Below are positions 1-64,000 of a stretch of 64,000 nt of DNA, one piece after another. Within the stretch, counting starts at the first letter, position 1. The number at the start of each line of letters is the position of its first letter. The stretch spans positions 2,914,001-2,978,000 of the forward strand of contig NZ_WNWM01000002.1 of the NCBI RefSeq assembly GCF_009727155.1. The letters are read 5' to 3'. The notes beneath the pieces were generated by a model. It saw nothing but the letters and a program-made list of their open reading frames with translations. It had not been told where the DNA came from and made no database searches. The stretch comes from Pseudoduganella dura (lineage in GTDB: Bacteria; Pseudomonadota; Gammaproteobacteria; Burkholderiales; Burkholderiaceae_D). Both the position numbers and the translations under genes were made by a program.

Positions 1-907
1 GCGCCGTCAGCAGCATCAGCGGCAGCGTTACCAGCAGCAGCAACAGGCTGGCGGCGACATCGAAGCTGCGTTTCATGAACGTGCGCACCCAGCTCTGGTC
101 GAAACCGCCACCGAACACCAGCCAGCTCGGTTGCACGGAATCGACCCGGATCTGGCATGTCTCGCGTTCGAAGAATGTGGTCGAATCGGTCACATTGATG
201 CCATACAGCTTGCAGTCGAGCAGCTCCTTGATGGGAAACGTGCCGCCGCGCCGGTTCTGCACCGACACCACGATTTCGCTGACCCGATGCTGCTGCGCCA
301 GCTGCACAAGCGACTTCCCCGACTCGAGCACCAGCAGCCGTTCGCGTGCCACGCTCACGTCCTCGCCCGGCACCGATACGTAGCCGGCGATATGGTACCT
401 GTGGTAGCTGCCGCCGCGCGTGGCCAGTTCGCCGCATTCCTTGGCCAGCTGGCCGCAACCGATGAAGAGGATGCGCGACTCGAGTATCGACAGTTCGGAA
501 CTTTTCAGGAACACCATTCGTGCCAGCACGATGCCGGTGCCGGAAATGCAGAACACGAGGATCAGGATGCCGCGGCCGAAGTAAAGGTCCGGCGCCATGT
601 AGAAAATCAGCGTGAGAATACAGAAACCCATCGCGAACGAGGGCATGAGTTGCAGGAAGAATGGATTGCGCAAGCCTTCGCTGACCTTGACCTGGTACAT
701 GCCCAGCGCGCTCATCGAGAATACGATCGCGGCCGCGAACACGCACGCGGACATGAAGAAGTGGTCGAGCTTCGGCAGCACGAATTCGTCGCCGTCGAAG
801 ATCCGCAAACCGGCTCCTGCATAGAACGAGCCGATCAGGATCAGGACTTCCAGGAACAGCAGGCTGAACACTACCTTGGATATGTAGTGGTTGGAGATTT
901 TCAACAT
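1..907 (-). CDS. EpsB-type polysaccharide sugar transferase (partial, N-terminal 302 aa)
   Basis: This is the N-terminal part of a membrane sugar transferase that would load the first sugar phosphate onto undecaprenyl phosphate in exopolysaccharide synthesis. The reading frame runs off the left edge, so the catalytic domain is missing here. The visible part has several hydrophobic segments in the first 130 residues (for example near residues 8-25, 45-60 and 78-115), then a Rossmann-like region beginning ESRILFIGCGQLAKE, as in the XrtA/PEP-CTERM-associated EpsB glycosyltransferases. Another membrane segment begins at the window edge. The start ATG is preceded by a G-rich ribosome site (GGGGGG). 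It lies 69 bp downstream of the epimerase gene on the same strand, which supports a shared polysaccharide operon. The family is clear, the sugar is not. Confidence 0.82.
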   Translation of the reverse strand, partial: MLKISNHYISKVVFSLLFLEVLILIGSFYAGAGLRIFDGDEFVLPKLDHFFMSACVFAAAIVFSMSALGMYQVKVSEGLRNPFFLQLMPSFAMGFCILTLIFYMAPDLYFGRGILILVFCISGTGIVLARMVFLKSSELSILESRILFIGCGQLAKECGELATRGGSYHRYHIAGYVSVPGEDVSVARERLLVLESGKSLVQLAQQHRVSEIVVSVQNRRGGTFPIKELLDCKLYGINVTDSTTFFERETCQIRVDSVQPSWLVFGGGFDQSWVRTFMKRSFDVAASLLLLLVTLPLMLLTA

Positions 908-976
908 TTTTACCCCCCAGGGCGTACACCTAGTTTTTATTCCCTTGCCGTCGGATGCGGCTCGTGGAACCACTTT

Positions 977-2014
977 TCAGCTGGCGATCGCCAGGTGTTG
1001 CACGTACCACTCCATTGCTTCCCTGAGTCCGGCGGCGATGTCATGCGTCGGCGCATAGCCCAGTAATTCACGCGCGCGGGTAATGTCGGCCTGCGAATGG
1101 CGCACGTCGCCGGCCCTGAAGTTCTTGTATTGCGGTTGTGCACCCTGCAGGTGCGGGAAACGCTCCTGCAACAGGTCGCGCATCATGTGATACAGCCCGT
1201 TGAGACTTGTGCGTTCGTTCAGCGCCACGTTGTAGACGGTGTTTGCCGCACCCGGCGCCGTGGCCAGCGCGGCAAGCAGGTTGGCCTGCACCACGTTGTC
1301 GATGAAGCAGAAATCGCGGCTGGTCTCGCCATCGCCGTTGATGAATACCGGGCGATCGCCGATCATCGCCGCCACCCATTGCGGGATCACGGCGGCATAG
1401 GCACCCTGCGGATCCTGCCGCGGGCCAAAGACGTTGAAGTAGCGCAGCCCGATCGTTTCGACGCCGTAGCAACGCGCGAACACTTCGGCATACAGCTCGT
1501 TGACGTATTTGGTGACGGCATACGGCGACAGCGGCTTGCCGATCGTATCCTCCACCTTCGGCAGCCCGGGATGGTCGCCGTAGGTGGAACTGGAAGCGGC
1601 ATACACGAAGCGCTTGACCCTGGCATCGCGTGCCGCCACCAGCATGTTGACGAAGCCGGTCACGTTCACATCGTGCGTGCGCTGCGGGTCCTCGATCGAG
1701 CGGGTGACGGAACCCAGCGCCGCTTCGTGCAGCACGAAGTCGGTGCCTTCGCAGGCATGCACGCACGTATCGGCGTTGCGGATATCGCCTTCGATGAACT
1801 GGAAGGCCGCCCAGGCCTGCGCGCCGACGGCTTCGCGCACCTGGTCGAGGTTGTGCTGGTGCCCGGTGGCGAAATTGTCCAGCCCCGTCACGCGCTGGCC
1901 GAGTTTCAGCAGTGCTTCGACCAGGTTGGAGCCGATAAAACCGGCAGCACCCGTCACGAGCCAGCGATATTGCCGCCCGCGCAGGTGTTTCGTCACGTCG
2001 TCGAACTTGCTCAC
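977..2014 (-). CDS. wbpP: UDP-N-acetylglucosaminuronate/UDP-GlcNAc C4-epimerase, WbpP/TviC family
   Basis: An extended short-chain dehydrogenase that interconverts the C4 epimers of UDP-HexNAc or UDP-HexNAc uronic acids and so supplies UDP-GalNAcA-type sugars to a polysaccharide. The Rossmann motif GAAGFIGS is near residues 22-29, the family signature [12 protein letters not shown] follows, and the catalytic YxxxK (YAVTK) is near 165-169, after the ASSSTYGD segment. At about 345 aa it has full family length. I chose the GTG start because a GGAGG site lies 10 nt before it. An ATG three codons upstream sits only 1 nt after that site and is the alternative. It is 29 bp downstream of the WbpO/TviB dehydrogenase, and the pair is the standard two-step route from UDP-GlcNAc. 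Assignment to the family is strong, the exact substrate is inferred. Confidence 0.9.
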
Positions 2015-2043
2015 AGCGCGCATGCCTCCAGGTTATTCGGCGC

Positions 2044-3333
2044 TTACAGGCGCCAGACGGCGTAGCCGGCTTCGCGCAGGCCGGACAGCGGGAACTGCGC
2101 CTTGACGTCGATGAAACAGCCGCCATCGTTCAGTTTCGACGCCAGGTCTGTCAGCGACAACGCCAGCAATTCCTTGTGCGACACCGCGGCAACGACGGCA
2201 TCCGCGCGCGGCAGCGACTCCCAGCTCTCCAGCTTGATGCCGTATTCGTGCATCGCCTCGCCGGCATCGGCAACCGGGTCGTAGACATGCACGTCCAGGC
2301 CGTAGGATTGCAGTTCGGCCACCACGTCGGCCACTTTCGAGTTGCGCAGGTCCGGGCAGTTTTCCTTGAAGGTCAGCCCCAGCACGTTGACCTTCGCACC
2401 CTTCACGTGGCAACCGGTGGCGATCATTTCCTTGACCGTTTTCTCGGCCACGAACTTGGCCATGCCGTCGTTGATGCGGCGCCCGGCCAGGATCACCTGC
2501 GGGTGGTAGCCGACCATCTCGGCCTTGTGTGTCAGGTAGTAAGGGTCCACGCCGATGCAGTGGCCACCCACCAGGCCCGGGCGGAACGGCAGGAAGTTCC
2601 ACTTGGTGCCGGCGGCCTGCAGCACTTCGAGCGTGTCGATGCCGATCTTGTCGAAGATGATCGCCAGCTCGTTCATCAGGGCGATGTTCAGGTCGCGCTG
2701 CGTGTTCTCGATGACTTTCGCCGCTTCGGCCACTTTCACGCTCGAGGCGCGATACACGCCGGCGGTGATGATCGATTCGTAAAGCCTGGCAACCGCTTCC
2801 AGCGTGGGCGCGTCGTCGCCGGACACGACCTTCAGGATGGTGGTCAGCGTGTGCTGCTTGTCGCCCGGATTGATCCGCTCCGGCGAGAAGCCGATGTGGA
2901 AATCCTCTTTCCACTTGAGGCCGGATTGCTTTTCCAGGATCGGAATGCACACTTCCTCGGTGGCGCCGGGATACACGGTGGATTCGTAAACAACGATGGC
3001 GCCGCGCTTGAGATGCTTGCCGACACTGGTCGATGCGCCGATCAGCGGACCGAAATCGGGATTGTGCGCGATGTCTACCGGGGTCGGCACGGCGACGACG
3101 ATGTAATCGGCCTGCGCCAGCGCAGCCGGGTCGGTGGTAACCGACAGGAACTTCGCCGCCTTCAGGTCTTCCGTCGACACTTCGCCGGTAGGGTCGATGA
3201 AGCGCTTGTAATTCTCGACTTTCGTTTCCGACAGGTCAAAACCGATCGTCGTTCGCTTCTTGCCGAACTCCACTGCCAGGGGCAGCCCCACATAGCCCAG
3301 TCCCACTACTGCAACGACTTGATCGTTTTCCAT
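2044..3333 (-). CDS. tviB: UDP-N-acetylglucosamine/galactosamine 6-dehydrogenase, WbpO/TviB family
   Basis: An NAD-dependent dehydrogenase that oxidises C6 of a UDP-N-acetylhexosamine to the uronic acid, the first committed step to UDP-HexNAcA for capsule or exopolysaccharide. At 429 aa it has normal family length. The N-terminal nucleotide-binding motif GLGYVGLPLA is at residues 11-20, the YESTVYPG segment is near 116-123, and the catalytic cysteine is Cys259 in GGHCIGVDPYYL. It is the first gene of a minus-strand run followed by the epimerase and the EpsB-type transferase. A promoter-like sequence lies about 40 bp upstream. The Vi-antigen name TviB is used by family similarity and does not imply that Vi antigen is made. 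Confidence 0.92.
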   Translation of the reverse strand: MENDQVVAVVGLGYVGLPLAVEFGKKRTTIGFDLSETKVENYKRFIDPTGEVSTEDLKAAKFLSVTTDPAALAQADYIVVAVPTPVDIAHNPDFGPLIGASTSVGKHLKRGAIVVYESTVYPGATEEVCIPILEKQSGLKWKEDFHIGFSPERINPGDKQHTLTTILKVVSGDDAPTLEAVARLYESIITAGVYRASSVKVAEAAKVIENTQRDLNIALMNELAIIFDKIGIDTLEVLQAAGTKWNFLPFRPGLVGGHCIGVDPYYLTHKAEMVGYHPQVILAGRRINDGMAKFVAEKTVKEMIATGCHVKGAKVNVLGLTFKENCPDLRNSKVADVVAELQSYGLDVHVYDPVADAGEAMHEYGIKLESWESLPRADAVVAAVSHKELLALSLTDLASKLNDGGCFIDVKAQFPLSGLREAGYAVWRL

Positions 3334-3373
3334 ATCGGGTTCCGTTCGAGAATTACGATTTGTGATTATGCCA

Positions 3374-3402
3374 ACTATATATCAAAAATTTAATTAGTAC
3401 AA
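3374..3402 (-). promoter_or_regulatory. Candidate sigma-70 promoter for the polysaccharide precursor operon
   Basis: On the minus strand TTGTAC (3397-3402) and TATAGT (3374-3379) are separated by exactly 17 bp. Transcription would start near 3367, giving a short leader before the dehydrogenase ATG at 3333. The call is by pattern only, and the surrounding DNA is AT-rich, so chance matches are more likely than elsewhere. Confidence 0.45.
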
Positions 3403-3925
3403 TATTGATAACAAGAACGTAAAGTTGGCAACGTGCACACTCAGCAATTGGTAACGTATTTTCTACCAAAAATTGCAGAAATGATACGACTAAATTTTAC
3501 AGTGGCAACGTCATCACGACACAGCGCTAGCGCAAGGTTCGCTGCAATGAAGAGCGTGAAGGCGAACAAGGCAATGCCCGAAAGCATAACCTTATTGACA
3601 ATAAAGAATGTAAGAAATTGTCGAACTGGCAGGAAAATAGTCAAACCGTTGCGCTCGCGCATCGACTTGCTGTAACGCTACGCTCTTCGAGCACTGTTCA
3701 GCCAAGCAGATCTGTGCATGAAGTTACTTCTCTTCAGCCTGGACGGAGACAGACGGCGGGAAGCGTGCCCGCGCAATATCGCCGGGCGAGGACACCCGAC
3801 CACGGCATTCATTCACGATATGAAGCTGAAAATGCAGTAATTCCCGACGGCAGCAGACGCCGACAATGACCATCAAGGATCGGAAATGGAAAGCAGGGAC
3901 CCTGAAAGGATCGGCAAGGCGGGGG
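3403..3925. other. AT-rich intergenic region beside tRNA-Arg
   Basis: More than 500 bp without a convincing gene lie between the dehydrogenase promoter and tRNA-Arg. About 3340-3720 is visibly richer in A and T than the rest of the window. It then grades into normal GC near the tRNA. I see no integrase, no direct repeat of the tRNA 3' end and no recognisable gene fragment. Confidence 0.5.
3441..3662 (-). CDS. Possible small membrane protein (unrecognised)
   Basis: A 73-residue open frame in an AT-rich stretch. It has one strongly hydrophobic segment (about residues 18-47, MLSGIALFAFTLFIAANLAL within it) after a basic N-terminus, and a basic C-terminal tail. I recognise no family and see no convincing ribosome site before the ATG. 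An overlapping plus-strand frame (3433-3675) is equally open, so coding is doubtful. It could be a remnant of a larger membrane protein or non-coding DNA. It lies about 110 bp upstream of the dehydrogenase start on the same strand. Confidence 0.2.
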   Translation of the reverse strand: MRERNGLTIFLPVRQFLTFFIVNKVMLSGIALFAFTLFIAANLALALCRDDVATVKFSRIISAIFGRKYVTNC

Positions 3926-4001
3926 TGGTGCGGCTGGCTGGGATCGAACCAGCGACCCTTGGCTTCGGAGGCCAATACTCTATCCACTGAGCTACAGCCG
4001 C
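3926..4001 (-). tRNA. tRNA-Arg (anticodon CCG)
   Basis: The minus strand folds as a complete cloverleaf. The acceptor stem is GCGGCTG (4001-3995) paired with CAGCCGC (3936-3930). The anticodon stem TTGGC/GCCAA encloses the loop CTCCGAA, giving anticodon CCG (reads CGG, arginine). The T arm is GCTGG-TTCGATC-CCAGC. The discriminator A and the 3' CCA are encoded in the DNA (3929-3926). The total is 76 nt. Frames across it give the well-known spurious AVAQWIEYW-type protein, which should not be annotated. Confidence 0.96.
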
Positions 4002-4153
4002 ACGGAGAACCGAAGGATACCGGCTTTCCCGCCGCACGTCTATCCGAAAGCACAAGTATTTTGCTTCGCGGGATTGCGGCATCCTCGGCAGACAGGCGAT
4101 ACCAGGCCATTTCCGGCACGGCCGAGTTGTTTCCCGCTTCATATTTTTGGGAC

Positions 4154-4159
4154 TATAAT
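4154..4159 (+). promoter_or_regulatory. Candidate -10 element (TATAAT) upstream of the cytochrome gene
   Basis: A perfect TATAAT hexamer lies 94 bp before the cytochrome ATG, after a T-rich run. A matching -35 is weak (TTCCCG at 17 bp spacing), so only the -10 element is called. Confidence 0.4.
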
Positions 4160-4252
4160 CAGCCGGTTTCTCGGCGAGAAGTCTGCCCTGCCCAAGTACC
4201 CCGATGTTTACAACATTAACGCTGGCCAACCAGCACTTGTACTAAGGAAATC

Positions 4253-4843
4253 ATGAGCGACGCACACCACGAGCACCAATCCGTCATCCGGACTCCGAAG
4301 CAACTCGCAGCAGCCGTCATCGCCTTCTTTCTCGTCACCATCATCGGCATCATCCTGCTGGTGCAGTTCGTCACCCAGCAACAACTCACCGGCGCCGGCT
4401 CGAACGCCATGTCGCCGGAAGCCGTCGCCGCACGGCTGAAACCCGTTGCCGACGAAGGCTTCACCTTCAAGGATGCCAGCGCGCCGAAGGTGCTGCAGAC
4501 CGCCGAGGCGGTGTACACCTCCACTTGCCAGGCCTGCCACGGTGCCGGCATCGCCGGCGCGCCGAAAACCGGCGACAGCGGCGCGTGGGCGGCCCGTATC
4601 GCCCAGGGTTACGACACGGTCCTCAAGCATGCGGTCGAAGGCTTGCGCGCCATGCCGGCCAAGGGCGGCAATCCGGACCTGGACGACGTGGAAGTGGCCC
4701 GCGCCGTCGTGTTCATGGCAAACCAGTCCGGCGCCAAGTTCAAGGAACCGGAAGCGCCCGCCGCCAATGCTGCCGCACCCGCCGCGGAAGCACCTGCCAC
4801 CGCTCCCGCCGCCGCCGAAGCGGCCCAGCCGCCGAAAGGCTGA
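4253..4843 (+). CDS. Membrane-anchored c-type cytochrome (cytochrome c5-like)
   Basis: A 196-residue monohaem cytochrome c that would carry electrons on the periplasmic face of the inner membrane. An uncleaved hydrophobic anchor lies at about residues 20-40. The haem-binding CxxCH is Cys92-Cys95-His96 (STCQACHG), and a likely axial methionine is in the LRAMPAKGG segment near residue 139. The last 40 residues are Ala/Pro/Glu-rich and probably disordered. The start is fixed by a good ribosome site (AAGGAAA) 5 nt before the ATG. It is a single-gene unit closed by a strong terminator. Its redox partner is not evident from the neighbours. Confidence 0.9.
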   Translation: MSDAHHEHQSVIRTPKQLAAAVIAFFLVTIIGIILLVQFVTQQQLTGAGSNAMSPEAVAARLKPVADEGFTFKDASAPKVLQTAEAVYTSTCQACHGAGIAGAPKTGDSGAWAARIAQGYDTVLKHAVEGLRAMPAKGGNPDLDDVEVARAVVFMANQSGAKFKEPEAPAANAAAPAAEAPATAPAAAEAAQPPKG

Positions 4844-4862
4844 CCGGGTTCCGCACTTGCGG

Positions 4863-4888
4863 AAAAACCGCCCGCCGGGCGGTTTTTT
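4863..4888 (+). terminator. Rho-independent terminator after the cytochrome gene
   Basis: Perfect 11-bp arms (AAAAACCGCCC and GGGCGGTTTTT) around a GCC loop, ending in a T run. The A run on the other side lets it work in both directions. Confidence 0.88.
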
Positions 4889-4920
4889 ATCGGCGGTGCG
4901 GCACCTGATCCAAAGCGATA

Positions 4921-4957
4921 TTTCCTGAAACCGGGGTCAGACCCCGGTTTCAGGAAA
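4921..4957. repeat. REP-like palindrome, GGGGTCAGACCCC family (copy 1)
   Basis: A 37-bp perfect inverted repeat: TTTCCTGAAACCGGGGT, a 3-nt CAG centre, and the reverse complement. The same core recurs at 38011, 38051, 55342 and 55381, always between genes. The family resembles REP/BIME-type intergenic palindromes. No transposase for it is in the window. Confidence 0.85.
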
Positions 4958-4958
4958 C

Positions 4959-4984
4959 AAAAAGGCCGCCCAATCGGGCGGCCT
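4959..4984 (-). terminator. Rho-independent terminator after the first M13 peptidase gene
   Basis: On the minus strand AGGCCGCCC (4984-4976) pairs with GGGCGGCCT (4971-4963) around a 4-nt loop, followed by a T run (A5 on the plus strand at 4959-4963). It lies 25 bp past the stop codon. Confidence 0.85.
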
Positions 4985-5008
4985 CGTGCTTCACGCGCTT
5001 GCGCTTGC

Positions 5009-7051
5009 TTACCAGATGATCACGCGCTCCTTCGGTGCCAGGTACATCTTGTCGCCCGACTTCACGCGGAACGCTTCGTAGTAGCCGGGCTGGTTGCGCA
5101 TCGTGCCGTTGGCGCGGAACTGGCCGGGCGCGTGCGGATCGGTCTTGATCTGCACGATCTGCGCCGGTTCGCGCATCTTCATGCGCCATACCTGCGCCCA
5201 GCCCATGTAGAAGCGCTGGTCGCCTGTCAGGTTGTCGATCACCGGCGCCTTCTTTCCCTTCAATGACAGCTTGTAGGCCTTGTAAGCCACCGCCAGGCCG
5301 GAGTTGTCGCCGATGTTTTCGCCCAGTGTCAGCTCGCCGTTGACGTTGTAGCCGGGCAGCGGGCTGTAGGCGCCGTACTGCGCCACCAGCTGGCCAGTCT
5401 TGGCCTTGAAGTTCTTGTGGTCGGCCGCGCTCCACCAGTCGCGCAGGTTGCCGTCGCCGTCGTACTGGGCGCCCTGGTCGTCGAAACCGTGGCTGATCTC
5501 GTGGCCGATCACGGCGCCGATGCCGCCGTAGTTGACCGCGTCATCCGCCTTCGGATCGAAGAACGGCGGCTGCAGGATCGAGGCCGGGAACACGATCTCG
5601 TTCATTTCCGGGTTGTAGTACGCGTTCACGGTCTGCGGCGTCATCAGCCACTCGTCGCGGTCGATCGGCTTGCCCAGCTTGTTCAACTCCTTGTTGTAGT
5701 TGAACTCGCTGGCGCGCTGCACGTTGCCCACCAGGTCGTCGCGCTTGACCGTCAGCGCCGAGTAGTCGCGCCACTTGTTCGGGTAGCCGATCTTGGTGGT
5801 GAACTTGGCCAGCTTGGCTTGCGCTTCCTTCTTCGTGGCCGGGGTCATCCAGTCCAGCGTGTTGATGCTTTGCCTGAACGCGGTCAGCAGGTTCTTCACC
5901 AGCACTTCCATGCGCGCCTTGTATTCTGGCGGGAAATGCTGCTGCACGTAGACCTTGCCGATCGCCTCGCCCACCGCGGCTTCCGTGGAGCTGACGGCGC
6001 GCTTCCAGCGCGGGCGGTTCTCGGTCGCGCCGGACAGCGTGGTGCCGTAGAACGCGAAGTTCTCGTCGACGAACACCTTCGACAGGTAAGGCGCCGCCTC
6101 ATGGATCGCGTGCCACTGCGCATACGCCTTCAGCGTGTCCAGCGACGTATCGGCCAGCACCTTGTCCAGCGCCTGCAGGTAGGTCGGCTGGCTGACGATC
6201 ACGTACGTGGCCTTGCCCTGCACGCCGGTGGCGGCCAGGTAGGCGTTCCAGTCGAAATTCGGCATCAGCTCGCCGACCTTGGCGATGTCGTACTTGTTGT
6301 ACGCTTTCACCGGGTCGCGCAGTTCCACCTTGCTCCACTGGATTTTCGCGATCTCCGTCTCGAATGCCACGATCGCTTTCGCATTGGCGGCGGCGTTCGC
6401 GTCGCCGGCCAGCGTCAGCATCTTCGCCACGTGCGTTTCGTACTTGGCCAGCGCGTCGGCCAGTTTCGCGTCATCCTTCTTCAGGTAGTAATCGCGGTCG
6501 GGCAGGCCCAGGCCGTCCTGGAAGAAATCGGCCACATACTTGGTCGAATCCTTGTTGTCCTGGTGGATCGCGAAGCCGATCGGCGCCGTCACGCCGTAGC
6601 GGTTGAATTCGGCGAACAGTTGCGGCAGCGCCTTCTTGTCGGCCAGGCCGGCGATCTTCGCCAGCTCGTCCCTGATCGGCGTGATGCCCAGCTGTTCCAC
6701 GCGCGCTTCATCCATGAAGCTGCCGTAGAAGTCGCCGATGCGCTGCTGGTCCGCATCCCTGGCGCTGGCGGCGGCATCCTCGATGATCTTGCGCAGTTGC
6801 GGCTGCACGTCGTCGTGCAGCTTGGCGAACGAACCCCAGCTCGACTTGTCGGCCGGGATCTCGGTGGTGGCCAGCCATTTGCCGTTGGTATGGACGAAGA
6901 AATCATCCTGGGCGCGCACGGATGGGTCGACATACTCGATCGCGATGCCGGATGCGGCCTTGCTGGTCGGAGCCTTGTCGGCCGCGCCGGCAACGCCGCA
7001 GACGCCGGCCAACAGGCCGAGCGTTAATGCACTTAACAGGTGTCGTTTCAA
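5009..7051 (-). CDS. M13 family metallopeptidase (neprilysin/PepO-like), copy 1
   Basis: A secreted or periplasmic zinc endopeptidase of the neprilysin family, 680 aa. An N-terminal signal peptide (KRHLLSALTLGLLAG, cleavage after GVAGA near residue 24) precedes the M13 N-terminal helical domain. The catalytic domain has the zinc motif HEISH at 517-521 and the third ligand in GENIGD (Glu578). It ends in ERVIIW, as its neighbour does. I place the start at a TTG (7049-7051) because GAGGG lies 7 nt upstream and the signal peptide begins there. The open frame continues 108 codons further without signal-like sequence. A close paralogue lies immediately upstream on the same strand. Confidence 0.92.
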   Translation of the reverse strand: MKRHLLSALTLGLLAGVCGVAGAADKAPTSKAASGIAIEYVDPSVRAQDDFFVHTNGKWLATTEIPADKSSWGSFAKLHDDVQPQLRKIIEDAAASARDADQQRIGDFYGSFMDEARVEQLGITPIRDELAKIAGLADKKALPQLFAEFNRYGVTAPIGFAIHQDNKDSTKYVADFFQDGLGLPDRDYYLKKDDAKLADALAKYETHVAKMLTLAGDANAAANAKAIVAFETEIAKIQWSKVELRDPVKAYNKYDIAKVGELMPNFDWNAYLAATGVQGKATYVIVSQPTYLQALDKVLADTSLDTLKAYAQWHAIHEAAPYLSKVFVDENFAFYGTTLSGATENRPRWKRAVSSTEAAVGEAIGKVYVQQHFPPEYKARMEVLVKNLLTAFRQSINTLDWMTPATKKEAQAKLAKFTTKIGYPNKWRDYSALTVKRDDLVGNVQRASEFNYNKELNKLGKPIDRDEWLMTPQTVNAYYNPEMNEIVFPASILQPPFFDPKADDAVNYGGIGAVIGHEISHGFDDQGAQYDGDGNLRDWWSAADHKNFKAKTGQLVAQYGAYSPLPGYNVNGELTLGENIGDNSGLAVAYKAYKLSLKGKKAPVIDNLTGDQRFYMGWAQVWRMKMREPAQIVQIKTDPHAPGQFRANGTMRNQPGYYEAFRVKSGDKMYLAPKERVIIW

Positions 7052-7133
7052 GGTATTTCCCTCTTGTTTGGACGATGGGTTTGACCGGACGGATGCCGGT
7101 CGGTCGACAATACCATACCCGCCTTTGGGCAAT

Positions 7134-7166
7134 GGCGAAAAGACCACGGCCTGTGGTCTTTTCGCC
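7134..7166 (-). terminator. Hairpin between the two M13 genes
   Basis: Perfect 14-bp arms (GGCGAAAAGACCAC and its complement) with a 5-nt loop. The arms contain A4/T4 tracts but no long T run follows. It could end transcription of the upstream M13 gene (stop at 7195) or act as a processing hairpin. Confidence 0.6.
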
Positions 7167-7194
7167 GTGCCCGCAGGCGGCTTGCCAAGCCGTG

Positions 7195-9243
7195 TTACCA
7201 GATGATCACGCGCTCTTCCGGCTTCAGGTACAGCTTGTCGCCTTCCTTGACCCCGAACGCCTCGTAGAAGCCCGGCTGGTTGACCACGGTGCCGTTGGCG
7301 CGGAAGCGGCCCGGCGAATGCGGGTCGGTCTTCACCTGCACGATCTGCTGCGCCTCGCGCATCTTGGAGCGCCACACCTGGCCAAAGCCCATGTAGAAGC
7401 GCTGCTCGCCGGTCAGCTTGTCGATCACCGGCGCCGGTTGCCCGTTCAGCGACAGTTTATAGGCCTTGTACGCGATCGCCAGGCCCGAGTTGTCGGCGAT
7501 GTTCTCGCCCAGCGTCAGCTTGCCGTTGACGTTGTAGCCCGGCAGCGGGCTGTAGCCGTCGTACTGCGCCACCAGGCGGTCGGTCTTCGCCTTGAAATTG
7601 GCGCGGTCGGTGTCGGTCCACCAGTTGCGCAGGTTGCCGTCGCCGTCGGACTGGCTGCCCGAATCGTCGAAGCCGTGGCTGATCTCGTGGCCGATCACGG
7701 CACCGATCGCGCCATAATTGACGGCGTCGTCGGCCTTCGCATCGAAAAACGGCGGCTGCAGGATCGCGGCCGGGAACACGATCTCGTTCGTGGTCGAGCG
7801 GTAGTAGGCGTTCACCGTCTGCGGCGTCATGCCCCACTCGGTGCGGTCGATCGGCTGGCCCAGTTTGTTGATGTTGCGGTCGTAGTCGAACTCGGCCGCG
7901 CGGCGCAGGTTGCCCAGCAGGTCGCCCTTGACGACCTTGAATGTCGAATAATCGCGCCATTTGTCCGGGTAGCCGATCTTCGGCGTGAACTTGGCCAGCT
8001 TGGCCTGCGCTTCCTTCTTCGTCTCGGGGCTCATCCAGTCCAGCGTGTCGATGCTCTGCCGGTAGGCCACCAGCAGGTTGTCGACGAGCCTTTCCATCCG
8101 TTCCTTGCGCTCGGCCGGGAAATGCCGCGCCACGTACAGCCGGCCCAGGCCTTCGCCGATCGAGCCTTCCACCACGCCCACGCCCCGCTTCCAGCGCGGC
8201 GGCTGTTCCGTCACGCCGGTCAGCACGGTGCCGTAGAACGCGAAGTGCGCATCGGCAAAGGGCTTCGACAGGTAAGGCGACGCATCGCGCAGCAGCTGCC
8301 ACGTGAAGTACGACTTCCACGTGGCCAGGTCGGTGTCGTTCAGCGCCTTGACGAAGCCCTGCAGGTAGCCGGGCTGCATCACGATCACGTAATCCGTCTT
8401 GCCGGCCACGCCGGAAGCGGCCAGCGTGCCCTGCCAGTCATAGCCCGGCGCCAGTCCGGCCAACTGGTCGATCGATACCTTGTTGTAGCGCTTGACGGGG
8501 TCGCGGTTCTCCACCTTCGTCCACTGCGCCTGCGCCAGCGCGGTTTCCAGCGCCACGATGTTCTTCGCCTGCGCCGCGGAATCCTTGCCGCCGGCCAGCG
8601 TGAGCACCTTCGCGATGTGCAGCTCGTATTTCGCCAGCGCGTCGGCCAGCTTGGCATCGTCCTTCTTCAGGTAGTAATCGCGGTCCGGCAAGCCCAGGCC
8701 GCTCTGCGCCACGTAGGCCGCGTAGCGCGACGATTCGCGCGCATCCTGCGAAACGCGCACGGCATACGGCGTCACGACACCCAGGCGGTTCAGGTGCGCC
8801 ACCAGCGCCGGGAGCGCCGACTTGTCCTTCACGGCGGCAATGCGCGCCAGCTCGCCGGCCAGCGGCTTCGTGCCCAGCGCATCGAGCTTCTTCTCGTCCA
8901 GGTAGCTGGCATACAGGTCGGCGATCTTCTGCTCGTCGCCCTGCAGCTTTTTCTTCTTGCCCAGTTCCTCGATGATGCCGCGCAGCTGCGGCAGCGTGTC
9001 GTCGCGCAGCTTCATGAACGAACCCCAGCTGGCCTTGTCGGCCGGGATCTCGGCCGTCTTCAGCCAGCCGCCATTCAGGTGCTCGAAGAAGTCGTCCTGC
9101 GGGCGCACGCCGTGGTCCATGTGCTCCGTTTCGATACCGGAAGACAGGGCGCTGCCGCCTGCGGCATCAGCCGCCATGGCGCCCGCGGCAAACTGGGAGC
9201 AATACAGGGAAAAGATCAGGGTGGAGAGGAGGTGTCGTTTCAC
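7195..9243 (-). CDS. M13 family metallopeptidase, copy 2
   Basis: A second secreted M13 zinc peptidase, 682 aa, strongly similar along its whole length to the gene at 5009-7051. The match includes the signal-peptide start KRHLLS, the HEISHGFDD zinc motif near residue 519, GENIADNSG near 580 and the ERVIIW end. I place the start at a GTG (9241-9243) because that matches the paralogue and begins the signal peptide. The ribosome site there is weak (GAGAA). The two genes are separated by 143 bp with a hairpin and were probably produced by tandem duplication. Many residues differ, so the duplication is not recent. Confidence 0.92.
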   Translation of the reverse strand: MKRHLLSTLIFSLYCSQFAAGAMAADAAGGSALSSGIETEHMDHGVRPQDDFFEHLNGGWLKTAEIPADKASWGSFMKLRDDTLPQLRGIIEELGKKKKLQGDEQKIADLYASYLDEKKLDALGTKPLAGELARIAAVKDKSALPALVAHLNRLGVVTPYAVRVSQDARESSRYAAYVAQSGLGLPDRDYYLKKDDAKLADALAKYELHIAKVLTLAGGKDSAAQAKNIVALETALAQAQWTKVENRDPVKRYNKVSIDQLAGLAPGYDWQGTLAASGVAGKTDYVIVMQPGYLQGFVKALNDTDLATWKSYFTWQLLRDASPYLSKPFADAHFAFYGTVLTGVTEQPPRWKRGVGVVEGSIGEGLGRLYVARHFPAERKERMERLVDNLLVAYRQSIDTLDWMSPETKKEAQAKLAKFTPKIGYPDKWRDYSTFKVVKGDLLGNLRRAAEFDYDRNINKLGQPIDRTEWGMTPQTVNAYYRSTTNEIVFPAAILQPPFFDAKADDAVNYGAIGAVIGHEISHGFDDSGSQSDGDGNLRNWWTDTDRANFKAKTDRLVAQYDGYSPLPGYNVNGKLTLGENIADNSGLAIAYKAYKLSLNGQPAPVIDKLTGEQRFYMGFGQVWRSKMREAQQIVQVKTDPHSPGRFRANGTVVNQPGFYEAFGVKEGDKLYLKPEERVIIW

Positions 9244-9453
9244 GTGGCCGCTTTCTCGTTGAGGGAGCGGTCCTTCGTGGGGTCCGTTCCCGGGTTGCAC
9301 TGGGTGTTTGGGCGCCTGCTCCGGACGGACCAGCCCGCATCCTGCATGCCGGTGCGCGGCGCCAGCCCGTTAGCGTACACGAGGTTGCCGCCGTGCGCAC
9401 CCCCGCCCCGGGCCACGCCGGGCCATTCGCTGTCAACGGGCCCTGCGGCAGGC

Positions 9454-10011
9454 TCAGCGCCCGATATTGATGCCGCCGCCGATGCCGCCCATGCCGCCGC
9501 CACTTCCGCCGCCGCCCGGACCGCCGCGATGACCGCCGCCCTCGCCGCGCGGCGCGCCGCCGCCGCCGGTGCCCGGCCCTTCCGGCTTGCGCTGCAACTG
9601 CTCCGCCAGGAACACGGCCACCGCGCCGCGCTGGCTTTCGTCGAGCGCGTCGTTCACCGTCAGCCACCATTCGCGCAGCTGCTTTTCTTCGGCGGCCTCG
9701 GCGGCGTTCTCCGCGTCGAGCGCCCCGGTCAGCTCGCGCAGCTCGACGTTCTTGCCCTGCAGGGCCTGCAATGCGGCGGCCTGCATTTTCTCCGTGCGCG
9801 ATTGCCGCTCGCGCAGCAGGGTGCGCGTCCGGCCTTCGGTCTGCTGCCACAAGGTCTGCTGGTTGGCGTTCAGCTTCAGCGCCTCCTTCAGTGCCGGCGC
9901 CATCATCAGCAGATCCTGCGCCCGCATCTCCGCCATCGGCAATGCGAATGCGGTGCCGGCCACCAGCAGCGCGGCGGCCAGCGCGGCCGCGCCCTTCTTC
10001 AACGTGTTCAT
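9454..10011 (-). CDS. Spy/CpxP-like periplasmic protein with glycine-rich tail
   Basis: A 185-residue exported protein. The signal peptide (TLKKGAAALAAALLVAGTAFA) is followed by an all-helical region rich in Gln, Glu, Arg and Leu (about residues 25-145), as in periplasmic Spy/CpxP chaperones and metal-resistance sensors. The last 40 residues are almost all Gly, Arg and Pro, ending GGINIGR. The start ATG follows GGAG by a few bases. The immediate leader contains a complete terminator-type hairpin (10025-10054), suggesting control by premature termination. The Spy assignment rests on pattern and composition rather than a strict motif, so treat it as probable. Confidence 0.65.
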   Translation of the reverse strand: MNTLKKGAAALAAALLVAGTAFALPMAEMRAQDLLMMAPALKEALKLNANQQTLWQQTEGRTRTLLRERQSRTEKMQAAALQALQGKNVELRELTGALDAENAAEAAEEKQLREWWLTVNDALDESQRGAVAVFLAEQLQRKPEGPGTGGGGAPRGEGGGHRGGPGGGGSGGGMGGIGGGINIGR

Positions 10012-10024
10012 GAATGCTCCATGC

Positions 10025-10054
10025 AAAAAAAAGCCTGCGCTTGGGGCGCAGGCT
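10025..10054 (-). promoter_or_regulatory. Terminator-type hairpin in the leader of the Spy-like gene (possible attenuator)
   Basis: On the minus strand AGCCTGCGC (10054-10046) and GCGCAGGCT (10040-10032) form a 9-bp stem with a 5-nt loop, followed by eight T residues. The T run ends only 13 bp before the ATG at 10011, and the ribosome site GGAG lies in that gap. The T run exists only for minus-strand transcription, so it would act on RNA heading into the gene. Confidence 0.6.
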
Positions 10055-10331
10055 AAAACCACTTCAGGGTAGAGAGAAATACGGGCCCAGTGTAGGACGC
10101 GATTTCGTGTCATTCCGGCATTCTTACATTTACTTACTCTCATTAACGCAGTCGTACAAGTCATCAATAACCGCAATGTTTGCGGCGTGTTAAAACTGGA
10201 ATCTGCGCAGCCGGTAAATCATGGTAAAGCCCGTGCGGCGGCTCACGCCGGCCGCCACACTCGCCGGAATTCGGGTTTATACTGGGCCAGCGGCGGTCGA
10301 GTGAGCGCTGCGTGTCTTGAAGGGCAACAAC

Positions 10332-11762
10332 ATGGGCAAGAAACTGAAGGCAGCACTCAATCGCGGCGGGCTGATCGGCGTGGGTGTCGTGGCCGGCATT
10401 GCCGTTTCACTGCAGTTTTCCGCAATGGCGCAGCGCGCGGAACCTGCCCTGCCGCTGGAAGAATTGCGCCAGCTGGCCGATGTCTACGGCCTGATCAAGT
10501 CCGATTACGTCGAGCAGGTCGAGGACAAGAAACTGCTGACCGAGGCCATCTCCGGCATGGTCGCCTCGCTCGACCCGCACTCGGCCTACCTCGACAAGAA
10601 AGCCTATGCCGAACTGCGCGAAGGTTCGCAGGGCCGCTTCGTGGGCCTGGGCATCGAAATCGCGCAGAGCGAAGGGGGCTATATCCGCATCGTGGCGCCG
10701 ATCGAGGATTCGCCCGCCTACCGCGCCGGCATCAAGCCCGGCGACCTGATCACCCGCCTCGATTCGATACCGCTCAAAGGCTTGTCGCTCGATGAATCGG
10801 TGAAGAAAATGCGCGGCGAGCCGCACAGCAAGGTCACGCTGACGGTGCTGCGCGAAGATGAACCGCAACCGCTCACGTTCAGCCTGGTGCGCGAGGAGAT
10901 CCTCCAGAAAAGCATCAAGGGCAGGATCATCGAACCGGGCTATGCCTGGCTGCGCGTGGCGCAGTTCCAGGAACCCACCGTGGACGACCTGGCCGCCAAG
11001 ATCACCGAGCTGTACCGGCAGGATCCCAACCTGAAGGGCATGGTGCTGGACCTGCGCAACGATCCGGGCGGCGTGCTGCAGGGCGCGGTCGGCGTGGCCG
11101 CCGCGTTCCTGCCGAAGGATGCGGCCGTGGTGTCGACCAATGGCCAGCTGACCGATTCGAAGCAGGTCTACTATGCCCGCGCCGAATATTACTCGCTGCG
11201 CAGCGACAGCGACCCGCTGGCGCGGCTGCCCGAGGCCGTCAAGCGCGTGCCGCTGGCGGTGCTGGTGAACACGGGTTCGGCATCCGCATCCGAGATCGTG
11301 GCCGGCGCGCTGCAGGATTACAAGCGCGCCACGATCATCGGCACGCAAACGTTCGGCAAGGGTTCGGTGCAGACGATCCGCCAGCTGACGGCCGACACGG
11401 CGCTGAAACTGACCACGGCGCGCTATTACACGCCGCACGGGCGCGCGATCCAGGCCAAGGGCATCGCACCCGACCTGAAAGTGAATGAATACGCCGATGG
11501 CGACGGCCTGAACGCGCTGCGCATGCGCGAGGCCGACCTGACCCGGCACCTGGCGAACGACCGCGAAGCGGAAGCGTCGAAGGAACGCCGCGACGAACTG
11601 GAAGAACAGGCGCGCATCCTGGCGCTGGAGAAAAAGCGCAAGCCGCTCGAATACGGCGGCAGCGAGGATTTCCAGCTGGCGCAGGCCCTCAACCACCTGA
11701 AAGGCTTGCCGGTGCAAACGGCCAGGCCGGAATCGGCGATCGTGCAGGCGGCCATGAAGTGA
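10332..11762 (+). CDS. S41 family C-terminal processing peptidase
   Basis: A periplasmic serine protease of the CtpA/Prc type, 476 aa, that degrades or trims proteins from their C-termini. An N-terminal membrane segment or signal (LIGVGVVAGIAVSLQFSAMA, about residues 16-35) leads into the S41 N-terminal helices. A PDZ domain follows (about residues 95-175, with RFVGLGIEI and GIKPGDLI), then the protease domain. The catalytic Ser is in TGSASASE and the Lys in FGKGSVQT. I chose the ATG at 10332, 13 nt after GAAGGGC, over an in-frame TTG five codons upstream. It is transcribed divergently from the Spy-like gene across a 320-bp gap in which I see only the leader hairpin and a small GCAA/TTGC dyad. 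Confidence 0.93.
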   Translation: MGKKLKAALNRGGLIGVGVVAGIAVSLQFSAMAQRAEPALPLEELRQLADVYGLIKSDYVEQVEDKKLLTEAISGMVASLDPHSAYLDKKAYAELREGSQGRFVGLGIEIAQSEGGYIRIVAPIEDSPAYRAGIKPGDLITRLDSIPLKGLSLDESVKKMRGEPHSKVTLTVLREDEPQPLTFSLVREEILQKSIKGRIIEPGYAWLRVAQFQEPTVDDLAAKITELYRQDPNLKGMVLDLRNDPGGVLQGAVGVAAAFLPKDAAVVSTNGQLTDSKQVYYARAEYYSLRSDSDPLARLPEAVKRVPLAVLVNTGSASASEIVAGALQDYKRATIIGTQTFGKGSVQTIRQLTADTALKLTTARYYTPHGRAIQAKGIAPDLKVNEYADGDGLNALRMREADLTRHLANDREAEASKERRDELEEQARILALEKKRKPLEYGGSEDFQLAQALNHLKGLPVQTARPESAIVQAAMK

Positions 11763-11787
11763 TCGCCTGCCGCGGGGCAGGTCAGCG

Positions 11788-11811
11788 ACGGCGCCGGGTG
11801 CGCCGTTTTTT
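11788..11811 (+). terminator. Rho-independent terminator after the S41 peptidase gene
   Basis: A 7-bp stem ACGGCGC/GCGCCGT with a 5-nt loop and a run of six T residues, 26 bp after the stop codon. Confidence 0.75.
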
Positions 11812-11916
11812 CCGTCGCCTTTCGATGCCGTTTCCCCGCAGTTTCCCACCTGAATCTTGGGGTAGAATCAGCGCCTCAGCGGCGCTTGCGCCCTTAACGA
11901 ATTCGAAAGTTTGTTT

Positions 11917-13038
11917 ATGAAACAAGCCGTTATCAGCGGTACCGGGCTATTCACGCCACCGCATGCAATCTCGAACGAAGAACTGGTGGAAGCGTTCAAC
12001 GCCTACGTCGAATTGTTCAATGCGGAAAACGCCGCCGCCATCGCGGCCGGCACGGTCACGGCGCTGGAGCCGTCTTCCGCCGGGTTCATCGAGAAAGCAT
12101 CGGGCATCAAGTCGCGCAACGTGATGGACAAGGCCGGCATCCTCGATCCGAAGCGGATGGCGCCGCGCATTCCCGAGCGCTCCAATGAAGAGCTGTCGCT
12201 GCAGGCGGAGATCTGCGTGGCCGCGGCGAAAGATGCGCTGGCCCGCGCCAACCGCCAGCCGGCCGATATCGACATGGTGATCGTGGCCTGCTCGAACATG
12301 CAGCGCGCCTACCCGGCCATGGCCATCGAAGTGCAGCAGGCGCTGGGCATCGACGGTTTCGGGTTCGACATGAACGTGGCCTGCTCCTCCGCCACGTTCG
12401 GCATCCAGACCGGCGCCACCGCCGTGCAGACCGGCCAGGCCCGCGCCGTGCTGGTGCTCAACCCCGAGATCACCAGCGGCCACCTCGATTACCGCGACCG
12501 CGACAGCCATTTCATCTTCGGCGACGCGTGCACGGCGATCGTGATCGAAGCGGCCGACGCGGCGCACTCGGCGCACCAGTTCGAGATCGTCGACATGAAG
12601 CTGAAAACGTCATTCTCCAACAACATCCGCAACAACTTCGGCTTCATGAACCGCTTCGACGACGCCGGCGTGGGCCAGCCCGACAAACTGTTCAAGCAGC
12701 AGGGCCGCAAGGTGTTCAAGGATGTGTGCCCGATGGCGGCCGAGATGATCAAGAACTCGATCGCCAGCGCCGGCCTGCAGGTCGAACAGATCAGCCGCTA
12801 CTGGCTGCACCAGGCCAACCTGAACATGAACCAGCTGATCGCGCGCCTGATCCTGGGCCGCGATGCCACGGCCGATGAAGCGCCGGTGGTACTGGATACC
12901 TATGCAAACACGTCCTCGGCCGGCTCCATCATCGCCTTCCACAAGCACCAGGACGACCTGCCGGCCGGCGCGTATGGCGTGATCTGCTCGTTCGGCGCCG
13001 GCTACTCGATCGGCAGCGTCGTCGTGCGCAGGATCTGA
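11917..13038 (+). CDS. Beta-ketoacyl-ACP synthase III, FabH2/PA3286-like
   Basis: A thiolase-fold condensing enzyme of 373 aa, longer than housekeeping FabH (about 320). From memory it closely resembles the Pseudomonas PA3286-type synthase, which channels medium-chain acyl-CoA from beta-oxidation back into fatty-acid synthesis. The catalytic triad is visible: Cys156 in [10 protein letters not shown], His in [11 protein letters not shown] and Asn in YANTSSAGS. The ending [13 protein letters not shown] is typical. I chose the ATG at 11917, and an in-frame TTG two codons earlier is the alternative. It stands alone, without acpP, fabD or fabG beside it, which fits an accessory rather than a core fatty-acid gene. 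The substrate is inferred from family similarity. Confidence 0.88.
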
Positions 13039-13225
13039 CGGCGCCGCATCCGGTCGCGCCGTTCCGGATGCCGGGGCGGCGAACGTGGCAGGTCGCCGCG
13101 GGCCACTGCAGGTCACAGCAGGTCCACAGTTGTATTACCGCGGGTTGACGGGCGGCACAGTTTATACTTTCGGCAAGGGGCGGCATCCGCCACTCCGCGA
13201 CGCCACCGAAAGGAACCCCGCCTGC

Positions 13226-14935
13226 ATGCCCCATGACGTCACCCTGATCACCACCATCGCGGCCGCGCTCGGCTTCGGTCTCGTCCTCGGCTTCATCGCC
13301 GCCCGCCTGAAACTTCCCGCCCTGGTCGGCTATCTCGCCGCCGGCATCCTGCTTGGTCCCACCACTCCCGGCTTCGTGGCCGATGCCGCGCTGGCCGGCC
13401 AGCTGGCCGAGATCGGCGTCATGCTGATGATGTTCGGCGTGGGCCTGCATTTCTCGCTGGACGACCTGTGGGAAGTGCGCAAGGTGGCGCTGCCCGGGGC
13501 CGTGCTGCAGATCGGCGCCGCCACCGCGATGGGCATGGGCCTGGCGCACTGGTGGGGCTGGTCGATCGGCGGCGGCCTGGTGTTCGGCCTGGCGCTGTCC
13601 GTCGCCAGTACCGTGGTGCTGCTGCGCGCGCTGGAGGAACGGGGCATCCTGGACACGTTCAACGGCCGCATCGCGGTCGGCTGGCTGGTCGTCGAGGACC
13701 TGGTCACCGTGATCGTCCTGGTGCTGCTGCCCGCGCTGGCGCCATCGCTGGGCGGCGACATGACCGGTGTCGATCCCGATGCCAGCATCTGGTGGACGCT
13801 GGCCGTCACGCTGGGCAAGGTGGCGATCTTCGTCGGTTTCATGCTGGTGGTGGGCCGCAAGCTGTTCCCGTGGATCCTGTGGCAGGTGGCGCGCACCGGC
13901 TCGCGCGAACTGTTCACGCTGTGCGTGATCGCGGCCGCGGTCGGCATTGCGTTCGGGGCCACGAAACTGTTCGGCATCTCGTTCGCGCTGGGCGCGTTCT
14001 TTGCCGGCATGGTGCTGCGCGAATCGGCACTGGCGCACCGCGCAGCCCAGGAGTCGCTGCCGCTGCGCGACGCGTTCGCGGTGCTGTTCTTCGTCTCCGT
14101 CGGCATGCTGTTCGAACCGGCCATCATCATGGAACAGCCGCTGCAACTGCTGGCCGTGGTGGCGATCGTCATTTTCGGCAAGTCGCTGGCCGCGTTCCTG
14201 CTGGTGGTGCTGCTGCGTTATCCGGCCAAGACGGCGCTGATGGTATCGGCCAGCCTGGCGCAGATCGGCGAATTCTCGTTCATCCTCGCCGCGCTGGGCA
14301 TCTCGCTGAAGCTGATGCCGCACGACGGTCAAAGCCTGCTGCTGGCCGGCGCGATCATCTCGATCGCCCTGAACCCGCTGGTGTTCGCCGCCACCGGGCC
14401 GCTCGAGCGCTGGCTCGGCAGGAACAGGCTGCTGGCCGCGAAATTCGACCGGCCGGCCGACCCGCTGGCGGAATTGCCGATGACCACGGCGCGCACCAAG
14501 CTGTCCGGCCAGGTGGTACTGGTAGGCTACGGCCGCGTGGGCCAGCATATCGCCCGCACGCTCAACGAGAACGGCATCCACTACGTGGTGGCCGAGCAGA
14601 ACCGCGAGAAGGTCGATGAGCTGCGGCGCAACGGCATCCCGGCCGTGGCCGGCAATGCGGCCGATCCGGCGGTGCTGATCCAGGCCCACATCGCGCACGC
14701 GAACATGCTGGTGATCGCCACGCCGGATACCTTCCACGTGCGCGCGATGATCGAAACCGCCCGCGCGCTGAACCCGGGCATCCGCACCGTCGTGCGCACC
14801 CACAGCGAGGAAGAAGCCGACCTGCTGCGGCAGGAACAGGCGGGCAAGATCTTCATCGGCGAACGCGTGCTGGCCGATGGCATGAGCGACTATGTGATCG
14901 ACACGTTCCGCAAGCCGCACCCCACGGGACACTGA
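13226..14935 (+). CDS. CPA2 cation:proton antiporter with TrkA-N domain (YbaL/Kef-like)
   Basis: An inner-membrane monovalent cation/proton antiporter of 569 aa. The first 390 residues hold about 12 hydrophobic segments typical of the Na+/H+ exchanger fold, including LVGYLAAGILLGPTTPGF and the QLAEIGVMLMMFGVGLHF segment. A cytoplasmic TrkA-N (RCK) domain begins near residue 430 with GQVVLVGYGRVGQHIA, the NAD-binding motif. The closest match by sequence feel is the YbaL family. The ATG follows AAAGGAAC. It could export K+ or Na+ in response to stress. No ancillary KefF/KefG oxidoreductase gene is adjacent. Confidence 0.9.
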   Translation: MPHDVTLITTIAAALGFGLVLGFIAARLKLPALVGYLAAGILLGPTTPGFVADAALAGQLAEIGVMLMMFGVGLHFSLDDLWEVRKVALPGAVLQIGAATAMGMGLAHWWGWSIGGGLVFGLALSVASTVVLLRALEERGILDTFNGRIAVGWLVVEDLVTVIVLVLLPALAPSLGGDMTGVDPDASIWWTLAVTLGKVAIFVGFMLVVGRKLFPWILWQVARTGSRELFTLCVIAAAVGIAFGATKLFGISFALGAFFAGMVLRESALAHRAAQESLPLRDAFAVLFFVSVGMLFEPAIIMEQPLQLLAVVAIVIFGKSLAAFLLVVLLRYPAKTALMVSASLAQIGEFSFILAALGISLKLMPHDGQSLLLAGAIISIALNPLVFAATGPLERWLGRNRLLAAKFDRPADPLAELPMTTARTKLSGQVVLVGYGRVGQHIARTLNENGIHYVVAEQNREKVDELRRNGIPAVAGNAADPAVLIQAHIAHANMLVIATPDTFHVRAMIETARALNPGIRTVVRTHSEEEADLLRQEQAGKIFIGERVLADGMSDYVIDTFRKPHPTGH

Positions 14936-15038
14936 CCCGCGAACCTGGCAGTAAGAAGTGGCACAGCATGGGTGCGCTGGTTAACGGTACACGTCTGCCA
15001 GCCTTGTATTCCACTGTCGCTTGCCGTACGCTGGAACC

Positions 15039-15683
15039 ATGAGGCAACTGTTGCTGCTATTGTTGTTAGGGATTGGTGTGCCCGCGCTGGTGTTCGCGCA
15101 GGGCCCGCGCGCCGACGCGCCCAAGCTGCAGGTATCGGTCAAACGCATCATGCAGGATGCGCTCCACATGTACGAGATCGATGCCAGCGGTACCGTGCAG
15201 GCCCCGCTGCCCACCGTGTGGCGCATCCTGACCGGCTACGACCGGATGGAAGAATTCGTGCCGGACCTGGTGTCGTGCCGCGTGCTTTCACGTAACGGCA
15301 ACGAGGTGATCATCGAGCAGTTCGGCAATGCGCGCTTCCTGTTCATGTCCCGGTCGATCCACCTGATCGTGCGGGCCACGGAGCAGCCCATGTCGTCGAT
15401 CGACATCGCGCTCATTTCCGGCGACATGAAGCACTACGAATCACGCTGGGAACTGGTACCGGTGCCGGAAACGGGCGGCACTCGCGTGGTGTACACGGGC
15501 CGCATGATGCCCAACTTCTACGTGCCGGGCATTCTCGGCACGAACATCATCCGCGGCGACATCGAACGGATGATGGGTGCCGTGCTCGCCCGGCTCGACA
15601 AGGGTATCGCGCCGCGCGCGCTGCCGGTTGCCGGCAGCGACATCGCCCGCACCGGCGCTGCCGCGCTGCCGGCGCCGCGCTGA
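15039..15683 (+). CDS. Exported SRPBCC/START-like protein (cyclase/dehydrase family)
   Basis: A 214-residue protein with an N-terminal signal peptide (RQLLLLLLLGIGVPALVFA). It is followed by a START-like fold recognised from the segment around PTVWRILTGYDRMEEFVPDL and the later VYTGRMMPNFYVPG. Such domains bind hydrophobic ligands. The actual ligand cannot be inferred. The C-terminal 30 residues are Ala/Pro-rich. The ATG at 15039 begins the signal peptide directly. It is 103 bp after the antiporter on the same strand, without clear operon evidence. Confidence 0.75.
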   Translation: MRQLLLLLLLGIGVPALVFAQGPRADAPKLQVSVKRIMQDALHMYEIDASGTVQAPLPTVWRILTGYDRMEEFVPDLVSCRVLSRNGNEVIIEQFGNARFLFMSRSIHLIVRATEQPMSSIDIALISGDMKHYESRWELVPVPETGGTRVVYTGRMMPNFYVPGILGTNIIRGDIERMMGAVLARLDKGIAPRALPVAGSDIARTGAAALPAPR

Positions 15684-15719
15684 GCGTTGGGTGGCGGGGT
15701 AGCCGGGTAGCACAGCTTC

Positions 15720-16172
15720 CTACACGAGGTTCTGGTCCCGCGTCCGTACTTCGGCGAAATTCTCCAGGCTGCCGATCCGGATCACCACCGGGTTCATGCT
15801 GGCCTGCGCGTGCATCGGCCGCCAGGCGAATTTCCATTCCTGTTCCGCCGCATCCTGGGCCGCCATCGTGAAGGCCGAGCCAAGACGGGCGCGGCTGCCA
15901 TACTCGACGGCGCCGTCGATGCCGGCCCAGTTCGGCAGCGTGCGCTGCACGGCACGGTGGATGCGCTCACCGAATTCCTCGGAATTATGAATGACGAGGC
16001 AGGCATCGGCGCCGAAATGGTCGAACAGGTCACGGCTCCATGCCTGCGAGAACGACAGCGTCAGGAAGCCCGCATCGGGCCGCAGCACGAAGTGCCCCAG
16101 GCTGAGCGCCTGGTCCAGTTCATTGCGCGGGCCGTAGCGGTGCAGGGTCGGGGGGCGTTGATAATCGTGCAT
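15720..16172 (-). CDS. Conserved-looking hypothetical protein
   Basis: A 150-residue soluble protein with no signal peptide or membrane segment. It has normal amino-acid balance (Trp, His and Phe spread along the chain), and codon use looks like that of its neighbours. Phrases such as GHFVLRPDAGFLTLSFSQAW and DACLVIHNSEEFGERIHRA suggest a compact alpha/beta fold, but I recognise no family. I chose the start beginning MHDYQRPP. An upstream ATG would add 14 residues, and neither has a strong ribosome site. It is 93 bp from the DUF2721 gene on the same strand. Confidence 0.6.
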   Translation of the reverse strand: MHDYQRPPTLHRYGPRNELDQALSLGHFVLRPDAGFLTLSFSQAWSRDLFDHFGADACLVIHNSEEFGERIHRAVQRTLPNWAGIDGAVEYGSRARLGSAFTMAAQDAAEQEWKFAWRPMHAQASMNPVVIRIGSLENFAEVRTRDQNLV

Positions 16173-16265
16173 GATAGGAAATAATTCGGAAATGATTCGT
16201 AAAATTCGTGGCAAAAGGTCGTAAAAACCCGGGGCGACCCGGTGGCGAGGCTGGAAACCGCGTGC

Positions 16266-16718
16266 CTATTCGCCGGCCCTGGGGGCCCGGCGCACATGGC
16301 GCATCGCGCGCATGGCGGCCGAGGCGATGAAGATCTCGCGCAGCAGGAAGCCGAAGCTCGCGATCAGGCTGCCTACCGACGCCGCGAACAGCCCGGCAAT
16401 GTACTTGTCGAGGGTCACGTCGGTGGTATCGCCCACGAACAGCAGGGCGATCACGATGCCGATGAACAGGCCGCACAGCGTGGACAGCGTGATCGCCATG
16501 TTGATGTAGTGCGAGCGGCGGTACAGCACGTCCAGCTCGGTCAGGTAATGGTCGTTGTAGGCGATGTCGAGGCGGTCTTCGAGCACGCGCGAGCGGTCGA
16601 TGATGCGTGCCAGGCGGTTGATCAGCACCATCAGGGCCGTGCACACGCCGTTCAGCAGGAAAACCGGCGCAATTGCCAGTTGAATGATGTGGCCGATATC
16701 GCCCAGCTGGATATTCAT
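16266..16718 (-). CDS. DUF2721 family membrane protein
   Basis: A 150-residue inner-membrane protein of unknown function. It has three hydrophobic segments: about residues 8-33 (IIQLAIAPVFLLNGVCTALM), 72-95 and 108-130. The first is followed by the conserved basic/acidic stretch INRLARIIDRSRVLEDR, typical of DUF2721 proteins. The start is the ATG at 16718, directly ahead of the first conserved residues. It is 93 bp upstream of the hypothetical gene at 15720. No neighbour suggests a function. Confidence 0.8.
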   Translation of the reverse strand: MNIQLGDIGHIIQLAIAPVFLLNGVCTALMVLINRLARIIDRSRVLEDRLDIAYNDHYLTELDVLYRRSHYINMAITLSTLCGLFIGIVIALLFVGDTTDVTLDKYIAGLFAASVGSLIASFGFLLREIFIASAAMRAMRHVRRAPRAGE

Positions 16719-16816
16719 TGAATTTATAATAATCACTCCGCGGGACGATGGCCCGCTCCAGCCGCAAGTGTATCAGGGCCGCAGCACGGCAGCGACAACG
16801 TTACCGTGCCGGGTCA

Positions 16817-17770
16817 TCAAAACCGTCCAAAGCGGCGGAATGCCTCGGTGGCCGCCACCAGCTCGCGGCTGATGCCCGTTTCCATCGCGCCGTGGCCCGC
16901 ATCGGGCACCATTTTGACGATCGACCCCGGCCAGCGCTTGTGCAGCCGCCAGGCCGTTAACGGCGGGCAGATCACGTCATAGCGCCCCTGCACGATCACC
17001 GCCGGCAGGTGGGCGATGCGCTCCACGTTCTTCAGCAGCTGTTCATCCTCGAAGAAGCCCAGGTTGGCCATGTAATGCGCCTCCAGCCGGCCCAGGCCCA
17101 GGTCGAGCGTGTCGCAGGAAGGTTCTTCCGGCTGCGGCATCAGGAAAACGCGCCGGCCCTCGAAGCGGCTCCATGCCCGCACTGCCGGCCAGTAGATATC
17201 CGGATCGGGGTCCATGATGCGCCGGTAATAGGCCTGCAGCAGGTCGCCCCGCTCCTCCGGCGGAATGGCCGCGGCGAATTCCTCGTGGATCTCCGGGTGG
17301 AACCACTGCGCGCCGTCGATGAACCAGTCGATTTCCAGCGCCGTGCACAGGAAGATCCCGCGCAGCACGAAGCCCAGGCAGCGTTCCGGGTGTGTTTCAC
17401 CGTAGGCCAGCGCCAGCGTCGACCCCCACGAGCCGCCGAACACCAGCCACTGGTCGATGCCCATCAGTGCACGCAGCTGCTCCATGTCCGACACCAGCAG
17501 CTGCGTGGTGTTCTGGCGCGTTTCGCCCACCGGCGTGGACTGGCCTGCGCCGCGCTGGTCGAACAGGATCACGCGGTAATGGCGCGGATCGAAGAAGCGC
17601 CGGTGCTGCGCCGACAGCCCGGCACCGGGTCCGCCATGCAGGAAGATTACCGGAATGCCCTGCGGGTTGCCCACCTCTTCCCAGTAGATCGTGTGCAGCG
17701 CGTCGACCTGCAGCATGCCGGTGCGCAGCGGCGCGACAGGCGGGAACAGGTAGGGAGAAGGATCGGACAT
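16817..17770 (-). CDS. pip: Prolyl aminopeptidase (proline iminopeptidase)
   Basis: A cytoplasmic serine peptidase of the alpha/beta-hydrolase fold (S33) that removes N-terminal proline from peptides. It has 317 aa, the usual length. The oxyanion motif HGGPGAG is at residues 45-51, FDQRGAGQS is at 70-78 and the nucleophile elbow GGSWGS has Ser114. The late Asp is in YDVICPP and the His in AGHGAME. The ATG lies 10 bp after the stop of the upstream deaminase-like gene, so the two are almost certainly cotranscribed. The in-frame extension upstream overlaps that gene and is rejected. Confidence 0.93.
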   Translation of the reverse strand: MSDPSPYLFPPVAPLRTGMLQVDALHTIYWEEVGNPQGIPVIFLHGGPGAGLSAQHRRFFDPRHYRVILFDQRGAGQSTPVGETRQNTTQLLVSDMEQLRALMGIDQWLVFGGSWGSTLALAYGETHPERCLGFVLRGIFLCTALEIDWFIDGAQWFHPEIHEEFAAAIPPEERGDLLQAYYRRIMDPDPDIYWPAVRAWSRFEGRRVFLMPQPEEPSCDTLDLGLGRLEAHYMANLGFFEDEQLLKNVERIAHLPAVIVQGRYDVICPPLTAWRLHKRWPGSIVKMVPDAGHGAMETGISRELVAATEAFRRFGRF

Positions 17771-17780
17771 GAGGGTTCTT

Positions 17781-19094
17781 TCAGAAGAGCGTATTGATGG
17801 CACGCTGCACATTGTAATCGTCGTCGACGAGCAGCAGCACGGACCACTTGTCGAACGTGGTGCACGGGTGCGAGATGCCGCAGCCGACCAGGTCGCCCAC
17901 GCGCACGTCCACGCACATGTCCTTGCCTTCGGGCAGCCGCAGGTAGGCATGCTGGTCGTTCATCTTCTCGATGCGCGCGCCGTCCGGCAGCGTCACCGGA
18001 CCGGCCCCGCCCGGCCGGTGCGTCACCAGCGCATGCGGCAGGCCCAGGTCGTACGACGCGTCGCGCTTGCCCATCGACAGGATCGCCAGCGTGGGTTCGG
18101 GCCGCGACAGCACGACGCTCCATACCTCGAGCGCCGGCCGCAAGCCTTCGCCGAGCCCGGCCCGCTCGTCGAGCTCGGCCGTCAGTTGCAGGTAGTGGCC
18201 GTGATCGCTGGTCAGGTAGCAGCCGCTGCGCAGCACCGGCAGCACCGGCCGCGACAGGTCACCGACCGCACGGAACGCGCTCGCCACCAGGTCGAAATAC
18301 GACGAGCCGCCCGCCGACAGCAGGATGCGCGGCCCGCCGAACAGCGCTTCGGCGTCGAGCTGCCGGGCCAGGTCCGTCATCTGCGCGAGGAAGGCGTCGA
18401 CGCGTTCGAGGTCCGCGGCGCGGTCGTCGCTCACCAGCAAGCCTTCGTAACCCTCGATGCCGGCCAGTTGCAGCCCCGGAGATGCCGCGATCGTGCGTGC
18501 CAGCGCCAGCGCCTCCCCGGTGCTGCGGCAACCGCTGCGCTTGCCGGCGATGCCCAGCTCGACCAGCAGCGGCAGCGGGCGCCCGATGCCGGCGGCGACG
18601 GCGGCTTCCGCCAGCCGCCGCACGCCCTCCGGCGAATCGGCCAGCACGAACAGCTCGAATCCGGGATCGTTTCGCAGCAGCGCCAGCAGCGCGCGGATGT
18701 CGGCCGGTGCCACCAGCTCGTTGGCCAGCAGCGCGCGCCGCACGCCGAAGCGCGCCGCGGCCAGCACCTGCGATGCCGTCGCCAGCGTGATGCCCCACGC
18801 GCCGTTGGCCAGCTGGGCGCCGAACAGCTGCGGGCTCATCGTGGTCTTGCCATGCGGGGCCAGCACCGCATCGAAGCGCGCGCAAAAGCCGCGCATCCAG
18901 TCGAGGTTGTGCAGCAGGCTGGAAGTCTTCAGCACGGCCACCGGAAAGCTGGTATCGGCATCGAGCACGTTCCAGCCCTGCAGGCCCACCATGTGCTGGC
19001 GCAGCGGTTCCGTGATCGGCAAGCCTTTCGTGCCGGGTTGCAGTGTTTGCTCTTCGAGCGCGGCCAGTTGCAGGCCGCCGTCGGGCAGGATCAT
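17781..19094 (-). CDS. PLP-dependent D-amino-acid deaminase/aldolase-like protein (alanine racemase N-domain)
   Basis: A 437-residue fold-type III PLP enzyme of the D-serine deaminase/D-threonine aldolase group. The probable PLP lysine is in the early segment VAVLKTSSL or in the APHGKTTMSP motif, the latter being characteristic of this group (HGKT). The C-terminal part has the metal-binding style HGHYLQL and CTTF segments of the group. The likely reaction is deamination or cleavage of a D-amino acid in the cytoplasm. The exact substrate is not decided by sequence alone. It is coupled with the prolyl aminopeptidase downstream, a pairing that suggests amino-acid salvage. Confidence 0.8.
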   Translation of the reverse strand: MILPDGGLQLAALEEQTLQPGTKGLPITEPLRQHMVGLQGWNVLDADTSFPVAVLKTSSLLHNLDWMRGFCARFDAVLAPHGKTTMSPQLFGAQLANGAWGITLATASQVLAAARFGVRRALLANELVAPADIRALLALLRNDPGFELFVLADSPEGVRRLAEAAVAAGIGRPLPLLVELGIAGKRSGCRSTGEALALARTIAASPGLQLAGIEGYEGLLVSDDRAADLERVDAFLAQMTDLARQLDAEALFGGPRILLSAGGSSYFDLVASAFRAVGDLSRPVLPVLRSGCYLTSDHGHYLQLTAELDERAGLGEGLRPALEVWSVVLSRPEPTLAILSMGKRDASYDLGLPHALVTHRPGGAGPVTLPDGARIEKMNDQHAYLRLPEGKDMCVDVRVGDLVGCGISHPCTTFDKWSVLLLVDDDYNVQRAINTLF

Positions 19095-19113
19095 TCCTTC
19101 TCCAGATGCAATC

Positions 19114-19161
19114 GGGGACAGGCACCGTTCCGGGCATTCGCCCCGAACCGTGCCTGTCCCC
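19114..19161. repeat. REP-like palindrome, GGGGACAGGCAC family
   Basis: GGGGACAGGCACCGTTC (19114-19130) is followed by an inverted copy with one mismatch (19145-19161). It fills most of the gap between phaB and the upstream-facing deaminase gene and may serve as a terminator-like structure for phaB. A half-related GGGGACTGTCCC sits at 38099-38110. Confidence 0.7.
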
Positions 19162-19192
19162 AGGTTTGACCGACTAAAAGCGGTCCAGGCGC

Positions 19193-19933
19193 TTACGACA
19201 TGTGCTGGCCGCCGTTGATGGCGATATTGGCGCCGGTCACGAAGGCGGCTTCATCCGACGACAGGTAGGCGACCAGACCGGCCACTTCGTCCGGCTTGCC
19301 AAGGCGGCCCATCGGGATCTGCGGCAGGATCTTCGAATCCAGCACGTCCTGCGGAATCTCGGTGACCATCTTGGTACCGATATAGCCCGGCGAGATCGTG
19401 TTGACGGTCACGCCCTTGCGCGCCACTTCCAGCGCCAGCGCCTTCGTGAAGCCATGCACGCCGGCCTTCGCGGCCGAATAGTTGGTCTGGCCGAACGCGC
19501 CCTTCTGGCCGTTGACGGACGAGATGTTGATGATGCGGCCCCAGCCGCGCTCGGTCATGCCGTCGGTTACCGGTTTCGTCATGTTGAACACGGAATCCAG
19601 GTTGGTGCGCAGCACGGCATCCCAGTTCACCTTGTCCATCTTCTTGAACGTCGTGTCACGGGTGATGCCGGCGTTATTGACCAGCACGTCCACCGGGCCG
19701 ATGTCGCGCGTGATCGCGGCCACGCAGGCCTGCGCCGAATCGTAGTCGCCCACGTCGGCCGGATAGGCGGCAATGTTGTGACCCTGCTCCTTCATCTTGT
19801 CCAGCCAGTCCTGGTATTTCGTATTGTTCGGGGAATACGTGGTTACCACCTTGTAGCCCAGTGCCAGCAATTTGACGCAGATCGCTTCGCCCAGACCACC
19901 CATGCCGCCCGTTACCAATGCAACTCGTGCCAT
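19193..19933 (-). CDS. phaB: Acetoacetyl-CoA reductase
   Basis: An NADPH-dependent short-chain dehydrogenase of 246 aa that reduces acetoacetyl-CoA to (R)-3-hydroxybutyryl-CoA, the monomer for polyhydroxybutyrate. The nucleotide-binding motif TGGMGGLG is at residues 8-15, NNAGITRD near 85-92, ISSVNGQKG near 135-145 and the catalytic YxxxK in NYSAAKAG near 150. The Thr/Ser-rich loop IGTKMV fits the PhaB family. A strong ribosome site (GAGGAGATAA) precedes the ATG. It lies 73 bp downstream of phaA on the same strand. No phaC synthase is in the window. Confidence 0.95.
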   Translation of the reverse strand: MARVALVTGGMGGLGEAICVKLLALGYKVVTTYSPNNTKYQDWLDKMKEQGHNIAAYPADVGDYDSAQACVAAITRDIGPVDVLVNNAGITRDTTFKKMDKVNWDAVLRTNLDSVFNMTKPVTDGMTERGWGRIINISSVNGQKGAFGQTNYSAAKAGVHGFTKALALEVARKGVTVNTISPGYIGTKMVTEIPQDVLDSKILPQIPMGRLGKPDEVAGLVAYLSSDEAAFVTGANIAINGGQHMS

Positions 19934-20006
19934 ATTGTTATCTCCTCTAGTTAGCGAATTCCGTTTGAAGCAGAAGGGCCGCCATCGGCGGCCCTTCTTC
20001 CAGCTC

Positions 20007-21185
20007 TTACTCGCGTTCGACTGCCAGCGCCACGCCCATGCCGCCGCCGATGCACAGCGAGGCCAGGCCCTTCTTCGCATCGCGGCGCACCATCTCGTGC
20101 AGCAGCGTCACCAGGATGCGGGCGCCGGAGGCGCCGATCGGGTGGCCGATGGCGATCGCGCCACCGTTCACATTGATCTTGCTGGTATCCCAGCCCATTT
20201 CCTGGTTCACGGCGCACGCCTGCGCGGCGAATGCTTCATTGATTTCCAGCAGGTCCAGGTCTTGCGGCGACCAGCCGGCCTTTTTCAGCGCCAGCTTGCT
20301 GGCCGGTACCGGGCCCATGCCCATGAACGCCGGGTCCAGGCCGGACGACGCGTAAGCCTTGATGCGCGCCAGCGGCTTCAGGCCCAGTTCCTTCGCCTTC
20401 GAGGCGGACATCAGCACCACGGCGGCGGCGCCGTCGTTGATGCCGGAGGCATTACCAGCGGTAACGCTACCCTCCTTGTTGAACGCCGGACGCAGGCCCT
20501 GCAGGCCTTCGATCGTGGAACCGGCCTTCACGTATTCGTCGCTGTCGAACACGATCGTGCCCTTCTTCTGCGGAATCTCGAGCGGCAGGATCTCGTCCTT
20601 GAACTTGCCGGCCTTTTGCGCCGCTTCGGCCTTCAGCTGCGACTGCAGCGCGAATTCGTCCTGCTGGGTGCGAGAGATTTCATACTTCTTCGCCACGTTC
20701 TCGGCGGTGATGCCCATGTGGTACTGGTTGTATACATCCCACAGGCCATCGACGATCATCGTGTCGGTCATCTTCACGTCGCCCATGCGGAAGCCGTCGC
20801 GCGAGCCGTTCAGCACGTGCGGGGAGGCGCTCATGTTTTCCTGGCCACCGGCGATGATGATGTCCGAATCGCCGGCCTTGATCGCCTGCGCGCCCAGGAA
20901 CGTGGCCTTCAGGCCGCTGCCGCACACCTTGTTGATGGTGTAGCCGGGAATCGCGTTCGGCAGGCCGGCCTTGATGACCGCCTGGCGGCCCGGGTTCTGG
21001 CCCACGCCGGCCGTGAGCACCTGGCCCAGGATGACTTCGTTGATCAGGTTCGGATCGATGCCGGTCTGCGCCAGCAGGCCCTTGATCACGTGCGCGCCCA
21101 GGTCGGCCGCAGGAATCTTGGCCAGGCTGCCGCCGAATTTGCCGACCGCGGTACGGGCCGCGGCAACGATGACTACGTCTTCCAT
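20007..21185 (-). CDS. phaA: Acetyl-CoA acetyltransferase (beta-ketothiolase)
   Basis: A biosynthetic thiolase of 392 aa that condenses two acetyl-CoA to acetoacetyl-CoA, feeding PhaB. The nucleophile is Cys88 in NKVCGSGLK. The C-terminal motifs [14 protein letters not shown] and SLCIGGGMG supply the catalytic His and second Cys. A GGAGA site precedes the ATG. It is the middle gene of phasin-phaA-phaB, all on the minus strand. Length and motifs are those of the PhaA/AtoB group, and the PHB role is inferred from phaB and the phasin beside it. Confidence 0.94.
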
Positions 21186-21246
21186 TTACTATCTCCAGTG
21201 TGCCGACGAGCTAAGCCAGCAGGGGTTGTCGAAGCGCTACTACTTT

Positions 21247-21723
21247 TCATTCTATCGGGTTGCGCGGCAAGCTACCAGCAAAGTCGCGGCTGAGCTCGCC
21301 TATGCGGCTGTGGGCTTCGTTGGCCACGCCGGCTACCTGGCGGCCATACCGCTGAGCACGTTCCACGGCTTGCTGCGATTGCGATGCGGTCAGGCAGACC
21401 AGGTCGCGCACTTCGCGCACGAACAGCAGCTGGCTCGAGGCCGCATTGGCGGCCGCGATCCCGTCCTGGGCGGCATGCACGCTCAGGCCGAACAGGCTGG
21501 CGCCGCTGTCGACGGCCGCCTGCAGCAGCGCATTGCAGCCCGCCAGGTGGGATTCGGTCAGGCTGCGGGTGGCATTGAACAGCTCGGTTGGCAACGCGTT
21601 GGGCAATTGCGCGGGCAGCGCAGCGGGCCATGCCGCGGAAAACACGGAGGCAAACCCGTTCGGCCATGGGGCTGGCAACGCGGTTGACCATGGGGTCGAT
21701 ACATCCTTGGGCAGCATGAACAT
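21247..21723 (-). CDS. Phasin family protein (PHB granule-associated)
   Basis: A 158-residue protein with an Ala/Pro/Leu-rich N-terminus, in which PWP, PAALPAQLPNALP and similar short repeats stand out. An amphipathic helical domain of the phasin type follows (about residues 48-145), with ATRSLTESHLAGCNALLQAA and the VREVRDLVCLTASQSQQAVER stretch. Phasins coat polyhydroxybutyrate granules. The gene sits 61 bp upstream of phaA. A perfect FNR-type box lies upstream at 21796-21809, suitably placed for oxygen control. The start is the first of two nearby ATGs (21723), and the second would remove two residues. Confidence 0.75.
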   Translation of the reverse strand: MFMLPKDVSTPWSTALPAPWPNGFASVFSAAWPAALPAQLPNALPTELFNATRSLTESHLAGCNALLQAAVDSGASLFGLSVHAAQDGIAAANAASSQLLFVREVRDLVCLTASQSQQAVERAQRYGRQVAGVANEAHSRIGELSRDFAGSLPRNPIE

Positions 21724-21795
21724 AGAACGTCCTTTCCGGAAGCGGCTGAGGTAACGCAAAGGCTTTCATGCTAATTGGCGGCTGTGACTGGTTGT

Positions 21796-21809
21796 TTGAT
21801 AAATATCAA
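21796..21809 (-). promoter_or_regulatory. FNR/Anr-type binding site upstream of the phasin gene
   Basis: TTGAT-AAAT-ATCAA matches the FNR consensus TTGATNNNNATCAA in every defined position and extends to an 18-bp dyad (21794-21811). If the minus-strand -10 element is TAGCAT (21773-21768), transcription would start near 21761. That places the box centre at about -41.5, the class II activator position. Confidence 0.65.
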
Positions 21810-21817
21810 ACTCTGCG

Positions 21818-22726
21818 TCATGAGAGCAATTTAATGCCGTCCAGCGAGGCGGCACACTGCTCGCGGATCACCTTGACGAAGTCCGCCACGTAGGCTTTTT
21901 GCCGCAATGCTTCCGGTACCGACACGTACAGGTCACTCCACAGCCCGGCTTCGCCGACCGGCCTGGCGATCACGTAATCGTAGTCCACGTAGTTCTTGAT
22001 TGCCCAGTTCGGCAGCGCCGCGATGCCGCGGCGGCTGGCCACGAGCTGCAGGATCGCCACCGTCAGCTCGGCCGTGCGGCGGCTGTACTGCACTCCGGCC
22101 GGCCACAGCACTTCGCGGATCAGGTCGATGCGTTCCTCGGGTACCGGGTAGGTGATCAGTGTCTCGCCCTCGAAATCGGCGGCGGCCAGGCGGCGATGGT
22201 TCGCCAGCCGGTGCTTCTGCGCCATCACCGTCAGGATCTCGAAGCGGAACAGCGGGTAGGTGGCGTACTGGGCGCTGTAGTCGGAACCGATGACGAGATC
22301 GGCGTTGCCGGCGCGCAGCAGCTCGACCGGTTCGCTGTGAAAGCCCGAGACCAGGTCGATTTCCACTTCCGGCCAGCGCCTGCGGAATTCATCCATGACC
22401 GGCATCAGCCAGTCGAAACACGTATGGCATTCGAGCGCCACGCGCAGCTGGCCCTGGTCGCCCTGCATCAGCCGCGCCACGTCGCGCTCGGCCTGCTCGA
22501 TTTCCGGCAGCAGCGTGTCGGCCAGCCGCAGCAACCGGGCACCGGTGGCGGTGAACCCGATCGGTACCGATTTGCGCTCGAACAGCGGGCCGCCGTAGCG
22601 GTCTTCCAGCAGCTTGATCTGGTGCGACAGCGCGGACTGCGTGAGGTTCAGCAACTGGGCGGCGCGCACCAGGCTGCCGGCCGAACGCAGCGCGGACAGG
22701 GTGCGGAGATGGCGGATCTCCAGCAT
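21818..22726 (-). CDS. metR: LysR-type transcriptional regulator MetR
   Basis: A 302-residue LysR-family activator of methionine genes that responds to homocysteine. The N-terminal helix-turn-helix (about residues 15-40) contains LNLTQSALSHQIKLLEDR, which matches MetR from enterics closely. The effector domain has the MetR-like ALECHTCFDWLMP and ITYPVPEERIDL segments. It is divergent from metE across 100 bp that contain a MetR box. I use the ATG at 22726, since the alternative is a TTG two codons upstream. The box lies 7 bp before the start, which also suggests autoregulation. Confidence 0.94.
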   Translation of the reverse strand: MLEIRHLRTLSALRSAGSLVRAAQLLNLTQSALSHQIKLLEDRYGGPLFERKSVPIGFTATGARLLRLADTLLPEIEQAERDVARLMQGDQGQLRVALECHTCFDWLMPVMDEFRRRWPEVEIDLVSGFHSEPVELLRAGNADLVIGSDYSAQYATYPLFRFEILTVMAQKHRLANHRRLAAADFEGETLITYPVPEERIDLIREVLWPAGVQYSRRTAELTVAILQLVASRRGIAALPNWAIKNYVDYDYVIARPVGEAGLWSDLYVSVPEALRQKAYVADFVKVIREQCAASLDGIKLLS

Positions 22727-22732
22727 GGTCAA

Positions 22733-22745
22733 TGAATATTTTTCA
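22733..22745. promoter_or_regulatory. MetR box between metR and metE
   Basis: TGAA-TATTT-TTCA matches the MetR consensus TGAANNWNNTTCA, including the central A/T. It sits just upstream of the metR ATG and about 80 bp before the metE ATG. Confidence 0.75.
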
Positions 22746-22785
22746 TGTTAAACCGCAAAATGTTTCGTTTGGCTTATGCAAGGCA

Positions 22786-22815
22786 TTGTCGCACACTCTA
22801 CTTCACCAATATTTA
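22786..22815 (+). promoter_or_regulatory. Candidate metE promoter
   Basis: TTGTCG (22786-22791) and TATTTA (22810-22815) are spaced by 18 bp just upstream of metE and downstream of the MetR box, the arrangement expected for MetR activation. The -10 element is a weak match. Confidence 0.35.
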
Positions 22816-22826
22816 ATTCTTGTGAC

Positions 22827-25238
22827 ATGAAAAACATTTACACGCACATCCCCGGCTTTCCCCGCATCGGCGCCCAGCGCGAACTGAAGACGGCACTGGA
22901 GCGCCACTGGCGCGGCGAGCTGCCGGCCGCGGAACTGGAAGCCGTCGGTCGCGCGCTGCGGGCACGCCACTGGGCGCTGCAGCGCGACGCCGGCCTCGAT
23001 TTCGTGACCGCCGGCGACTTCGCCTTCTACGACCACGTGGCCAACCATATAGCGCTGCTCGGCTGCGAGCCGGAGCGCTTCCGCTTCGATGGCAGCGAGC
23101 CGGCACTGGCGCGCTACTTCACGCTGGCGCGCGGCCGCTCGGGCGGCGCCGCGGCTGCCGCCCCGGGCGCCGATGGCGGCACCTGCGGCGGCCAGTGCGG
23201 CGGCGGCCACCATGGCCACGCGGACCGGGACGAGGGCAGCCCGGCGCTGGAAATGACGAAATGGTTCGACACCAACTACCACTACCTGGTGCCCGAACTG
23301 CATGCCGGCAGCACATTCTCGGTGGCGTCGGAACGCCTGTTCGACGAAGTCGCCGAGGCCCTCGCGCTGGGCCATGCCGTCAAGGCCACGCTGATCGGCC
23401 CGCTCACCTTCCTGTGGCTGGCCAAGGCCACCGACGGCTCGTCGCGCCCCGATCTGCTGGAGCACCTGCTGCCGCGCCTGCTACCTGTCTATGGCCAGGT
23501 ACTGGCGCGGTTGAAGGAACAGGGCGTGGCATGGGTGCAGATCGAGGAACCGATCCTCGGCCTCGACCTGCCGCAGGCATGGCGCAGCGCGTTCGAGACC
23601 GCCTACTGGCAGCTGAACCAGGCCGGCGCGCCGCTGCTGCTGGCCACGTACTTCTCGCCGCTGGAGGAAAACCTGTCGCTGGCCTGTCGCCTGCCGGTGG
23701 CCGGCCTGCACGTGGATGGCGTGCGCGCCGCGCACGAACTGGCCAGTGTGGCCGACTGGCTGCCCGTGCACAAGGTGCTGTCGGCCGGCATCGTCGATGG
23801 CCGCAATATCTGGCGCACCGACCTCGACGCCGCGCTGGCCACGCTGGCGCCGGTGCTGGACAAGCGCAACGGCCGGTTGTGGCTGTCCACCTCGTGTTCG
23901 CTGCTGCACGTGCCCTACAGCCTGGAACCGGAAACGGCGCTGGACCCGGAACTGGCATCGTGGCTGGCGTTCGCCCGGGAAAAGCTGGACGAACTGGCCC
24001 TGCTGAAGACTGCCATCGCCAATCCCGAAGCCGCGGCCGCGCCGCTGGCCGCCTCGCGCGCCGCGATCGCCACCCGCCGCGCCAGCCCGCGCGTGCACGA
24101 TGCGGCAGTGCGGGCGCGCGTGGCCGCGCTGCCGGACAATGCCGCGCAGCGCAAGTCGCCCTTTGCCGGACGCCGGCTGCTGCAGGGCGCCAGGCTGAAC
24201 CTGCCAGCCTTCCCCACCACCACCATCGGCTCGTTCCCGCAAACCCCGGCGATCCGCGCCGCCCGTGCCGCGTTCAGGCGCGGCGAGCTTGCCGCCGCAA
24301 CGTATGAAGCGGCGATGCGCGCCGAGATCGAACATGCGATCCGCCGGCAGGAAGCGCTGGGACTGGACGTGCTGGTGCACGGCGAGGCCGAGCGCAACGA
24401 CATGGTCGAGTACTTCGGCGAGCAGCTGGCCGGCTTCGCCTTCACGCGAAACGGCTGGGTGCAATCCTACGGCTCGCGTTGCGTGAAGCCGCCCGTGATC
24501 TGGGGCGACGTGTCGCGCCCTGCGCCGATCACCATCGGCTGGGCGCGTTACGCGCAAGGCCTGACCGCGCAGCCGGTGAAGGGCATGCTGACCGGCCCGG
24601 TCACGATCCTGCAATGGTCGTTCGTGCGCGACGACCAGCCGCGCGCCGACACCGCCGACCAGATCGCGCTGGCAATGCGCGACGAGGTAGACGATCTCCA
24701 GAACGCCGGTATCGCGATCGTGCAGATCGACGAGCCGGCGCTGCGCGAAGGCTTGCCGCTGCGGCAGGCGCGCCATGCCGCCTACCTGGACCGGGCGGTG
24801 CGCGCGTTCCGCCTCACGGCCGCCGTGGCGCGCGACGGCACGCAGATCCATACCCACATGTGCTACGCCGAGTTCAACGACATCCTGCCGCAGATCGCCG
24901 CGCTCGATGCGGACGTCATCACGATCGAGACCAGCCGCTCGGCGATGGCACTGCTCGATGGCTTCGGCACCTTCCGCTACCCGAACGACATCGGCCCCGG
25001 CGTCTACGACATCCATTCGCCGCGCGTGCCGGATCGCGAGGAGATGCTGGCGCTGCTGCGCCGTGCGCGCTCGGTGATCCCGCCGGAGCAGCTGTGGGTC
25101 AACCCCGATTGCGGCCTGAAGACCCGGAGCTGGAACGAGACCGAGGCGGCGCTGCGCAACATGGTCGGGGCGGCGCGTCAGATGCGCATCGAATCGGACG
25201 CCGCGGCAGGCAATGGCGGTACCGTCCAAGCCGCATGA
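22827..25238 (+). CDS. metE: Cobalamin-independent methionine synthase
   Basis: This cytoplasmic zinc enzyme moves the methyl group of methyltetrahydropteroyl-triglutamate to homocysteine, the last step of methionine synthesis. At 803 aa it is some 30-50 residues longer than usual. The N-terminal barrel opens with [14 protein letters not shown]. The C-terminal barrel has [15 protein letters not shown] and the zinc ligands His and Cys in THMCYAEF, and the last Cys in NPDCGLKTR. Between residues 103 and 140 there is an unusual Ala/Gly-rich insert with two Cys and three His, ahead of the conserved [12 protein letters not shown]. The ATG at 22827 fits the family N-terminus. It is divergent from metR with a MetR box between, so homocysteine-MetR control is expected. 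Confidence 0.96.
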
Positions 25239-25300
25239 ATGCAGGGCCGGGAGGCTGTTCCGCCACATGAAAATGCCTCACCGATAATTGTTTTTTGACA

Positions 25301-25364
25301 TTGACATCCTCCCCCACCTCAGCCAAGGGCTGCCGCGTGCGCGGTAAGGAGGGGGATTCCTGGA
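25301..25364 (-). ncRNA. Probable right end and guide-RNA (omega/reRNA) scaffold of the tnpB element
   Basis: On the minus strand the 3' end of tnpB and its flank read through GGAATCCCCCTCC, a CCGCG-CA-CGCGG hairpin, an AGCC-CTT-GGCT hairpin and then GGGGGAGGATGTCAA. This resembles the right ends of IS1341/IS605-type elements that I know. In such systems the RNA scaffold overlaps the tnpB 3' end and the guide is the DNA just outside the element, here about 25300 downwards. The boundary is not exactly determinable. Confidence 0.5.
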
Positions 25365-26431
25365 GCTAGCGTCGCATGTCCGCGACGGAGTATGTTTCTT
25401 GCGGCGTTTACATCACGGTCGTGAGGGGCGCCACACTGATCGCACGTCCATACTCTTATTTCAAGATCTTTCAGCCCTTTCGGTCCGCTACGTGCATCGC
25501 ATACAGAACAGTCTTGAGTGGAAAACGCTTCGTCGACCTCATCGAACCATACACCAGCGCTATCGCTTTTGTACCTGAGCATGGCTCTGAATTGCGACCA
25601 GCCGGCATCGAGAACGGATTTCGCCATTCTGGTCTTCGCCAGGGCGGATGCGTTCACATTGCCAACGAAAATGGCACCGAACCTTTGGACAAGTTCGGTA
25701 CTTCTCACATGGTGCTGGTGCTTGCGTTGGTTCGCGATGCGCGCGTGGATCGTCTTGACAAGCCTTTTCTTGCCTGCACGCTGGGCCATCGCAAGCTTGG
25801 CTTCGTGGTGCCGGTACTGCTTCAGCGCCTCGATCTTCTCGCCGTTTGAGAGCGTGGCGAAATGCTTCAATCCCAGGTCAATCCCGACGGCATTCGTTGC
25901 GGCCGATCGAGGCTCGCGCGCCACCTTGACACTGATGTTGATATACCAGCGGCCGCGCGCATCCTCCGAAAAGGATCCAGCACCCAATTGATATTTCGAC
26001 AGGCCATAGCTGTCCCAAAGGCCGAGCGCCTGATCGATTCCCGACATCCATAGTTGGCCATTTCGATAACGCAGCGCCGACGCCTTGAACGGTATCCAGC
26101 CGAGGGAGCGGCGAGCACCGCTTGATTTCCGCCACCGTAGCTTCACCTTGTTGAACTGCTTGCGTCGCCTGGCATATTCCTGGCCTATCGCCTGGATGGT
26201 TTGAGAATGCAGTGGGACACCTTCCTTGCTGGCGCCAGAGGTCATTTTGTCGAGGTCATACCCTGACAAAAACCGCCGCTCGCGCTGCCATACCTTGTGG
26301 GATGTTTCGTTACAATAATTCCAGCACTGATTCACCCAAAAAGCCTTCGCACGCAGGACGTGAGCGTGCTTGTCCTTCAGCCGAAGCCGGAGCACACGCA
26401 CGACATCAGCAGGCACATTGGAGGTCTTCAT
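25319..26431 (-). mobile_element. tnpB: RNA-guided nuclease-like transposon protein TnpB (IS200/IS605 family, IS1341-type)
   Basis: A 370-residue TnpB (377 if an upstream ATG inside a palindrome is used). It has an N-terminal OrfB helix-turn-helix-like region, a RuvC-like core and a zinc ribbon with CSVC and CDQC pairs (residues 315-340 in the longer numbering). RuvC-I is GIDLG (Asp192) and RuvC-III is DRDVNAARNI (Asp345/347). Where RuvC-II normally reads E-D-L, this protein has FVGNVN (262-267), with Gly in place of the catalytic Glu. Acidic residues in WFDEVDE (302-308) might substitute. No tnpA transposase is nearby. The 3' flank carries the structured right end expected to encode the guide RNA. 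It sits between metE and minC, with no gene broken. Typical TnpB length is about 370-410 aa. Confidence 0.92.
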
Positions 26432-26441
26432 ATTGGCATTT

Positions 26442-26459
26442 GCTGTATGCATATACAGC
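26442..26459. repeat. Palindrome at the left side of the tnpB element
   Basis: GCTGTAT-GCAT-ATACAGC, a perfect 7-bp inverted repeat around the first possible ATG of tnpB. IS200/IS605 ends usually carry such subterminal hairpins. Further out, TCCAGGAAT (26491-26499) is the inverse of ATTCCTGGA (25356-25364) on the other side. The true left boundary is not resolved. Confidence 0.45.
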
Positions 26460-26594
26460 GTAGCAAGATATAAATAAAACGCAATGAAAATCCAGGAATG
26501 CCCGCTTTGACATTTCCGCCTTGAAGGACAGAGCGTTACCCGCTAACTGGTAAAATGCTCGGGCCCGGGCCAGCCCGAACTTTTTACTGTCGTC

Positions 26595-27341
26595 ATGTCC
26601 AAAAGCCCGTTCCAGAAGCCCATTGAAATCAAGATTTCCACCGTTGTCGCCGTCTCCGCGATCCTCCATACCTCCGACGGCATTGCCCTCGACGCCGCCC
26701 TGAAGGGCATGACGGGCGGCGTGGCCGATTTCTTCGAGGGCGACCTGGCCGTCATCGACGTCGGCGACCTGGCGCCGGGCTCGCAACGGATCGACTGGGC
26801 AGGCACGATCGCGCTGCTGAAGAAATACCGCCTGAATCCGGTCGCCGTGCGTAACGCCCGGGCGGACATGGTGGAAGAAATCCAGGCCCACGGCCTGTCG
26901 CTCGATACCGGCAAGCGCGACGACAACGGCGCAGCCGCCACCGTGGCGGTTCCGGCGCCGGCACCCGCGCCCGCCTTTACGCCCGCCCCGGCGCCCGCGC
27001 CCGCCAACTCGGGCACGATCATCATCGATACACCGGTTCGCGCCGGCCAGCGCATCTATGCGCGCGGTGGCGACCTGATCGTGATGGCCGTCGTCAACAA
27101 CGGCGCCGAGATCATTGCCGATGGCAGCATCCATGTTTACAACACGCTGAACGGCCGTGCGCTGGCCGGCGCCTCCGGCGACCCGAGCGCACGCATCTTC
27201 GCTCTGTCGATGTCGCCCGAACTGGTGTCGATCGCCGGTGTCTACCGCACATTCGAGGACGGATTCCCCCCAGAACAGGCTCGCCAGCCGGCACAAATCC
27301 GGCTCATCGGCGACCGTCTGGATATACAATCTGTCAATTAA
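26595..27341 (+). CDS. minC: Septum site-determining protein MinC
   Basis: An FtsZ-ring inhibitor of 248 aa. The N-terminal domain (about residues 1-110) inhibits FtsZ. A flexible linker rich in Pro and Ala (about 115-140, PAPAPAPAF and similar) follows, and then the C-terminal beta-helix that binds MinD (TPVRAGQRIYARGGDLIVM and later IHVYNTLNGRALAG, both family hallmarks). It is first in the minC-minD-minE operon, 63 bp before minD. A TAAAAT -10-like hexamer lies about 40 bp upstream. The long Pro/Ala linker is common in betaproteobacteria. Confidence 0.96.
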   Translation: MSKSPFQKPIEIKISTVVAVSAILHTSDGIALDAALKGMTGGVADFFEGDLAVIDVGDLAPGSQRIDWAGTIALLKKYRLNPVAVRNARADMVEEIQAHGLSLDTGKRDDNGAAATVAVPAPAPAPAFTPAPAPAPANSGTIIIDTPVRAGQRIYARGGDLIVMAVVNNGAEIIADGSIHVYNTLNGRALAGASGDPSARIFALSMSPELVSIAGVYRTFEDGFPPEQARQPAQIRLIGDRLDIQSVN

Positions 27342-27404
27342 GGCAATTCTTCAGGCATTGCGTGCGCGCCCCGCGCCTGAGCTTTCACATTAAAAGGATT
27401 ATTC

Positions 27405-28220
27405 GTGGCAAGAATTATTGTTGTAACGTCCGGCAAGGGCGGTGTCGGCAAGACCACTTCCAGCGCCAGCTTTTCCACGGGCCTCGCGATGCGCGGCCAC
27501 AAGACGGCGGTGATCGACTTCGACGTGGGCCTGCGTAACCTCGACCTGATCATGGGTTGCGAACGCCGCGTCGTCTACGACCTGATCAACGTGATCAACA
27601 AGGAGGCATCGCTGCCGCAGGCACTGATCAAGGACAAACATTGCGACAACCTGTTCATCCTGCCGGCCTCGCAGACGCGCGACAAGGACGCGCTGTCCGA
27701 AGACGGCGTGGAACGCGTGCTGGCCGAAATGATCGAGATGGGCTTCGAATACATCATCTGCGATTCGCCCGCCGGCATCGAGCACGGCGCCCTGATGGCG
27801 CTGACCTTCGCCGACGAAGCCATCGTGGTCACGAACCCGGAAGTATCGTCGGTGCGCGATTCCGACCGCATCCTCGGCATCATCCAGGCCAAGTCGCGCC
27901 GTGCCATGTCCGGCGGCGAACCTGTCAAGGAACACCTGCTGATCACGCGCTACTCGCCCAAGCGCGTGGAAGCGGGCGAAATGCTGAGCTATACGGACGT
28001 GCAGGAAATCCTGCGCATCCCCCTGATCGGCATCATTCCGGAATCGGAACAGGTGCTGCATGCGTCGAACCAGGGCAACCCTGCGATCCACTTCAAGGGT
28101 ACGGACGTGGCCGAAGCCTATGAAGACGTCATCGCCCGCTTCCTCGGCGAAACCAGGCCGCTGCGCTTCACCGACTATGAAAAGCCGGGGCTGTTCAAGC
28201 GCATCTTTGGAGCAAAGTGA
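27405..28220 (+). CDS. minD: Septum site-determining ATPase MinD
   Basis: A membrane-cycling ParA-type ATPase of 271 aa that recruits MinC to the poles. The deviant Walker A motif GKGGVGKT is at residues 10-17, FDVGLRNLD is near 39-47 and the Walker B-like [10 protein letters not shown] is near 121-130. The C-terminal amphipathic membrane helix GLFKRIFGA is intact. It is followed one base later by minE, and together with minC the operon is complete. Confidence 0.97.
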
Positions 28221-28221
28221 C

Positions 28222-28473
28222 ATGGCGCTGCTATCTTTCCTGTTCCCCAGCAAGCCGAAAACGGCCAATGCCGCGAAGGAGCGGCTGCAGATCATCATCG
28301 CCCGCGAACGCAACGGGCGCACCGGCCCCGACTTCCTGCCGGCGCTGCACAAGGAACTGATCGAGGTCATTTCCAAGTACACCAAGGTCAACGCCGACGA
28401 CATCAAGATTTCGCTGGACCGCCAGGGCAACCTGGAAGTGCTCGATGTAAACGTGGTGCTGCCCGACGCCTGA
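28222..28473 (+). CDS. minE: Cell division topological specificity factor MinE
   Basis: An 83-residue regulator that stimulates MinD ATPase and drives pole-to-pole oscillation. The N-terminal membrane-targeting/anti-MinCD segment ([20 protein letters not shown]) and the C-terminal topological-specificity domain ([20 protein letters not shown]) are both present. The ATG lies one base after the minD stop, so the genes are translationally linked. Confidence 0.96.
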
Positions 28474-28631
28474 CGGCACATCCCGTTTCAAGCCACCCCG
28501 GCAGCGCTGGCCACATCCGGACCAGGTTTCGCTGCCGGATCAACGGCTTGCGCTGCCTGGCGCCTGCCTTGTCGCCCGGCGCCCTCTCATAGGGAGGCGC
28601 TGATTTATTCATGGCGACGATCCTGGCCATG

Positions 28632-28713
28632 AGAAAAACGCGCCCAGCTGCGTCACAAATGCCCTGCCATACCCAGGTATGACAGGGCATTTGCGTCTTG
28701 CTGGACACGTTTT
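28632..28713. repeat. Long imperfect inverted repeat downstream of minE
   Basis: The core is CAAATGCCCTG (28656-28666) and CAGGGCATTTG (28683-28693), with ATAC/GTAT closing the loop. Outer pairing of GAAAAAC with GTTTTTC and CCAGC with GCTGG gives an imperfect hairpin of about 80 bp. It could be a bidirectional terminator for minE and the convergent gene, or a small non-autonomous repeat element. Confidence 0.6.
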
Positions 28714-28743
28714 TCAAGACTAATCCCATCCACCAGCAATATA

Positions 28744-29231
28744 TCAGCGCTTCGCCGCCAGCAACTCCCCCGCCACCTTCGCGCAGGCGTCCACGTGCTG
28801 GTAGCCGATCTGCCGGAACGCGAAAAAACCGATCGCGGCCGACGCCACCTGCCCCGCCAGCGGCACGATCTTCGACGCCTGCTTCGCCACCAGCTTCTTC
28901 CCGCTTTTCGCCAGCAGCCTGAACACCAGGTCGCGGGTGATCAGCCTGCCCACCAGCATGCCGCCCACCCCGACGGCCGCCTCGTAGCCGATCATCCGGA
29001 ATTTAGGCTGCATCCGTTCGATCTGCCCGGGCGTCAGGCCGAACGCGGTATTGATCTCGTCGATCAGTTGCGTAAACAACTTCATGTCCGACACGATATC
29101 GACGCCGGGAATCGGGATCGCCGACACGCCGGCCGACAACGCGGCACGCCGGCGCACGAGCCGGCGCAGTGCTCCCGTACCTTAGCGATGTCGGCCGGCG
29201 AAGAAGGCAACAATTCCCAGCCGTCATCCAC
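28744..29231 (-). pseudogene. Hydrophobic conserved hypothetical protein with a probable frameshift
   Basis: Two minus-strand frames together read as one protein of about 162 aa. The first is a GTG start at 29231 with AGGAG 9 nt upstream, giving VDDGWELLPSSPADIAKVRE. It then needs a one-base shift near 29167 to continue as RRLVRRRAALSAGVSAIPIP. The second part (to 28744) has two hydrophobic stretches and phrases such as PIPGVDIVSDMKLFTQL, like proteins of the DUF697/EcsC-like type. I recognise it only loosely. As the DNA stands, translation from the natural start ends early. A fragment of 137 aa could start at an internal GTG. Confidence 0.6.
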
Positions 29232-29431
29232 GAATGTGTCTCCTAAAAAATTGCCAAATGTAAAAGTTCATTGATAACCGCGTTTAACCAGTGTACCGTT
29301 TACCGGCAGTATGAATCGCACAAAAGATTTTTCCATAAAGAAACTCTTGGTCATTTTGGTAACTCTGCCAGAAAATCCTGTTATATTCGCAGTGACCAAG
29401 CCTTACTTCCGTGTTTTAACCCGCAGATAAG

Positions 29432-30121
29432 ATGAGAATCGTAGTCCTCGATAATGACCGGAGCCAGACCGACCTGATATCCCAGGTGCTGACTTCCGCT
29501 GGCCATATTTGCCATGTTTTTCAAACAGGCAAAGACCTGCTCGGTCAGCTGCGCAAGGAAAGCTACGACATGCTCATCTTCGACTGGCAGGTCAGCGATA
29601 TGGGAGGGGCGGAGCTGTTGCGCAAGGCACGTGAACGCCTCAACGACGGGGCGCCGGCCATGTTTCTCACTACCAGTTCGGGCGAGGACGACATCGTGTC
29701 CGGCCTTGATGCCGGCGCCGACGATTACATGATCAAGCCGCTGCGCCGCAGCGAAATGGTGGCCCGCGTGCAGGCGCTGCTGCGCCGCGCGTTCCCGGCC
29801 CAGAACGGCGCCGAGCAATTGACTTTCGGCCAGTATGTTTTTGAAACCCGCCCGGGCCGGCTGTTAATGGATGGCCATGTGCTGGACGTGACGCACAAGG
29901 AGTTTTACCTCGCGCTGCTGTTTTTCCGCAACATCGGCCGGCCGCTCTCCCGCGCATATATTCACGAAGCCGTGTGGATCCGCGAAACCGAAGTTCCCTC
30001 CCGCACGATGGATACCCATGTGTCGCGGGTGCGCAATAAACTCCAGCTGAAACCCGAAAATGGTTTCCGGCTCGTGCCGGTGTACAGCTACGGCTATCGG
30101 CTCGAAAAACTCGGCAATTGA
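29432..30121 (+). CDS. OmpR-family response regulator (orphan)
   Basis: A DNA-binding response regulator of 229 aa. The receiver domain (1-115) has acidic residues DND at 7-9, phospho-acceptor Asp51 in LIFDWQ and Lys in MIKPL near 101. The C-terminal winged helix (about 130-226) ends HVSRVRNKLQLKPENGFRLVPVYSYGYRLEKL, the OmpR signature. No histidine kinase gene is adjacent, so the partner is unknown. It is upstream of hemA by 119 bp on the same strand. Confidence 0.9.
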   Translation: MRIVVLDNDRSQTDLISQVLTSAGHICHVFQTGKDLLGQLRKESYDMLIFDWQVSDMGGAELLRKARERLNDGAPAMFLTTSSGEDDIVSGLDAGADDYMIKPLRRSEMVARVQALLRRAFPAQNGAEQLTFGQYVFETRPGRLLMDGHVLDVTHKEFYLALLFFRNIGRPLSRAYIHEAVWIRETEVPSRTMDTHVSRVRNKLQLKPENGFRLVPVYSYGYRLEKLGN

Positions 30122-30205
30122 TTTTCATTGACGGTTGGCCAACTGGGACGATTTGTCCCACGGACCGGCGCTCGACCGGCGGCAGCCGATTCACGCACAT
30201 CAGGC

Positions 30206-30211
30206 TATAAT
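30206..30211 (+). promoter_or_regulatory. Candidate -10 element (TATAAT) for hemA
   Basis: A perfect TATAAT lies 29 bp before the hemA ATG. No good -35 is visible at 16-18 bp, so the promoter may need an activator or be an extended -10 type. Confidence 0.4.
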
Positions 30212-30240
30212 CAAAGCCTACGTCGTTGATTTTTCTAGAA

Positions 30241-31515
30241 ATGCAACTGCTTGCCGTCGGCCTCAACCACACTACAGCTCCGGTCGCCCTGCGCGAACGG
30301 CTGGCGTTCGCGCCTGATCAGCTGGGGTCGGCCGTGCGCGCGGCGCGCAACTGGTTCCAGCGCCTGGACGGCCGGGGCAGTGACGAAGCGGCGATCCTGT
30401 CCACCTGCAACCGCACCGAGCTGTATGCGGCCAGCGGCGCCGCCAATCCGCTCGATGCCGGCGCGCAGTTCCTGGCCGATTTCCACCACCTGAACTATTC
30501 CGAACTGCGGCCGCACCTGTACATGCTGCCGCAGCACGAGGCGGTGCGGCATACCTTCCGTGTCGCGTCGGGCCTCGATTCGATGGTGCTCGGCGAAACG
30601 CAGATCCTCGGCCAGATCAAGGACGCGATCCGCACCGCCGACGAAGCGGGCGGCCTGGGTACCTACCTGCACCAGTTGTTCCAGCGCAGCTTCTCGGTGG
30701 CCAAGGAAGTGCGCAGCACCACCGAGATCGGCGCGCACAGCGTGTCGATGGCGGCGGCCTCGGTGCGGCTGTCGCAGCGCATTTTCGACAAGCTGTCCGA
30801 GCAGAACGTACTGTTCATCGGCGCCGGCGAAATGATCGACCTGTGCGCCACGCACTTCGCGGCGCAGAATCCCAGGTCGATCACCGTGGCCAACCGCACG
30901 CTCGAGCGTGGCGAACTGCTGGCCCACCGCTTCAACGGCAAGGCCGTGCGCCTGGCAGACCTGCAAACGCAGCTGCACCAGTACGACATCCTGATTTCGT
31001 CGACGGCATCGTCGCTGCCCCTGATCGGCCTCGGCATGGTCGAGCGCGCGATCAAGGCACGGCGTCACAAGCCGATGTTCATGGTCGACCTGGCCGTGCC
31101 GCGCGATATCGAACCCGAAGTGGGCCGCCTGAACGACGTGTTCCTGTACACCGTCGACGACCTGGGCAAGGTCGTGCAGGCCGGTATCGAGAACCGCCAG
31201 GCCGCCGTCGCGCAGGCCGAGGCGATCATCGAAACGCGCGTGCAGTCGTTCATGCACTGGGTCGACGACCGCGCCGTGGTGCCCGTCATCCAGGGCCTGC
31301 AGGAAAACGGCGAGGCGATCCGCCTGGCCGAACTCGAACGCGCCCGCAAGCTGCTGGCGAAGGGCGAGGATATCGATGCGGTGCTCGAAGCGCTGTCGAA
31401 AGGCCTGACGGCCAAGTTCATGCACGGCCCGCAGCAGGCGCTGCACCGCGCCCAGGGCAGCGAACGCGCCCAGCTGGCCGAACTGCTGCCCCAGCTGTTC
31501 CGCGGCCGCCGTTAG
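30241..31515 (+). CDS. hemA: Glutamyl-tRNA reductase
   Basis: The first enzyme of C5-pathway haem synthesis, reducing Glu-tRNA to glutamate-1-semialdehyde in the cytoplasm, 424 aa. The catalytic Cys56 is in [28 protein letters not shown] is the substrate-domain signature, and the NADPH domain has [10 protein letters not shown]. The C-terminal dimerisation helices are complete. It is followed by prfA, the usual betaproteobacterial order. I chose the ATG at 30241 over a TTG five codons upstream because the conserved N-terminus begins [10 protein letters not shown]. Confidence 0.97.
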
Positions 31516-31587
31516 CGGCCCCAGCCATTCGCTCCCCGCCGCCCCGCTCCGGGTGCGGCTGTCATTCCCGCTACCCAAAAAAAGACC

Positions 31588-32664
31588 ATGAAACCATCAA
31601 TGCTGGCCAAGCTGGACCAACTCGCGAACCGCCTCGTGGAGCTGGACGAACTCTTGATGTCCGAAGGCGCCACCGCCAACATGGACAGCTACCGCAAGAT
31701 GACCCGCGAACACGCGGAGCTGGGCCCGCTGGTGGCACTGTACAAGGATTACCTGAGCGTGCAGGCCGACATGGGCGAGGCGCAGCAGATGCTGCTCGAC
31801 CCCGACATGAAGGACTTCGCGCAGGAAGAGATCGAGTCCGGCAAGGCGCGGCTGGCGGCACTCGAACTGGACCTGCAAAAGATGCTGCTGCCGAAGGACG
31901 CCAACGACGAGCGCAACATCTTCCTCGAGATCCGCGCCGGTACCGGCGGCGACGAATCGGCGCTGTTCGCCGGCGACCTGTTGCGCATGTACACCCGCTT
32001 CGCCGAGCGCAGCCGCTGGCAGGTGGAGATCGTGTCCGCTTCGGAAAGCGACCTGGGCGGCTACCGCGAAGTGATTGCCCGCATCGTCGGCACCGGCGCG
32101 TATTCCAAGCTGAAGTTCGAGTCGGGCGGCCACCGCGTGCAGCGCGTGCCGGCCACCGAAACGCAAGGCCGCATCCACACGTCCGCCTGCACGGTGGCGG
32201 TGATGCCGGAGGCGGATGAGGTGGAAGACGTGCACATCAATCCGGCCGACCTGCGCATCGACACCTACCGCGCCTCCGGCGCCGGTGGCCAGCACATCAA
32301 CAAGACCGACTCCGCCGTGCGCATCACCCACCTGCCGAGCGGCATCGTGGTCGAATGCCAGGACGACCGCTCGCAGCACAAGAACAAGGCCTCGGCGATG
32401 AAGGTGCTGGCGGCCCGCATCAAGGATGTGCAGCTGCGCGAACAGCAATCGCAGGAAGCGGCCACCCGCAAGAGCCTGATCGGCAGCGGCGACCGCAGCG
32501 AGCGCATCCGCACCTACAACTTCCCGCAGGGCCGGATGACGGACCACCGCATCAACCTGACCTTGTACAAGCTGGACATGATCATGGACGGCGACCTGAC
32601 CGAACTGACCGCCACGCTGTCCGCCGAGCACCAGGCGGAGCTGCTGGCGGCGCTGGGAGACTGA
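31588..32664 (+). CDS. prfA: Peptide chain release factor 1
   Basis: It recognises UAA and UAG stop codons on the ribosome and triggers peptide release, 358 aa. The codon-recognition motif PAT (a PxT) is at 188-190 and the catalytic GGQ at 233-235, inside [10 protein letters not shown]. The gene follows hemA by 72 bp. Its methylase PrmC, which modifies the GGQ glutamine, is encoded two genes downstream, with dsbB between. Confidence 0.97.
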
Positions 32665-32764
32665 AGCCAGGCAGCAATATGCCCGGCCCGGATCAGCTGG
32701 GCGGGACATGCCATTGCCCGCTTTATGCGAGAATTGGCGCCTTCACATTCGGGCAACTTTATCC

Positions 32765-33235
32765 ATGATGAAATCGCGCACCATCCTCCTGTCCACCGCG
32801 GCCGTCTGCCTGCTGCTGGTGGCCTTCGCGCTGTATCTCCAGCACGTCAAGGACATGCTGCCCTGCCCGCTGTGCGTGATCCAGCGCTACCTGTTCCTGG
32901 CGGTGGCGATCGGCTGCCTGATCGGCGCGTTCGGGCGCAAGCCGAAGGTGGGCGCGGCAGTGGGGCTGGCGGCGGCGATCGGCGGCCTTGGCGTGGTCGG
33001 CAAGCATCTGTATGTGCTGGCCAATCCCGGTTTCTCGTGCGGCATCGACCCGATGACGACGGCGCTCAACAAGATCCCCACCGCCACCTACCTGCCGTGG
33101 CTGTTCGAAGCGGACGGCCTGTGCGAGAACGCCACCGATGCGGTGCTCGGCCTGTCGGTGCCGCAGTGGTCCGCCGTGTGGTTCGCGATCCTCACCGCCA
33201 CGATGATCTGGGTGCTGGCGCGCCGCCAGGCATGA
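32765..33235 (+). CDS. dsbB: Disulfide bond formation protein B
   Basis: A four-helix inner-membrane protein of 156 aa that reoxidises DsbA and passes electrons to quinones. The first redox pair is Cys34-Cys37 (PCPLC) and the second Cys92 and Cys120 in the periplasmic loop, all four present. The ATG at 32765 starts a basic N-terminus followed by a membrane segment. Its stop overlaps the prmC start (ATGA), so the two are translationally coupled. That is an unusual partner, because prfA and prmC are normally adjacent. Confidence 0.94.
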
Positions 33236-34065
33236 GCACGCTGGTCTCCCCCGGCATCACGCTGGCGGCGCTGCAGCGCACGCCGCTGCTCGACCCGGTC
33301 GACCAGCGCATCCTGCTGTGCCATGCGCTCGGCATCACCCGCACCGCGCTGATCACGCAGCCGGACCGCGCATTGACCGATGAGGAAGCGGCCCGCGTGT
33401 CGGCGCTGCTGCAGCGCCGGATCGATGGCGAACCGGTCGCCTACCTCGTCGGCAAGCGCGAGTTCTACGGGCTCGACTTCACGGTCGGGCCGGGCGTGCT
33501 GATTCCCCGGCCCGAAACCGAACTGCTGGTCGAACTGGCGCTGGAGCGCCTGCCGCCGCGCGCCCGCGTACTGGACATGGGGACCGGCAGCGGCGCGATC
33601 GCCGTCGCCATCGCCCATGCGCGGCCGGATGCGCAGGTGACGGCGCTCGATGTCAGCCCCGCCGCGCTGGCCATCGCCGCCCGCAACGCGGCACTGAACG
33701 GCGTGTCCGTGCGCTGCCTGCACAGCGACTGGTTTACCGCCGTGACCGATGAAACGTTCGACATCATCGTCTCCAATCCCCCTTACATCGCGGCCGGCGA
33801 CCGCCACCTGTCCGAAGGCGACCTGCGCTTCGAACCGCCCGGCGCGCTGACCGACCATGCGGACGGCCTGTCCGCGCTGCGCACGATCGTGGCCGGTGCG
33901 CCGGCGCACCTGGTGCCGGGTGGCTGGCTGCTGATGGAGCACGGCTACGACCAGTCCGTCGCCGTGCAGGCGCTGCTGGCGGGGCAATGTTATGCCGATG
34001 TGCAAAGCTGGCACGACCTGGCCGGCATCGCCCGTGTTACCGGTGGCCGCGCCGGCCACGGTTAG
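33232..34065 (+). CDS. prmC: Peptide chain release factor N5-glutamine methyltransferase
   Basis: An AdoMet-dependent methylase of 277 aa that methylates the GGQ glutamine of release factors. The N-terminal helical domain is followed by a Rossmann methylase domain with DMGTGSGAIA at 115-124 and the catalytic NPPY at 182-185. IPRPETELLV (91-100) is the typical PrmC hallmark. It overlaps dsbB by 4 bp. Grx4 (grxD), which often follows in relatives, is not here. gshA comes next. Confidence 0.95.
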   Translation: MSTLVSPGITLAALQRTPLLDPVDQRILLCHALGITRTALITQPDRALTDEEAARVSALLQRRIDGEPVAYLVGKREFYGLDFTVGPGVLIPRPETELLVELALERLPPRARVLDMGTGSGAIAVAIAHARPDAQVTALDVSPAALAIAARNAALNGVSVRCLHSDWFTAVTDETFDIIVSNPPYIAAGDRHLSEGDLRFEPPGALTDHADGLSALRTIVAGAPAHLVPGGWLLMEHGYDQSVAVQALLAGQCYADVQSWHDLAGIARVTGGRAGHG

Positions 34066-34227
34066 CCAGCGCCCCGAACAGCCGGTATTGCTTTGCTAGA
34101 ATCGTCGAACCGGTTCCTTCAGAAGGATTGAACGGTTGCGATTTTGGGCCCCCGGCGTACGCGTTTTTACAATTTCGGTTACTCTCGCACCAATCTTTTG
34201 GTCCGATGCACAAGAAAGGAAAGCCAA

Positions 34228-35823
34228 TTGTCCAACCTATTGACGCGCCGCCTGGCCCTGCTGGCCGACGAACGGCACCGCGACGTGCTGCGCGGCGGCT
34301 TGCGCGGCATCGAGCGCGAAACGCTGCGCGTGCAGCCGGACGGCCACCTGGCGAAAACGCCGCACCCCGCCGGCTGGGGATCGGCCCTCACGCATCCCGA
34401 AATCACCACCGACTACGCGGAAACGCTGGCTGAATTCATTACGCCGGCCGAAAATGATATCGCCACCACGATCGAGAAGCTCGATGGCATCCACCGCTTC
34501 GCCTACAGCAAGCTGGGCGACGAACTGCTGTGGAGCGAATCGATGCCCTGCCAGCTGCCGGCTGAAGAGGAGATCGACATCGCCTGGTACGGCAAGTCCA
34601 ACCTGGGCATGCTGAAGCACGTGTATCGCCGGGGCCTGGCGCTGCGTTATGGCAAGGCGATGCAATGCATCGCCGGCATCCACTACAACTACTCGCTTGA
34701 CGAGCAGCTGTGGCGCATCCTGGCGGAAAACGAGCCGGCCGAAAAGCCGCTCACGCCGGTGGCCTACCAGTCCGAAGCCTACCTGGCGCTGATCCGCAAT
34801 TTCCGCCGCAACAGCTGGTTGCTGATGTACCTGTTCGGCACTTCCCCGGCGCTGAACAGCAGCTTCCTGCGCGGCCGCCCGCACAAGCTGGAAACCCTGT
34901 CGGCCGACACGCTGTTCCTGCCGTATGCCACCAGCCTGCGCATGAGCGACCTGGGTTACCAGAACGATGCGCAGTCGGGGCTGCGTCCGCACGAAAACAG
35001 CCTGGACAGCTACGTGGCCACGCTGACCCGCGCGGTCAACCAGCCTTACGAGCCGTACCAGAAGATCGGTACCCGCGATGCCAACGGCGAATGGCAGCAG
35101 TTGTCGACCAACGTGATCCAGATCGAAAACGAGTACTACTCGACGATCCGGCCGAAGCGCGTGATCCGCACCGGCGAGCGTCCGATCCAGGCGCTGTGCA
35201 ACCGCGGCGTGCAATACATCGAAGTGCGCTGCCTGGATGTCGACCCGTTCGCGCCGGTCGGCGTGAGCCTGCCGACCGGCCGCTTCCTCGATGCGTTCCT
35301 GCTGTACTGCGCGCTGGAAGACAGCCCGGCCATCGCGGAGGAAGAAGGTGAAATCCTGGCCCGCAACTTCGCCCGCACGGTGAAGGAAGGCCGGCGCCCG
35401 GGCCTGACACTGACGCGCGATGGCAGCGAGATCGCCTTGCGTGCCTGGGGCGAGGAACTGCTGGAGCGCATCCGTCCCGCCGCCGAACTGCTCGATCAAC
35501 TGCGCGGCGACACCCAGCATGCCGACGCACTGGCGCTGCAGGCGCCCAAGCTGGCCAATCCGGACTGCACGCCATCGGCGGCCGTGCTGCGCGAACTGGC
35601 CCGACACGGCAATTCGTTCACCGCGTTCGGCCTCGCGCAAAGCACGAAGCACGCGCAGTACTTCCGCGCCCATCCTCCAAGCGCGGAAGAACAAGCCTAC
35701 TTCGGCGAACTGGCGGCGCGCTCGGTGGCCGAGCAGGCCGAAATCGAGAGCGCGCCGGCGGGCAGCTTCGACGACTTCGTGAAGGCCTACCGCGCCAGCA
35801 ACCTGTGCCCGAACCACGCCTGA
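34228..35823 (+). CDS. gshA: Glutamate-cysteine ligase
   Basis: An ATP-dependent ligase of 531 aa that makes gamma-glutamylcysteine, the first step of glutathione synthesis. The motifs [14 protein letters not shown] and [15 protein letters not shown] near the N-terminus and [13 protein letters not shown] are typical of proteobacterial class I GshA. So is the later [16 protein letters not shown] chose a TTG start at 34228 because AAGGAAAG precedes it by 6-8 nt and the homologous N-terminus begins there. The longer frame to 34144 lacks support. No gshB is in the window. Confidence 0.93.
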
Positions 35824-35835
35824 CGCGGGCTTGGC

Positions 35836-36879
35836 GTGCTGACCTTCTTTAACGAACAGCACGGCCAGCTCCAGCCCCGGCATGCGCTCGTGCAGGGGCA
35901 CCCTACCCCCGTGCGCGACACGCCCGACCGCATCGACGGCATCCTTGCCGAACTGGGGCGGCGCGGCCTGGGGCAGATCGTCACGCCGCACGGCGTGCCG
36001 CTGATGTCGCTCGAACGCGTGCACACGCCACGCTACCTGCATTTCCTGCGTACCGCGTGGAGCGAGTGGGTTGCCCAATCCCCCGCCCATGCCGGGCGCG
36101 ACGCTTTTCCGTCGCAATGGCCGGTGCGCACACTGCGTGCCGATATCGAACCCGAGGATTTCGGCGCCCGCCTCGGCCTGTACTCGATCGACACGACCAC
36201 GCCGCTGACCGCCGGCACGTGGGTGGCCGCCAAGACCGGGGCCGATTGCGCCGTCAACGCGGCCCATGCGCTGCGCGTCGGCGAGCGCGGCACCTTCGCG
36301 CTGACGCGCCCTCCCGGCCACCACGCCGGCGCGGATTTCTTCGGCGGCGGCTGCTACCTGAACAACGCCGCGCTGGCGGCCCGGCACCTGCTCGACGACG
36401 GGCTGCAGCGCGTGGCGGTGCTGGATGTCGATTACCACCACGGCAGCGGCACGCAGGGCATCTTCTATGAACGGGCCGATGTACTGTGCCTGTCGATCCA
36501 TGCGGAACCGCGCCATGCGTACCCGTTCTACAGCGGACACGCGGATGAAACCGGCGGCGGCAGCGGCCATGGCTACAATGTCAACCTGCCGCTGCCTGCC
36601 GGCGCCACGAGCCAGGCATGGTTCACGGCGCTGGAAACGGCCTGTGTGCGGCTGGCGATGTACCGGCCGGAAGCCGTGGTGGTGGCACTGGGTGCCAACA
36701 CGTTCCAGGGCGAACAGCATGGCGGCTTCGGCCTGCAGGGCGGTGATTACCTGCGGCTGGGCGAGCGGCTGGCCTGGCTGAACCTGCCCACCTGCTTCGT
36801 GTTCGAAGGCGGCAGTCCGCTCCGGGAACTGGGCGTGAATATCGTCAACGTGCTCGAAGGGTTCGAGACCGCGCTGTAG
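35836..36879 (+). CDS. Histone deacetylase/acetylpolyamine amidohydrolase-like protein
   Basis: A 347-residue arginase-fold deacetylase homologue starting at a GTG 13 bp after gshA. The catalytic His pair is at 162-163 in RPPGHHAG. Two of three zinc ligands are visible, Asp199 and His201 in VLDVDYHHG. The third, an Asp in the GxDxxxxDP motif of active family members, reads GAN (Asn288), followed by TFQGEQ where DP is usual. The protein is otherwise complete, with FEGGSPLRELG near the C-terminus. It may bind zinc poorly or act on an unusual substrate. It is probably cotranscribed with gshA. Confidence 0.85.
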   Translation: MLTFFNEQHGQLQPRHALVQGHPTPVRDTPDRIDGILAELGRRGLGQIVTPHGVPLMSLERVHTPRYLHFLRTAWSEWVAQSPAHAGRDAFPSQWPVRTLRADIEPEDFGARLGLYSIDTTTPLTAGTWVAAKTGADCAVNAAHALRVGERGTFALTRPPGHHAGADFFGGGCYLNNAALAARHLLDDGLQRVAVLDVDYHHGSGTQGIFYERADVLCLSIHAEPRHAYPFYSGHADETGGGSGHGYNVNLPLPAGATSQAWFTALETACVRLAMYRPEAVVVALGANTFQGEQHGGFGLQGGDYLRLGERLAWLNLPTCFVFEGGSPLRELGVNIVNVLEGFETAL

Positions 36880-36907
36880 GTCGATTTTCACACTCCATTA
36901 AAATCGC

Positions 36908-36936
36908 TTGCAATTAAATCGCTCGCTATGTATAGT
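36908..36936 (+). promoter_or_regulatory. Promoter with overlapping repeat operator upstream of ohr
   Basis: TTGCAA (36908-36913) and TATAGT (36931-36936) are separated by 17 bp. The direct repeat AAATCGCT (36901-36908 and 36916-36923) and the segment TTGCAATTAAATCGC overlap the -35 and spacer. This resembles the AT-rich operators bound by OhrR. No ohrR gene is in the window. Confidence 0.55.
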
Positions 36937-37050
36937 GTGTACATGGACGACGCGAACCGCGTCCCAGGCAGCAAAAAACCGTGATCGAGACGTGCTCCAT
37001 AAATAGTGCACTATTGAATCGAAAATTACCTAACTGAAAGGAACTGCATC

Positions 37051-37476
37051 ATGTCGATCGAAAATGTCCTGTACCGTGCCAATGCCAAATCCACCGGTGG
37101 TCGCGAAGGCCGTTCCGTTTCCAGCGATGGCGTGCTGGATGTCAAGCTGACCACGCCGAAGGAACTGGGCGGTAACGGCGCCGAAGGCACCAACCCGGAA
37201 CAGCTGTTCGCCGCCGGTTACTCGGCCTGCTTCATCGGCGCGCTGAAATTCGTCGGCGGCCGCGACAAGATCGCCGTGCCGGCCGATACGTCGATCGACG
37301 CCACCGTGGGCATCGGCCCGATCCCGACCGGCTTCGGCATCGAAGTGGAACTGAAGATCTCGCTGCCGGGCCTTGACCGTGAAACGGCCGAGAAACTGGT
37401 GCAGGCCGCGCACATCGTGTGCCCGTACTCGAACGCCACCCGCGGCAATATCGACGTGACGCTGACGATCGTTTAA
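37051..37476 (+). CDS. ohr: Organic hydroperoxide resistance protein (Ohr)
   Basis: A thiol peroxidase of the Ohr/OsmC fold, 141 aa, that reduces organic and lipid hydroperoxides in the cytoplasm. Both redox cysteines are present: Cys60 in GYSACF and Cys124 in [21 protein letters not shown] and [10 protein letters not shown] are Ohr rather than OsmC features. The gene is preceded by a well-formed promoter with an operator-like repeat and stands alone. Confidence 0.95.
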
Positions 37477-37553
37477 GCGTACCCGGCATCACCCGGCTCC
37501 GGCCGCTGCCTTACAATGCCCGCTTTGAGTGAAAACGACATGCGGGTATTGAA

Positions 37554-38006
37554 ATGATCGAATGGCAGTGGCTGGAGTTTGAAGACATTCCCCGCAGGGA
37601 CCTGTACGAAGTGCTGCGCCAGCGGCAGGAAGTGTTCGTGCTGGAGCAGACCTGCCTGTATCCCGACCTGGATGGCCTCGACGAAGCCGCCCATCACCTG
37701 ATGGCATGGCAGACGATCGACGGCGAACGCCGGCTGGCCGCCTACCTGCGCTGCCTCGCCCCCGGCGCCAAGTACACCGAGATGTCCCTGGGCCGCATCC
37801 TCACCCCCGCCATCGCCCGCGGCACCGGCATCGGCCGCCTGCTGGTCGCCGAAGGCATCCGCCGCGCCGAACAGCAGCACCCCGGCCACCGCATCCGCAT
37901 CGGCGCCCAGCAACGCCTGGAAAAGTTCTACCAGGGCTTCGGCTTCGCCACCATCAGCGCCCCCTACGACGAAGACGGCATCCTGCACATCGACATGCTG
38001 CGCTAG
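37554..38006 (+). CDS. GNAT acetyltransferase, ElaA family
   Basis: A 150-residue GCN5-related acetyltransferase. The N-terminal QRQEVFVLEQTCLYPDLDGLD and the acetyl-CoA segment LGRILTPAIARGTGIGRLLV (RGTGIG) identify the ElaA group, whose acceptor is not firmly known. IRIGAQQRLEKFYQGFGF is the C-terminal signature. It starts 77 bp after ohr and is followed by two REP-like palindromes. Confidence 0.88.
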   Translation: MIEWQWLEFEDIPRRDLYEVLRQRQEVFVLEQTCLYPDLDGLDEAAHHLMAWQTIDGERRLAAYLRCLAPGAKYTEMSLGRILTPAIARGTGIGRLLVAEGIRRAEQQHPGHRIRIGAQQRLEKFYQGFGFATISAPYDEDGILHIDMLR

Positions 38007-38010
38007 AACA

Positions 38011-38087
38011 TTTCCTAAAACCGGGGTCAGACCCCAGTTTTAAGCAAATATTTCCAAAATTCGGGGTCAGACCCCGGTTTTTGGCAA
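38011..38087. repeat. Pair of REP-like palindromes, GGGGTCAGACCCC family (copies 2 and 3)
   Basis: Two head-to-tail units with the same layout, TTTCC-NAAAA...GGGGTCAGACCCC...GTTTT (38011-38047 and 38051-38087), lie between convergent genes. A GGGGACTGTCCC palindrome follows at 38099-38110. The arms differ from copy 1 at several positions while the GGGGTCAGACCCC core is identical. Confidence 0.85.
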
Positions 38088-38126
38088 CATTCAACAACGG
38101 GGACTGTCCCTGTGGTTTTCCTGTAA

Positions 38127-39350
38127 CTAAAAGCTGACGATGAAGCGGGCGCCGTTGCTGACCGAGCGGGCGTAGCGCACGGTGCCGCCGTTGCCGTGCA
38201 CGAGTTGCCGAACCATGGCCAGGCCGATGCCGCGGCCCTGCTTTTTCGTCGAGAAGAACGGCGTGAAGATGTGCGCGGCGAGGTCGGCGGGCACGCCGGG
38301 GCCGTTGTCGGAGACTTCGATGCGCAGCCGCCCGCCGCGCCCCAGCCGCGCGCGCACCTCGGCGCGCGGGCGGGCAACCGGCGCCGTTGCCTCGCAGGCG
38401 TTCTTCAGCAGGTTGATCAGCGCCTGTTCGAGCTGGCCCGCGTCGACCATCACTTCCAGCGATGACGGCTCGACGGAAAACTCGGCGCCGCCGCCACGCG
38501 CCTGCCACTCCGGCCCGACGAGCGCCGCCAGCCTGGCGAACAGCCGGCCCAGGTGCACCCGCTCGGGCCGCGCCTGGGGCAGTGTCGACAGGCTCCGGTA
38601 GCTCGACACGAAATCGACCAGGCTCGCCGCCCGCCGTGCGATCGCGTCGAGCGCGGTGGACAGGTCATCGGCGGCATCGGCCGGCAGGTCCGCCGACAGC
38701 TCGCCAAGCAGATCGTGCGCCGTGCGCGACAGCGAGGCCACCGGCGTCAGCGAATTCATGATCTCGTGGGTCAGCACGTGCACCAGCTGCCGCCATGCGT
38801 TCAGCGCTTCGGCCTCCAGCTGGCTTTCGACCGGCATCAGCGCCGCCAGCCGCTGCCCCTGCCCCTGCACTGTCAGCGTGGAGACGGCCACCATCGCCCG
38901 CTCCAGCCCCCGTTCCGTGTCGAAGCCGACCAGCCGTCGCTCATCGGCCGGCTGGCCGGCAAGCTGCGCGTACAGCGCTGCCACGTCGCTGGCGCGCCCC
39001 GGCGCGACCAGCCGCCGCGCATTGGCATTGATCGGCGCGGCGATACCCGGCCCGGACAATCCTTCGATGCGGAACAACGCGATCGGCGCGTGCTCGAGCC
39101 GCGCCTCCAGTGCCAGCACCGTCGCCGTTGCCGGCCAGGCGGCAGGCGCGGAGGGCGTTTCCGGCCGCGCCACCGGCAGCCGCAAGCGCCGCAGGCAGCG
39201 CCACATCGCCAGCACCGCGCCAACGCCACCCAGCCCGCACAGCACCAGCAGCCGCGGCGAATCGGTCACCAATGCGGCACAGGCGCTCAGCCCCGCCAGC
39301 GTGGCCGCGCTGGCCACGACCCCGAGGCGCACGCCCCGCTCAGATGCCAT
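38127..39350 (-). CDS. Membrane sensor histidine kinase of the efflux two-component pair
   Basis: A 407-residue sensor kinase. Two hydrophobic segments (about 8-30 and 33-52) lie at the N-terminus. A PAS-like region follows (about 75-175, with LEHAPIALFRIEGLSGPG), then the HisKA His in LTHEIMNSLTPVASLSR. The ATPase domain has the N box NLLKNACEA, DNGPGVP and GRGIGLAMV. The ATG overlaps the end of the response-regulator gene by 11 bp, so the two are made together. The family with NtrY-like HEIMNSLTP usually sits beside MacAB-type ABC efflux genes, as here. The signal is unknown. Confidence 0.88.
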   Translation of the reverse strand: MASERGVRLGVVASAATLAGLSACAALVTDSPRLLVLCGLGGVGAVLAMWRCLRRLRLPVARPETPSAPAAWPATATVLALEARLEHAPIALFRIEGLSGPGIAAPINANARRLVAPGRASDVAALYAQLAGQPADERRLVGFDTERGLERAMVAVSTLTVQGQGQRLAALMPVESQLEAEALNAWRQLVHVLTHEIMNSLTPVASLSRTAHDLLGELSADLPADAADDLSTALDAIARRAASLVDFVSSYRSLSTLPQARPERVHLGRLFARLAALVGPEWQARGGGAEFSVEPSSLEVMVDAGQLEQALINLLKNACEATAPVARPRAEVRARLGRGGRLRIEVSDNGPGVPADLAAHIFTPFFSTKKQGRGIGLAMVRQLVHGNGGTVRYARSVSNGARFIVSF

Positions 39351-40716
39351 GCTTGTCCAGCTTGCGGTACAGGGCGGCGCGCGACACGCCCAGCATGCGC
39401 GCCGCGTGGCTGATGTTGCCCTGCGCCTGCTCGAGCGCCGCGGCGATCGCCTCGCGTTCCAGCGACGACAGCGTGGCCTCCTCGCGCATCTGCACCAGCG
39501 TGGCCGGCACCGCCGCCGATACCGCCGAACCTGCGCACGGCGCGCCGCCGGCGGCCAGCCCGAAATCCTCGAGCCGGTAATCGGCCTGCGCGCCAAGGAT
39601 GACGGCCCGCTCGCAGGCATGCCGCAACGCCCGCACATTGCCCGGCCAGCCATGCGCGCACAGCGCCGCCAGCGCGGCCGGCGCCACCGCCCGCGCCGGC
39701 CGCCCGTACTGCGCCTCGTACAATTCCAGGTAATGCCGCAGCAGCAGCGGCACATCGCCCGGCCGCTCGCGCAGCGGCGGCACGCGCAGCACGATCGTGT
39801 TGAGCCGGAACAGCAGGTCGGCACGGAACACGGAGGGATCGAACATGCGGGCTTCATCGAGATTGGTGGCGCTGACGATGCGCACGTCCACGCTTTCCGG
39901 CCGGTCGGCACCGATCGGTGTCACCTCGCGCCGCTCCAGCGCCGTGAGCAGCTTGGCCTGCGCCGGCAGCGGCATGTTGCCGATCTCGTCGAGGAACAGC
40001 GTGCCGCCCCGCGCGGCCTGGAAGCGGCCGGCACGATCGGCCTTCGCATCGGTAAATGCCCCCTTGCGATGGCCGAACAGTTCGCTCTCGAACGTGGACT
40101 CCGGCAGCGCGCCCATGTCCACCGACAGGAACGTGCCGGCCGCGCGCCGCGACTGCGCGTGCAGCGCACGGGCCACCAGCTCCTTGCCCACGCCGTTCTC
40201 GCCCAGCACCATCACGTTGGCCTCGGTGGGCGCCACGCCGGCGATCATCGCGCGCACCGCCTGCATGGGCGCGGAATCGCCCATCAGCGCGGAGGCGCCG
40301 GTATCGGTCGCGGGGCGCCGCCGCGCCAGCGCCGCATCGACGGCGGCAACGAGCCGCGCGTTGTCCCACGGCTTCGTGATGAAGTCGGCCGCGCCGCGCT
40401 TCAATGCCTCCACCGCCAGCGGCACGTCCGCATACGCGGTCAGCGCGATGACGGCCGGCGGCCGCGGCTGGCGGCGCAGCACGTCCAGCGCGGCCAGGCC
40501 TTCGGCACCGTCGGTGCGGCCCGGCGTGAAGTTAAAGTCCAGCAGCACCACGTCGGGCACCGCATCCGGCCCGCCGCGCGCCAGCATGCCGTGCAGCTGC
40601 GCCGGATCGTGCAGCACCGCCACGTCGCCGTAGCGGCGGCGCAGCAGCATGCGCGCCGCATAGGCCACGTCGGCATCGTCGTCGAGGATCAGGATGCGGG
40701 CGGTGGAATCGGGCAT
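39340..40716 (-). CDS. Sigma-54-dependent response regulator of the efflux two-component pair
   Basis: An NtrC-type activator of 458 aa. The receiver domain has DDD at 12-14, phospho-acceptor Asp60 in LLDFNF and Lys in FITKPW. The AAA+ domain has Walker A GENGVGKE, the sigma-54 contact loop as GAFTDA (the consensus is GAFTGA) and Walker B GGTLFLDEIG. The C-terminal Fis-type helix-turn-helix is ISHAARMLGVSRAALYRKLD. The gene is divergent from the efflux operon, whose promoter at 40891 is a textbook sigma-54 site, so that operon is its likely target. The start is an ATG at 40716. An upstream start would add 15 low-complexity residues. Confidence 0.93.
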   Translation of the reverse strand: MPDSTARILILDDDADVAYAARMLLRRRYGDVAVLHDPAQLHGMLARGGPDAVPDVVLLDFNFTPGRTDGAEGLAALDVLRRQPRPPAVIALTAYADVPLAVEALKRGAADFITKPWDNARLVAAVDAALARRRPATDTGASALMGDSAPMQAVRAMIAGVAPTEANVMVLGENGVGKELVARALHAQSRRAAGTFLSVDMGALPESTFESELFGHRKGAFTDAKADRAGRFQAARGGTLFLDEIGNMPLPAQAKLLTALERREVTPIGADRPESVDVRIVSATNLDEARMFDPSVFRADLLFRLNTIVLRVPPLRERPGDVPLLLRHYLELYEAQYGRPARAVAPAALAALCAHGWPGNVRALRHACERAVILGAQADYRLEDFGLAAGGAPCAGSAVSAAVPATLVQMREEATLSSLEREAIAAALEQAQGNISHAARMLGVSRAALYRKLDKHGI

Positions 40717-40890
40717 GGGGTCGGGGCTGGGCGATGGATCGGGGCATTCTAGCAGCAGCATTCGCCGTGCGGACAGCGGTTTTGCGACCTGTCCGGAAGC
40801 GGACACCCCGACTTGTCCGGTTCCGGCCAGGGACTGCCCCAACGCGCCGGAACGTGCCAGAATGTGCCGAAGCGCGCGCCGGAACAGGCC

Positions 40891-40906
40891 TGGCACATGG
40901 TTTGCA
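40891..40906 (+). promoter_or_regulatory. Sigma-54 (RpoN) promoter of the efflux operon
   Basis: TGGCAC-ATGGT-TTGCA matches the -24/-12 consensus TGGCACNNNNNTTGCW exactly. Transcription would start about 12 bp downstream, near 40917. The divergent gene encodes a sigma-54 activator, and its binding sites should lie in 40717-40890. That stretch has repeated TGTCCGG-type words at 40791-40821. Confidence 0.85.
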
Positions 40907-40965
40907 ATAGAGAGGCCATGCACCAACTTCCTTTCCCCGACAACAGGCCGGCAAGCGGCGCGGCC

Positions 40966-42150
40966 ATGGACACCGTCGTGCCCCGCCGCCATGGCCGCAC
41001 GATCGCGCTCGCCGTCGCAGGACTGCTGGCGGTGCTGGCGGCCGCCTTCGCGATCTGGCACTGGATGCCGCGCGGCCTGCAAGTGGTGGCCGCCGACTTG
41101 CGCATCGCCACCGTCGAACGGGGCATCTTCCGCGACGACATCGCCGTGCGCGCCAATGCCGAGCCGCTCACCGCCGTGATGCTCGACTCGGTGGAATCGG
41201 GCCGCATCGAGGAAGTGCATGCACGCGACGGCGACCTGGTGACCAGGGGCCAGCTGCTGTTCCGCATCTCGAACCCGCAGCGCAACCTGGAACTGCTGGC
41301 GCGCCAGTCCGAGTACGCCCAGCAGATCTCCAACCTGTCCACGCTGCGGGTGGCGGAACAGAGTAACCGCACCGAGCGCCAGCGCCGGCTGGACGACCTG
41401 TCGTTCGCGCTGGAGCAGGCGCAAAAAACCCTGGCACGTACCGAACGGCTGGCCGGCCAGGGTTTCGTCTCGGCCGTGGCGCTGGAAGAAGCCGGCGACC
41501 GGCGCGACAAGGCGCGGCGCGCGCTCACGCTCGAGCAGCGAAGCATCGAAGCCGAGGACAAGGTGCGCGGCAACGCGCTGGGCCGCCTCGAGGAAACCAT
41601 CCTCGGCCTGGCCACCGGCCTGCGGCTGGTGGAGCAGACCGTCGACGCGCTGGCCGTGCGCGCCCCGGTAGCCGGCCGGCTCACCGATTTCCGGCTGCAG
41701 GTCGGCGAGTCGATCGTCACCGGCAAGCGCGTCGGCCGCATCGACGATCCCCAGCGCTTCAAGCTGTCCGCGCTGGTCGACGAGTATTACCTGAACCGCG
41801 TATCCGTCGGCCGCCTCGGCGCGGTCACGCAGGATGGCCGCCGCTACGGGGTCAAAGTCGGCACCGTGTACCCGCAGATCAAGGAAGGCCGTTTCACCGC
41901 CGAGCTGCTGTTCACCGAAAGCCAGCCCGCGGTGCTCAGCCCCGGCCAGAGCCTGGATGCGCAGATCACGCTGGGCGAACCGGCGCCCGCGCTGCTGCTG
42001 CCGAACGGCGCGTTCGTATCCGACTCCGGCGCGGCCTGGGTCTACGTGCTCACCGATGCCACCCATGCCGAGCGCCGCGAGATCCGCGCGGGCCGCCGCA
42101 ACAACGCGCAGATCGAGGTGCTGTCCGGCCTCGCCCCGGCGAGCGCGTGA
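40966..42150 (+). CDS. HlyD/MacA-type periplasmic adaptor subunit (C-terminus frameshifted)
   Basis: A membrane-fusion protein that links an ABC permease to an outer-membrane channel. It has an N-terminal anchor (about residues 9-28, TIALAVAGLLAVLAAAFAIW), a lipoyl half-motif, a long coiled coil (about 100-215, rich in Gln, Arg and Glu) and a beta-barrel region. I chose the ATG at 40966. The ATG at 40918 lies at the expected transcription start and would have no leader. The frame stops at 42150 after SGLAPASA. A one-base shift near 42135 restores GERVIVSGYAAFGNSVRL and a stop at 42201-42203, the family-typical ending. It is first in the operon with an ABC ATPase and permease. Confidence 0.85.
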   Translation: MDTVVPRRHGRTIALAVAGLLAVLAAAFAIWHWMPRGLQVVAADLRIATVERGIFRDDIAVRANAEPLTAVMLDSVESGRIEEVHARDGDLVTRGQLLFRISNPQRNLELLARQSEYAQQISNLSTLRVAEQSNRTERQRRLDDLSFALEQAQKTLARTERLAGQGFVSAVALEEAGDRRDKARRALTLEQRSIEAEDKVRGNALGRLEETILGLATGLRLVEQTVDALAVRAPVAGRLTDFRLQVGESIVTGKRVGRIDDPQRFKLSALVDEYYLNRVSVGRLGAVTQDGRRYGVKVGTVYPQIKEGRFTAELLFTESQPAVLSPGQSLDAQITLGEPAPALLLPNGAFVSDSGAAWVYVLTDATHAERREIRAGRRNNAQIEVLSGLAPASA

Positions 42151-42246
42151 TCGTCTCGGGCTATGCCGCCTTCGGCAATTCGGTCCGCCTGCAGCTCCAC
42201 TAAAACCACTTGCGGTAATCTTCATCACTCATCCAGGGGATATTCC

Positions 42247-42927
42247 ATGCTCAAACTGTCAGGCGTCAGCAAGATCCACGTGGCCGGCGAAGTCCAGACC
42301 ACCGCCCTCGACCGCATCGATCTCGAGATCGACGCCGGCGAATACGTGGCGATCACCGGCCCCTCAGGGTGCGGCAAGTCCACCCTGCTGTCGCTGCTCG
42401 GCCTGCTGGACGTGCCCACCAGCGGCGACTACTGGTTCGAAGGCCGCAACGTCTCCGGCTGGAGCGAATCGCGGCTGAACGAATTGCGACGCGGCCGCAT
42501 CGGCTTCATCTTCCAGAGCTTCAACCTGATCGAGGAGTTGTCGGTGTTCGAGAACGTGGAACTGGCGCTCGAATACACCGGCACGCCGGCGCGCGAACGC
42601 AAGGTGAAAGTGGCGGCCATGCTGGAGAAACTGGGCGTGGCGCACCGCGCCAAGCACAGGCCTTCGCAACTCTCCGGCGGCCAGCAGCAGCGCGTGGCGA
42701 TCGCCCGCGCGCTGGTGGCGGGCCCGGCGATCCTGCTCGCCGACGAACCGACCGGCAACCTGGACACGGCGCACGGCGACGACGTGATGCGCCTGCTGCG
42801 CACCATCAACGCCGAGGGCACCACCGTGGTGATGGTCACCCACTCGCCGGCGCACGCCGCGCAGGCGTCGCGCACGCTGAACCTGCTCGATGGCCGCGTC
42901 ATCGTCGATGCGCTGCGTGCCGCATGA
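42247..42927 (+). CDS. ABC transporter ATP-binding protein (LolD/MacB-type)
   Basis: A 226-residue ATPase subunit. Walker A is GPSGCGKST (about residues 38-46), the signature is LSGGQQQR and Walker B is ILLADEPTGNLD. The FQSFNLIEELSVFENVE segment is characteristic of the MacB/LolD group. A clear AGGGGA site precedes the ATG. It overlaps the permease start by 4 bp (ATGA). With the adaptor and permease it forms a tripartite efflux or membrane-repair system. Confidence 0.94.
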   Translation: MLKLSGVSKIHVAGEVQTTALDRIDLEIDAGEYVAITGPSGCGKSTLLSLLGLLDVPTSGDYWFEGRNVSGWSESRLNELRRGRIGFIFQSFNLIEELSVFENVELALEYTGTPARERKVKVAAMLEKLGVAHRAKHRPSQLSGGQQQRVAIARALVAGPAILLADEPTGNLDTAHGDDVMRLLRTINAEGTTVVMVTHSPAHAAQASRTLNLLDGRVIVDALRAA

Positions 42928-45329
42928 AGGCAGCCGATTTCCGTATCGGCTGGCGCCTGCTGCTGCGCGAGCCGGGCTTTTCGTTCGTGACCGTGCTGGG
43001 CATGGCGCTGGCCTGCACCGCCTGCTTCCTGCTGCTCGGCTACGTGCATTATTGCTTCAGCTACGACAGCCACGTGCCGGACGCGGCCCGCGTCGTGCAG
43101 CTGAAGCAGCGCATCAACTGGTTTCCACGGCCCGACTGGGAGGCCCGCGCAATGCTGCCGCTGCGCCAGGTGGCGCTGGACAGCGGCATGGTGGAGCAGG
43201 CCAGCATTGCCGTGCGCCTGCGCGCACCGGTACGGGCCGGCGAGCACCTGCATGACGTGACCCTGCTGGCCGTCGACCCGGCATTTGCCGGCCTCTTCGG
43301 CATCGTGCCGCTGGCCGGGGACCTGACAGCGGCATTGACCCGGCCCGATGCCCTTGCCGTGACCCGGGAAACAGCAGGCCGGCTGTTTGGCACCGCCACC
43401 GGCATATTGGACCGCACCGTGCAGGTGAACGGCGAAACACTGCGGGTGGCGGCCGTGCTGCCCGACCTGCCCGCCAACGCGACCACGCGCTGGGAAGCAC
43501 TGACGGGCCCGCTCAGCCGCGCGCGCCCGGTGGCCGAGCGGACGCTGACGCCAGACTGGAACCGCGGCGGCATCTTCCTGAAGCTGAAGGCGGGTGCCGG
43601 CAACGCCGACTTCGTTGCACTGGAGGCGCTGCTGCAAAAGGCCATCGCCGACTCGCCGATGGAACAGCGCGTGCGATCCGGCGCGATGGGCAAATCGCTG
43701 CAGGGCCGCCCCGGCACCGAAGTCAAACTGCTGGCGCTGCCGGACGCCTACTTCGATCCCGACATGGCGGCCGGCCGTGCCGGCGACAGCTACGGCAAGC
43801 GCTCCAGCGTGCTGGGCCTGGCCGGCATTGCGCTGCTGATCCTGCTGCTGGCGGTGACGAACTACGTAAACCTGGCAACCGTGCGCGCGCAGCAGCGCCA
43901 GCGCGAATCCGGCCTGCGCAAGCTACTCGGCGCCAGCGCGCCGCGCATGGCGGCGCAGTTCCTCGCCGAATCGGTGCTGGTGGCCATGCTGGCAGCGGTA
44001 CTCGGCATGATGCTGGCATGGCTGATGCTGCCCACGTTCGCCGGCCTGGTCGACCGCACATTGACCGGCTTCTTCGCGCCAGTGCGCATTGCCCTGGCGC
44101 TGCTGGCGGCGCTGCTGACAGGCACGTTGGCCAGTACCTGGCCGGCCCTGGTGGCACTACGGGTGCGGCCGGCGGCGGCCCTGGCGGGGCGCGACAACAG
44201 TGAAACGGTCGGCGGCCTGTGGCTGCGCCGCACCCTGACGGCGTTGCAGTTCGCCACCGCGATCGCACTGGGCGGCATGGCGATCGCCGTGGCCTGGCAA
44301 ACGCGCTTCGCCAGCCATGCCGATCCCGGCTTCGATCCGCGGCAGCTGGTCACGATCGACGTGCCGCGCGATGCCACGGCAGCCGATACGATGGCGTTCG
44401 CCGCGGCGGTACGGCGGCTGCCGCTGGCCAGCGGCGCGGCGCTGTCCAACGAAGCGGTCGGCCGCGACGGCAGCAAGGTCGTGCAAAGCTTCCGTACCCG
44501 CGATGGCCGCGACATGCGACTGGAGATCAAGCCGGTGTCGCCGGAATTCTTCAAGGTGTACGGCATCCGGGCGCAGTTCGGCCGGTTGTTCGATGCCGGC
44601 AGCGACAGGCCCGATGGCGACGCGCTGGTGCTCAATGCCGCCGCGGCGACGGCACTGGGATACGCTACCCCGCAAGCGGCGGTCGGCCAGGCGCCGTTCG
44701 CCGAACGCGGCACGGTCGTCGGCATCGCGCCGGCCATCCGCCACAACGACCTGCGCCAGCGCACCGAACCGATCGTCTACGTGCTGTGGCCGAAGGACCA
44801 TGGCGTGCTGACGCTGCGCACTGCCGCGGGCATGGAGGACGTGGAACGCGCACTGGCGCCGCTGTGGCAACGTTACTTCCCGGACCGGATCATGGCGGCG
44901 CAGCCGGCCGCCGCCCTGTTCGCAGCCACCTACCAGGAAGACGCGCGGCTGGCGCGCATGCTGGGTACGGCAAGCATGCTGGCGGTGGCGCTGGCCGCCT
45001 TCGGCATCTACGTGCTGGCGGCCTACAGCGTCCAGCGTAACCGCCGCCAGATCGTGCTGCGCAAGCTGTATGGCGCCGGCCGGGGGGCGATCGCCCGGCT
45101 GCTGGGCCGCGAGTTCGCCGCGCTGCTGGCAGCCGGCGCGCTGGTGGGATTACCACTGGCCTGGCTGGCGATCGAGCGCTACCTGTCCGGCTTCGTCGAA
45201 CGCGCGCCGCTGGGCCAGTGGCCGCTGATCGGCGCCACGCTGCTGGCCGCCCTGGTGGCGCTGCTGGCCACGGCACGCCATTCGCTGGCGGCATTGCGGC
45301 TGCGGCCGGCCGGCGCATTGCGGGACTGA
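42924..45329 (+). CDS. ABC transporter permease with two FtsX-like domains (MacB-like)
   Basis: An 801-residue inner-membrane permease. The N-terminal membrane helix (about 22-42) precedes a large periplasmic MacB-core domain. Three helices follow (about 290-425, with VTNYVNLATVRAQQRQRESGL), then a second periplasmic domain and three C-terminal helices, ending ARHSLAALRLRPAGALRD. The RQRESGLRKLLGASAPRM and RRQIVLRKLYGAGRG motifs mark the two FtsX repeats. This is the duplicated form often regulated by an adjacent two-component system. The substrate is unknown and could be a peptide, lipid or antibiotic. Confidence 0.92.
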   Translation: MKAADFRIGWRLLLREPGFSFVTVLGMALACTACFLLLGYVHYCFSYDSHVPDAARVVQLKQRINWFPRPDWEARAMLPLRQVALDSGMVEQASIAVRLRAPVRAGEHLHDVTLLAVDPAFAGLFGIVPLAGDLTAALTRPDALAVTRETAGRLFGTATGILDRTVQVNGETLRVAAVLPDLPANATTRWEALTGPLSRARPVAERTLTPDWNRGGIFLKLKAGAGNADFVALEALLQKAIADSPMEQRVRSGAMGKSLQGRPGTEVKLLALPDAYFDPDMAAGRAGDSYGKRSSVLGLAGIALLILLLAVTNYVNLATVRAQQRQRESGLRKLLGASAPRMAAQFLAESVLVAMLAAVLGMMLAWLMLPTFAGLVDRTLTGFFAPVRIALALLAALLTGTLASTWPALVALRVRPAAALAGRDNSETVGGLWLRRTLTALQFATAIALGGMAIAVAWQTRFASHADPGFDPRQLVTIDVPRDATAADTMAFAAAVRRLPLASGAALSNEAVGRDGSKVVQSFRTRDGRDMRLEIKPVSPEFFKVYGIRAQFGRLFDAGSDRPDGDALVLNAAAATALGYATPQAAVGQAPFAERGTVVGIAPAIRHNDLRQRTEPIVYVLWPKDHGVLTLRTAAGMEDVERALAPLWQRYFPDRIMAAQPAAALFAATYQEDARLARMLGTASMLAVALAAFGIYVLAAYSVQRNRRQIVLRKLYGAGRGAIARLLGREFAALLAAGALVGLPLAWLAIERYLSGFVERAPLGQWPLIGATLLAALVALLATARHSLAALRLRPAGALRD

Positions 45330-45343
45330 ACCGGCACGGCCCA

Positions 45344-45376
45344 AAAAAATGGCGGCCCCGCGGGCCGCCATTTTTT
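45344..45376. terminator. Bidirectional terminator between the efflux operon and the FKBP gene
   Basis: Arms AAAAAATGGCGGCC and GGCCGCCATTTTTT (14 bp, perfect) around a 5-nt loop. It has T runs on both strands and serves the two convergent genes. Confidence 0.9.
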
Positions 45377-45387
45377 GCGTATCTCGC

Positions 45388-45828
45388 TCAGCGCTTGATC
45401 GCCAGCATCTCGATCTCGAAGATCAGCGTGGCATTGGCGGGAATGGCGCTACCGCGGCCGGCACTGCCATAGGCCAGCGCTGGCGGAATGACCAGGCGGC
45501 GCTTGCCGCCGACGCGCATGCCGGCCACGCCCTGGTCCCAGCCGGCGATCACGGCGCCTTTGCCCAGCTGGAAGGTCAGCGGACTCGCGGCGGTGGCCTG
45601 GTCGAACTGCGTGCCCTTGCTGTCGGTCTTGGTGGTGTCCTGCAGCCAGCCCGTGTAGGCCACGGTCACCGAGTCGCCGGCGATCGCCTCGATACCCGTG
45701 CCCACGGCCAGGTCGGTCGAGACCAGCGTTGCGGGGACGACCGCCGGCGCTTCGTCGTCGGAACCGCCGCAGGCGGTCAGGAACAGCGCGCAAGCCAGCG
45801 TTGCGATAATTTGGAACATCGATTTCAT
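45388..45828 (-). CDS. FKBP-type peptidyl-prolyl isomerase lipoprotein
   Basis: A lipid-anchored periplasmic prolyl isomerase of 146 aa. A lipoprotein signal ends in the lipobox LTAC with Cys20. A short acidic linker GGSDDEAP follows, then one FKBP domain with SVTVAYTGWL, FQLGKGAVIAGWDQGVAGM and LIFEIEMLAI. The domain is complete. The residue after the lipid Cys is Gly, which favours outer-membrane sorting. It is convergent with the efflux operon. Confidence 0.93.
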   Translation of the reverse strand: MKSMFQIIATLACALFLTACGGSDDEAPAVVPATLVSTDLAVGTGIEAIAGDSVTVAYTGWLQDTTKTDSKGTQFDQATAASPLTFQLGKGAVIAGWDQGVAGMRVGGKRRLVIPPALAYGSAGRGSAIPANATLIFEIEMLAIKR

Positions 45829-45959
45829 GAAGTCACTCTTGTCTGTTAATACAAAACGGTTGGATGATCGTGCTGCCTGGGAAGCGGCAGTTTAACAGAC
45901 TGCCATTGCCGCTCCCCGGGCACAACATTTCTTTACAAATTTGCCGGTCGTTTCACCCC

Positions 45960-47831
45960 TCAGATCTCGACCTGGGTGCCCAGTTCGATCACCCGGTTCG
46001 GCGGAATCTGGTAATAGTCGGCCGCGGCGCGCGCGTTGCGCGACATCGCCACGAACAGGTGTTCGCGCCATGGCGCCATGCCCTGCTGCGGCGCCGAGAT
46101 CACGGTCTGGCGGGCGATGAAGAACGAGGTTTCCATCATCTCGAATGTCAGGCCGTACCCGGCGCACTGGTCGAGGATGACGGGAATGTCCGGCTCGTCC
46201 TTGAAGCCGTAGCTCACGTTGACCTGGTAGCACTGGTGCCCCAGGTCCGTGATGCGCACCTGGTTCTCGGGCGCCACGTAGGGCTCTTCCAGGATGTGCA
46301 CGGTGAGGAATACCACGCGCTCGTGCAGCACCTTGTTGTGCGACAGGTTGTGCAGCATCGCATGGGGCACGCCATCGCTCTCGCCGCGCAGGAACACGGC
46401 GGTGCCGGGTACCCGCACCGGCGGCGCCACGAACAGGGAACTGAGGAAGTCCTCCAGCGGGATCGCGTGTTTTTGCAGGTTGAGGAACACGAGGTGGCGG
46501 CCGGTGCGCCACGTGAGCATGATGGTAAACAGCGCGGTACCCAGCAGCAGCGGCATCCAGCCGCCATGGAACAGCTTCAGCGTGCAGGCCGAGAACAGCA
46601 GCACGTCGATGACGAGGAAGAAGCCGGTGGCGGCGATGCATACCGGCAGCGGCAGGTGCCAGCGGTAGCGGATCACGAAGAACGTCAGGATGGTGGTGGC
46701 CAGCATCGTGGCCGATACCGCGATGCCATAGGCACCCGCCAGCGCGTCCGAAGAGCCGAAGCCCACCACCGCGATCAGCACCACGATCAGCTGCAGCCAG
46801 TTGACGGCCGGGATATAGATCTGGCCGATCTGGTGTTCGGACGTGTGCATCACGCGCATGCGCGGCAGCAGGCCCAGCGCGATGGCCTGCTTCGTCATCG
46901 AGAACGTGCCGGAGATCGTGGCCTGCGATGCGATCACGGTGGCCATCGTGGCCAGCACCACCAGCGGATAGATGCTCCAGCTGCCCAGCTGCTGGAAGAA
47001 CGGATTCGAGATCGCTTCCGGCGCATGCAGCAGCAGCGCGCCCTGGCCGAAGTAATTCAGCGCCAGCGCCGGGAACGCCACCATGAACCATGCCATGCGG
47101 ATCGGCTTCTTGCCGAAGTGGCCCATGTCCGCATACAGCGCCTCGGCGCCGGTAAAGGCCAGCACCACGGCGCCCAGGCCCACGAACGCGATGAAACCGT
47201 TGTCGATCATGAAGTACACCGCGTGCAGCGGGTTCAGCGCGCGCAGGATGTCGGGCCGTTCGACGATGTTCACCAGGCCCATGGCCGCCAGCGCGGCGAA
47301 CCACAGCACCATGATGGGCCCGAAAAAGCGGCCGATCCCGGCCGTGCCGTGCCGCTGCACCGAATACAGCAGCACCAGCACCACGATCGTCAGCGGCACG
47401 ACATAGGGGGCCAGCGCGGGCGTGGCCACTTCCAGGCCTTCCATCGCGCTCAGCACCGAGATGGCGGGCGTGACCACGCTGTCGCCGTAGAACATCGTGG
47501 CGCCCAGCACGCCCAGCACCAGCAGCGGGAAATGCCACCCGGAGCGCTTGCTCACGGAATTGAGCGCCAGTGCCATCAGCGCCATGATGCCGCCCTCGCC
47601 GCGATTGTCCGCGCGCAGCACCAGAGTCACATACTTCAGGGAAACAACGATCGTCAGGCCCCAGAAGATCAGGGACACCACGCCCAGCAGGTTGGCTTCG
47701 TTCAGCACCAGGCCATGGTCGGGGTCGAAGATGGTTTTCAGGGTATAGAGGGGGCTGGTACCGATGTCGCCGTAGACGATGCCCACCGCCGCCAGCGTCA
47801 GGGCGGCGAGGCTGCTTTTCTTGTCTGTCAA
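45960..47831 (-). CDS. kup: Low-affinity potassium transporter Kup
   Basis: A K+ uptake protein of 623 aa with about 12 membrane segments in the first 430 residues and a cytoplasmic C-terminal tail. The N-terminus LAALTLAAVGIVYGDIGTSPLYTLK and the later GDSVVTPAISVLSA are Kup hallmarks. I place the start at a TTG (47829-47831), 16 codons before GDIGTSPLY, with a CGGGTG site before it. Longer frames into the GNAT promoter region lack conserved sequence. The tail ends NRVIELGTQVEI, as usual. Confidence 0.9.
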   Translation of the reverse strand: MTDKKSSLAALTLAAVGIVYGDIGTSPLYTLKTIFDPDHGLVLNEANLLGVVSLIFWGLTIVVSLKYVTLVLRADNRGEGGIMALMALALNSVSKRSGWHFPLLVLGVLGATMFYGDSVVTPAISVLSAMEGLEVATPALAPYVVPLTIVVLVLLYSVQRHGTAGIGRFFGPIMVLWFAALAAMGLVNIVERPDILRALNPLHAVYFMIDNGFIAFVGLGAVVLAFTGAEALYADMGHFGKKPIRMAWFMVAFPALALNYFGQGALLLHAPEAISNPFFQQLGSWSIYPLVVLATMATVIASQATISGTFSMTKQAIALGLLPRMRVMHTSEHQIGQIYIPAVNWLQLIVVLIAVVGFGSSDALAGAYGIAVSATMLATTILTFFVIRYRWHLPLPVCIAATGFFLVIDVLLFSACTLKLFHGGWMPLLLGTALFTIMLTWRTGRHLVFLNLQKHAIPLEDFLSSLFVAPPVRVPGTAVFLRGESDGVPHAMLHNLSHNKVLHERVVFLTVHILEEPYVAPENQVRITDLGHQCYQVNVSYGFKDEPDIPVILDQCAGYGLTFEMMETSFFIARQTVISAPQQGMAPWREHLFVAMSRNARAAADYYQIPPNRVIELGTQVEI

Positions 47832-47956
47832 AGTTGCACCCGAAGTAAATTTTGCGCATTGCACAATAGGCCAACTGCCCTTGAAAAGCAAGCTGGCGGC
47901 CCCCAGCGCATGCCATGCCGTTGTGTTAAGGTCGCGCCTCGTGAAAGGATGCCGCG

Positions 47957-48451
47957 ATGACCGCCGCAAGGACCAGCTCAATGAACAGCTCAGTGACCAG
48001 CCCAATGGCCGATGCAATGACCATCGATGAAGCGACGCCGGCCGATGTGCCCCGCCTGTTCGAGGTGTGGCAGGCAGCGGTCCGCGCCACCCATGATTTC
48101 CTCACCGGGGAAGCCATCGACACCCTGGCGCCGCTGGTACGAGAACTGCTCGGCACGTTTGCTCCACTGTACTGCCTGCGCGACAGTACCGGCGCGCCGT
48201 ACGCGTTCATCGGCGTGGCGGCTGGCAACATCGACATGCTGTTCGTCCACCCCGACCGGCGCGGCGGCGGCGCCGGCCGCGCGCTGGCGGCATTCGCCAT
48301 CGGCACGCTGGGCGCCACGAAGGTCGACGTCAACGAGCAGAACGGCCAGGCCGCCGGCTTCTATGCGCGGCTGGGGTTCAGGCAGGTCGGGCGCTCGGAA
48401 CGCGACCCGTTCGGCCATCCGTACCCGATCCTGCACCTGGAGCTGGCATGA
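47957..48451 (+). CDS. GNAT family N-acetyltransferase (YjaB-like)
   Basis: A 164-residue acetyltransferase with the acetyl-CoA motif HPDRRGGGAGRALAA near residues 97-111 and VDVNEQNGQAAGFYARLGF near the end, as in YjaB. An AAAGGA site precedes the ATG at 47957. A second ATG (MTIDEATP, 48017) also begins a family-like N-terminus and is the alternative. The first 20 residues are Thr/Ser/Met-rich and may not be conserved. It overlaps rarD by 4 bp. Confidence 0.85.
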   Translation: MTAARTSSMNSSVTSPMADAMTIDEATPADVPRLFEVWQAAVRATHDFLTGEAIDTLAPLVRELLGTFAPLYCLRDSTGAPYAFIGVAAGNIDMLFVHPDRRGGGAGRALAAFAIGTLGATKVDVNEQNGQAAGFYARLGFRQVGRSERDPFGHPYPILHLELA

Positions 48452-49344
48452 CGAAAGAAAGACAAGGCGCGGGCGTGCTCAATGCCACGACCGCCTTCCT
48501 GCTGTGGGGCCTGTTCCCGCTGTATTTCCATGCGATCGGCGAAGTGCCGCCGGTGGAAATCCTGGCGCACCGCATGGTGTGGTCGCTGCTGTTCCTGTGC
48601 ATCGTGCTGACGGTACGCCGCCAATGGAAGTGGCTGCCGGACGTGCTGCGCAAGCCGAAAGTGGTGGCCACGTTCGCCGCCAGCGCCCTGCTGCTGTCGG
48701 CCAACTGGTTCATCTATATCTGGGCCGTCAACAATGGCCATGTGATCGATGCCAGCCTGGGCTATTTCATCACGCCGCTGTTCAACGTGCTGCTGGGCCT
48801 GTTCGTGCTGAAGGAACGGCTGCGCGGCGGCCAGTGGATCGCCATCGGCGTGGCCGCCGCCGGCGTGGCATGGCTCACCTGGCAGGCCGGCACGCTGCCG
48901 TGGATCGCGCTGGTGCTGGCCGCCACGTTCGGTGCCTATGGCCTGCTGCGCAAGACCGCCGCGCTGGCGGCGCTCGAAGGCCTGTCGTTCGAGACGCTGC
49001 TGCTGTTCCCCCTGGCGGCCGGCTACGTGGTCTGGCTGACGGTGCACGGCGCCAATACGTTCGTGAACACGCCCAGCGACACCACGCGCGCGCTGCTGGT
49101 GGCCGCCGGCCCGATCACCGCGATCCCGCTGCTGCTGTTCGCCGCCGGCGCGCGGAAAATCCCGCTGTCGGTGCTGGGCATGCTGCAGTACATCGCGCCG
49201 ACGATCCAGATGGTCCTCGGGCTGGTCGTGTTCCACGAAACGTTCACCAGCGCGCGGCTGGCCGGCTTCATCGTGATCTGGAGCGCGCTGGCCCTGTACG
49301 TGGCGGAGGGGTTCATCACGTCGCGGCGGACGGCGGCCAGCTAG
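48448..49344 (+). CDS. rarD: EamA family transporter RarD
   Basis: A 298-residue drug/metabolite-type permease with ten predicted membrane segments. FLLWGLFPLYFHAIGEVPPVEILAHR and WFIYIWAVNNGHVIDASLGYFI are strongly RarD-like. The name comes from E. coli, where it relates to chloramphenicol sensitivity, and its real substrate is unknown. Its ATG overlaps the stop of the GNAT gene. Confidence 0.92.
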   Translation: MTKERQGAGVLNATTAFLLWGLFPLYFHAIGEVPPVEILAHRMVWSLLFLCIVLTVRRQWKWLPDVLRKPKVVATFAASALLLSANWFIYIWAVNNGHVIDASLGYFITPLFNVLLGLFVLKERLRGGQWIAIGVAAAGVAWLTWQAGTLPWIALVLAATFGAYGLLRKTAALAALEGLSFETLLLFPLAAGYVVWLTVHGANTFVNTPSDTTRALLVAAGPITAIPLLLFAAGARKIPLSVLGMLQYIAPTIQMVLGLVVFHETFTSARLAGFIVIWSALALYVAEGFITSRRTAAS

Positions 49345-49427
49345 CGGCTCACTGGCCCTCCCGCCACGTTTGGCGTATCCTTGTTGACCTTCTTTACAGT
49401 CACCTCACTCAATTCGAGAATTTCTCA

Positions 49428-51095
49428 ATGGCAAATTACGTCTATACCATGAACCGCGTGGGCAAAATCGTCCCGCCCAAGCGCCAGATCCTGAAAGATA
49501 TTTCGCTCTCGTTCTTCCCGGGTGCGAAGATCGGCGTGCTGGGCCTGAACGGCTCCGGTAAGTCGACCTTGCTGAAGATTATGGCCGGCATCGATACCGA
49601 CATCCAGGGCGAAGCGCGCCCGATGCCGGGCCTGTCGATCGGCTACCTGCCGCAGGAACCGCAGCTCGATCCGGAAAAAACCGTGCGCCAGGAAGTGGAA
49701 TCGGGCCTGGGCGAAGCGTTCGAAGCGCAGGCCAAGCTCGACGCCGTGTACGCCGCCTATGCCGAGGAAGATGCCGACTTCGACGCGCTGGCCGCCGAAC
49801 AGCAGCGCCTGGAATCGATCCTGGCGGCCGCCGATGGCGGCAACCTGAACCTGCAGCTGGAAATGGCCGCCGATGCGCTGCGCCTGCCGCCTTGGGATGC
49901 GAAGATCGGCGTGCTGTCGGGCGGTGAAAAGCGTCGCGTGGCACTGTGCAAGCTGCTGTTGTCCAAGCCGGACATGCTGCTGCTCGACGAACCGACCAAC
50001 CACCTCGATGCCGAATCGGTCGAATGGCTCGAACAGTTCCTGCTGCGCTTCCCGGGCACCGTGGTGGGCATCACCCACGATCGCTACTTCCTCGACAACG
50101 CCGCCGAATGGATCCTGGAACTGGACCGCGGCCACGGCATTCCCTGGAAAGGCAACTACAGCTCGTGGCTGGACCAGAAGGGCGCGCGCCTGAAGCAGGA
50201 AGAATCCACCGAATCGGCCCGCCAGAAGGCGCTGAAGACGGAACTGGAATGGTCGCGCCAGAATCCGAAGGCGCGCCAGGCCAAGTCGAAGGCCCGCCTG
50301 GCCCGCTTCAACGAACTGTCCGAATACGAATACCAGAAACGCAACGAGACGCAGGAGATCTTCATCCCCGTCGCCGAACGCCTGGGCAACGACGTCATCG
50401 AGTTCAAGAACGTATCGAAAGCATTCGGCGACCGCCTGCTGATCGACAACCTGTCGTTCATCGTGCCGCCGGGCGCGATCGTGGGCATCATCGGCCCGAA
50501 CGGCGCCGGTAAATCCACGCTGTTCAAGATGATCGCCGGCATCGACACGCCGGACAGCGGCGAAGTCGTGATCGGCAAGACCGCCAAGGTGTCGCTGGTG
50601 GACCAGAGCCGTGATGAACTGGCCAACAACAAGACCGTGTTCGACGATGTATCCGGCGGTGCCGACATGCTGAGCGTGGGCCGCTTCGAGATGCCGTCGC
50701 GCGCGTATCTCGGCCGTTTCAACTTCAAGGGCGGCGACCAGCAGAAGATCGTCGGCAACCTGTCCGGCGGCGAACGCGGCCGCCTGCACCTGGCCAAGAC
50801 GCTGCTCAAGGGCGGCAACGTGCTGCTGCTCGATGAACCGTCGAACGACCTGGACGTGGAAACGCTGCGCGCGCTGGAAGACGCGCTGCTCGAATTCGCC
50901 GGCTCCGTGATGGTGATCTCGCACGATCGCTGGTTCCTGGACCGGATCGCCACCCACATCCTGGCCTTCGAAGGCAATTCGCAGGTGACGTTCTTTGACG
51001 GCAACTACCAGGAATACGAAGCAGACAAGAAGAAACGCCTCGGCGAGGAAGGCGCCAAGCCGAAGCGCATCCGCTACAAGCCGCTGACGAATTAA
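49428..51095 (+). CDS. ettA: Energy-dependent translational throttle protein EttA
   Basis: An ABC-F protein of 555 aa that binds the ribosome E site and gates entry to elongation by ATP/ADP ratio. It has two ATPase domains: Walker A GLNGSGKST and GPNGAGKST, signatures LSGGEKRR and LSGGERGR, Walker B DEPTNHLD and DEPSNDLD. A linker region lies between (about 240-310) with SARQKALKTELEWSRQNPK. The N-terminus MANYVYTMNRVGK and C-terminus RIRYKPLTN are classic EttA. It is a single gene with a strong terminator. Confidence 0.97.
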   Translation: MANYVYTMNRVGKIVPPKRQILKDISLSFFPGAKIGVLGLNGSGKSTLLKIMAGIDTDIQGEARPMPGLSIGYLPQEPQLDPEKTVRQEVESGLGEAFEAQAKLDAVYAAYAEEDADFDALAAEQQRLESILAAADGGNLNLQLEMAADALRLPPWDAKIGVLSGGEKRRVALCKLLLSKPDMLLLDEPTNHLDAESVEWLEQFLLRFPGTVVGITHDRYFLDNAAEWILELDRGHGIPWKGNYSSWLDQKGARLKQEESTESARQKALKTELEWSRQNPKARQAKSKARLARFNELSEYEYQKRNETQEIFIPVAERLGNDVIEFKNVSKAFGDRLLIDNLSFIVPPGAIVGIIGPNGAGKSTLFKMIAGIDTPDSGEVVIGKTAKVSLVDQSRDELANNKTVFDDVSGGADMLSVGRFEMPSRAYLGRFNFKGGDQQKIVGNLSGGERGRLHLAKTLLKGGNVLLLDEPSNDLDVETLRALEDALLEFAGSVMVISHDRWFLDRIATHILAFEGNSQVTFFDGNYQEYEADKKKRLGEEGAKPKRIRYKPLTN

Positions 51096-51112
51096 GCCGG
51101 CTTGGGCGAACA

Positions 51113-51144
51113 AAAACGGACTCCCGACGGAGTCCGTTTTTTTT
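51113..51144. terminator. Bidirectional terminator after ettA
   Basis: Arms AAAACGGACTCC and GGAGTCCGTTTT with a 4-nt loop, then T8 on the plus strand. The A run allows some function for the convergent barrel gene. Confidence 0.9.
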
Positions 51145-51258
51145 GCTCTTCATCTTCTCTCACGAAGACAAGCTCTTCCGGTGAGGCGGGCACAGGGACA
51201 TTGGCGTTCTTTTCGAACCGCCGTTGTCGCGCCCGGCCTCGATCGGTACAACGCCGGC

Positions 51259-51843
51259 TTAGAAGCTGTAGCGTGCGTTCAGCGACACGGCACCCTTGCT
51301 GCGGCCCACGTCGATGTCGTTCTTGCCGTAGTGCTCATATTCCAGCGACAGCGCCACTTTCTCGTTTACCGCATATTCGGCGCCCAGCGAGGCATAGACC
51401 GAATTGCGGCTGCTGTCGCCGTTCCAGGCGGCGGCCAGGCCGGTGGCACTCACTTCATTCTTGTTGTGGGCCACGCCCAGCTTGCCGAACACGTTGACCT
51501 TTTCCGCTACCGGGTAGCTGGCCTTGCCGGCCAGGTAATACGATTTCGAATCCGCTTCGGCACGGCCGCTGGCACCGTTCACCGTGTAGGCGTAATCGGA
51601 TTTGCCGAAGTCGGTGTAACCGGCTTCCACGGCGAACATCGGGTTGATCTGGTAGCCGGCGAAGAACTTGCCGCCGTATTCGTGCTTGCTGTTGTCCACG
51701 CCGGACGTATCGTTGCGCAGCTCGTAGCGATGTTCGCTGACGACGCCGCCGATACCGACATACGGCGATCCATCGGCAGCATGAGCGGAAACGGCACCGA
51801 AGGCGGCAGCGGAAGCAACAATGGCAAGAATGGTGTTTTTCAT
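51259..51843 (-). CDS. Outer membrane beta-barrel protein
   Basis: A 194-residue exported barrel. The signal peptide (KNTILAIVASAAAFGAVSAHA, cleaved about residue 22) is followed by eight alternating amphipathic strands, such as FAVEAGYTDFGKSDYAY, YYLAGKASYP and VALSLEYEHYGK. It ends in SLNARYSF, with the C-terminal Phe needed for outer-membrane assembly. It resembles OmpA-type N-terminal barrels and OprF/OmpW-like porins without a peptidoglycan-binding domain. The function is unknown. Confidence 0.85.
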   Translation of the reverse strand: MKNTILAIVASAAAFGAVSAHAADGSPYVGIGGVVSEHRYELRNDTSGVDNSKHEYGGKFFAGYQINPMFAVEAGYTDFGKSDYAYTVNGASGRAEADSKSYYLAGKASYPVAEKVNVFGKLGVAHNKNEVSATGLAAAWNGDSSRNSVYASLGAEYAVNEKVALSLEYEHYGKNDIDVGRSKGAVSLNARYSF

Positions 51844-52067
51844 GATTGATCTCTCAGCAAAATGGTTGTTCTGACGGTGCTGCGGGATCGCTGTTCATTT
51901 ATGTGAGGAACCGCGATGAGACCAAGATATCATCGGACCTCATTTATAAAAGGTCCATTTCCGTAATAATTGTTAGCAGATGTAATGACCATTGAAACGA
52001 AGGGAACACCCCCAAACTGGCGGCGTTCCCTTAAAAAACCCTAATAAAGTGTTGTCGTGAAACGCTT

Positions 52068-52664
52068 TCAGCGAATCATGCGAAAGGTGAGGTTGACGCG
52101 CAGGCCGCGTGGCCTGGTTTCCTTGTTGATGCCATGGCGCCAGTGCTCCTGTAGCGCACCGGCCATCAGCAGCAGGCTGCCGTCGGTCAGGTCCAGCTTG
52201 AGGGTGCCCGCCCGTTTCCTGTGCTTGAGGATGAAGGTGCGCGTGGCGCCGAACGTGACGGACGCAATGACGGGCTCGGGGCCGAGCTCGGGCTCGTCGT
52301 CGCTGTGGAAGCCCATGCTGTCGCGCTCGTTGCGGTAGCAGTTCAGCAGCACGCTGTTGAAGCGCGCGCCGGTGGCCTCTTCCACGGCGCGCTTGATGTC
52401 GAGCAGCAGCGGCGTGAACGGCAACGGGTGGAAGGTGCGGCCCGAATAGGTATAGCGCGCCTCGCCGTACCAGGCGGAAAGCCGCGGCTGCTTCTGGGCC
52501 TTGCCGAACAGGAAAATGGTTTCTTCGCGCCACGCGATCTCGTCGAGCAGCCGGCGCAATATCACGTCATTCGGGATGTCGAGCGGCAATTGCGACAGGA
52601 ACGACAGTGCGCCATCCTCGATCGGTATGGGCTGCAGGGTGGCGTCGGCGGAGAACAGGTCCAT
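52068..52664 (-). CDS. AlkB-like alpha-ketoglutarate-dependent dioxygenase
   Basis: An Fe(II)/2-oxoglutarate dioxygenase of 198 aa, in the ALKBH2/3-like group that repairs alkylated DNA bases. Iron ligands are His120 and Asp122 (GFHSDDE) and His177 (EHWRHGI). The 2-oxoglutarate Arg is in RGLRVNLTFR. WYGEARYTYSGR is the typical substrate lid. The start is the ATG at 52664, 50 bp from the divergent molybdopterin-type gene. The longer frame upstream overlaps that gene and is rejected. Confidence 0.92.
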   Translation of the reverse strand: MDLFSADATLQPIPIEDGALSFLSQLPLDIPNDVILRRLLDEIAWREETIFLFGKAQKQPRLSAWYGEARYTYSGRTFHPLPFTPLLLDIKRAVEEATGARFNSVLLNCYRNERDSMGFHSDDEPELGPEPVIASVTFGATRTFILKHRKRAGTLKLDLTDGSLLLMAGALQEHWRHGINKETRPRGLRVNLTFRMIR

Positions 52665-52713
52665 GACGCATGATAATGGCGGCTTCGAGCCACCAAGACA
52701 AGGAGGAAACCTG

Positions 52714-53310
52714 ATGGAAAAACGTACGTTCCTGGCCGCGCTGGCGGGTACCGGCGTGGCAAGCGCCGGAGCGGCACTGGCTGCCCCGGCACTCGCCGCG
52801 CCGAAGAACACCAGCCGCGGTCCCACGCTGCTGACGGTCACGGGCGCGGTCCCGCAAGCCAATCGCGGCAAGTTCGACCCGGTGGCGGACCAGATGATGT
52901 TCAAGCAGAAGCTGTCGTTCGACAAGGCGTGGGCGTTCGACTACGCGGCCCTGGCCGCGCTGCCGGCGCTGACGATCCGGCCCACGCTGGAATACGACAG
53001 CAAGGTGCATGCGCTGTCCGGCCCGCTGTTGACGGATGTGCTGAAGGCGGCCGGCGCCGCCGTCGCCGACGGCACCCGCATCACGCTGCGCGCGGTGGAC
53101 GGCTATGCGGCATCGATCACCGGCGCTCAGGCGCGCAGCCAGCGGTTCATCGTGGCGACGCGGATGGATGGCGCACCGATGGCGCTTGGCGGCCTGGGCC
53201 CGCTGTGGGCGCTCTACGATGCGGACCGGGTACCCGAAATGGCGGCAAGACCCGTGGCCGAGCGCTTCGGCTCGTGCCCATGGGCCCTGTATCACATCGA
53301 TGTAGCGTAA
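52714..53310 (+). CDS. Exported molybdopterin-dependent oxidoreductase-like protein
   Basis: A 198-residue protein with a twin-arginine-like but Lys-Arg signal (MEKRTFLAALAGTGVASAG, Ala-rich cleavage region near 30). A small domain resembling the molybdopterin fold of sulfite-oxidase-like proteins follows, seen in VHALSGPLLTDVLKAAGA, ITLRAVDGYAASI and GGLGPLWALYDAD. No clear cofactor cysteine is present. A strong AAGGAGG site fixes the start. Family assignment is moderate. The pairing with alkB is divergent and may be chance. Confidence 0.65.
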   Translation: MEKRTFLAALAGTGVASAGAALAAPALAAPKNTSRGPTLLTVTGAVPQANRGKFDPVADQMMFKQKLSFDKAWAFDYAALAALPALTIRPTLEYDSKVHALSGPLLTDVLKAAGAAVADGTRITLRAVDGYAASITGAQARSQRFIVATRMDGAPMALGGLGPLWALYDADRVPEMAARPVAERFGSCPWALYHIDVA

Positions 53311-53316
53311 CTTGCG

Positions 53317-53679
53317 TCAGGCGTAAGCTTCGGCCAGCGACATGACACGCGGCGTGAACGTGATGCCCACGCCGCCGAAGATCGCGGTGATCTGCGCCAT
53401 GTTGGCTTCGCACTCTTCCAGCTTCCATCCCTTGAACAGGTCGGTGCCATCCTTGTGGAAATGCAGGTCGAGCACCTTGCCCCGGTCCTTGTGGGTGTAG
53501 GCGGAGCTGTGGGTTTGCTGGAAGCCGGCGGCAGCCAGGGCTTCGAGCACGCCGGCCGGCGGGTTGGCCGGATCGGTTGCCAGGTAGACGCCATAGGTCT
53601 TGCCAGGCGGTTTGGCGGCGATATCGACTTCATAGATGCCGGGCGCCTTGGTCACGGTCGTGGACTTCAGAAATAACAT
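53317..53679 (-). CDS. Hypothetical protein
   Basis: A 120-residue soluble protein starting MLFLKSTTVTKAPG, with AAGGGA 6 nt before the ATG. Gly-, Lys- and Phe-containing segments (IYEVDIAAKPPGKTYGVYLATDP and VLDLHFHKDGTDLFKGW) suggest a beta-rich fold, but I recognise no family. A second in-frame ATG 24 codons upstream lacks a ribosome site. It ends 6 bp from the end of the convergent molybdopterin-type gene. Confidence 0.55.
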   Translation of the reverse strand: MLFLKSTTVTKAPGIYEVDIAAKPPGKTYGVYLATDPANPPAGVLEALAAAGFQQTHSSAYTHKDRGKVLDLHFHKDGTDLFKGWKLEECEANMAQITAIFGGVGITFTPRVMSLAEAYA

Positions 53680-53868
53680 AACGATCCCTTGTCCGGCGCG
53701 GCGCCGGGCGATAAGCGGTAAAAGAGGATCTAGCTTATTGCCTTCAGCCAATTTTGTCGATCATCCTGACGTATTTTTGCTGTAGCGCAACGCTTTTACG
53801 CCGAGGCGACAAGATTGCGTTCCGGTTAATCTGGTATGGATGCCCACCGAAGGCGCCTGTCCTTGGCG

Positions 53869-53924
53869 CTTGGGCTTGGGCTTGGGCTTGGGCTTGCGCT
53901 TGGGCTTGGGCTTGGTGTTGGGGC
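53869..53924. repeat. Hexanucleotide tandem repeat (GGGCTT)n
   Basis: About nine copies of GGGCTT with two GCGCTT variants and one degenerate unit abut the stop codon of the DUF2520 gene at 53925. On the minus strand it reads AAGCCC repeats, which would encode Lys-Pro if the stop were lost. Confidence 0.85.
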
Positions 53925-54743
53925 TTAGCGTTTCCTTGCCGCCAGCGCGGCCGTGGGCGGCACCAACGCGCCGTACAGGTTGCCGGTATCGGCATCCCAT
54001 GCCGATACCGCGGCCTGCTGCCGCTGCACGGTCGCGTAATCGCCGCGCGCCACCGGGCCGGACAATGCCCCAGCGGCCCCCATCCGGAACACGTTCGACA
54101 GCGATTCCTGCGCCAGTGGCCGCGCCAGCTCGCGCGCCACGTCTTCCGGGATGCCGGCTGCCTGCCAGGCACGCAGCGCGGCGTCGAGCACGGTGACCAG
54201 GTAATTGCTCGCGAACACGGCCGCGGCGTGATAAACCGTCTTGGCCGCAGGGTCGATCGGCACGGGCCGGGCGCCGATCGCCTCCAGGGCCGGCGACAGC
54301 CGTGCCAGCGCCCCGGCCTCGCCCTCAATGCCGCAATACGTGCCGGCAAAGGCCGCCACGACGGCTTCGGGATCGGCAAAGCTGCGAATCGGGTGCACGC
54401 TCGCCACCAGCGCACCGGCCTGCCGCGCCGCCTCCAGCGCTCCCGAGGCCAGCGCGCCGCTGCAGTGGAACACGATGGCGCCTTCCAGCGGCCGGCTGGT
54501 GGCCAGTGCCGCGCAGGCGGGAACGATCTGGTCGTCCGTCACGGCCAGCATGTAGACATCCGCCTCGGGCAACGCCGCGGCATCGACGACGGGAACGCCG
54601 GCACCGATGAAGGCCACGCCGCGCCGGGCCGACGCCGGCGAGCGCGCCAGCACGCCCGCCACGTCGAACACGCCGGCGTCATGCCACAACCGCCCCAGTG
54701 CACGGCCCACATGCCCGGCGCCGACGATGGACAGCCTGCGCAT
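53925..54743 (-). CDS. Rossmann-like and DUF2520 domain protein
   Basis: A 272-residue NAD(P)-binding protein related to 6-phosphogluconate/pyrroline-carboxylate reductase-like folds. The nucleotide motif is GAGHVGRALG at residues 8-17. HCSGALASGAL near 95-105 and SVHPIRSFADP near 113-123 are DUF2520 features. No reaction is firmly established for the family. Its start overlaps the DUF924 stop by one base, so the two are translationally coupled. A hexanucleotide repeat follows its stop directly. Confidence 0.87.
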   Translation of the reverse strand: MRRLSIVGAGHVGRALGRLWHDAGVFDVAGVLARSPASARRGVAFIGAGVPVVDAAALPEADVYMLAVTDDQIVPACAALATSRPLEGAIVFHCSGALASGALEAARQAGALVASVHPIRSFADPEAVVAAFAGTYCGIEGEAGALARLSPALEAIGARPVPIDPAAKTVYHAAAVFASNYLVTVLDAALRAWQAAGIPEDVARELARPLAQESLSNVFRMGAAGALSGPVARGDYATVQRQQAAVSAWDADTGNLYGALVPPTAALAARKR

Positions 54744-55327
54744 CAGAATCCCGATCCCGGCTGCCGCAGGAACTCCACCTCGTCGGGCGTGGACGTGCGG
54801 CCGAGGATCTCGTTGCGGTGCGGGAAGCGGCCGAATTTCCGGATCACGTCACGGTGGCGCTTCGCGAAATCGAACATGCTTTCGAAGCCCGTGCTGCCGG
54901 CGGCCAGCTTGTCGAACAGGATCACCGAACGATCCTGCATCGACAGGTTCTCGGCATGCTCGAACGGCATGAACGAGAAGGCGCGCTGCACCGGTGGCAG
55001 TGTCTGGTTCGCGCCGGAATTGTCGATCGCGAGCGCGGCCTCCAGCGCCAGCGAATCGCCGGCAAACGCCTTCGGCGTGCCGCGGTAGATGTTGCGCGTA
55101 AACTGATCCAGCACCAGGATGCGCGCGAGCGCGCCTTGGGTACCTTCGTCGTCCCACTGGCGCAGGCCGCCGGCCAGCGCATCCTCGACCGCGTCGCCGA
55201 AGTGCCCGAACACGGCGCGGTCGAACGCGTCATCCTTGCGGAACCATTCCGGCCGCTGCGTGTTGTGGCCCTTCACGCCGATCGGCAGGAACCAGAAATC
55301 CAGTACGTCTTGCGATGTGACGAGCAT
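54743..55327 (-). CDS. DUF924 family protein
   Basis: A 194-residue all-helical (TPR-like) protein with the family marks VLDFWFLP, RILVLDQFTRNIYRGTPKAF and FMPFEHAENLSMQD. The function is unknown. I chose the ATG at 55327. A TTG four codons upstream has no advantage. It is coupled with the DUF2520 gene downstream, and two REP-like palindromes lie between it and mgtC. Confidence 0.87.
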   Translation of the reverse strand: MLVTSQDVLDFWFLPIGVKGHNTQRPEWFRKDDAFDRAVFGHFGDAVEDALAGGLRQWDDEGTQGALARILVLDQFTRNIYRGTPKAFAGDSLALEAALAIDNSGANQTLPPVQRAFSFMPFEHAENLSMQDRSVILFDKLAAGSTGFESMFDFAKRHRDVIRKFGRFPHRNEILGRTSTPDEVEFLRQPGSGF

Positions 55328-55341
55328 GATGTTTCCCAAAG

Positions 55342-55417
55342 TTTCCTCAAACCGGGGTCAGACCCCAAGAACAGGAAATATTTCCTGAAACTGGGGTCTG
55401 ACCCCGGTGTGCGGCAA
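55342..55417. repeat. Pair of REP-like palindromes, GGGGTCAGACCCC family (copies 4 and 5)
   Basis: Two units (55342-55378 with GGGGTCAGACCCC, and 55381-55417 with GGGGTCTGACCCC, the inverse centre), both starting TTTCCT. The spacing and TTTCCT head match the pair at 38011-38087. Confidence 0.85.
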
Positions 55418-55471
55418 TATCAGTTGCAGGCTTCGGTCGCGGGCGCCGATTGCTTGCGTCAGTTACGTGCT

Positions 55472-56212
55472 TCAGTTGCGTGCATGCGTGAGCTGGAACC
55501 CGTCCACGCCCTCGTAGTGCGCCATCTCGGCGGCCAGCGTGCCGAACGGGGCGCCGCTGCGCTTGCTGTGGGCAAGCGCCACGAAACGCCATTCCATCCG
55601 CCCGCCTTCCAGCGCGATCATCAGCGAGCCGCCGGCGATCTCGTAACCGCGCTCGGTTGCCATGCGGCGCAACGCATCTTCCGAAGGCTGGTAGCCCGGC
55701 TTGAAGCGCAGCGTGATCGCGATCGCGTGCCGCGACGGCAGCCAGGCTTCGATCCGCGACAGGTAGATCATCACCACCGCCGACAGCAGCGCCAGCCCCA
55801 TCGCCGCGGCATAGAAGCCCACGCCGACGAGGATGCCGATCACGGACGATGCCCAGATCGACGCCGCCGTCGTCAGCCCGCTGATGTTGAACCCCTCGCG
55901 CATGATGACCCCGGCCCCCAGGAAACCGATGCCGGTCACGATGCCCTGTACCACGCGGGTCGGATCGGTACCGACCAGCGCCGTCATGTGCCCGCCGAAC
56001 CAGTGCTCCGGGTAGCCGCCGATCACCGTCAGCGCGGCCGATGCCATGCATACGAGGCCATACGTGCGCATGCCGGCCGCGCGGCCGTGATACGAGCGCT
56101 CGTACCCGACCAGCATGCCGAGCAGCAGCGCGCCCAGCAGGTTCAGGAAGATCACGCCGTTCGTCAGCAGCTCCGTGGACGACCAGTACGCCCCCAGCAT
56201 GTCGAGCGTCAT
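55472..56212 (-). CDS. MgtC/SapB family membrane protein
   Basis: A 246-residue inner-membrane protein with five hydrophobic segments in the first 150 residues. They include FLNLLGALLLGMLVGYERSY and the MgtC signature VQGIVTGIGFLGAGVIMREG. The C-terminal 85 residues form a soluble ACT-like domain. MgtC proteins help survival in low magnesium and in macrophages by an indirect effect on ATP synthase or membrane potential. Many environmental bacteria carry them without virulence. It is followed by an 87-residue hypothetical gene on the same strand. Confidence 0.92.
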   Translation of the reverse strand: MTLDMLGAYWSSTELLTNGVIFLNLLGALLLGMLVGYERSYHGRAAGMRTYGLVCMASAALTVIGGYPEHWFGGHMTALVGTDPTRVVQGIVTGIGFLGAGVIMREGFNISGLTTAASIWASSVIGILVGVGFYAAAMGLALLSAVVMIYLSRIEAWLPSRHAIAITLRFKPGYQPSEDALRRMATERGYEIAGGSLMIALEGGRMEWRFVALAHSKRSGAPFGTLAAEMAHYEGVDGFQLTHARN

Positions 56213-56213
56213 G

Positions 56214-56477
56214 TCAGGCTTTCGGCGGTTTCTTCGTCAGCTGTTTTTCGAATGCCACGTCGAGCTTGCTGATGCGCCTCGGCGTCTGCGGCCCCTGCGC
56301 ATTGACGAAGGCGACGAACTCGTCGAGCTCCATCGGCGGGCACAGCGGCGGCTGGCCCGGTCCTTCGGTCAGGAAGAAATGGCCGCTGCCGGTGATCGAC
56401 ATCGACCAGCCCTGGTTGCCGCTGCGCAGCTTGAGCCGGTCGACTGCATTGGATGCCCTGGTGGAACGGCTGCTCAT
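56214..56477 (-). CDS. Small hypothetical protein coupled to aminopeptidase P
   Basis: An 87-residue protein with a basic N-terminus (SSRSTRASNAVDRLKLRSG), a middle part SMSITGSGHFFLTEGPGQPPLC and a basic Lys-rich tail. No family is recognised. The ATG overlaps the stop of the aminopeptidase gene by 4 bp, so it is translated in the same unit. The length and neighbourhood support a real gene, the function is unknown. Confidence 0.6.
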   Translation of the reverse strand: MSSRSTRASNAVDRLKLRSGNQGWSMSITGSGHFFLTEGPGQPPLCPPMELDEFVAFVNAQGPQTPRRISKLDVAFEKQLTKKPPKA

Positions 56478-58291
56478 AATGCCCTGGTCCTCTCGTTGAG
56501 CCACGCGAGCGCCTCGCCCGTCACCAGCGGTGCCAGGCGTTCGCGCACGGTGGCGTGGTAATCGTTCAGCCATGCGATCTCGTCGTCGCGCAGGAGCGCC
56601 CGGTCGATGCAACGCGTGTCGATCGGGCATAGCGTAAGTGTCTCGAAGCGCAGGAATTCGCCGAATTCCGTCGTGAGATCAAGCCGGTTCAGCACCAGGT
56701 TCTCGATCCGGATGCCCCACTTGCCGGGCCGGTAGATGCCCGGCTCGATCGACGTGATCATGCCCGGTTCCATCGCCGTGTGCGGTTCCGGCATCAGCGA
56801 CGGCGTGATCGCATGCGGCCCTTCGTGCACGTTCAGGAAGAAGCCCACGCCGTGGCCCGTGCCGTGGCCAAAATCCACGCCGGCCGCCCAGATCGGCGCG
56901 CGCGCGATCGCATCGAGCAGCGGCGCCTTGGTGCCGCGCGGGAAGCGGGTGGCGGACAGCGCCATCATCCCCTTCAGCACCAGCGTGAAATCGCGCCGCT
57001 GCTCCGCCGTGATGTCGCCCACCGGCACCACGCGCGTGATGTCCGTGGTGCCGCCGGGGTACTGGCCGCCGGAATCGATCAGCAGCAGGCCGTCGCCGGC
57101 GATGACGGCGCAACCCTCTTCGGTGGCGCGGTAATGCATGATCGCGCCGTTCGACTGGAACCCCGCGATCGTGCCGAAGCTGGGACTGACGAAGCCGGGC
57201 CGGCGCGCCCGTGCGGCTGTAATGTGGCGATCGATGTCGACCTCGTTCAGCGGCACCTCGCCACGGCGTGCCAGCGCGCCCTCCAGCCAGCTGAAGAACT
57301 CGCACAGCGCGGCGCCATCCTGTTCCATCGTGGCCCGCACGTGCGCCGCCTCGGCCTCGGTCTTGCGCGACTTGGCGAAGGTGGTCGGGTTGATCGCTTC
57401 CACCACTTTCACGTGGCCGGGCACCGCCGCGCGCGTGCCGTGCGTGATGCGACGCGGGTCGAGCAGCAGCACGGTGCCGGGTGCCAGGTCGGCCAGCGCG
57501 GTGGCGGCACGCTCGTACGGTGCGACGGTGACGCCGTCCGCCGTGAGCCTCGCCGCCAGCGATGGCTTTATTTTGCCGTCGGCCACGAACAGCGTGGCAT
57601 GTTCCGGACCGATCAGCGCATGCGATACGAAGACAGGGTTGAAGTTGACATCCGATCCGCGCAGGTTGAACAGCCAGGCGATATCGTCCAGCGTGGAGAT
57701 CAGGTGCCGGTCGGCGCCCTGCTCCTTCATCGCGGCGTGCACCGCCGCCAGCTTGTCATGGCGCGACGTGGCGGCATACGGCGCAGCGTGTTCGTACACG
57801 GGATCGTGCGGCAGGCCCGGGCGATCGCGCCATACTTCATCGAGCAGGTCGATGTCCGTACGCAGCACAACCCCTTTCGCGTCGAGCGCGCCCTGCAGCA
57901 TCCGGGCGATGGCCAGTCCCAGCACGGTGCCGTCGACGGCCGCCGTCTGCCCCGCCTGCAGCGTGGCGGCCAGCCAGCCCACGTATTCGGTGCTCGCGCC
58001 GGACGCGATCTTCATCAGCGCGATGCCGGTGCCGGCCAGTTCCGTTTCGGCCTGCGTCCAGTAGCGGCCGTCGGTCCACACGCCGGCGAAGTCCTGCATG
58101 GCGATGAACGTGCCGACCGACCCGGTGAAGCCGGAAAGCCACTCGCGCCCTTTCCAGCGCGGCGGCAGGTATTCGGACAGGTGCGGATCGGACGACGGCA
58201 CGATGACGGCATCGATGCCGTGGCGGCGCATGGCCTGGCGCAGTGCGGCGAGGCGGTCGGCGATGAGAGTGGCGGCTGTGGTGGTGGACAT
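56474..58291 (-). CDS. Xaa-Pro aminopeptidase (aminopeptidase P, M24B)
   Basis: A 605-residue cytoplasmic metallopeptidase that removes the N-terminal residue before proline. It has two creatinase-like N-terminal domains and a C-terminal pita-bread domain. Metal ligands are visible in LLIDSGGQYPGGTTDITR, FGHGTGHGVGFFLNVHEGP and SIEPGIY, with the last Glu near IENLVLNRL. The long three-domain form is common in bacteria and eukaryotes. I use the ATG at 58291 (MSTTTAAT). An upstream in-frame start would add six residues. Confidence 0.93.
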   Translation of the reverse strand: MSTTTAATLIADRLAALRQAMRRHGIDAVIVPSSDPHLSEYLPPRWKGREWLSGFTGSVGTFIAMQDFAGVWTDGRYWTQAETELAGTGIALMKIASGASTEYVGWLAATLQAGQTAAVDGTVLGLAIARMLQGALDAKGVVLRTDIDLLDEVWRDRPGLPHDPVYEHAAPYAATSRHDKLAAVHAAMKEQGADRHLISTLDDIAWLFNLRGSDVNFNPVFVSHALIGPEHATLFVADGKIKPSLAARLTADGVTVAPYERAATALADLAPGTVLLLDPRRITHGTRAAVPGHVKVVEAINPTTFAKSRKTEAEAAHVRATMEQDGAALCEFFSWLEGALARRGEVPLNEVDIDRHITAARARRPGFVSPSFGTIAGFQSNGAIMHYRATEEGCAVIAGDGLLLIDSGGQYPGGTTDITRVVPVGDITAEQRRDFTLVLKGMMALSATRFPRGTKAPLLDAIARAPIWAAGVDFGHGTGHGVGFFLNVHEGPHAITPSLMPEPHTAMEPGMITSIEPGIYRPGKWGIRIENLVLNRLDLTTEFGEFLRFETLTLCPIDTRCIDRALLRDDEIAWLNDYHATVRERLAPLVTGEALAWLNERTRAL

Positions 58292-58352
58292 GGCGGGTAT
58301 CAGTGGCACACGAAGAAGTACACGTGGCCGAATGATACCGCGCAGCCGCTCA

Positions 58353-59354
58353 TCAGTGCAGCACCTGCGGCGCGGCGTGATGCGTGGTCAGCTGAAAGTC
58401 CATATGCGGACGGTCGTGGGTGATGTCGCCGACGGCGCGCACGATGTCGTCCTGCGCCACGTAATGCAGCATGTGGCCGGCATCCTGCACCGAGTGCAAC
58501 TGGCTTTGCAGCAGTTCGCGGTGCAGCCGCTCGGCGTTGTGGCCGGGGTTGGCGATCTTGTCGCCGGTGCCGGTGAAGATCGTGACGGGCATCGTGATCT
58601 CGGCATAGCGATCGCGCAGGTTCGCGGCGGCAGGTACCATCAGTACCGATTCCGCGCTGGAAGCGCGCAACTGCGACGGCCGCAGCGACAGCCACTTCGG
58701 CCAGCGCTTGAAGCTCTCGGCGACGGGCTGCGGACTGAACACTTTCTTGACCAGCCCCGACCACAGCAAACGCGAGACCAGCGGTGAAATCGTGAAACGG
58801 ATCACGTCGCCCAGCACCGGGATGGCGGGGCCTGCCATCAGCGCCACGTCCAGCCGCGGACTCGGGTAGTAATAGCCACCCATCAGCACGAGGCCGTTTA
58901 CGAGGCCCGGGTTGTCCATGGCCATCGCCAGCGCTACCAGCGTGCCCCAGGAATGGCCCACCACCACGGCCTGGTCGACATGCAACTGCCGCAGTGCCTT
59001 GCCCAGCAATGCGGCCTGCTCCGGCGGCGTCCACACCGTGCTGCGCGGGCGGTCGCTGTAGCCGAAGCCGGGGCGATCGAAGGCGATCACCGTATGCTCG
59101 CGCGCCAGCATGTCGATCAGGCCGGACAGTTCGAAATCGAGCGACGTGGCGCCATTGCCGTGGAGTAGTACGACGGCGGGACCGGCTCCCCGCCGGACGT
59201 AATGGAGCCGCACGCCATCGACGGTGACGAATTCCCCGGTGGGCGGATTTTCCGCCTCGGCCTGCTTCGTCTTGCTTCGTACCACGACGTAGGCGGCCGC
59301 CAGCGCAGCTGCCGCTGCCGCCCACGCCGTTTGTTTTTTACTTAGTTGCAACAT
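58353..59354 (-). CDS. Membrane-anchored alpha/beta hydrolase
   Basis: A 333-residue hydrolase with an N-terminal membrane anchor (about residues 8-27, [16 protein letters not shown]). The domain has oxyanion HGNGATS, nucleophile Ser in VVGHSWGTL, the Asp in FTGTGDKIANPG and His in DAGHMLHY. AGGAG 7 nt before the ATG fixes the start. The substrate is unknown, possibly a lipid-like ester. The last 20 residues are His-rich (THHAAPQVLH). Confidence 0.87.
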   Translation of the reverse strand: MLQLSKKQTAWAAAAAALAAAYVVVRSKTKQAEAENPPTGEFVTVDGVRLHYVRRGAGPAVVLLHGNGATSLDFELSGLIDMLAREHTVIAFDRPGFGYSDRPRSTVWTPPEQAALLGKALRQLHVDQAVVVGHSWGTLVALAMAMDNPGLVNGLVLMGGYYYPSPRLDVALMAGPAIPVLGDVIRFTISPLVSRLLWSGLVKKVFSPQPVAESFKRWPKWLSLRPSQLRASSAESVLMVPAAANLRDRYAEITMPVTIFTGTGDKIANPGHNAERLHRELLQSQLHSVQDAGHMLHYVAQDDIVRAVGDITHDRPHMDFQLTTHHAAPQVLH

Positions 59355-59489
59355 GAAAAGCTCCTGGATTAACCGTGTCTGCACACAGGCTAAGGCAGGA
59401 ACCAGATGCCATTTGTTAAGGGACTAACACAGAACAACAATCACTTTCAACGCAATTGCAAGCGCAAACGAGCACGCATTTGCGCGCTA

Positions 59490-60182
59490 TCAAGCATGTG
59501 CGTCGAACCGCCGCAGCCCTTCCAGGTCGAGAATCCGGATGCCGCCATAGTCGACGCGCAACAAACCTTCCCGCTCCAGCACCTGCAGCGCCTGGTTGGC
59601 ACGCTGGCGCGACGCGCCGGACAGCAGCCCCACCTCTTCCTGCGAGATCTGCACCAGCCGCTCGCTGCCGGGATACAGGTGGGTATTGAACAGGGAGGCG
59701 AGGCAGCGGGCCACGCGTGTGTCGGGGTCGAGCAGACGTTCGTGCTCGACCATGCCGATGAACTGGCCCAGCCGTTCGTTCAGCTGCATCAGCAGGAAAC
59801 GGGTAAACGGCAGGCTGCCTTCAAGCAGCCAGTGGAACGTTTCGGCCGGCATGCGGGCGATACGGCTGTCGCGCAGCGCCATCGCATCGTACTTGCGCCG
59901 CTCGTCCTTCAGCAGCGACCCTTCGCCGAACCAGCCGCCGGGCGGCACGCCGGTGAAGGTCACGCTCTTGCCGGATGGCGAGAAGTTGTTCATCTTGACC
60001 ATGCCGGCCACGATGCCCACCCAGTTGTCGACGACTTCTCCCTTGCGGCAGACATAACCGCCCTTCGGCACGAATACTTCGAACGTGGTGGCCTCCACTC
60101 GCGCCATCTGTTCGGCCGTCAATGCCTGCGCCCACAGCGCGCCGCGCAATGCTTCGTTCAGGCTGGGAACCTTGTCATTCAT
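59490..60182 (-). CDS. Crp/Fnr family transcriptional regulator
   Basis: A 230-residue regulator with an N-terminal cyclic-nucleotide-type beta domain (about 25-145, with GGYVCRKGEVVDNWVGIVAGMV and PPGGWFGEGSLL). A C-terminal winged helix follows, with the recognition helix in EEVGLLSGASRQRANQALQVLE. Only one Cys lies in the N-terminal half, so it is not an oxygen-sensing iron-sulfur FNR. The ligand is unknown. It is divergent from the acyl-CoA ligase/Liv operon across 127 bp that contain a TTGTC-N8-GACAA dyad, suggesting it regulates that operon. Confidence 0.9.
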   Translation of the reverse strand: MNDKVPSLNEALRGALWAQALTAEQMARVEATTFEVFVPKGGYVCRKGEVVDNWVGIVAGMVKMNNFSPSGKSVTFTGVPPGGWFGEGSLLKDERRKYDAMALRDSRIARMPAETFHWLLEGSLPFTRFLLMQLNERLGQFIGMVEHERLLDPDTRVARCLASLFNTHLYPGSERLVQISQEEVGLLSGASRQRANQALQVLEREGLLRVDYGGIRILDLEGLRRFDAHA

Positions 60183-60212
60183 TTTGCATCGCACCATCGA
60201 AAGTGGGAGTGA

Positions 60213-60230
60213 TTGTCTTCCAAACGACAA
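60213..60230. promoter_or_regulatory. Candidate Crp/Fnr-type dyad between regulator and ligase operon
   Basis: TTGTC-TTCCAAAC-GACAA is a perfect 5-bp inverted repeat with an 8-bp spacer, about 30 bp from the regulator ATG. It is the only such dyad I see in the gap. It is a guess that the divergent regulator binds it. Confidence 0.35.
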
Positions 60231-60309
60231 CCACCAGGGGGCATCGCAGTTATTATCATTGCATAAAAAAGCGCGTCTCAAACACCCTGCTTCAGAATGG
60301 GAGACACTG

Positions 60310-62253
60310 ATGGACGCAATACCGGAGACATTCCCCCGCCTGCTCCTCGAGCATGGACGGGTCCGGCCGCACAAGTGCGCGTACCGGGAAAAGACCCTGG
60401 GCATCTGGCAGGCGTGGACATGGGCCCAGGTCAACGATGAAGTACGGGCGCTGGCCTGCGGCCTGGCGGCCATCGGCTTCTCGCGCGGCATGAACCTGGC
60501 GATCATCGGCGACAACCGGCCCCGCCTGTACTGGGCGATGCTGGCCGCGCAATGCCTCGGCGGCGTGCCCGTGCCGCTGTACCAGGATGCGCCGGCGGCG
60601 GACATGGCCTACGTGCTGGAGAACGCCGAGATCCGCTACGCGATCGTGGAAGACCAGGAACAGGTCGACAAGCTCTTCGAACTGAAGCAGGACTATCCCG
60701 GCATCGAACACATCGTCTTCGACGACGAGCGCGGCATGCGCCATTATCGCCAGAGCGAACTGATCTCGTATGCCCGGCTGCAGGAAGCGGGCCGTGCATG
60801 GGACCTGGCCAATCCCGGCAGCTTCGACGCGGCGCTGGCGGCGGGCCGCGGTGCCGACAACGCGGTCATCCTGTACACCTCCGGCACCACCGGCAAGCCG
60901 AAGGGCGTGTGCCAGACCCATGCGGCACTGATCGCCGCGGGCACCGGCGGTACCGGCTTCGAACGCCTGACGGATGCGGAAAACGTGCTGTCCTACCTGC
61001 CGATGGCATGGGTCGGCGACTGCCTGTTCTCGTTTGCCCAGGCCCTGGCGGCAGGCTTCACGGTGAACTGCCCGGAATCGTCGGAAACGGTCACGCTCGA
61101 CCTGCGCGAGATCGGCCCCAGCTATTATTTTGCGCCGCCGCGCGTGTTCGAAGGCATGCTGACGCAGGTGATGATCCGCATGGAAGATGCCGGCGCCATC
61201 AAGCGCCGCATGTTCCACTACTTCATGGACGTGGCCCGCCGCGCTGGCGCGGACATCCTCGACGGCCGCCCGGTGCCAACCGCCGACCGGTTGCGCTATG
61301 CGCTCGGCAACCTGCTGGTGTATGGCCCGCTGAAGAACGTGCTGGGCCTGTCGCGGGTACGCGTCGCGTACACCGCCGGCGCGGCGATCGGCCCCGACCT
61401 GTTCCGCTTCTACCGCTCGATCGGCATCAACCTGAAGCAGTTCTACGGTTCCACCGAAACGTGCGCCTACATCTGCCTGCAGCCCGACGGGCAGATCAAG
61501 TTCGACAGCGTGGGCATGGCCGCGCCCGGCGTTGACGTGAAGCTGGCCGACAACGGCGAAGTGCTGGTGCGCTCGCCCACGCTGATGAGCGGCTACTACA
61601 AGCGGCCCGATGCCACGCTGGAGGCGATCGATCCGCAAGGCTGGTTCCATACGGGCGATGCCGGCATCTTCGACGCGGACGGCCACCTGAAGATCATCGA
61701 CCGCGCGGCGGACGTGGGGCGCCTGAACGGTGGCGCGATCTTCGCCCCGAACTATATCGAGAACAAGCTGAAGTTCTTCCCGTTCATCAAGGAGGCGGTC
61801 GCGTTCGGCAACGGCCACGATACCGTGTGCGCCTTCCTGAACATCGACATGGAAGCCGTGGGCAACTGGGCCGAACGGCGCAACATCGCCTACTCGGGCT
61901 ACACGGACCTGGCCGCGCACCCGCAGGTCTATGAGCTGATGGCCGACTGCGTGGAAAAGGTGAACGCCGACCTTGCCGCCGACGCGGCGATGAGCGCCAC
62001 GCAGGTGCACCGCTTCCTCGTGCTGCACAAGGAGCTCGACCCGGACGACGACGAACTGACCCGCACCCGCAAGGTGCGCCGCAAGTTCATCGCCGAGAAG
62101 TACCGCGTGCTGATCGACGCGCTGTACGAAGGCCGCGCGTCGCAATACATCGAAACGCAGGTGAAGTTCGAGGATGGCCGCACCGGCATCGTGTCGGCCG
62201 ACCTGCGCATTGCCGAAGGCCGCGTCCTGCCGCCCGTGCGGCAAGTGGCGTGA
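60310..62253 (+). CDS. AMP-dependent acyl-CoA ligase (FadD-like)
   Basis: A 647-residue adenylate-forming ligase of the long-chain type. The ATP motif YTSGTTGKPKGV is near residue 187, FYGSTETCAY is near 378, and the later WFHTGDAGIFDADGHLKIIDR is the adenylation hinge. It would activate a fatty or aromatic acid in the cytoplasm. A GGGAGA site precedes the ATG. It is followed by a Liv-type ATPase, permease and a second permease. That arrangement fits import and activation of an acid or amino-acid-like substrate. Confidence 0.92.
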   Translation: MDAIPETFPRLLLEHGRVRPHKCAYREKTLGIWQAWTWAQVNDEVRALACGLAAIGFSRGMNLAIIGDNRPRLYWAMLAAQCLGGVPVPLYQDAPAADMAYVLENAEIRYAIVEDQEQVDKLFELKQDYPGIEHIVFDDERGMRHYRQSELISYARLQEAGRAWDLANPGSFDAALAAGRGADNAVILYTSGTTGKPKGVCQTHAALIAAGTGGTGFERLTDAENVLSYLPMAWVGDCLFSFAQALAAGFTVNCPESSETVTLDLREIGPSYYFAPPRVFEGMLTQVMIRMEDAGAIKRRMFHYFMDVARRAGADILDGRPVPTADRLRYALGNLLVYGPLKNVLGLSRVRVAYTAGAAIGPDLFRFYRSIGINLKQFYGSTETCAYICLQPDGQIKFDSVGMAAPGVDVKLADNGEVLVRSPTLMSGYYKRPDATLEAIDPQGWFHTGDAGIFDADGHLKIIDRAADVGRLNGGAIFAPNYIENKLKFFPFIKEAVAFGNGHDTVCAFLNIDMEAVGNWAERRNIAYSGYTDLAAHPQVYELMADCVEKVNADLAADAAMSATQVHRFLVLHKELDPDDDELTRTRKVRRKFIAEKYRVLIDALYEGRASQYIETQVKFEDGRTGIVSADLRIAEGRVLPPVRQVA

Positions 62254-62267
62254 TGGGAGAAACCACG

Positions 62268-63092
62268 ATGCTGATGAACGAACCCGATGCCCTGTTCGCC
62301 CCGCGCCGCGAAACAGGCCCCGTGATCCTCGACCTGCGCGGCATCTCGCTGTCGTTCGGCGGCGTGAAGGCGCTGACCGACATCTCGTTCGACGTGCGCG
62401 AGCACGAGATCCGCGCGATCATCGGTCCGAACGGCGCCGGCAAGAGCTCGATGCTGAACGTGATCAACGGCGTGTACCGCCCGCAGCAGGGCGAGATCGT
62501 GTTCCGCGGCCAGCACCGCCGCAACATGGACTGCTACGCGGCCGCCAGGTCGGGCATTGCGCGCACGTTCCAGAACATCGCGCTGTTCAAGGGCATGACG
62601 GTGCTCGACAACGTGATGACCGGCCGCAACCTGAAGATGAAATCGAACTTCCTGCTGCAGGCGCTGCATTGGGGACCGGCACGCCGCGAGGAAATCGCGC
62701 ACCGCCGCAAGGCCGAGGAAGTCATCGACTTCCTCGAGATCCAGCACATCCGCAAGACACCCGTGGGCCGGCTGCCGTATGGCCTGCAGAAACGTGTGGA
62801 GCTGGCCCGCGCGCTGGCCGCCGAGCCGGAAATCCTGCTGCTCGATGAACCGATGGCCGGCATGAACGTCGAAGAAAAACAGGACATGTGCCGCTTCATC
62901 CTCGATGTGAACGACCAGTTCGGCACGACGATCGTGCTGATCGAGCACGACATGGGGGTGGTGATGGATATCTCGGACCGGGTCGTGGTGCTCGACTACG
63001 GTTGCAAGATCGGCGACGGCACGCCGGATGAAGTGCGTGCCAACCCGGAAGTGATCAGGGCCTACCTTGGAGGCGAGTCAGGTGGACATTAA
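62268..63092 (+). CDS. Branched-chain amino-acid-type ABC transporter ATP-binding protein (LivG-like)
   Basis: A 274-residue ATPase with Walker A IIGPNGAGKSS, signature PYGLQKRVELARAL and Walker B LLLDEPMAGM. ARTFQNIALFKGMTVLDNVM is the LivG mark. I chose the ATG at 62268 because GGGAGA lies 8 nt upstream. Earlier in-frame GTG/ATG codons (62250, 62253) overlap the ligase stop. With the neighbouring permeases it belongs to a Liv/Hat-type importer, whose substrate is set by a binding protein not in the window. Confidence 0.93.
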   Translation: MLMNEPDALFAPRRETGPVILDLRGISLSFGGVKALTDISFDVREHEIRAIIGPNGAGKSSMLNVINGVYRPQQGEIVFRGQHRRNMDCYAAARSGIARTFQNIALFKGMTVLDNVMTGRNLKMKSNFLLQALHWGPARREEIAHRRKAEEVIDFLEIQHIRKTPVGRLPYGLQKRVELARALAAEPEILLLDEPMAGMNVEEKQDMCRFILDVNDQFGTTIVLIEHDMGVVMDISDRVVVLDYGCKIGDGTPDEVRANPEVIRAYLGGESGGH

Positions 63093-63984
63093 TTTCTTCT
63101 TCGAAGTCCTGATCGGTGGCCTGCTCTCCGGCGTCATGTATGCGCTGGTCGCGATCGGCTTCGTGCTGATCTACAAGGCTTCCGGCGTGTTCAACTTCGC
63201 GCAGGGCGCGATGGTGTTCTTCGCGGCGCTGACCTGCGTGGGCCTGATGGACAAGTTCGGCATGTCGCTGTGGCTGGCGATCCCCTGCACCGTCGTGGCG
63301 ATGATCCTGCTCGGCATCGCCATCGAGCGCGTGGTGCTGCGCCCGCTGGTGAACCAGCCGGAAATCACGCTGTTCATGGCCACGATCGGCCTGGCCTTCT
63401 TCCTCGAAGGGCTGGCGCAGCTGCTGTGGGGTTCGCAGGTGCACCAGTTGCCGCTGCCGATCGAGGATGTGCCGATGCAATGGCTGCTGGACCGCTTCAA
63501 CATCGTGGTGTCGCAGTTCGACGTGATCGCCGCCGTCATCTGCGGCGTGCTGGTCGCCGCGCTGGCGCTGCTGTTCGCGAAAACCAGGGTCGGCCGCGCA
63601 TTGCGCGCGGTGGCGGACGATCACCAGGCCGCGCTGGCGGTCGGCATCCCCTTGCAGCGCATCTGGGCCATCCTGTGGGCCGTGGCCGGCGTGGTGGCGC
63701 TGGTGGCCGGCCTGCTGTGGGGGGCCCGCAACGGCGTGCAGTTCGCGCTGACGTTCATCGCGCTGAAAGCCTTGCCGGTGCTGATCCTGGGCGGCTTCAC
63801 GTCGGTGCCGGGCGCCATCGTCGGCGGCCTGATCATCGGTGCGTCCGAAAAGCTGGCCGAGGTCTACATCGGGCCGCTGGTCGGCGGCGGCATCGAGGGC
63901 TGGTTCCCCTACGTGCTGGCGCTGCTGTTCCTGCTGGTGCGGCCCGAAGGGCTGTTCGGCGAAAAGATCATCCGGAGGATCTGA
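63082..63984 (+). CDS. Branched-chain amino-acid-type ABC transporter permease (LivH-like)
   Basis: A 300-residue permease with about eight membrane segments. The N-terminus FFFEVLIGGLLSGVMYALVAIGFVLIYKASGVFNFAQG and the RALRAVADDHQAALAVGIP loop are LivH hallmarks. I chose the GTG at 63082 because GGAGG precedes it by 8 nt. A TTG five codons upstream overlaps the ATPase gene. It is followed one base later by the next permease gene. Confidence 0.93.
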   Translation: MDINFFFEVLIGGLLSGVMYALVAIGFVLIYKASGVFNFAQGAMVFFAALTCVGLMDKFGMSLWLAIPCTVVAMILLGIAIERVVLRPLVNQPEITLFMATIGLAFFLEGLAQLLWGSQVHQLPLPIEDVPMQWLLDRFNIVVSQFDVIAAVICGVLVAALALLFAKTRVGRALRAVADDHQAALAVGIPLQRIWAILWAVAGVVALVAGLLWGARNGVQFALTFIALKALPVLILGGFTSVPGAIVGGLIIGASEKLAEVYIGPLVGGGIEGWFPYVLALLFLLVRPEGLFGEKIIRRI

Positions 63985-63985
63985 C

Positions 63986-64000
63986 ATGTTCTACCGCGAA
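63986..64000 (+). CDS. LivM-like permease, N-terminal fragment
   Basis: Only the first five codons (MFYRE) lie in the window, starting one base after the stop of the LivH-like gene, with a GGAGGAT site upstream. MFYRENG is a common beginning of LivM permeases in this type of operon. The call rests mostly on gene order. Confidence 0.6.

Follow-up and report, generated by a model that had tools for sequence, protein, structure and literature searches.

Proteins of the TnpB family have been divided by the position of the RuvC-II glutamate: in excerpts of PMC10711439 (Nucleic Acids Res. 2023), a canonical position (Ecan) is defined that precedes the zinc finger by about 50 residues and an alternative one (Ealt) that precedes it by six, and the two types were clearly separated on about 800 representatives. 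The same excerpts split Ealt proteins into two branches, DPG, to which Fanzors and pro-Fanzors belong, and DΦG, and they propose reduced trans-cleavage for pro-Fanzors and Fanzors. At the canonical position, the substitution E278A compromises interference by ISDra2 TnpB (excerpt of PMC8612924). A moved glutamate is not mentioned in the excerpts of PMC10432273 or PMC3627910, and a term search of PMC11061315 gave no match. No published cleavage test of a DΦG-Ealt TnpB was found in a partial literature search. Two papers from 2023 that deal with the diversity of Fanzor and TnpB, one in Science Advances and one in PNAS, reportedly describe the same glutamate change.

Here we describe a tnpB gene with motifs of the alternative type within a window of 64,000 nucleotides, by which we mean the whole stretch of DNA that was analyzed. 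The gene lies on the minus strand at 25319..26452 and is an open reading frame of 377 codons, or of 370 if translation begins at an ATG at 26431. The first-pass annotation had placed the end of the gene at 26431, which is that later ATG, and its residue numbers nevertheless match the 377-amino-acid frame used here. The product matched the guided_TnpB profile NF040570 at 213.4 bits (cut-off, 100) and exceeded the cut-offs of both PF07282 (79.3 bits; cut-off, 26.3) and PF01385 (46.5 bits; cut-off, 30.5), and this TnpB family member is probably an RNA-guided DNA endonuclease. An AlphaFold model of the protein, predicted without RNA, had a moderate pTM.

The RuvC-II region of TnpB reads F-V-G264-N-V-N, and HMMER alignment paired G264 (codon 25661..25663, minus strand) with a glutamate of ISDra2 TnpB that, from the chain numbering, is E278. 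As E278A compromises ISDra2 interference, it is fair to ask about the loss of a glutamate at G264. Homologs were taken as the best 120 of 8000 scored, a set that seems to include the second copy from the same genome (P0001), and position 264 was Gly in 119 of these 120 and a gap in one. Thus, the glycine that had been noted earlier is present and is not a one-off, and a GNV confined to a single copy, set beforehand as counting against the earlier reading, did not occur. In the same listed homologs, the RuvC-I catalytic Asp, D192 (codon 25877..25879), was Asp in all 120, and within its DLG motif (GIDLG) the Leu was likewise found in 120 and the Gly in 119. The RuvC-III catalytic Asp, D347 (codon 25412..25414), was Asp in 119 with one gap, and E308 (codon 25529..25531) was Glu in 120; all four codons were checked and lie on the minus strand. 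All four cysteines of the zinc ribbon, C315, C318, C337, and C340 (25433..25510, minus strand), were invariant over 100 aligned rows, in which the window's protein is counted twice, and the invariant acidic residues of that alignment were D192, D282, E308, and D347. RuvC-I, RuvC-III, and the zinc ribbon are therefore intact, as had been described.

A second protein set was taken from DNA and contained 105 distinct proteins, overlapping the first set. Gly264 occurred together with Glu308 in 99 of the 105 (including the window's own protein and its sister copy), the reverse combination of Glu at 264 without Glu at 308 occurred in 3, such that the canonical comparison group consists of three proteins, and the RuvC-II part was missing in another 3. 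Among the proteins covering both positions, none had both glutamates and none had neither. The first zinc cysteine, C315, follows E308 by seven residues, giving the ExxxxxxC spacing of Ealt, and there is no Glu at Ecan (G264). The spacing of E308 and C315, together with D192-L193-G194 in RuvC-I where pro-Fanzors and Fanzors have DPG, places TnpB in the non-Fanzor, DΦG-Ealt branch. Judged by motif only, TnpB is a member of the DΦG-Ealt group published in PMC10711439; the moved-glutamate arrangement is already known, and this protein is a further member. We conclude that the RuvC center is probably formed by D192, E308, and D347 in an active RNA-guided nuclease, with E308 as a putative metal-binding residue and TnpB as the protein that would do the cutting.

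The gene is carried by a complete IS200/IS605-type element of 1249 bp that lacks tnpA (25301..26549, minus strand). Empty sites in two relatives, G003 and G020 (loci L029 and L030), fix the ends at 25301 and 26549, as the joined flanks matched L029 and L030 over positions 28-211 at 95.1% and 93.5%, respectively, across the join. On the coding strand, the element sits 3′ of TTTAC, ends on the right in GTCAA, and has no target duplication, and insertion 3′ of a short motif without duplication is of the IS200/IS605 type. TTTAC in the left flank (26550..26554, minus strand), which also precedes the sister copy, is the predicted TAM. The right flank, TGTCAAAAAACAATTATCGG (25281..25300, minus strand), lies just 3′ of TTTAC in the empty site and, by analogy with ISDra2 (excerpt of PMC8612924), would serve as the guide. 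The empty-site sequence was absent from the element's own genome at up to 2 mismatches, as expected for a filled site, and this absence is weak evidence. By Pfam, the genes on either side of the element encode MetE and MinC. The insertion is 45 bases before the MinC start (window 25280-26620) and splits a TTGACA hexamer from MinC; a promoter scan of the L030 empty site found no sigma-70-like site. We note that MetE (22776-25238) contains a Gly/His-rich stretch of 25 residues beginning at residue 131.

The genome contains two TnpB genes of this kind. The sister copy is 1243 bp long and is identical to the window element at 1150 of 1257 aligned positions, in an alignment spanning 25301-26557, which extends 8 bases past the element and takes in the shared TTTAC. 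Between the two genes there are 48 synonymous and 26 nonsynonymous changes, and the resulting dN/dS of about 0.15 indicates purifying selection between the two genomic copies. A right-end search matched the two own copies and gave no other clear match, and a search for solo left ends carries little weight, as it missed even the sister copy. A left-end pattern of TTTAC joined to the motif matched 8 of 113 rows, all of them records of the two own copies. Twelve aligned Sphaerotilus copies had TGAC at the left boundary instead, and from this base run only, members seem to have different targets. One Sphaerotilus bin (L118-L136) accounted for 13 of the 80 related loci, and the common TGAC and differing flanks of its 12 aligned copies suggest recent expansion. 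Five of the 80 loci failed a zinc-ribbon pattern and were dropped; among the 75 analyzed, GATGTCAA followed tnpB in 53, the next 16-base stretch differed in 53 of 53, and TGTCAA was missing from the 320 bases after RuvC-III in 21.

The right end also contains the scaffold of a putative omega-RNA (reRNA), which overlaps the 3′ end of tnpB (25301..25410, minus strand). A search of 24800-27000 against Rfam had no match up to E 1, and the omega-RNA was therefore tested by covariation. Moreover, single-sequence folding of the right end barely outperformed shuffled sequences (z, −1.45; 19 of 200 as good), and thus the case for the omega-RNA rests on the alignment. Only ends with GATGTCAA were aligned, so that the columns of this motif are fixed by choice, and 47 ends remained once L062, whose TnpB is truncated and of a different type, was dropped. 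The structure comprises 18 pairs in four helices, with 97.5% of cells paired, and 14 of the 18 pairs had changes on both sides, for 129 two-sided changes in all. On each of five measures, all 500 shuffles scored lower, in a comparison where related sequences can exceed shuffles, and sliding the partners destroyed the signal, although the structure should exceed its slid versions to some extent because it was taken from the alignment being tested. One pair of a three-pair hairpin occurred as CG in 16 ends, AU in 15, GC in 8, UA in 5, and GU in 2, and the two-sided changes at this pair are the strongest part of the RNA case. In the window (25301-25375), the terminal hairpin carries two extra small hairpins; this branched end is common to the present element, the sister copy, L008, L102, and L148, and most of the 47 ends have a simple loop.

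No tnpA ORF was present in 25301-26549, in agreement with the first-pass annotation, and the Y1 tnpA of an autonomous IS605 element is thus missing; the PF01797 (Y1) matches of the genome lie elsewhere. The four such matches scored 27 to 49 bits, their open frames were 220 to 264 amino acids long, and these genes appear to resemble REP-associated transposases; the PF01797 search found no IS200-like tnpA in the genome. The six full Y1 genes found in relatives had frames of 147 to 213 amino acids and scores of 126 to 151 bits. An HUH-pattern search, with a pattern that was too strict, found no tnpA, and 47 tnpA loci obtained with an ORF query that ran into antisense tnpB were mostly spurious. 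Trimmed ORFs from L127, L140, and L163 used as queries matched 9 of the 80 related loci: six near full length (three being the queries themselves), L112 over 96 residues, and L176 and L180 as fragments only. A Y1 tnpA, or most of one, therefore adjoins tnpB on the opposite strand in 7 of 80 loci, a count in which 8 loci hold fewer than 600 bases before tnpB and could not show tnpA and which distant Y1 genes could escape. In these seven (L107, L112, L127, L134, L140, L141, and L163), tnpA is divergent from an Ealt tnpB, as in two-gene IS605-type elements; no Y1 tnpA was found in the 27 loci of this genome and sampled relatives (L001-L027). Without a transposase of its own, the element would depend on one in trans, and this copy may no longer be mobile, because the genome search gave no IS200-type tnpA.

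TnpB could instead be nuclease-dead and, in the manner of TldR, bind DNA under RNA guidance to repress transcription; a dead protein or RNA-guided repressor had been raised as a possibility in the first-pass annotation. Absence of the canonical Glu from all 120 listed homologs (119 Gly and one gap) and the lack of tnpA fit such a binder, but both aspartates and E308 are kept, and the sites are those of mobile DNA: all 53 of 53 related loci have different expected guides, the flank here matches the element's own empty site rather than a shared host promoter, and the closest relatives (L029 and L030) have no insertion there. Together with purifying selection and with mobile ends and a covarying omega-RNA in related loci, these observations make a dead repressor very unlikely, and it was rejected. 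A decaying relic, with an open frame but a protein that no longer cuts, is also very unlikely. Consistent with decay, no cognate transposase was found in the genome, there are only two copies, and some relatives, such as L007, have a stop inside the match; against it, the frame is intact and under the selection noted above, and the right end is intact with conserved stems.

The WFDEVDE motif had been suggested as a possible source of the acid missing from RuvC-II. The motif offers two glutamates, and the suggestion has support for E308 but none for E305. E305 lies within this motif, with Glu in 113 of the 120 listed homologs (best 120 of 8000), yet it is Lys in the sister copy and Glu in only 81 of the 99 Gly264 proteins, with Val, Lys, Gln, or Ala in the other 18, whereas E308 never varies in the first set or in the 99 Gly264 proteins of the second. 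E305 was accordingly rejected as the catalytic residue, a role it is extremely unlikely to have. We conclude that the D192-E308-D347 arrangement probably belongs to a working rather than a dead enzyme.

In the mechanism we propose, the glutamate would have left the tip of one RuvC strand, where G264 now is, for a place just past the tip of the next strand, adjoining the zinc ribbon. The right-end RNA would fold into a three-stem scaffold and carry the flanking DNA as a guide. Excision of the element by a transposase would join the flanks, and the product, TTTAC followed by the guide match, would be the target for cutting; repair from the sister copy could then restore the element. The best reading is that the enzyme is predicted to cut the empty donor site. 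It is possible, but doubtful, that the DΦG-Ealt TnpBs of proteobacteria form a mobile group of IS605-type nucleases in which the moved glutamate changes cutting, for example toward less trans-cleavage. If true, the glutamate change would have a bacterial origin, one that includes IS200/IS605 elements, rather than being part of adaptation to eukaryotes. The element is compact and bacterial, its ends are exact, and its TAM, guide, and scaffold are predicted; because it has the Fanzor-type glutamate without the Fanzor DPG, it allows the glutamate move to be tested alone. A caution also follows, in that the RuvC-II motif alone is insufficient for calling TnpBs dead.

Among known systems, the closest is the DΦG-Ealt clade (excerpts of PMC10711439), with which TnpB shares RuvC-I DLG, the Ealt spacing, and the lack of an Ecan Glu and from which no difference was found by motif. 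ISDra2 TnpB (8h1j and 8exa; excerpt of PMC8612924) shares the fold, domain order, zinc ribbon, and right-end RNA, and its element is likewise inserted 3′ of a pentanucleotide; it differs in having Glu at the canonical place (E278), TTGAT as the target instead of TTTAC, and its own tnpA. TldR repressors, in the excerpted descriptions, are likewise TnpB relatives with an altered canonical active site, but they have lost the RuvC catalytic set, whereas D192, E308, and D347 are kept here and a full D-E-D set is left if E308 is counted. Elements without tnpA, of the IS1341 type, share tnpB and IS605-like ends without a transposase; the group around this TnpB differs in that a Y1 tnpA, or most of one, adjoins 7 of 80 loci. 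Finally, Fanzor2 (mimivirus L79, 9b0l) and pro-Fanzors have DPG in RuvC-I where this protein has DLG, and pro-Fanzors are found in IS607 elements, whereas this TnpB is carried by an element of the IS200/IS605 type.
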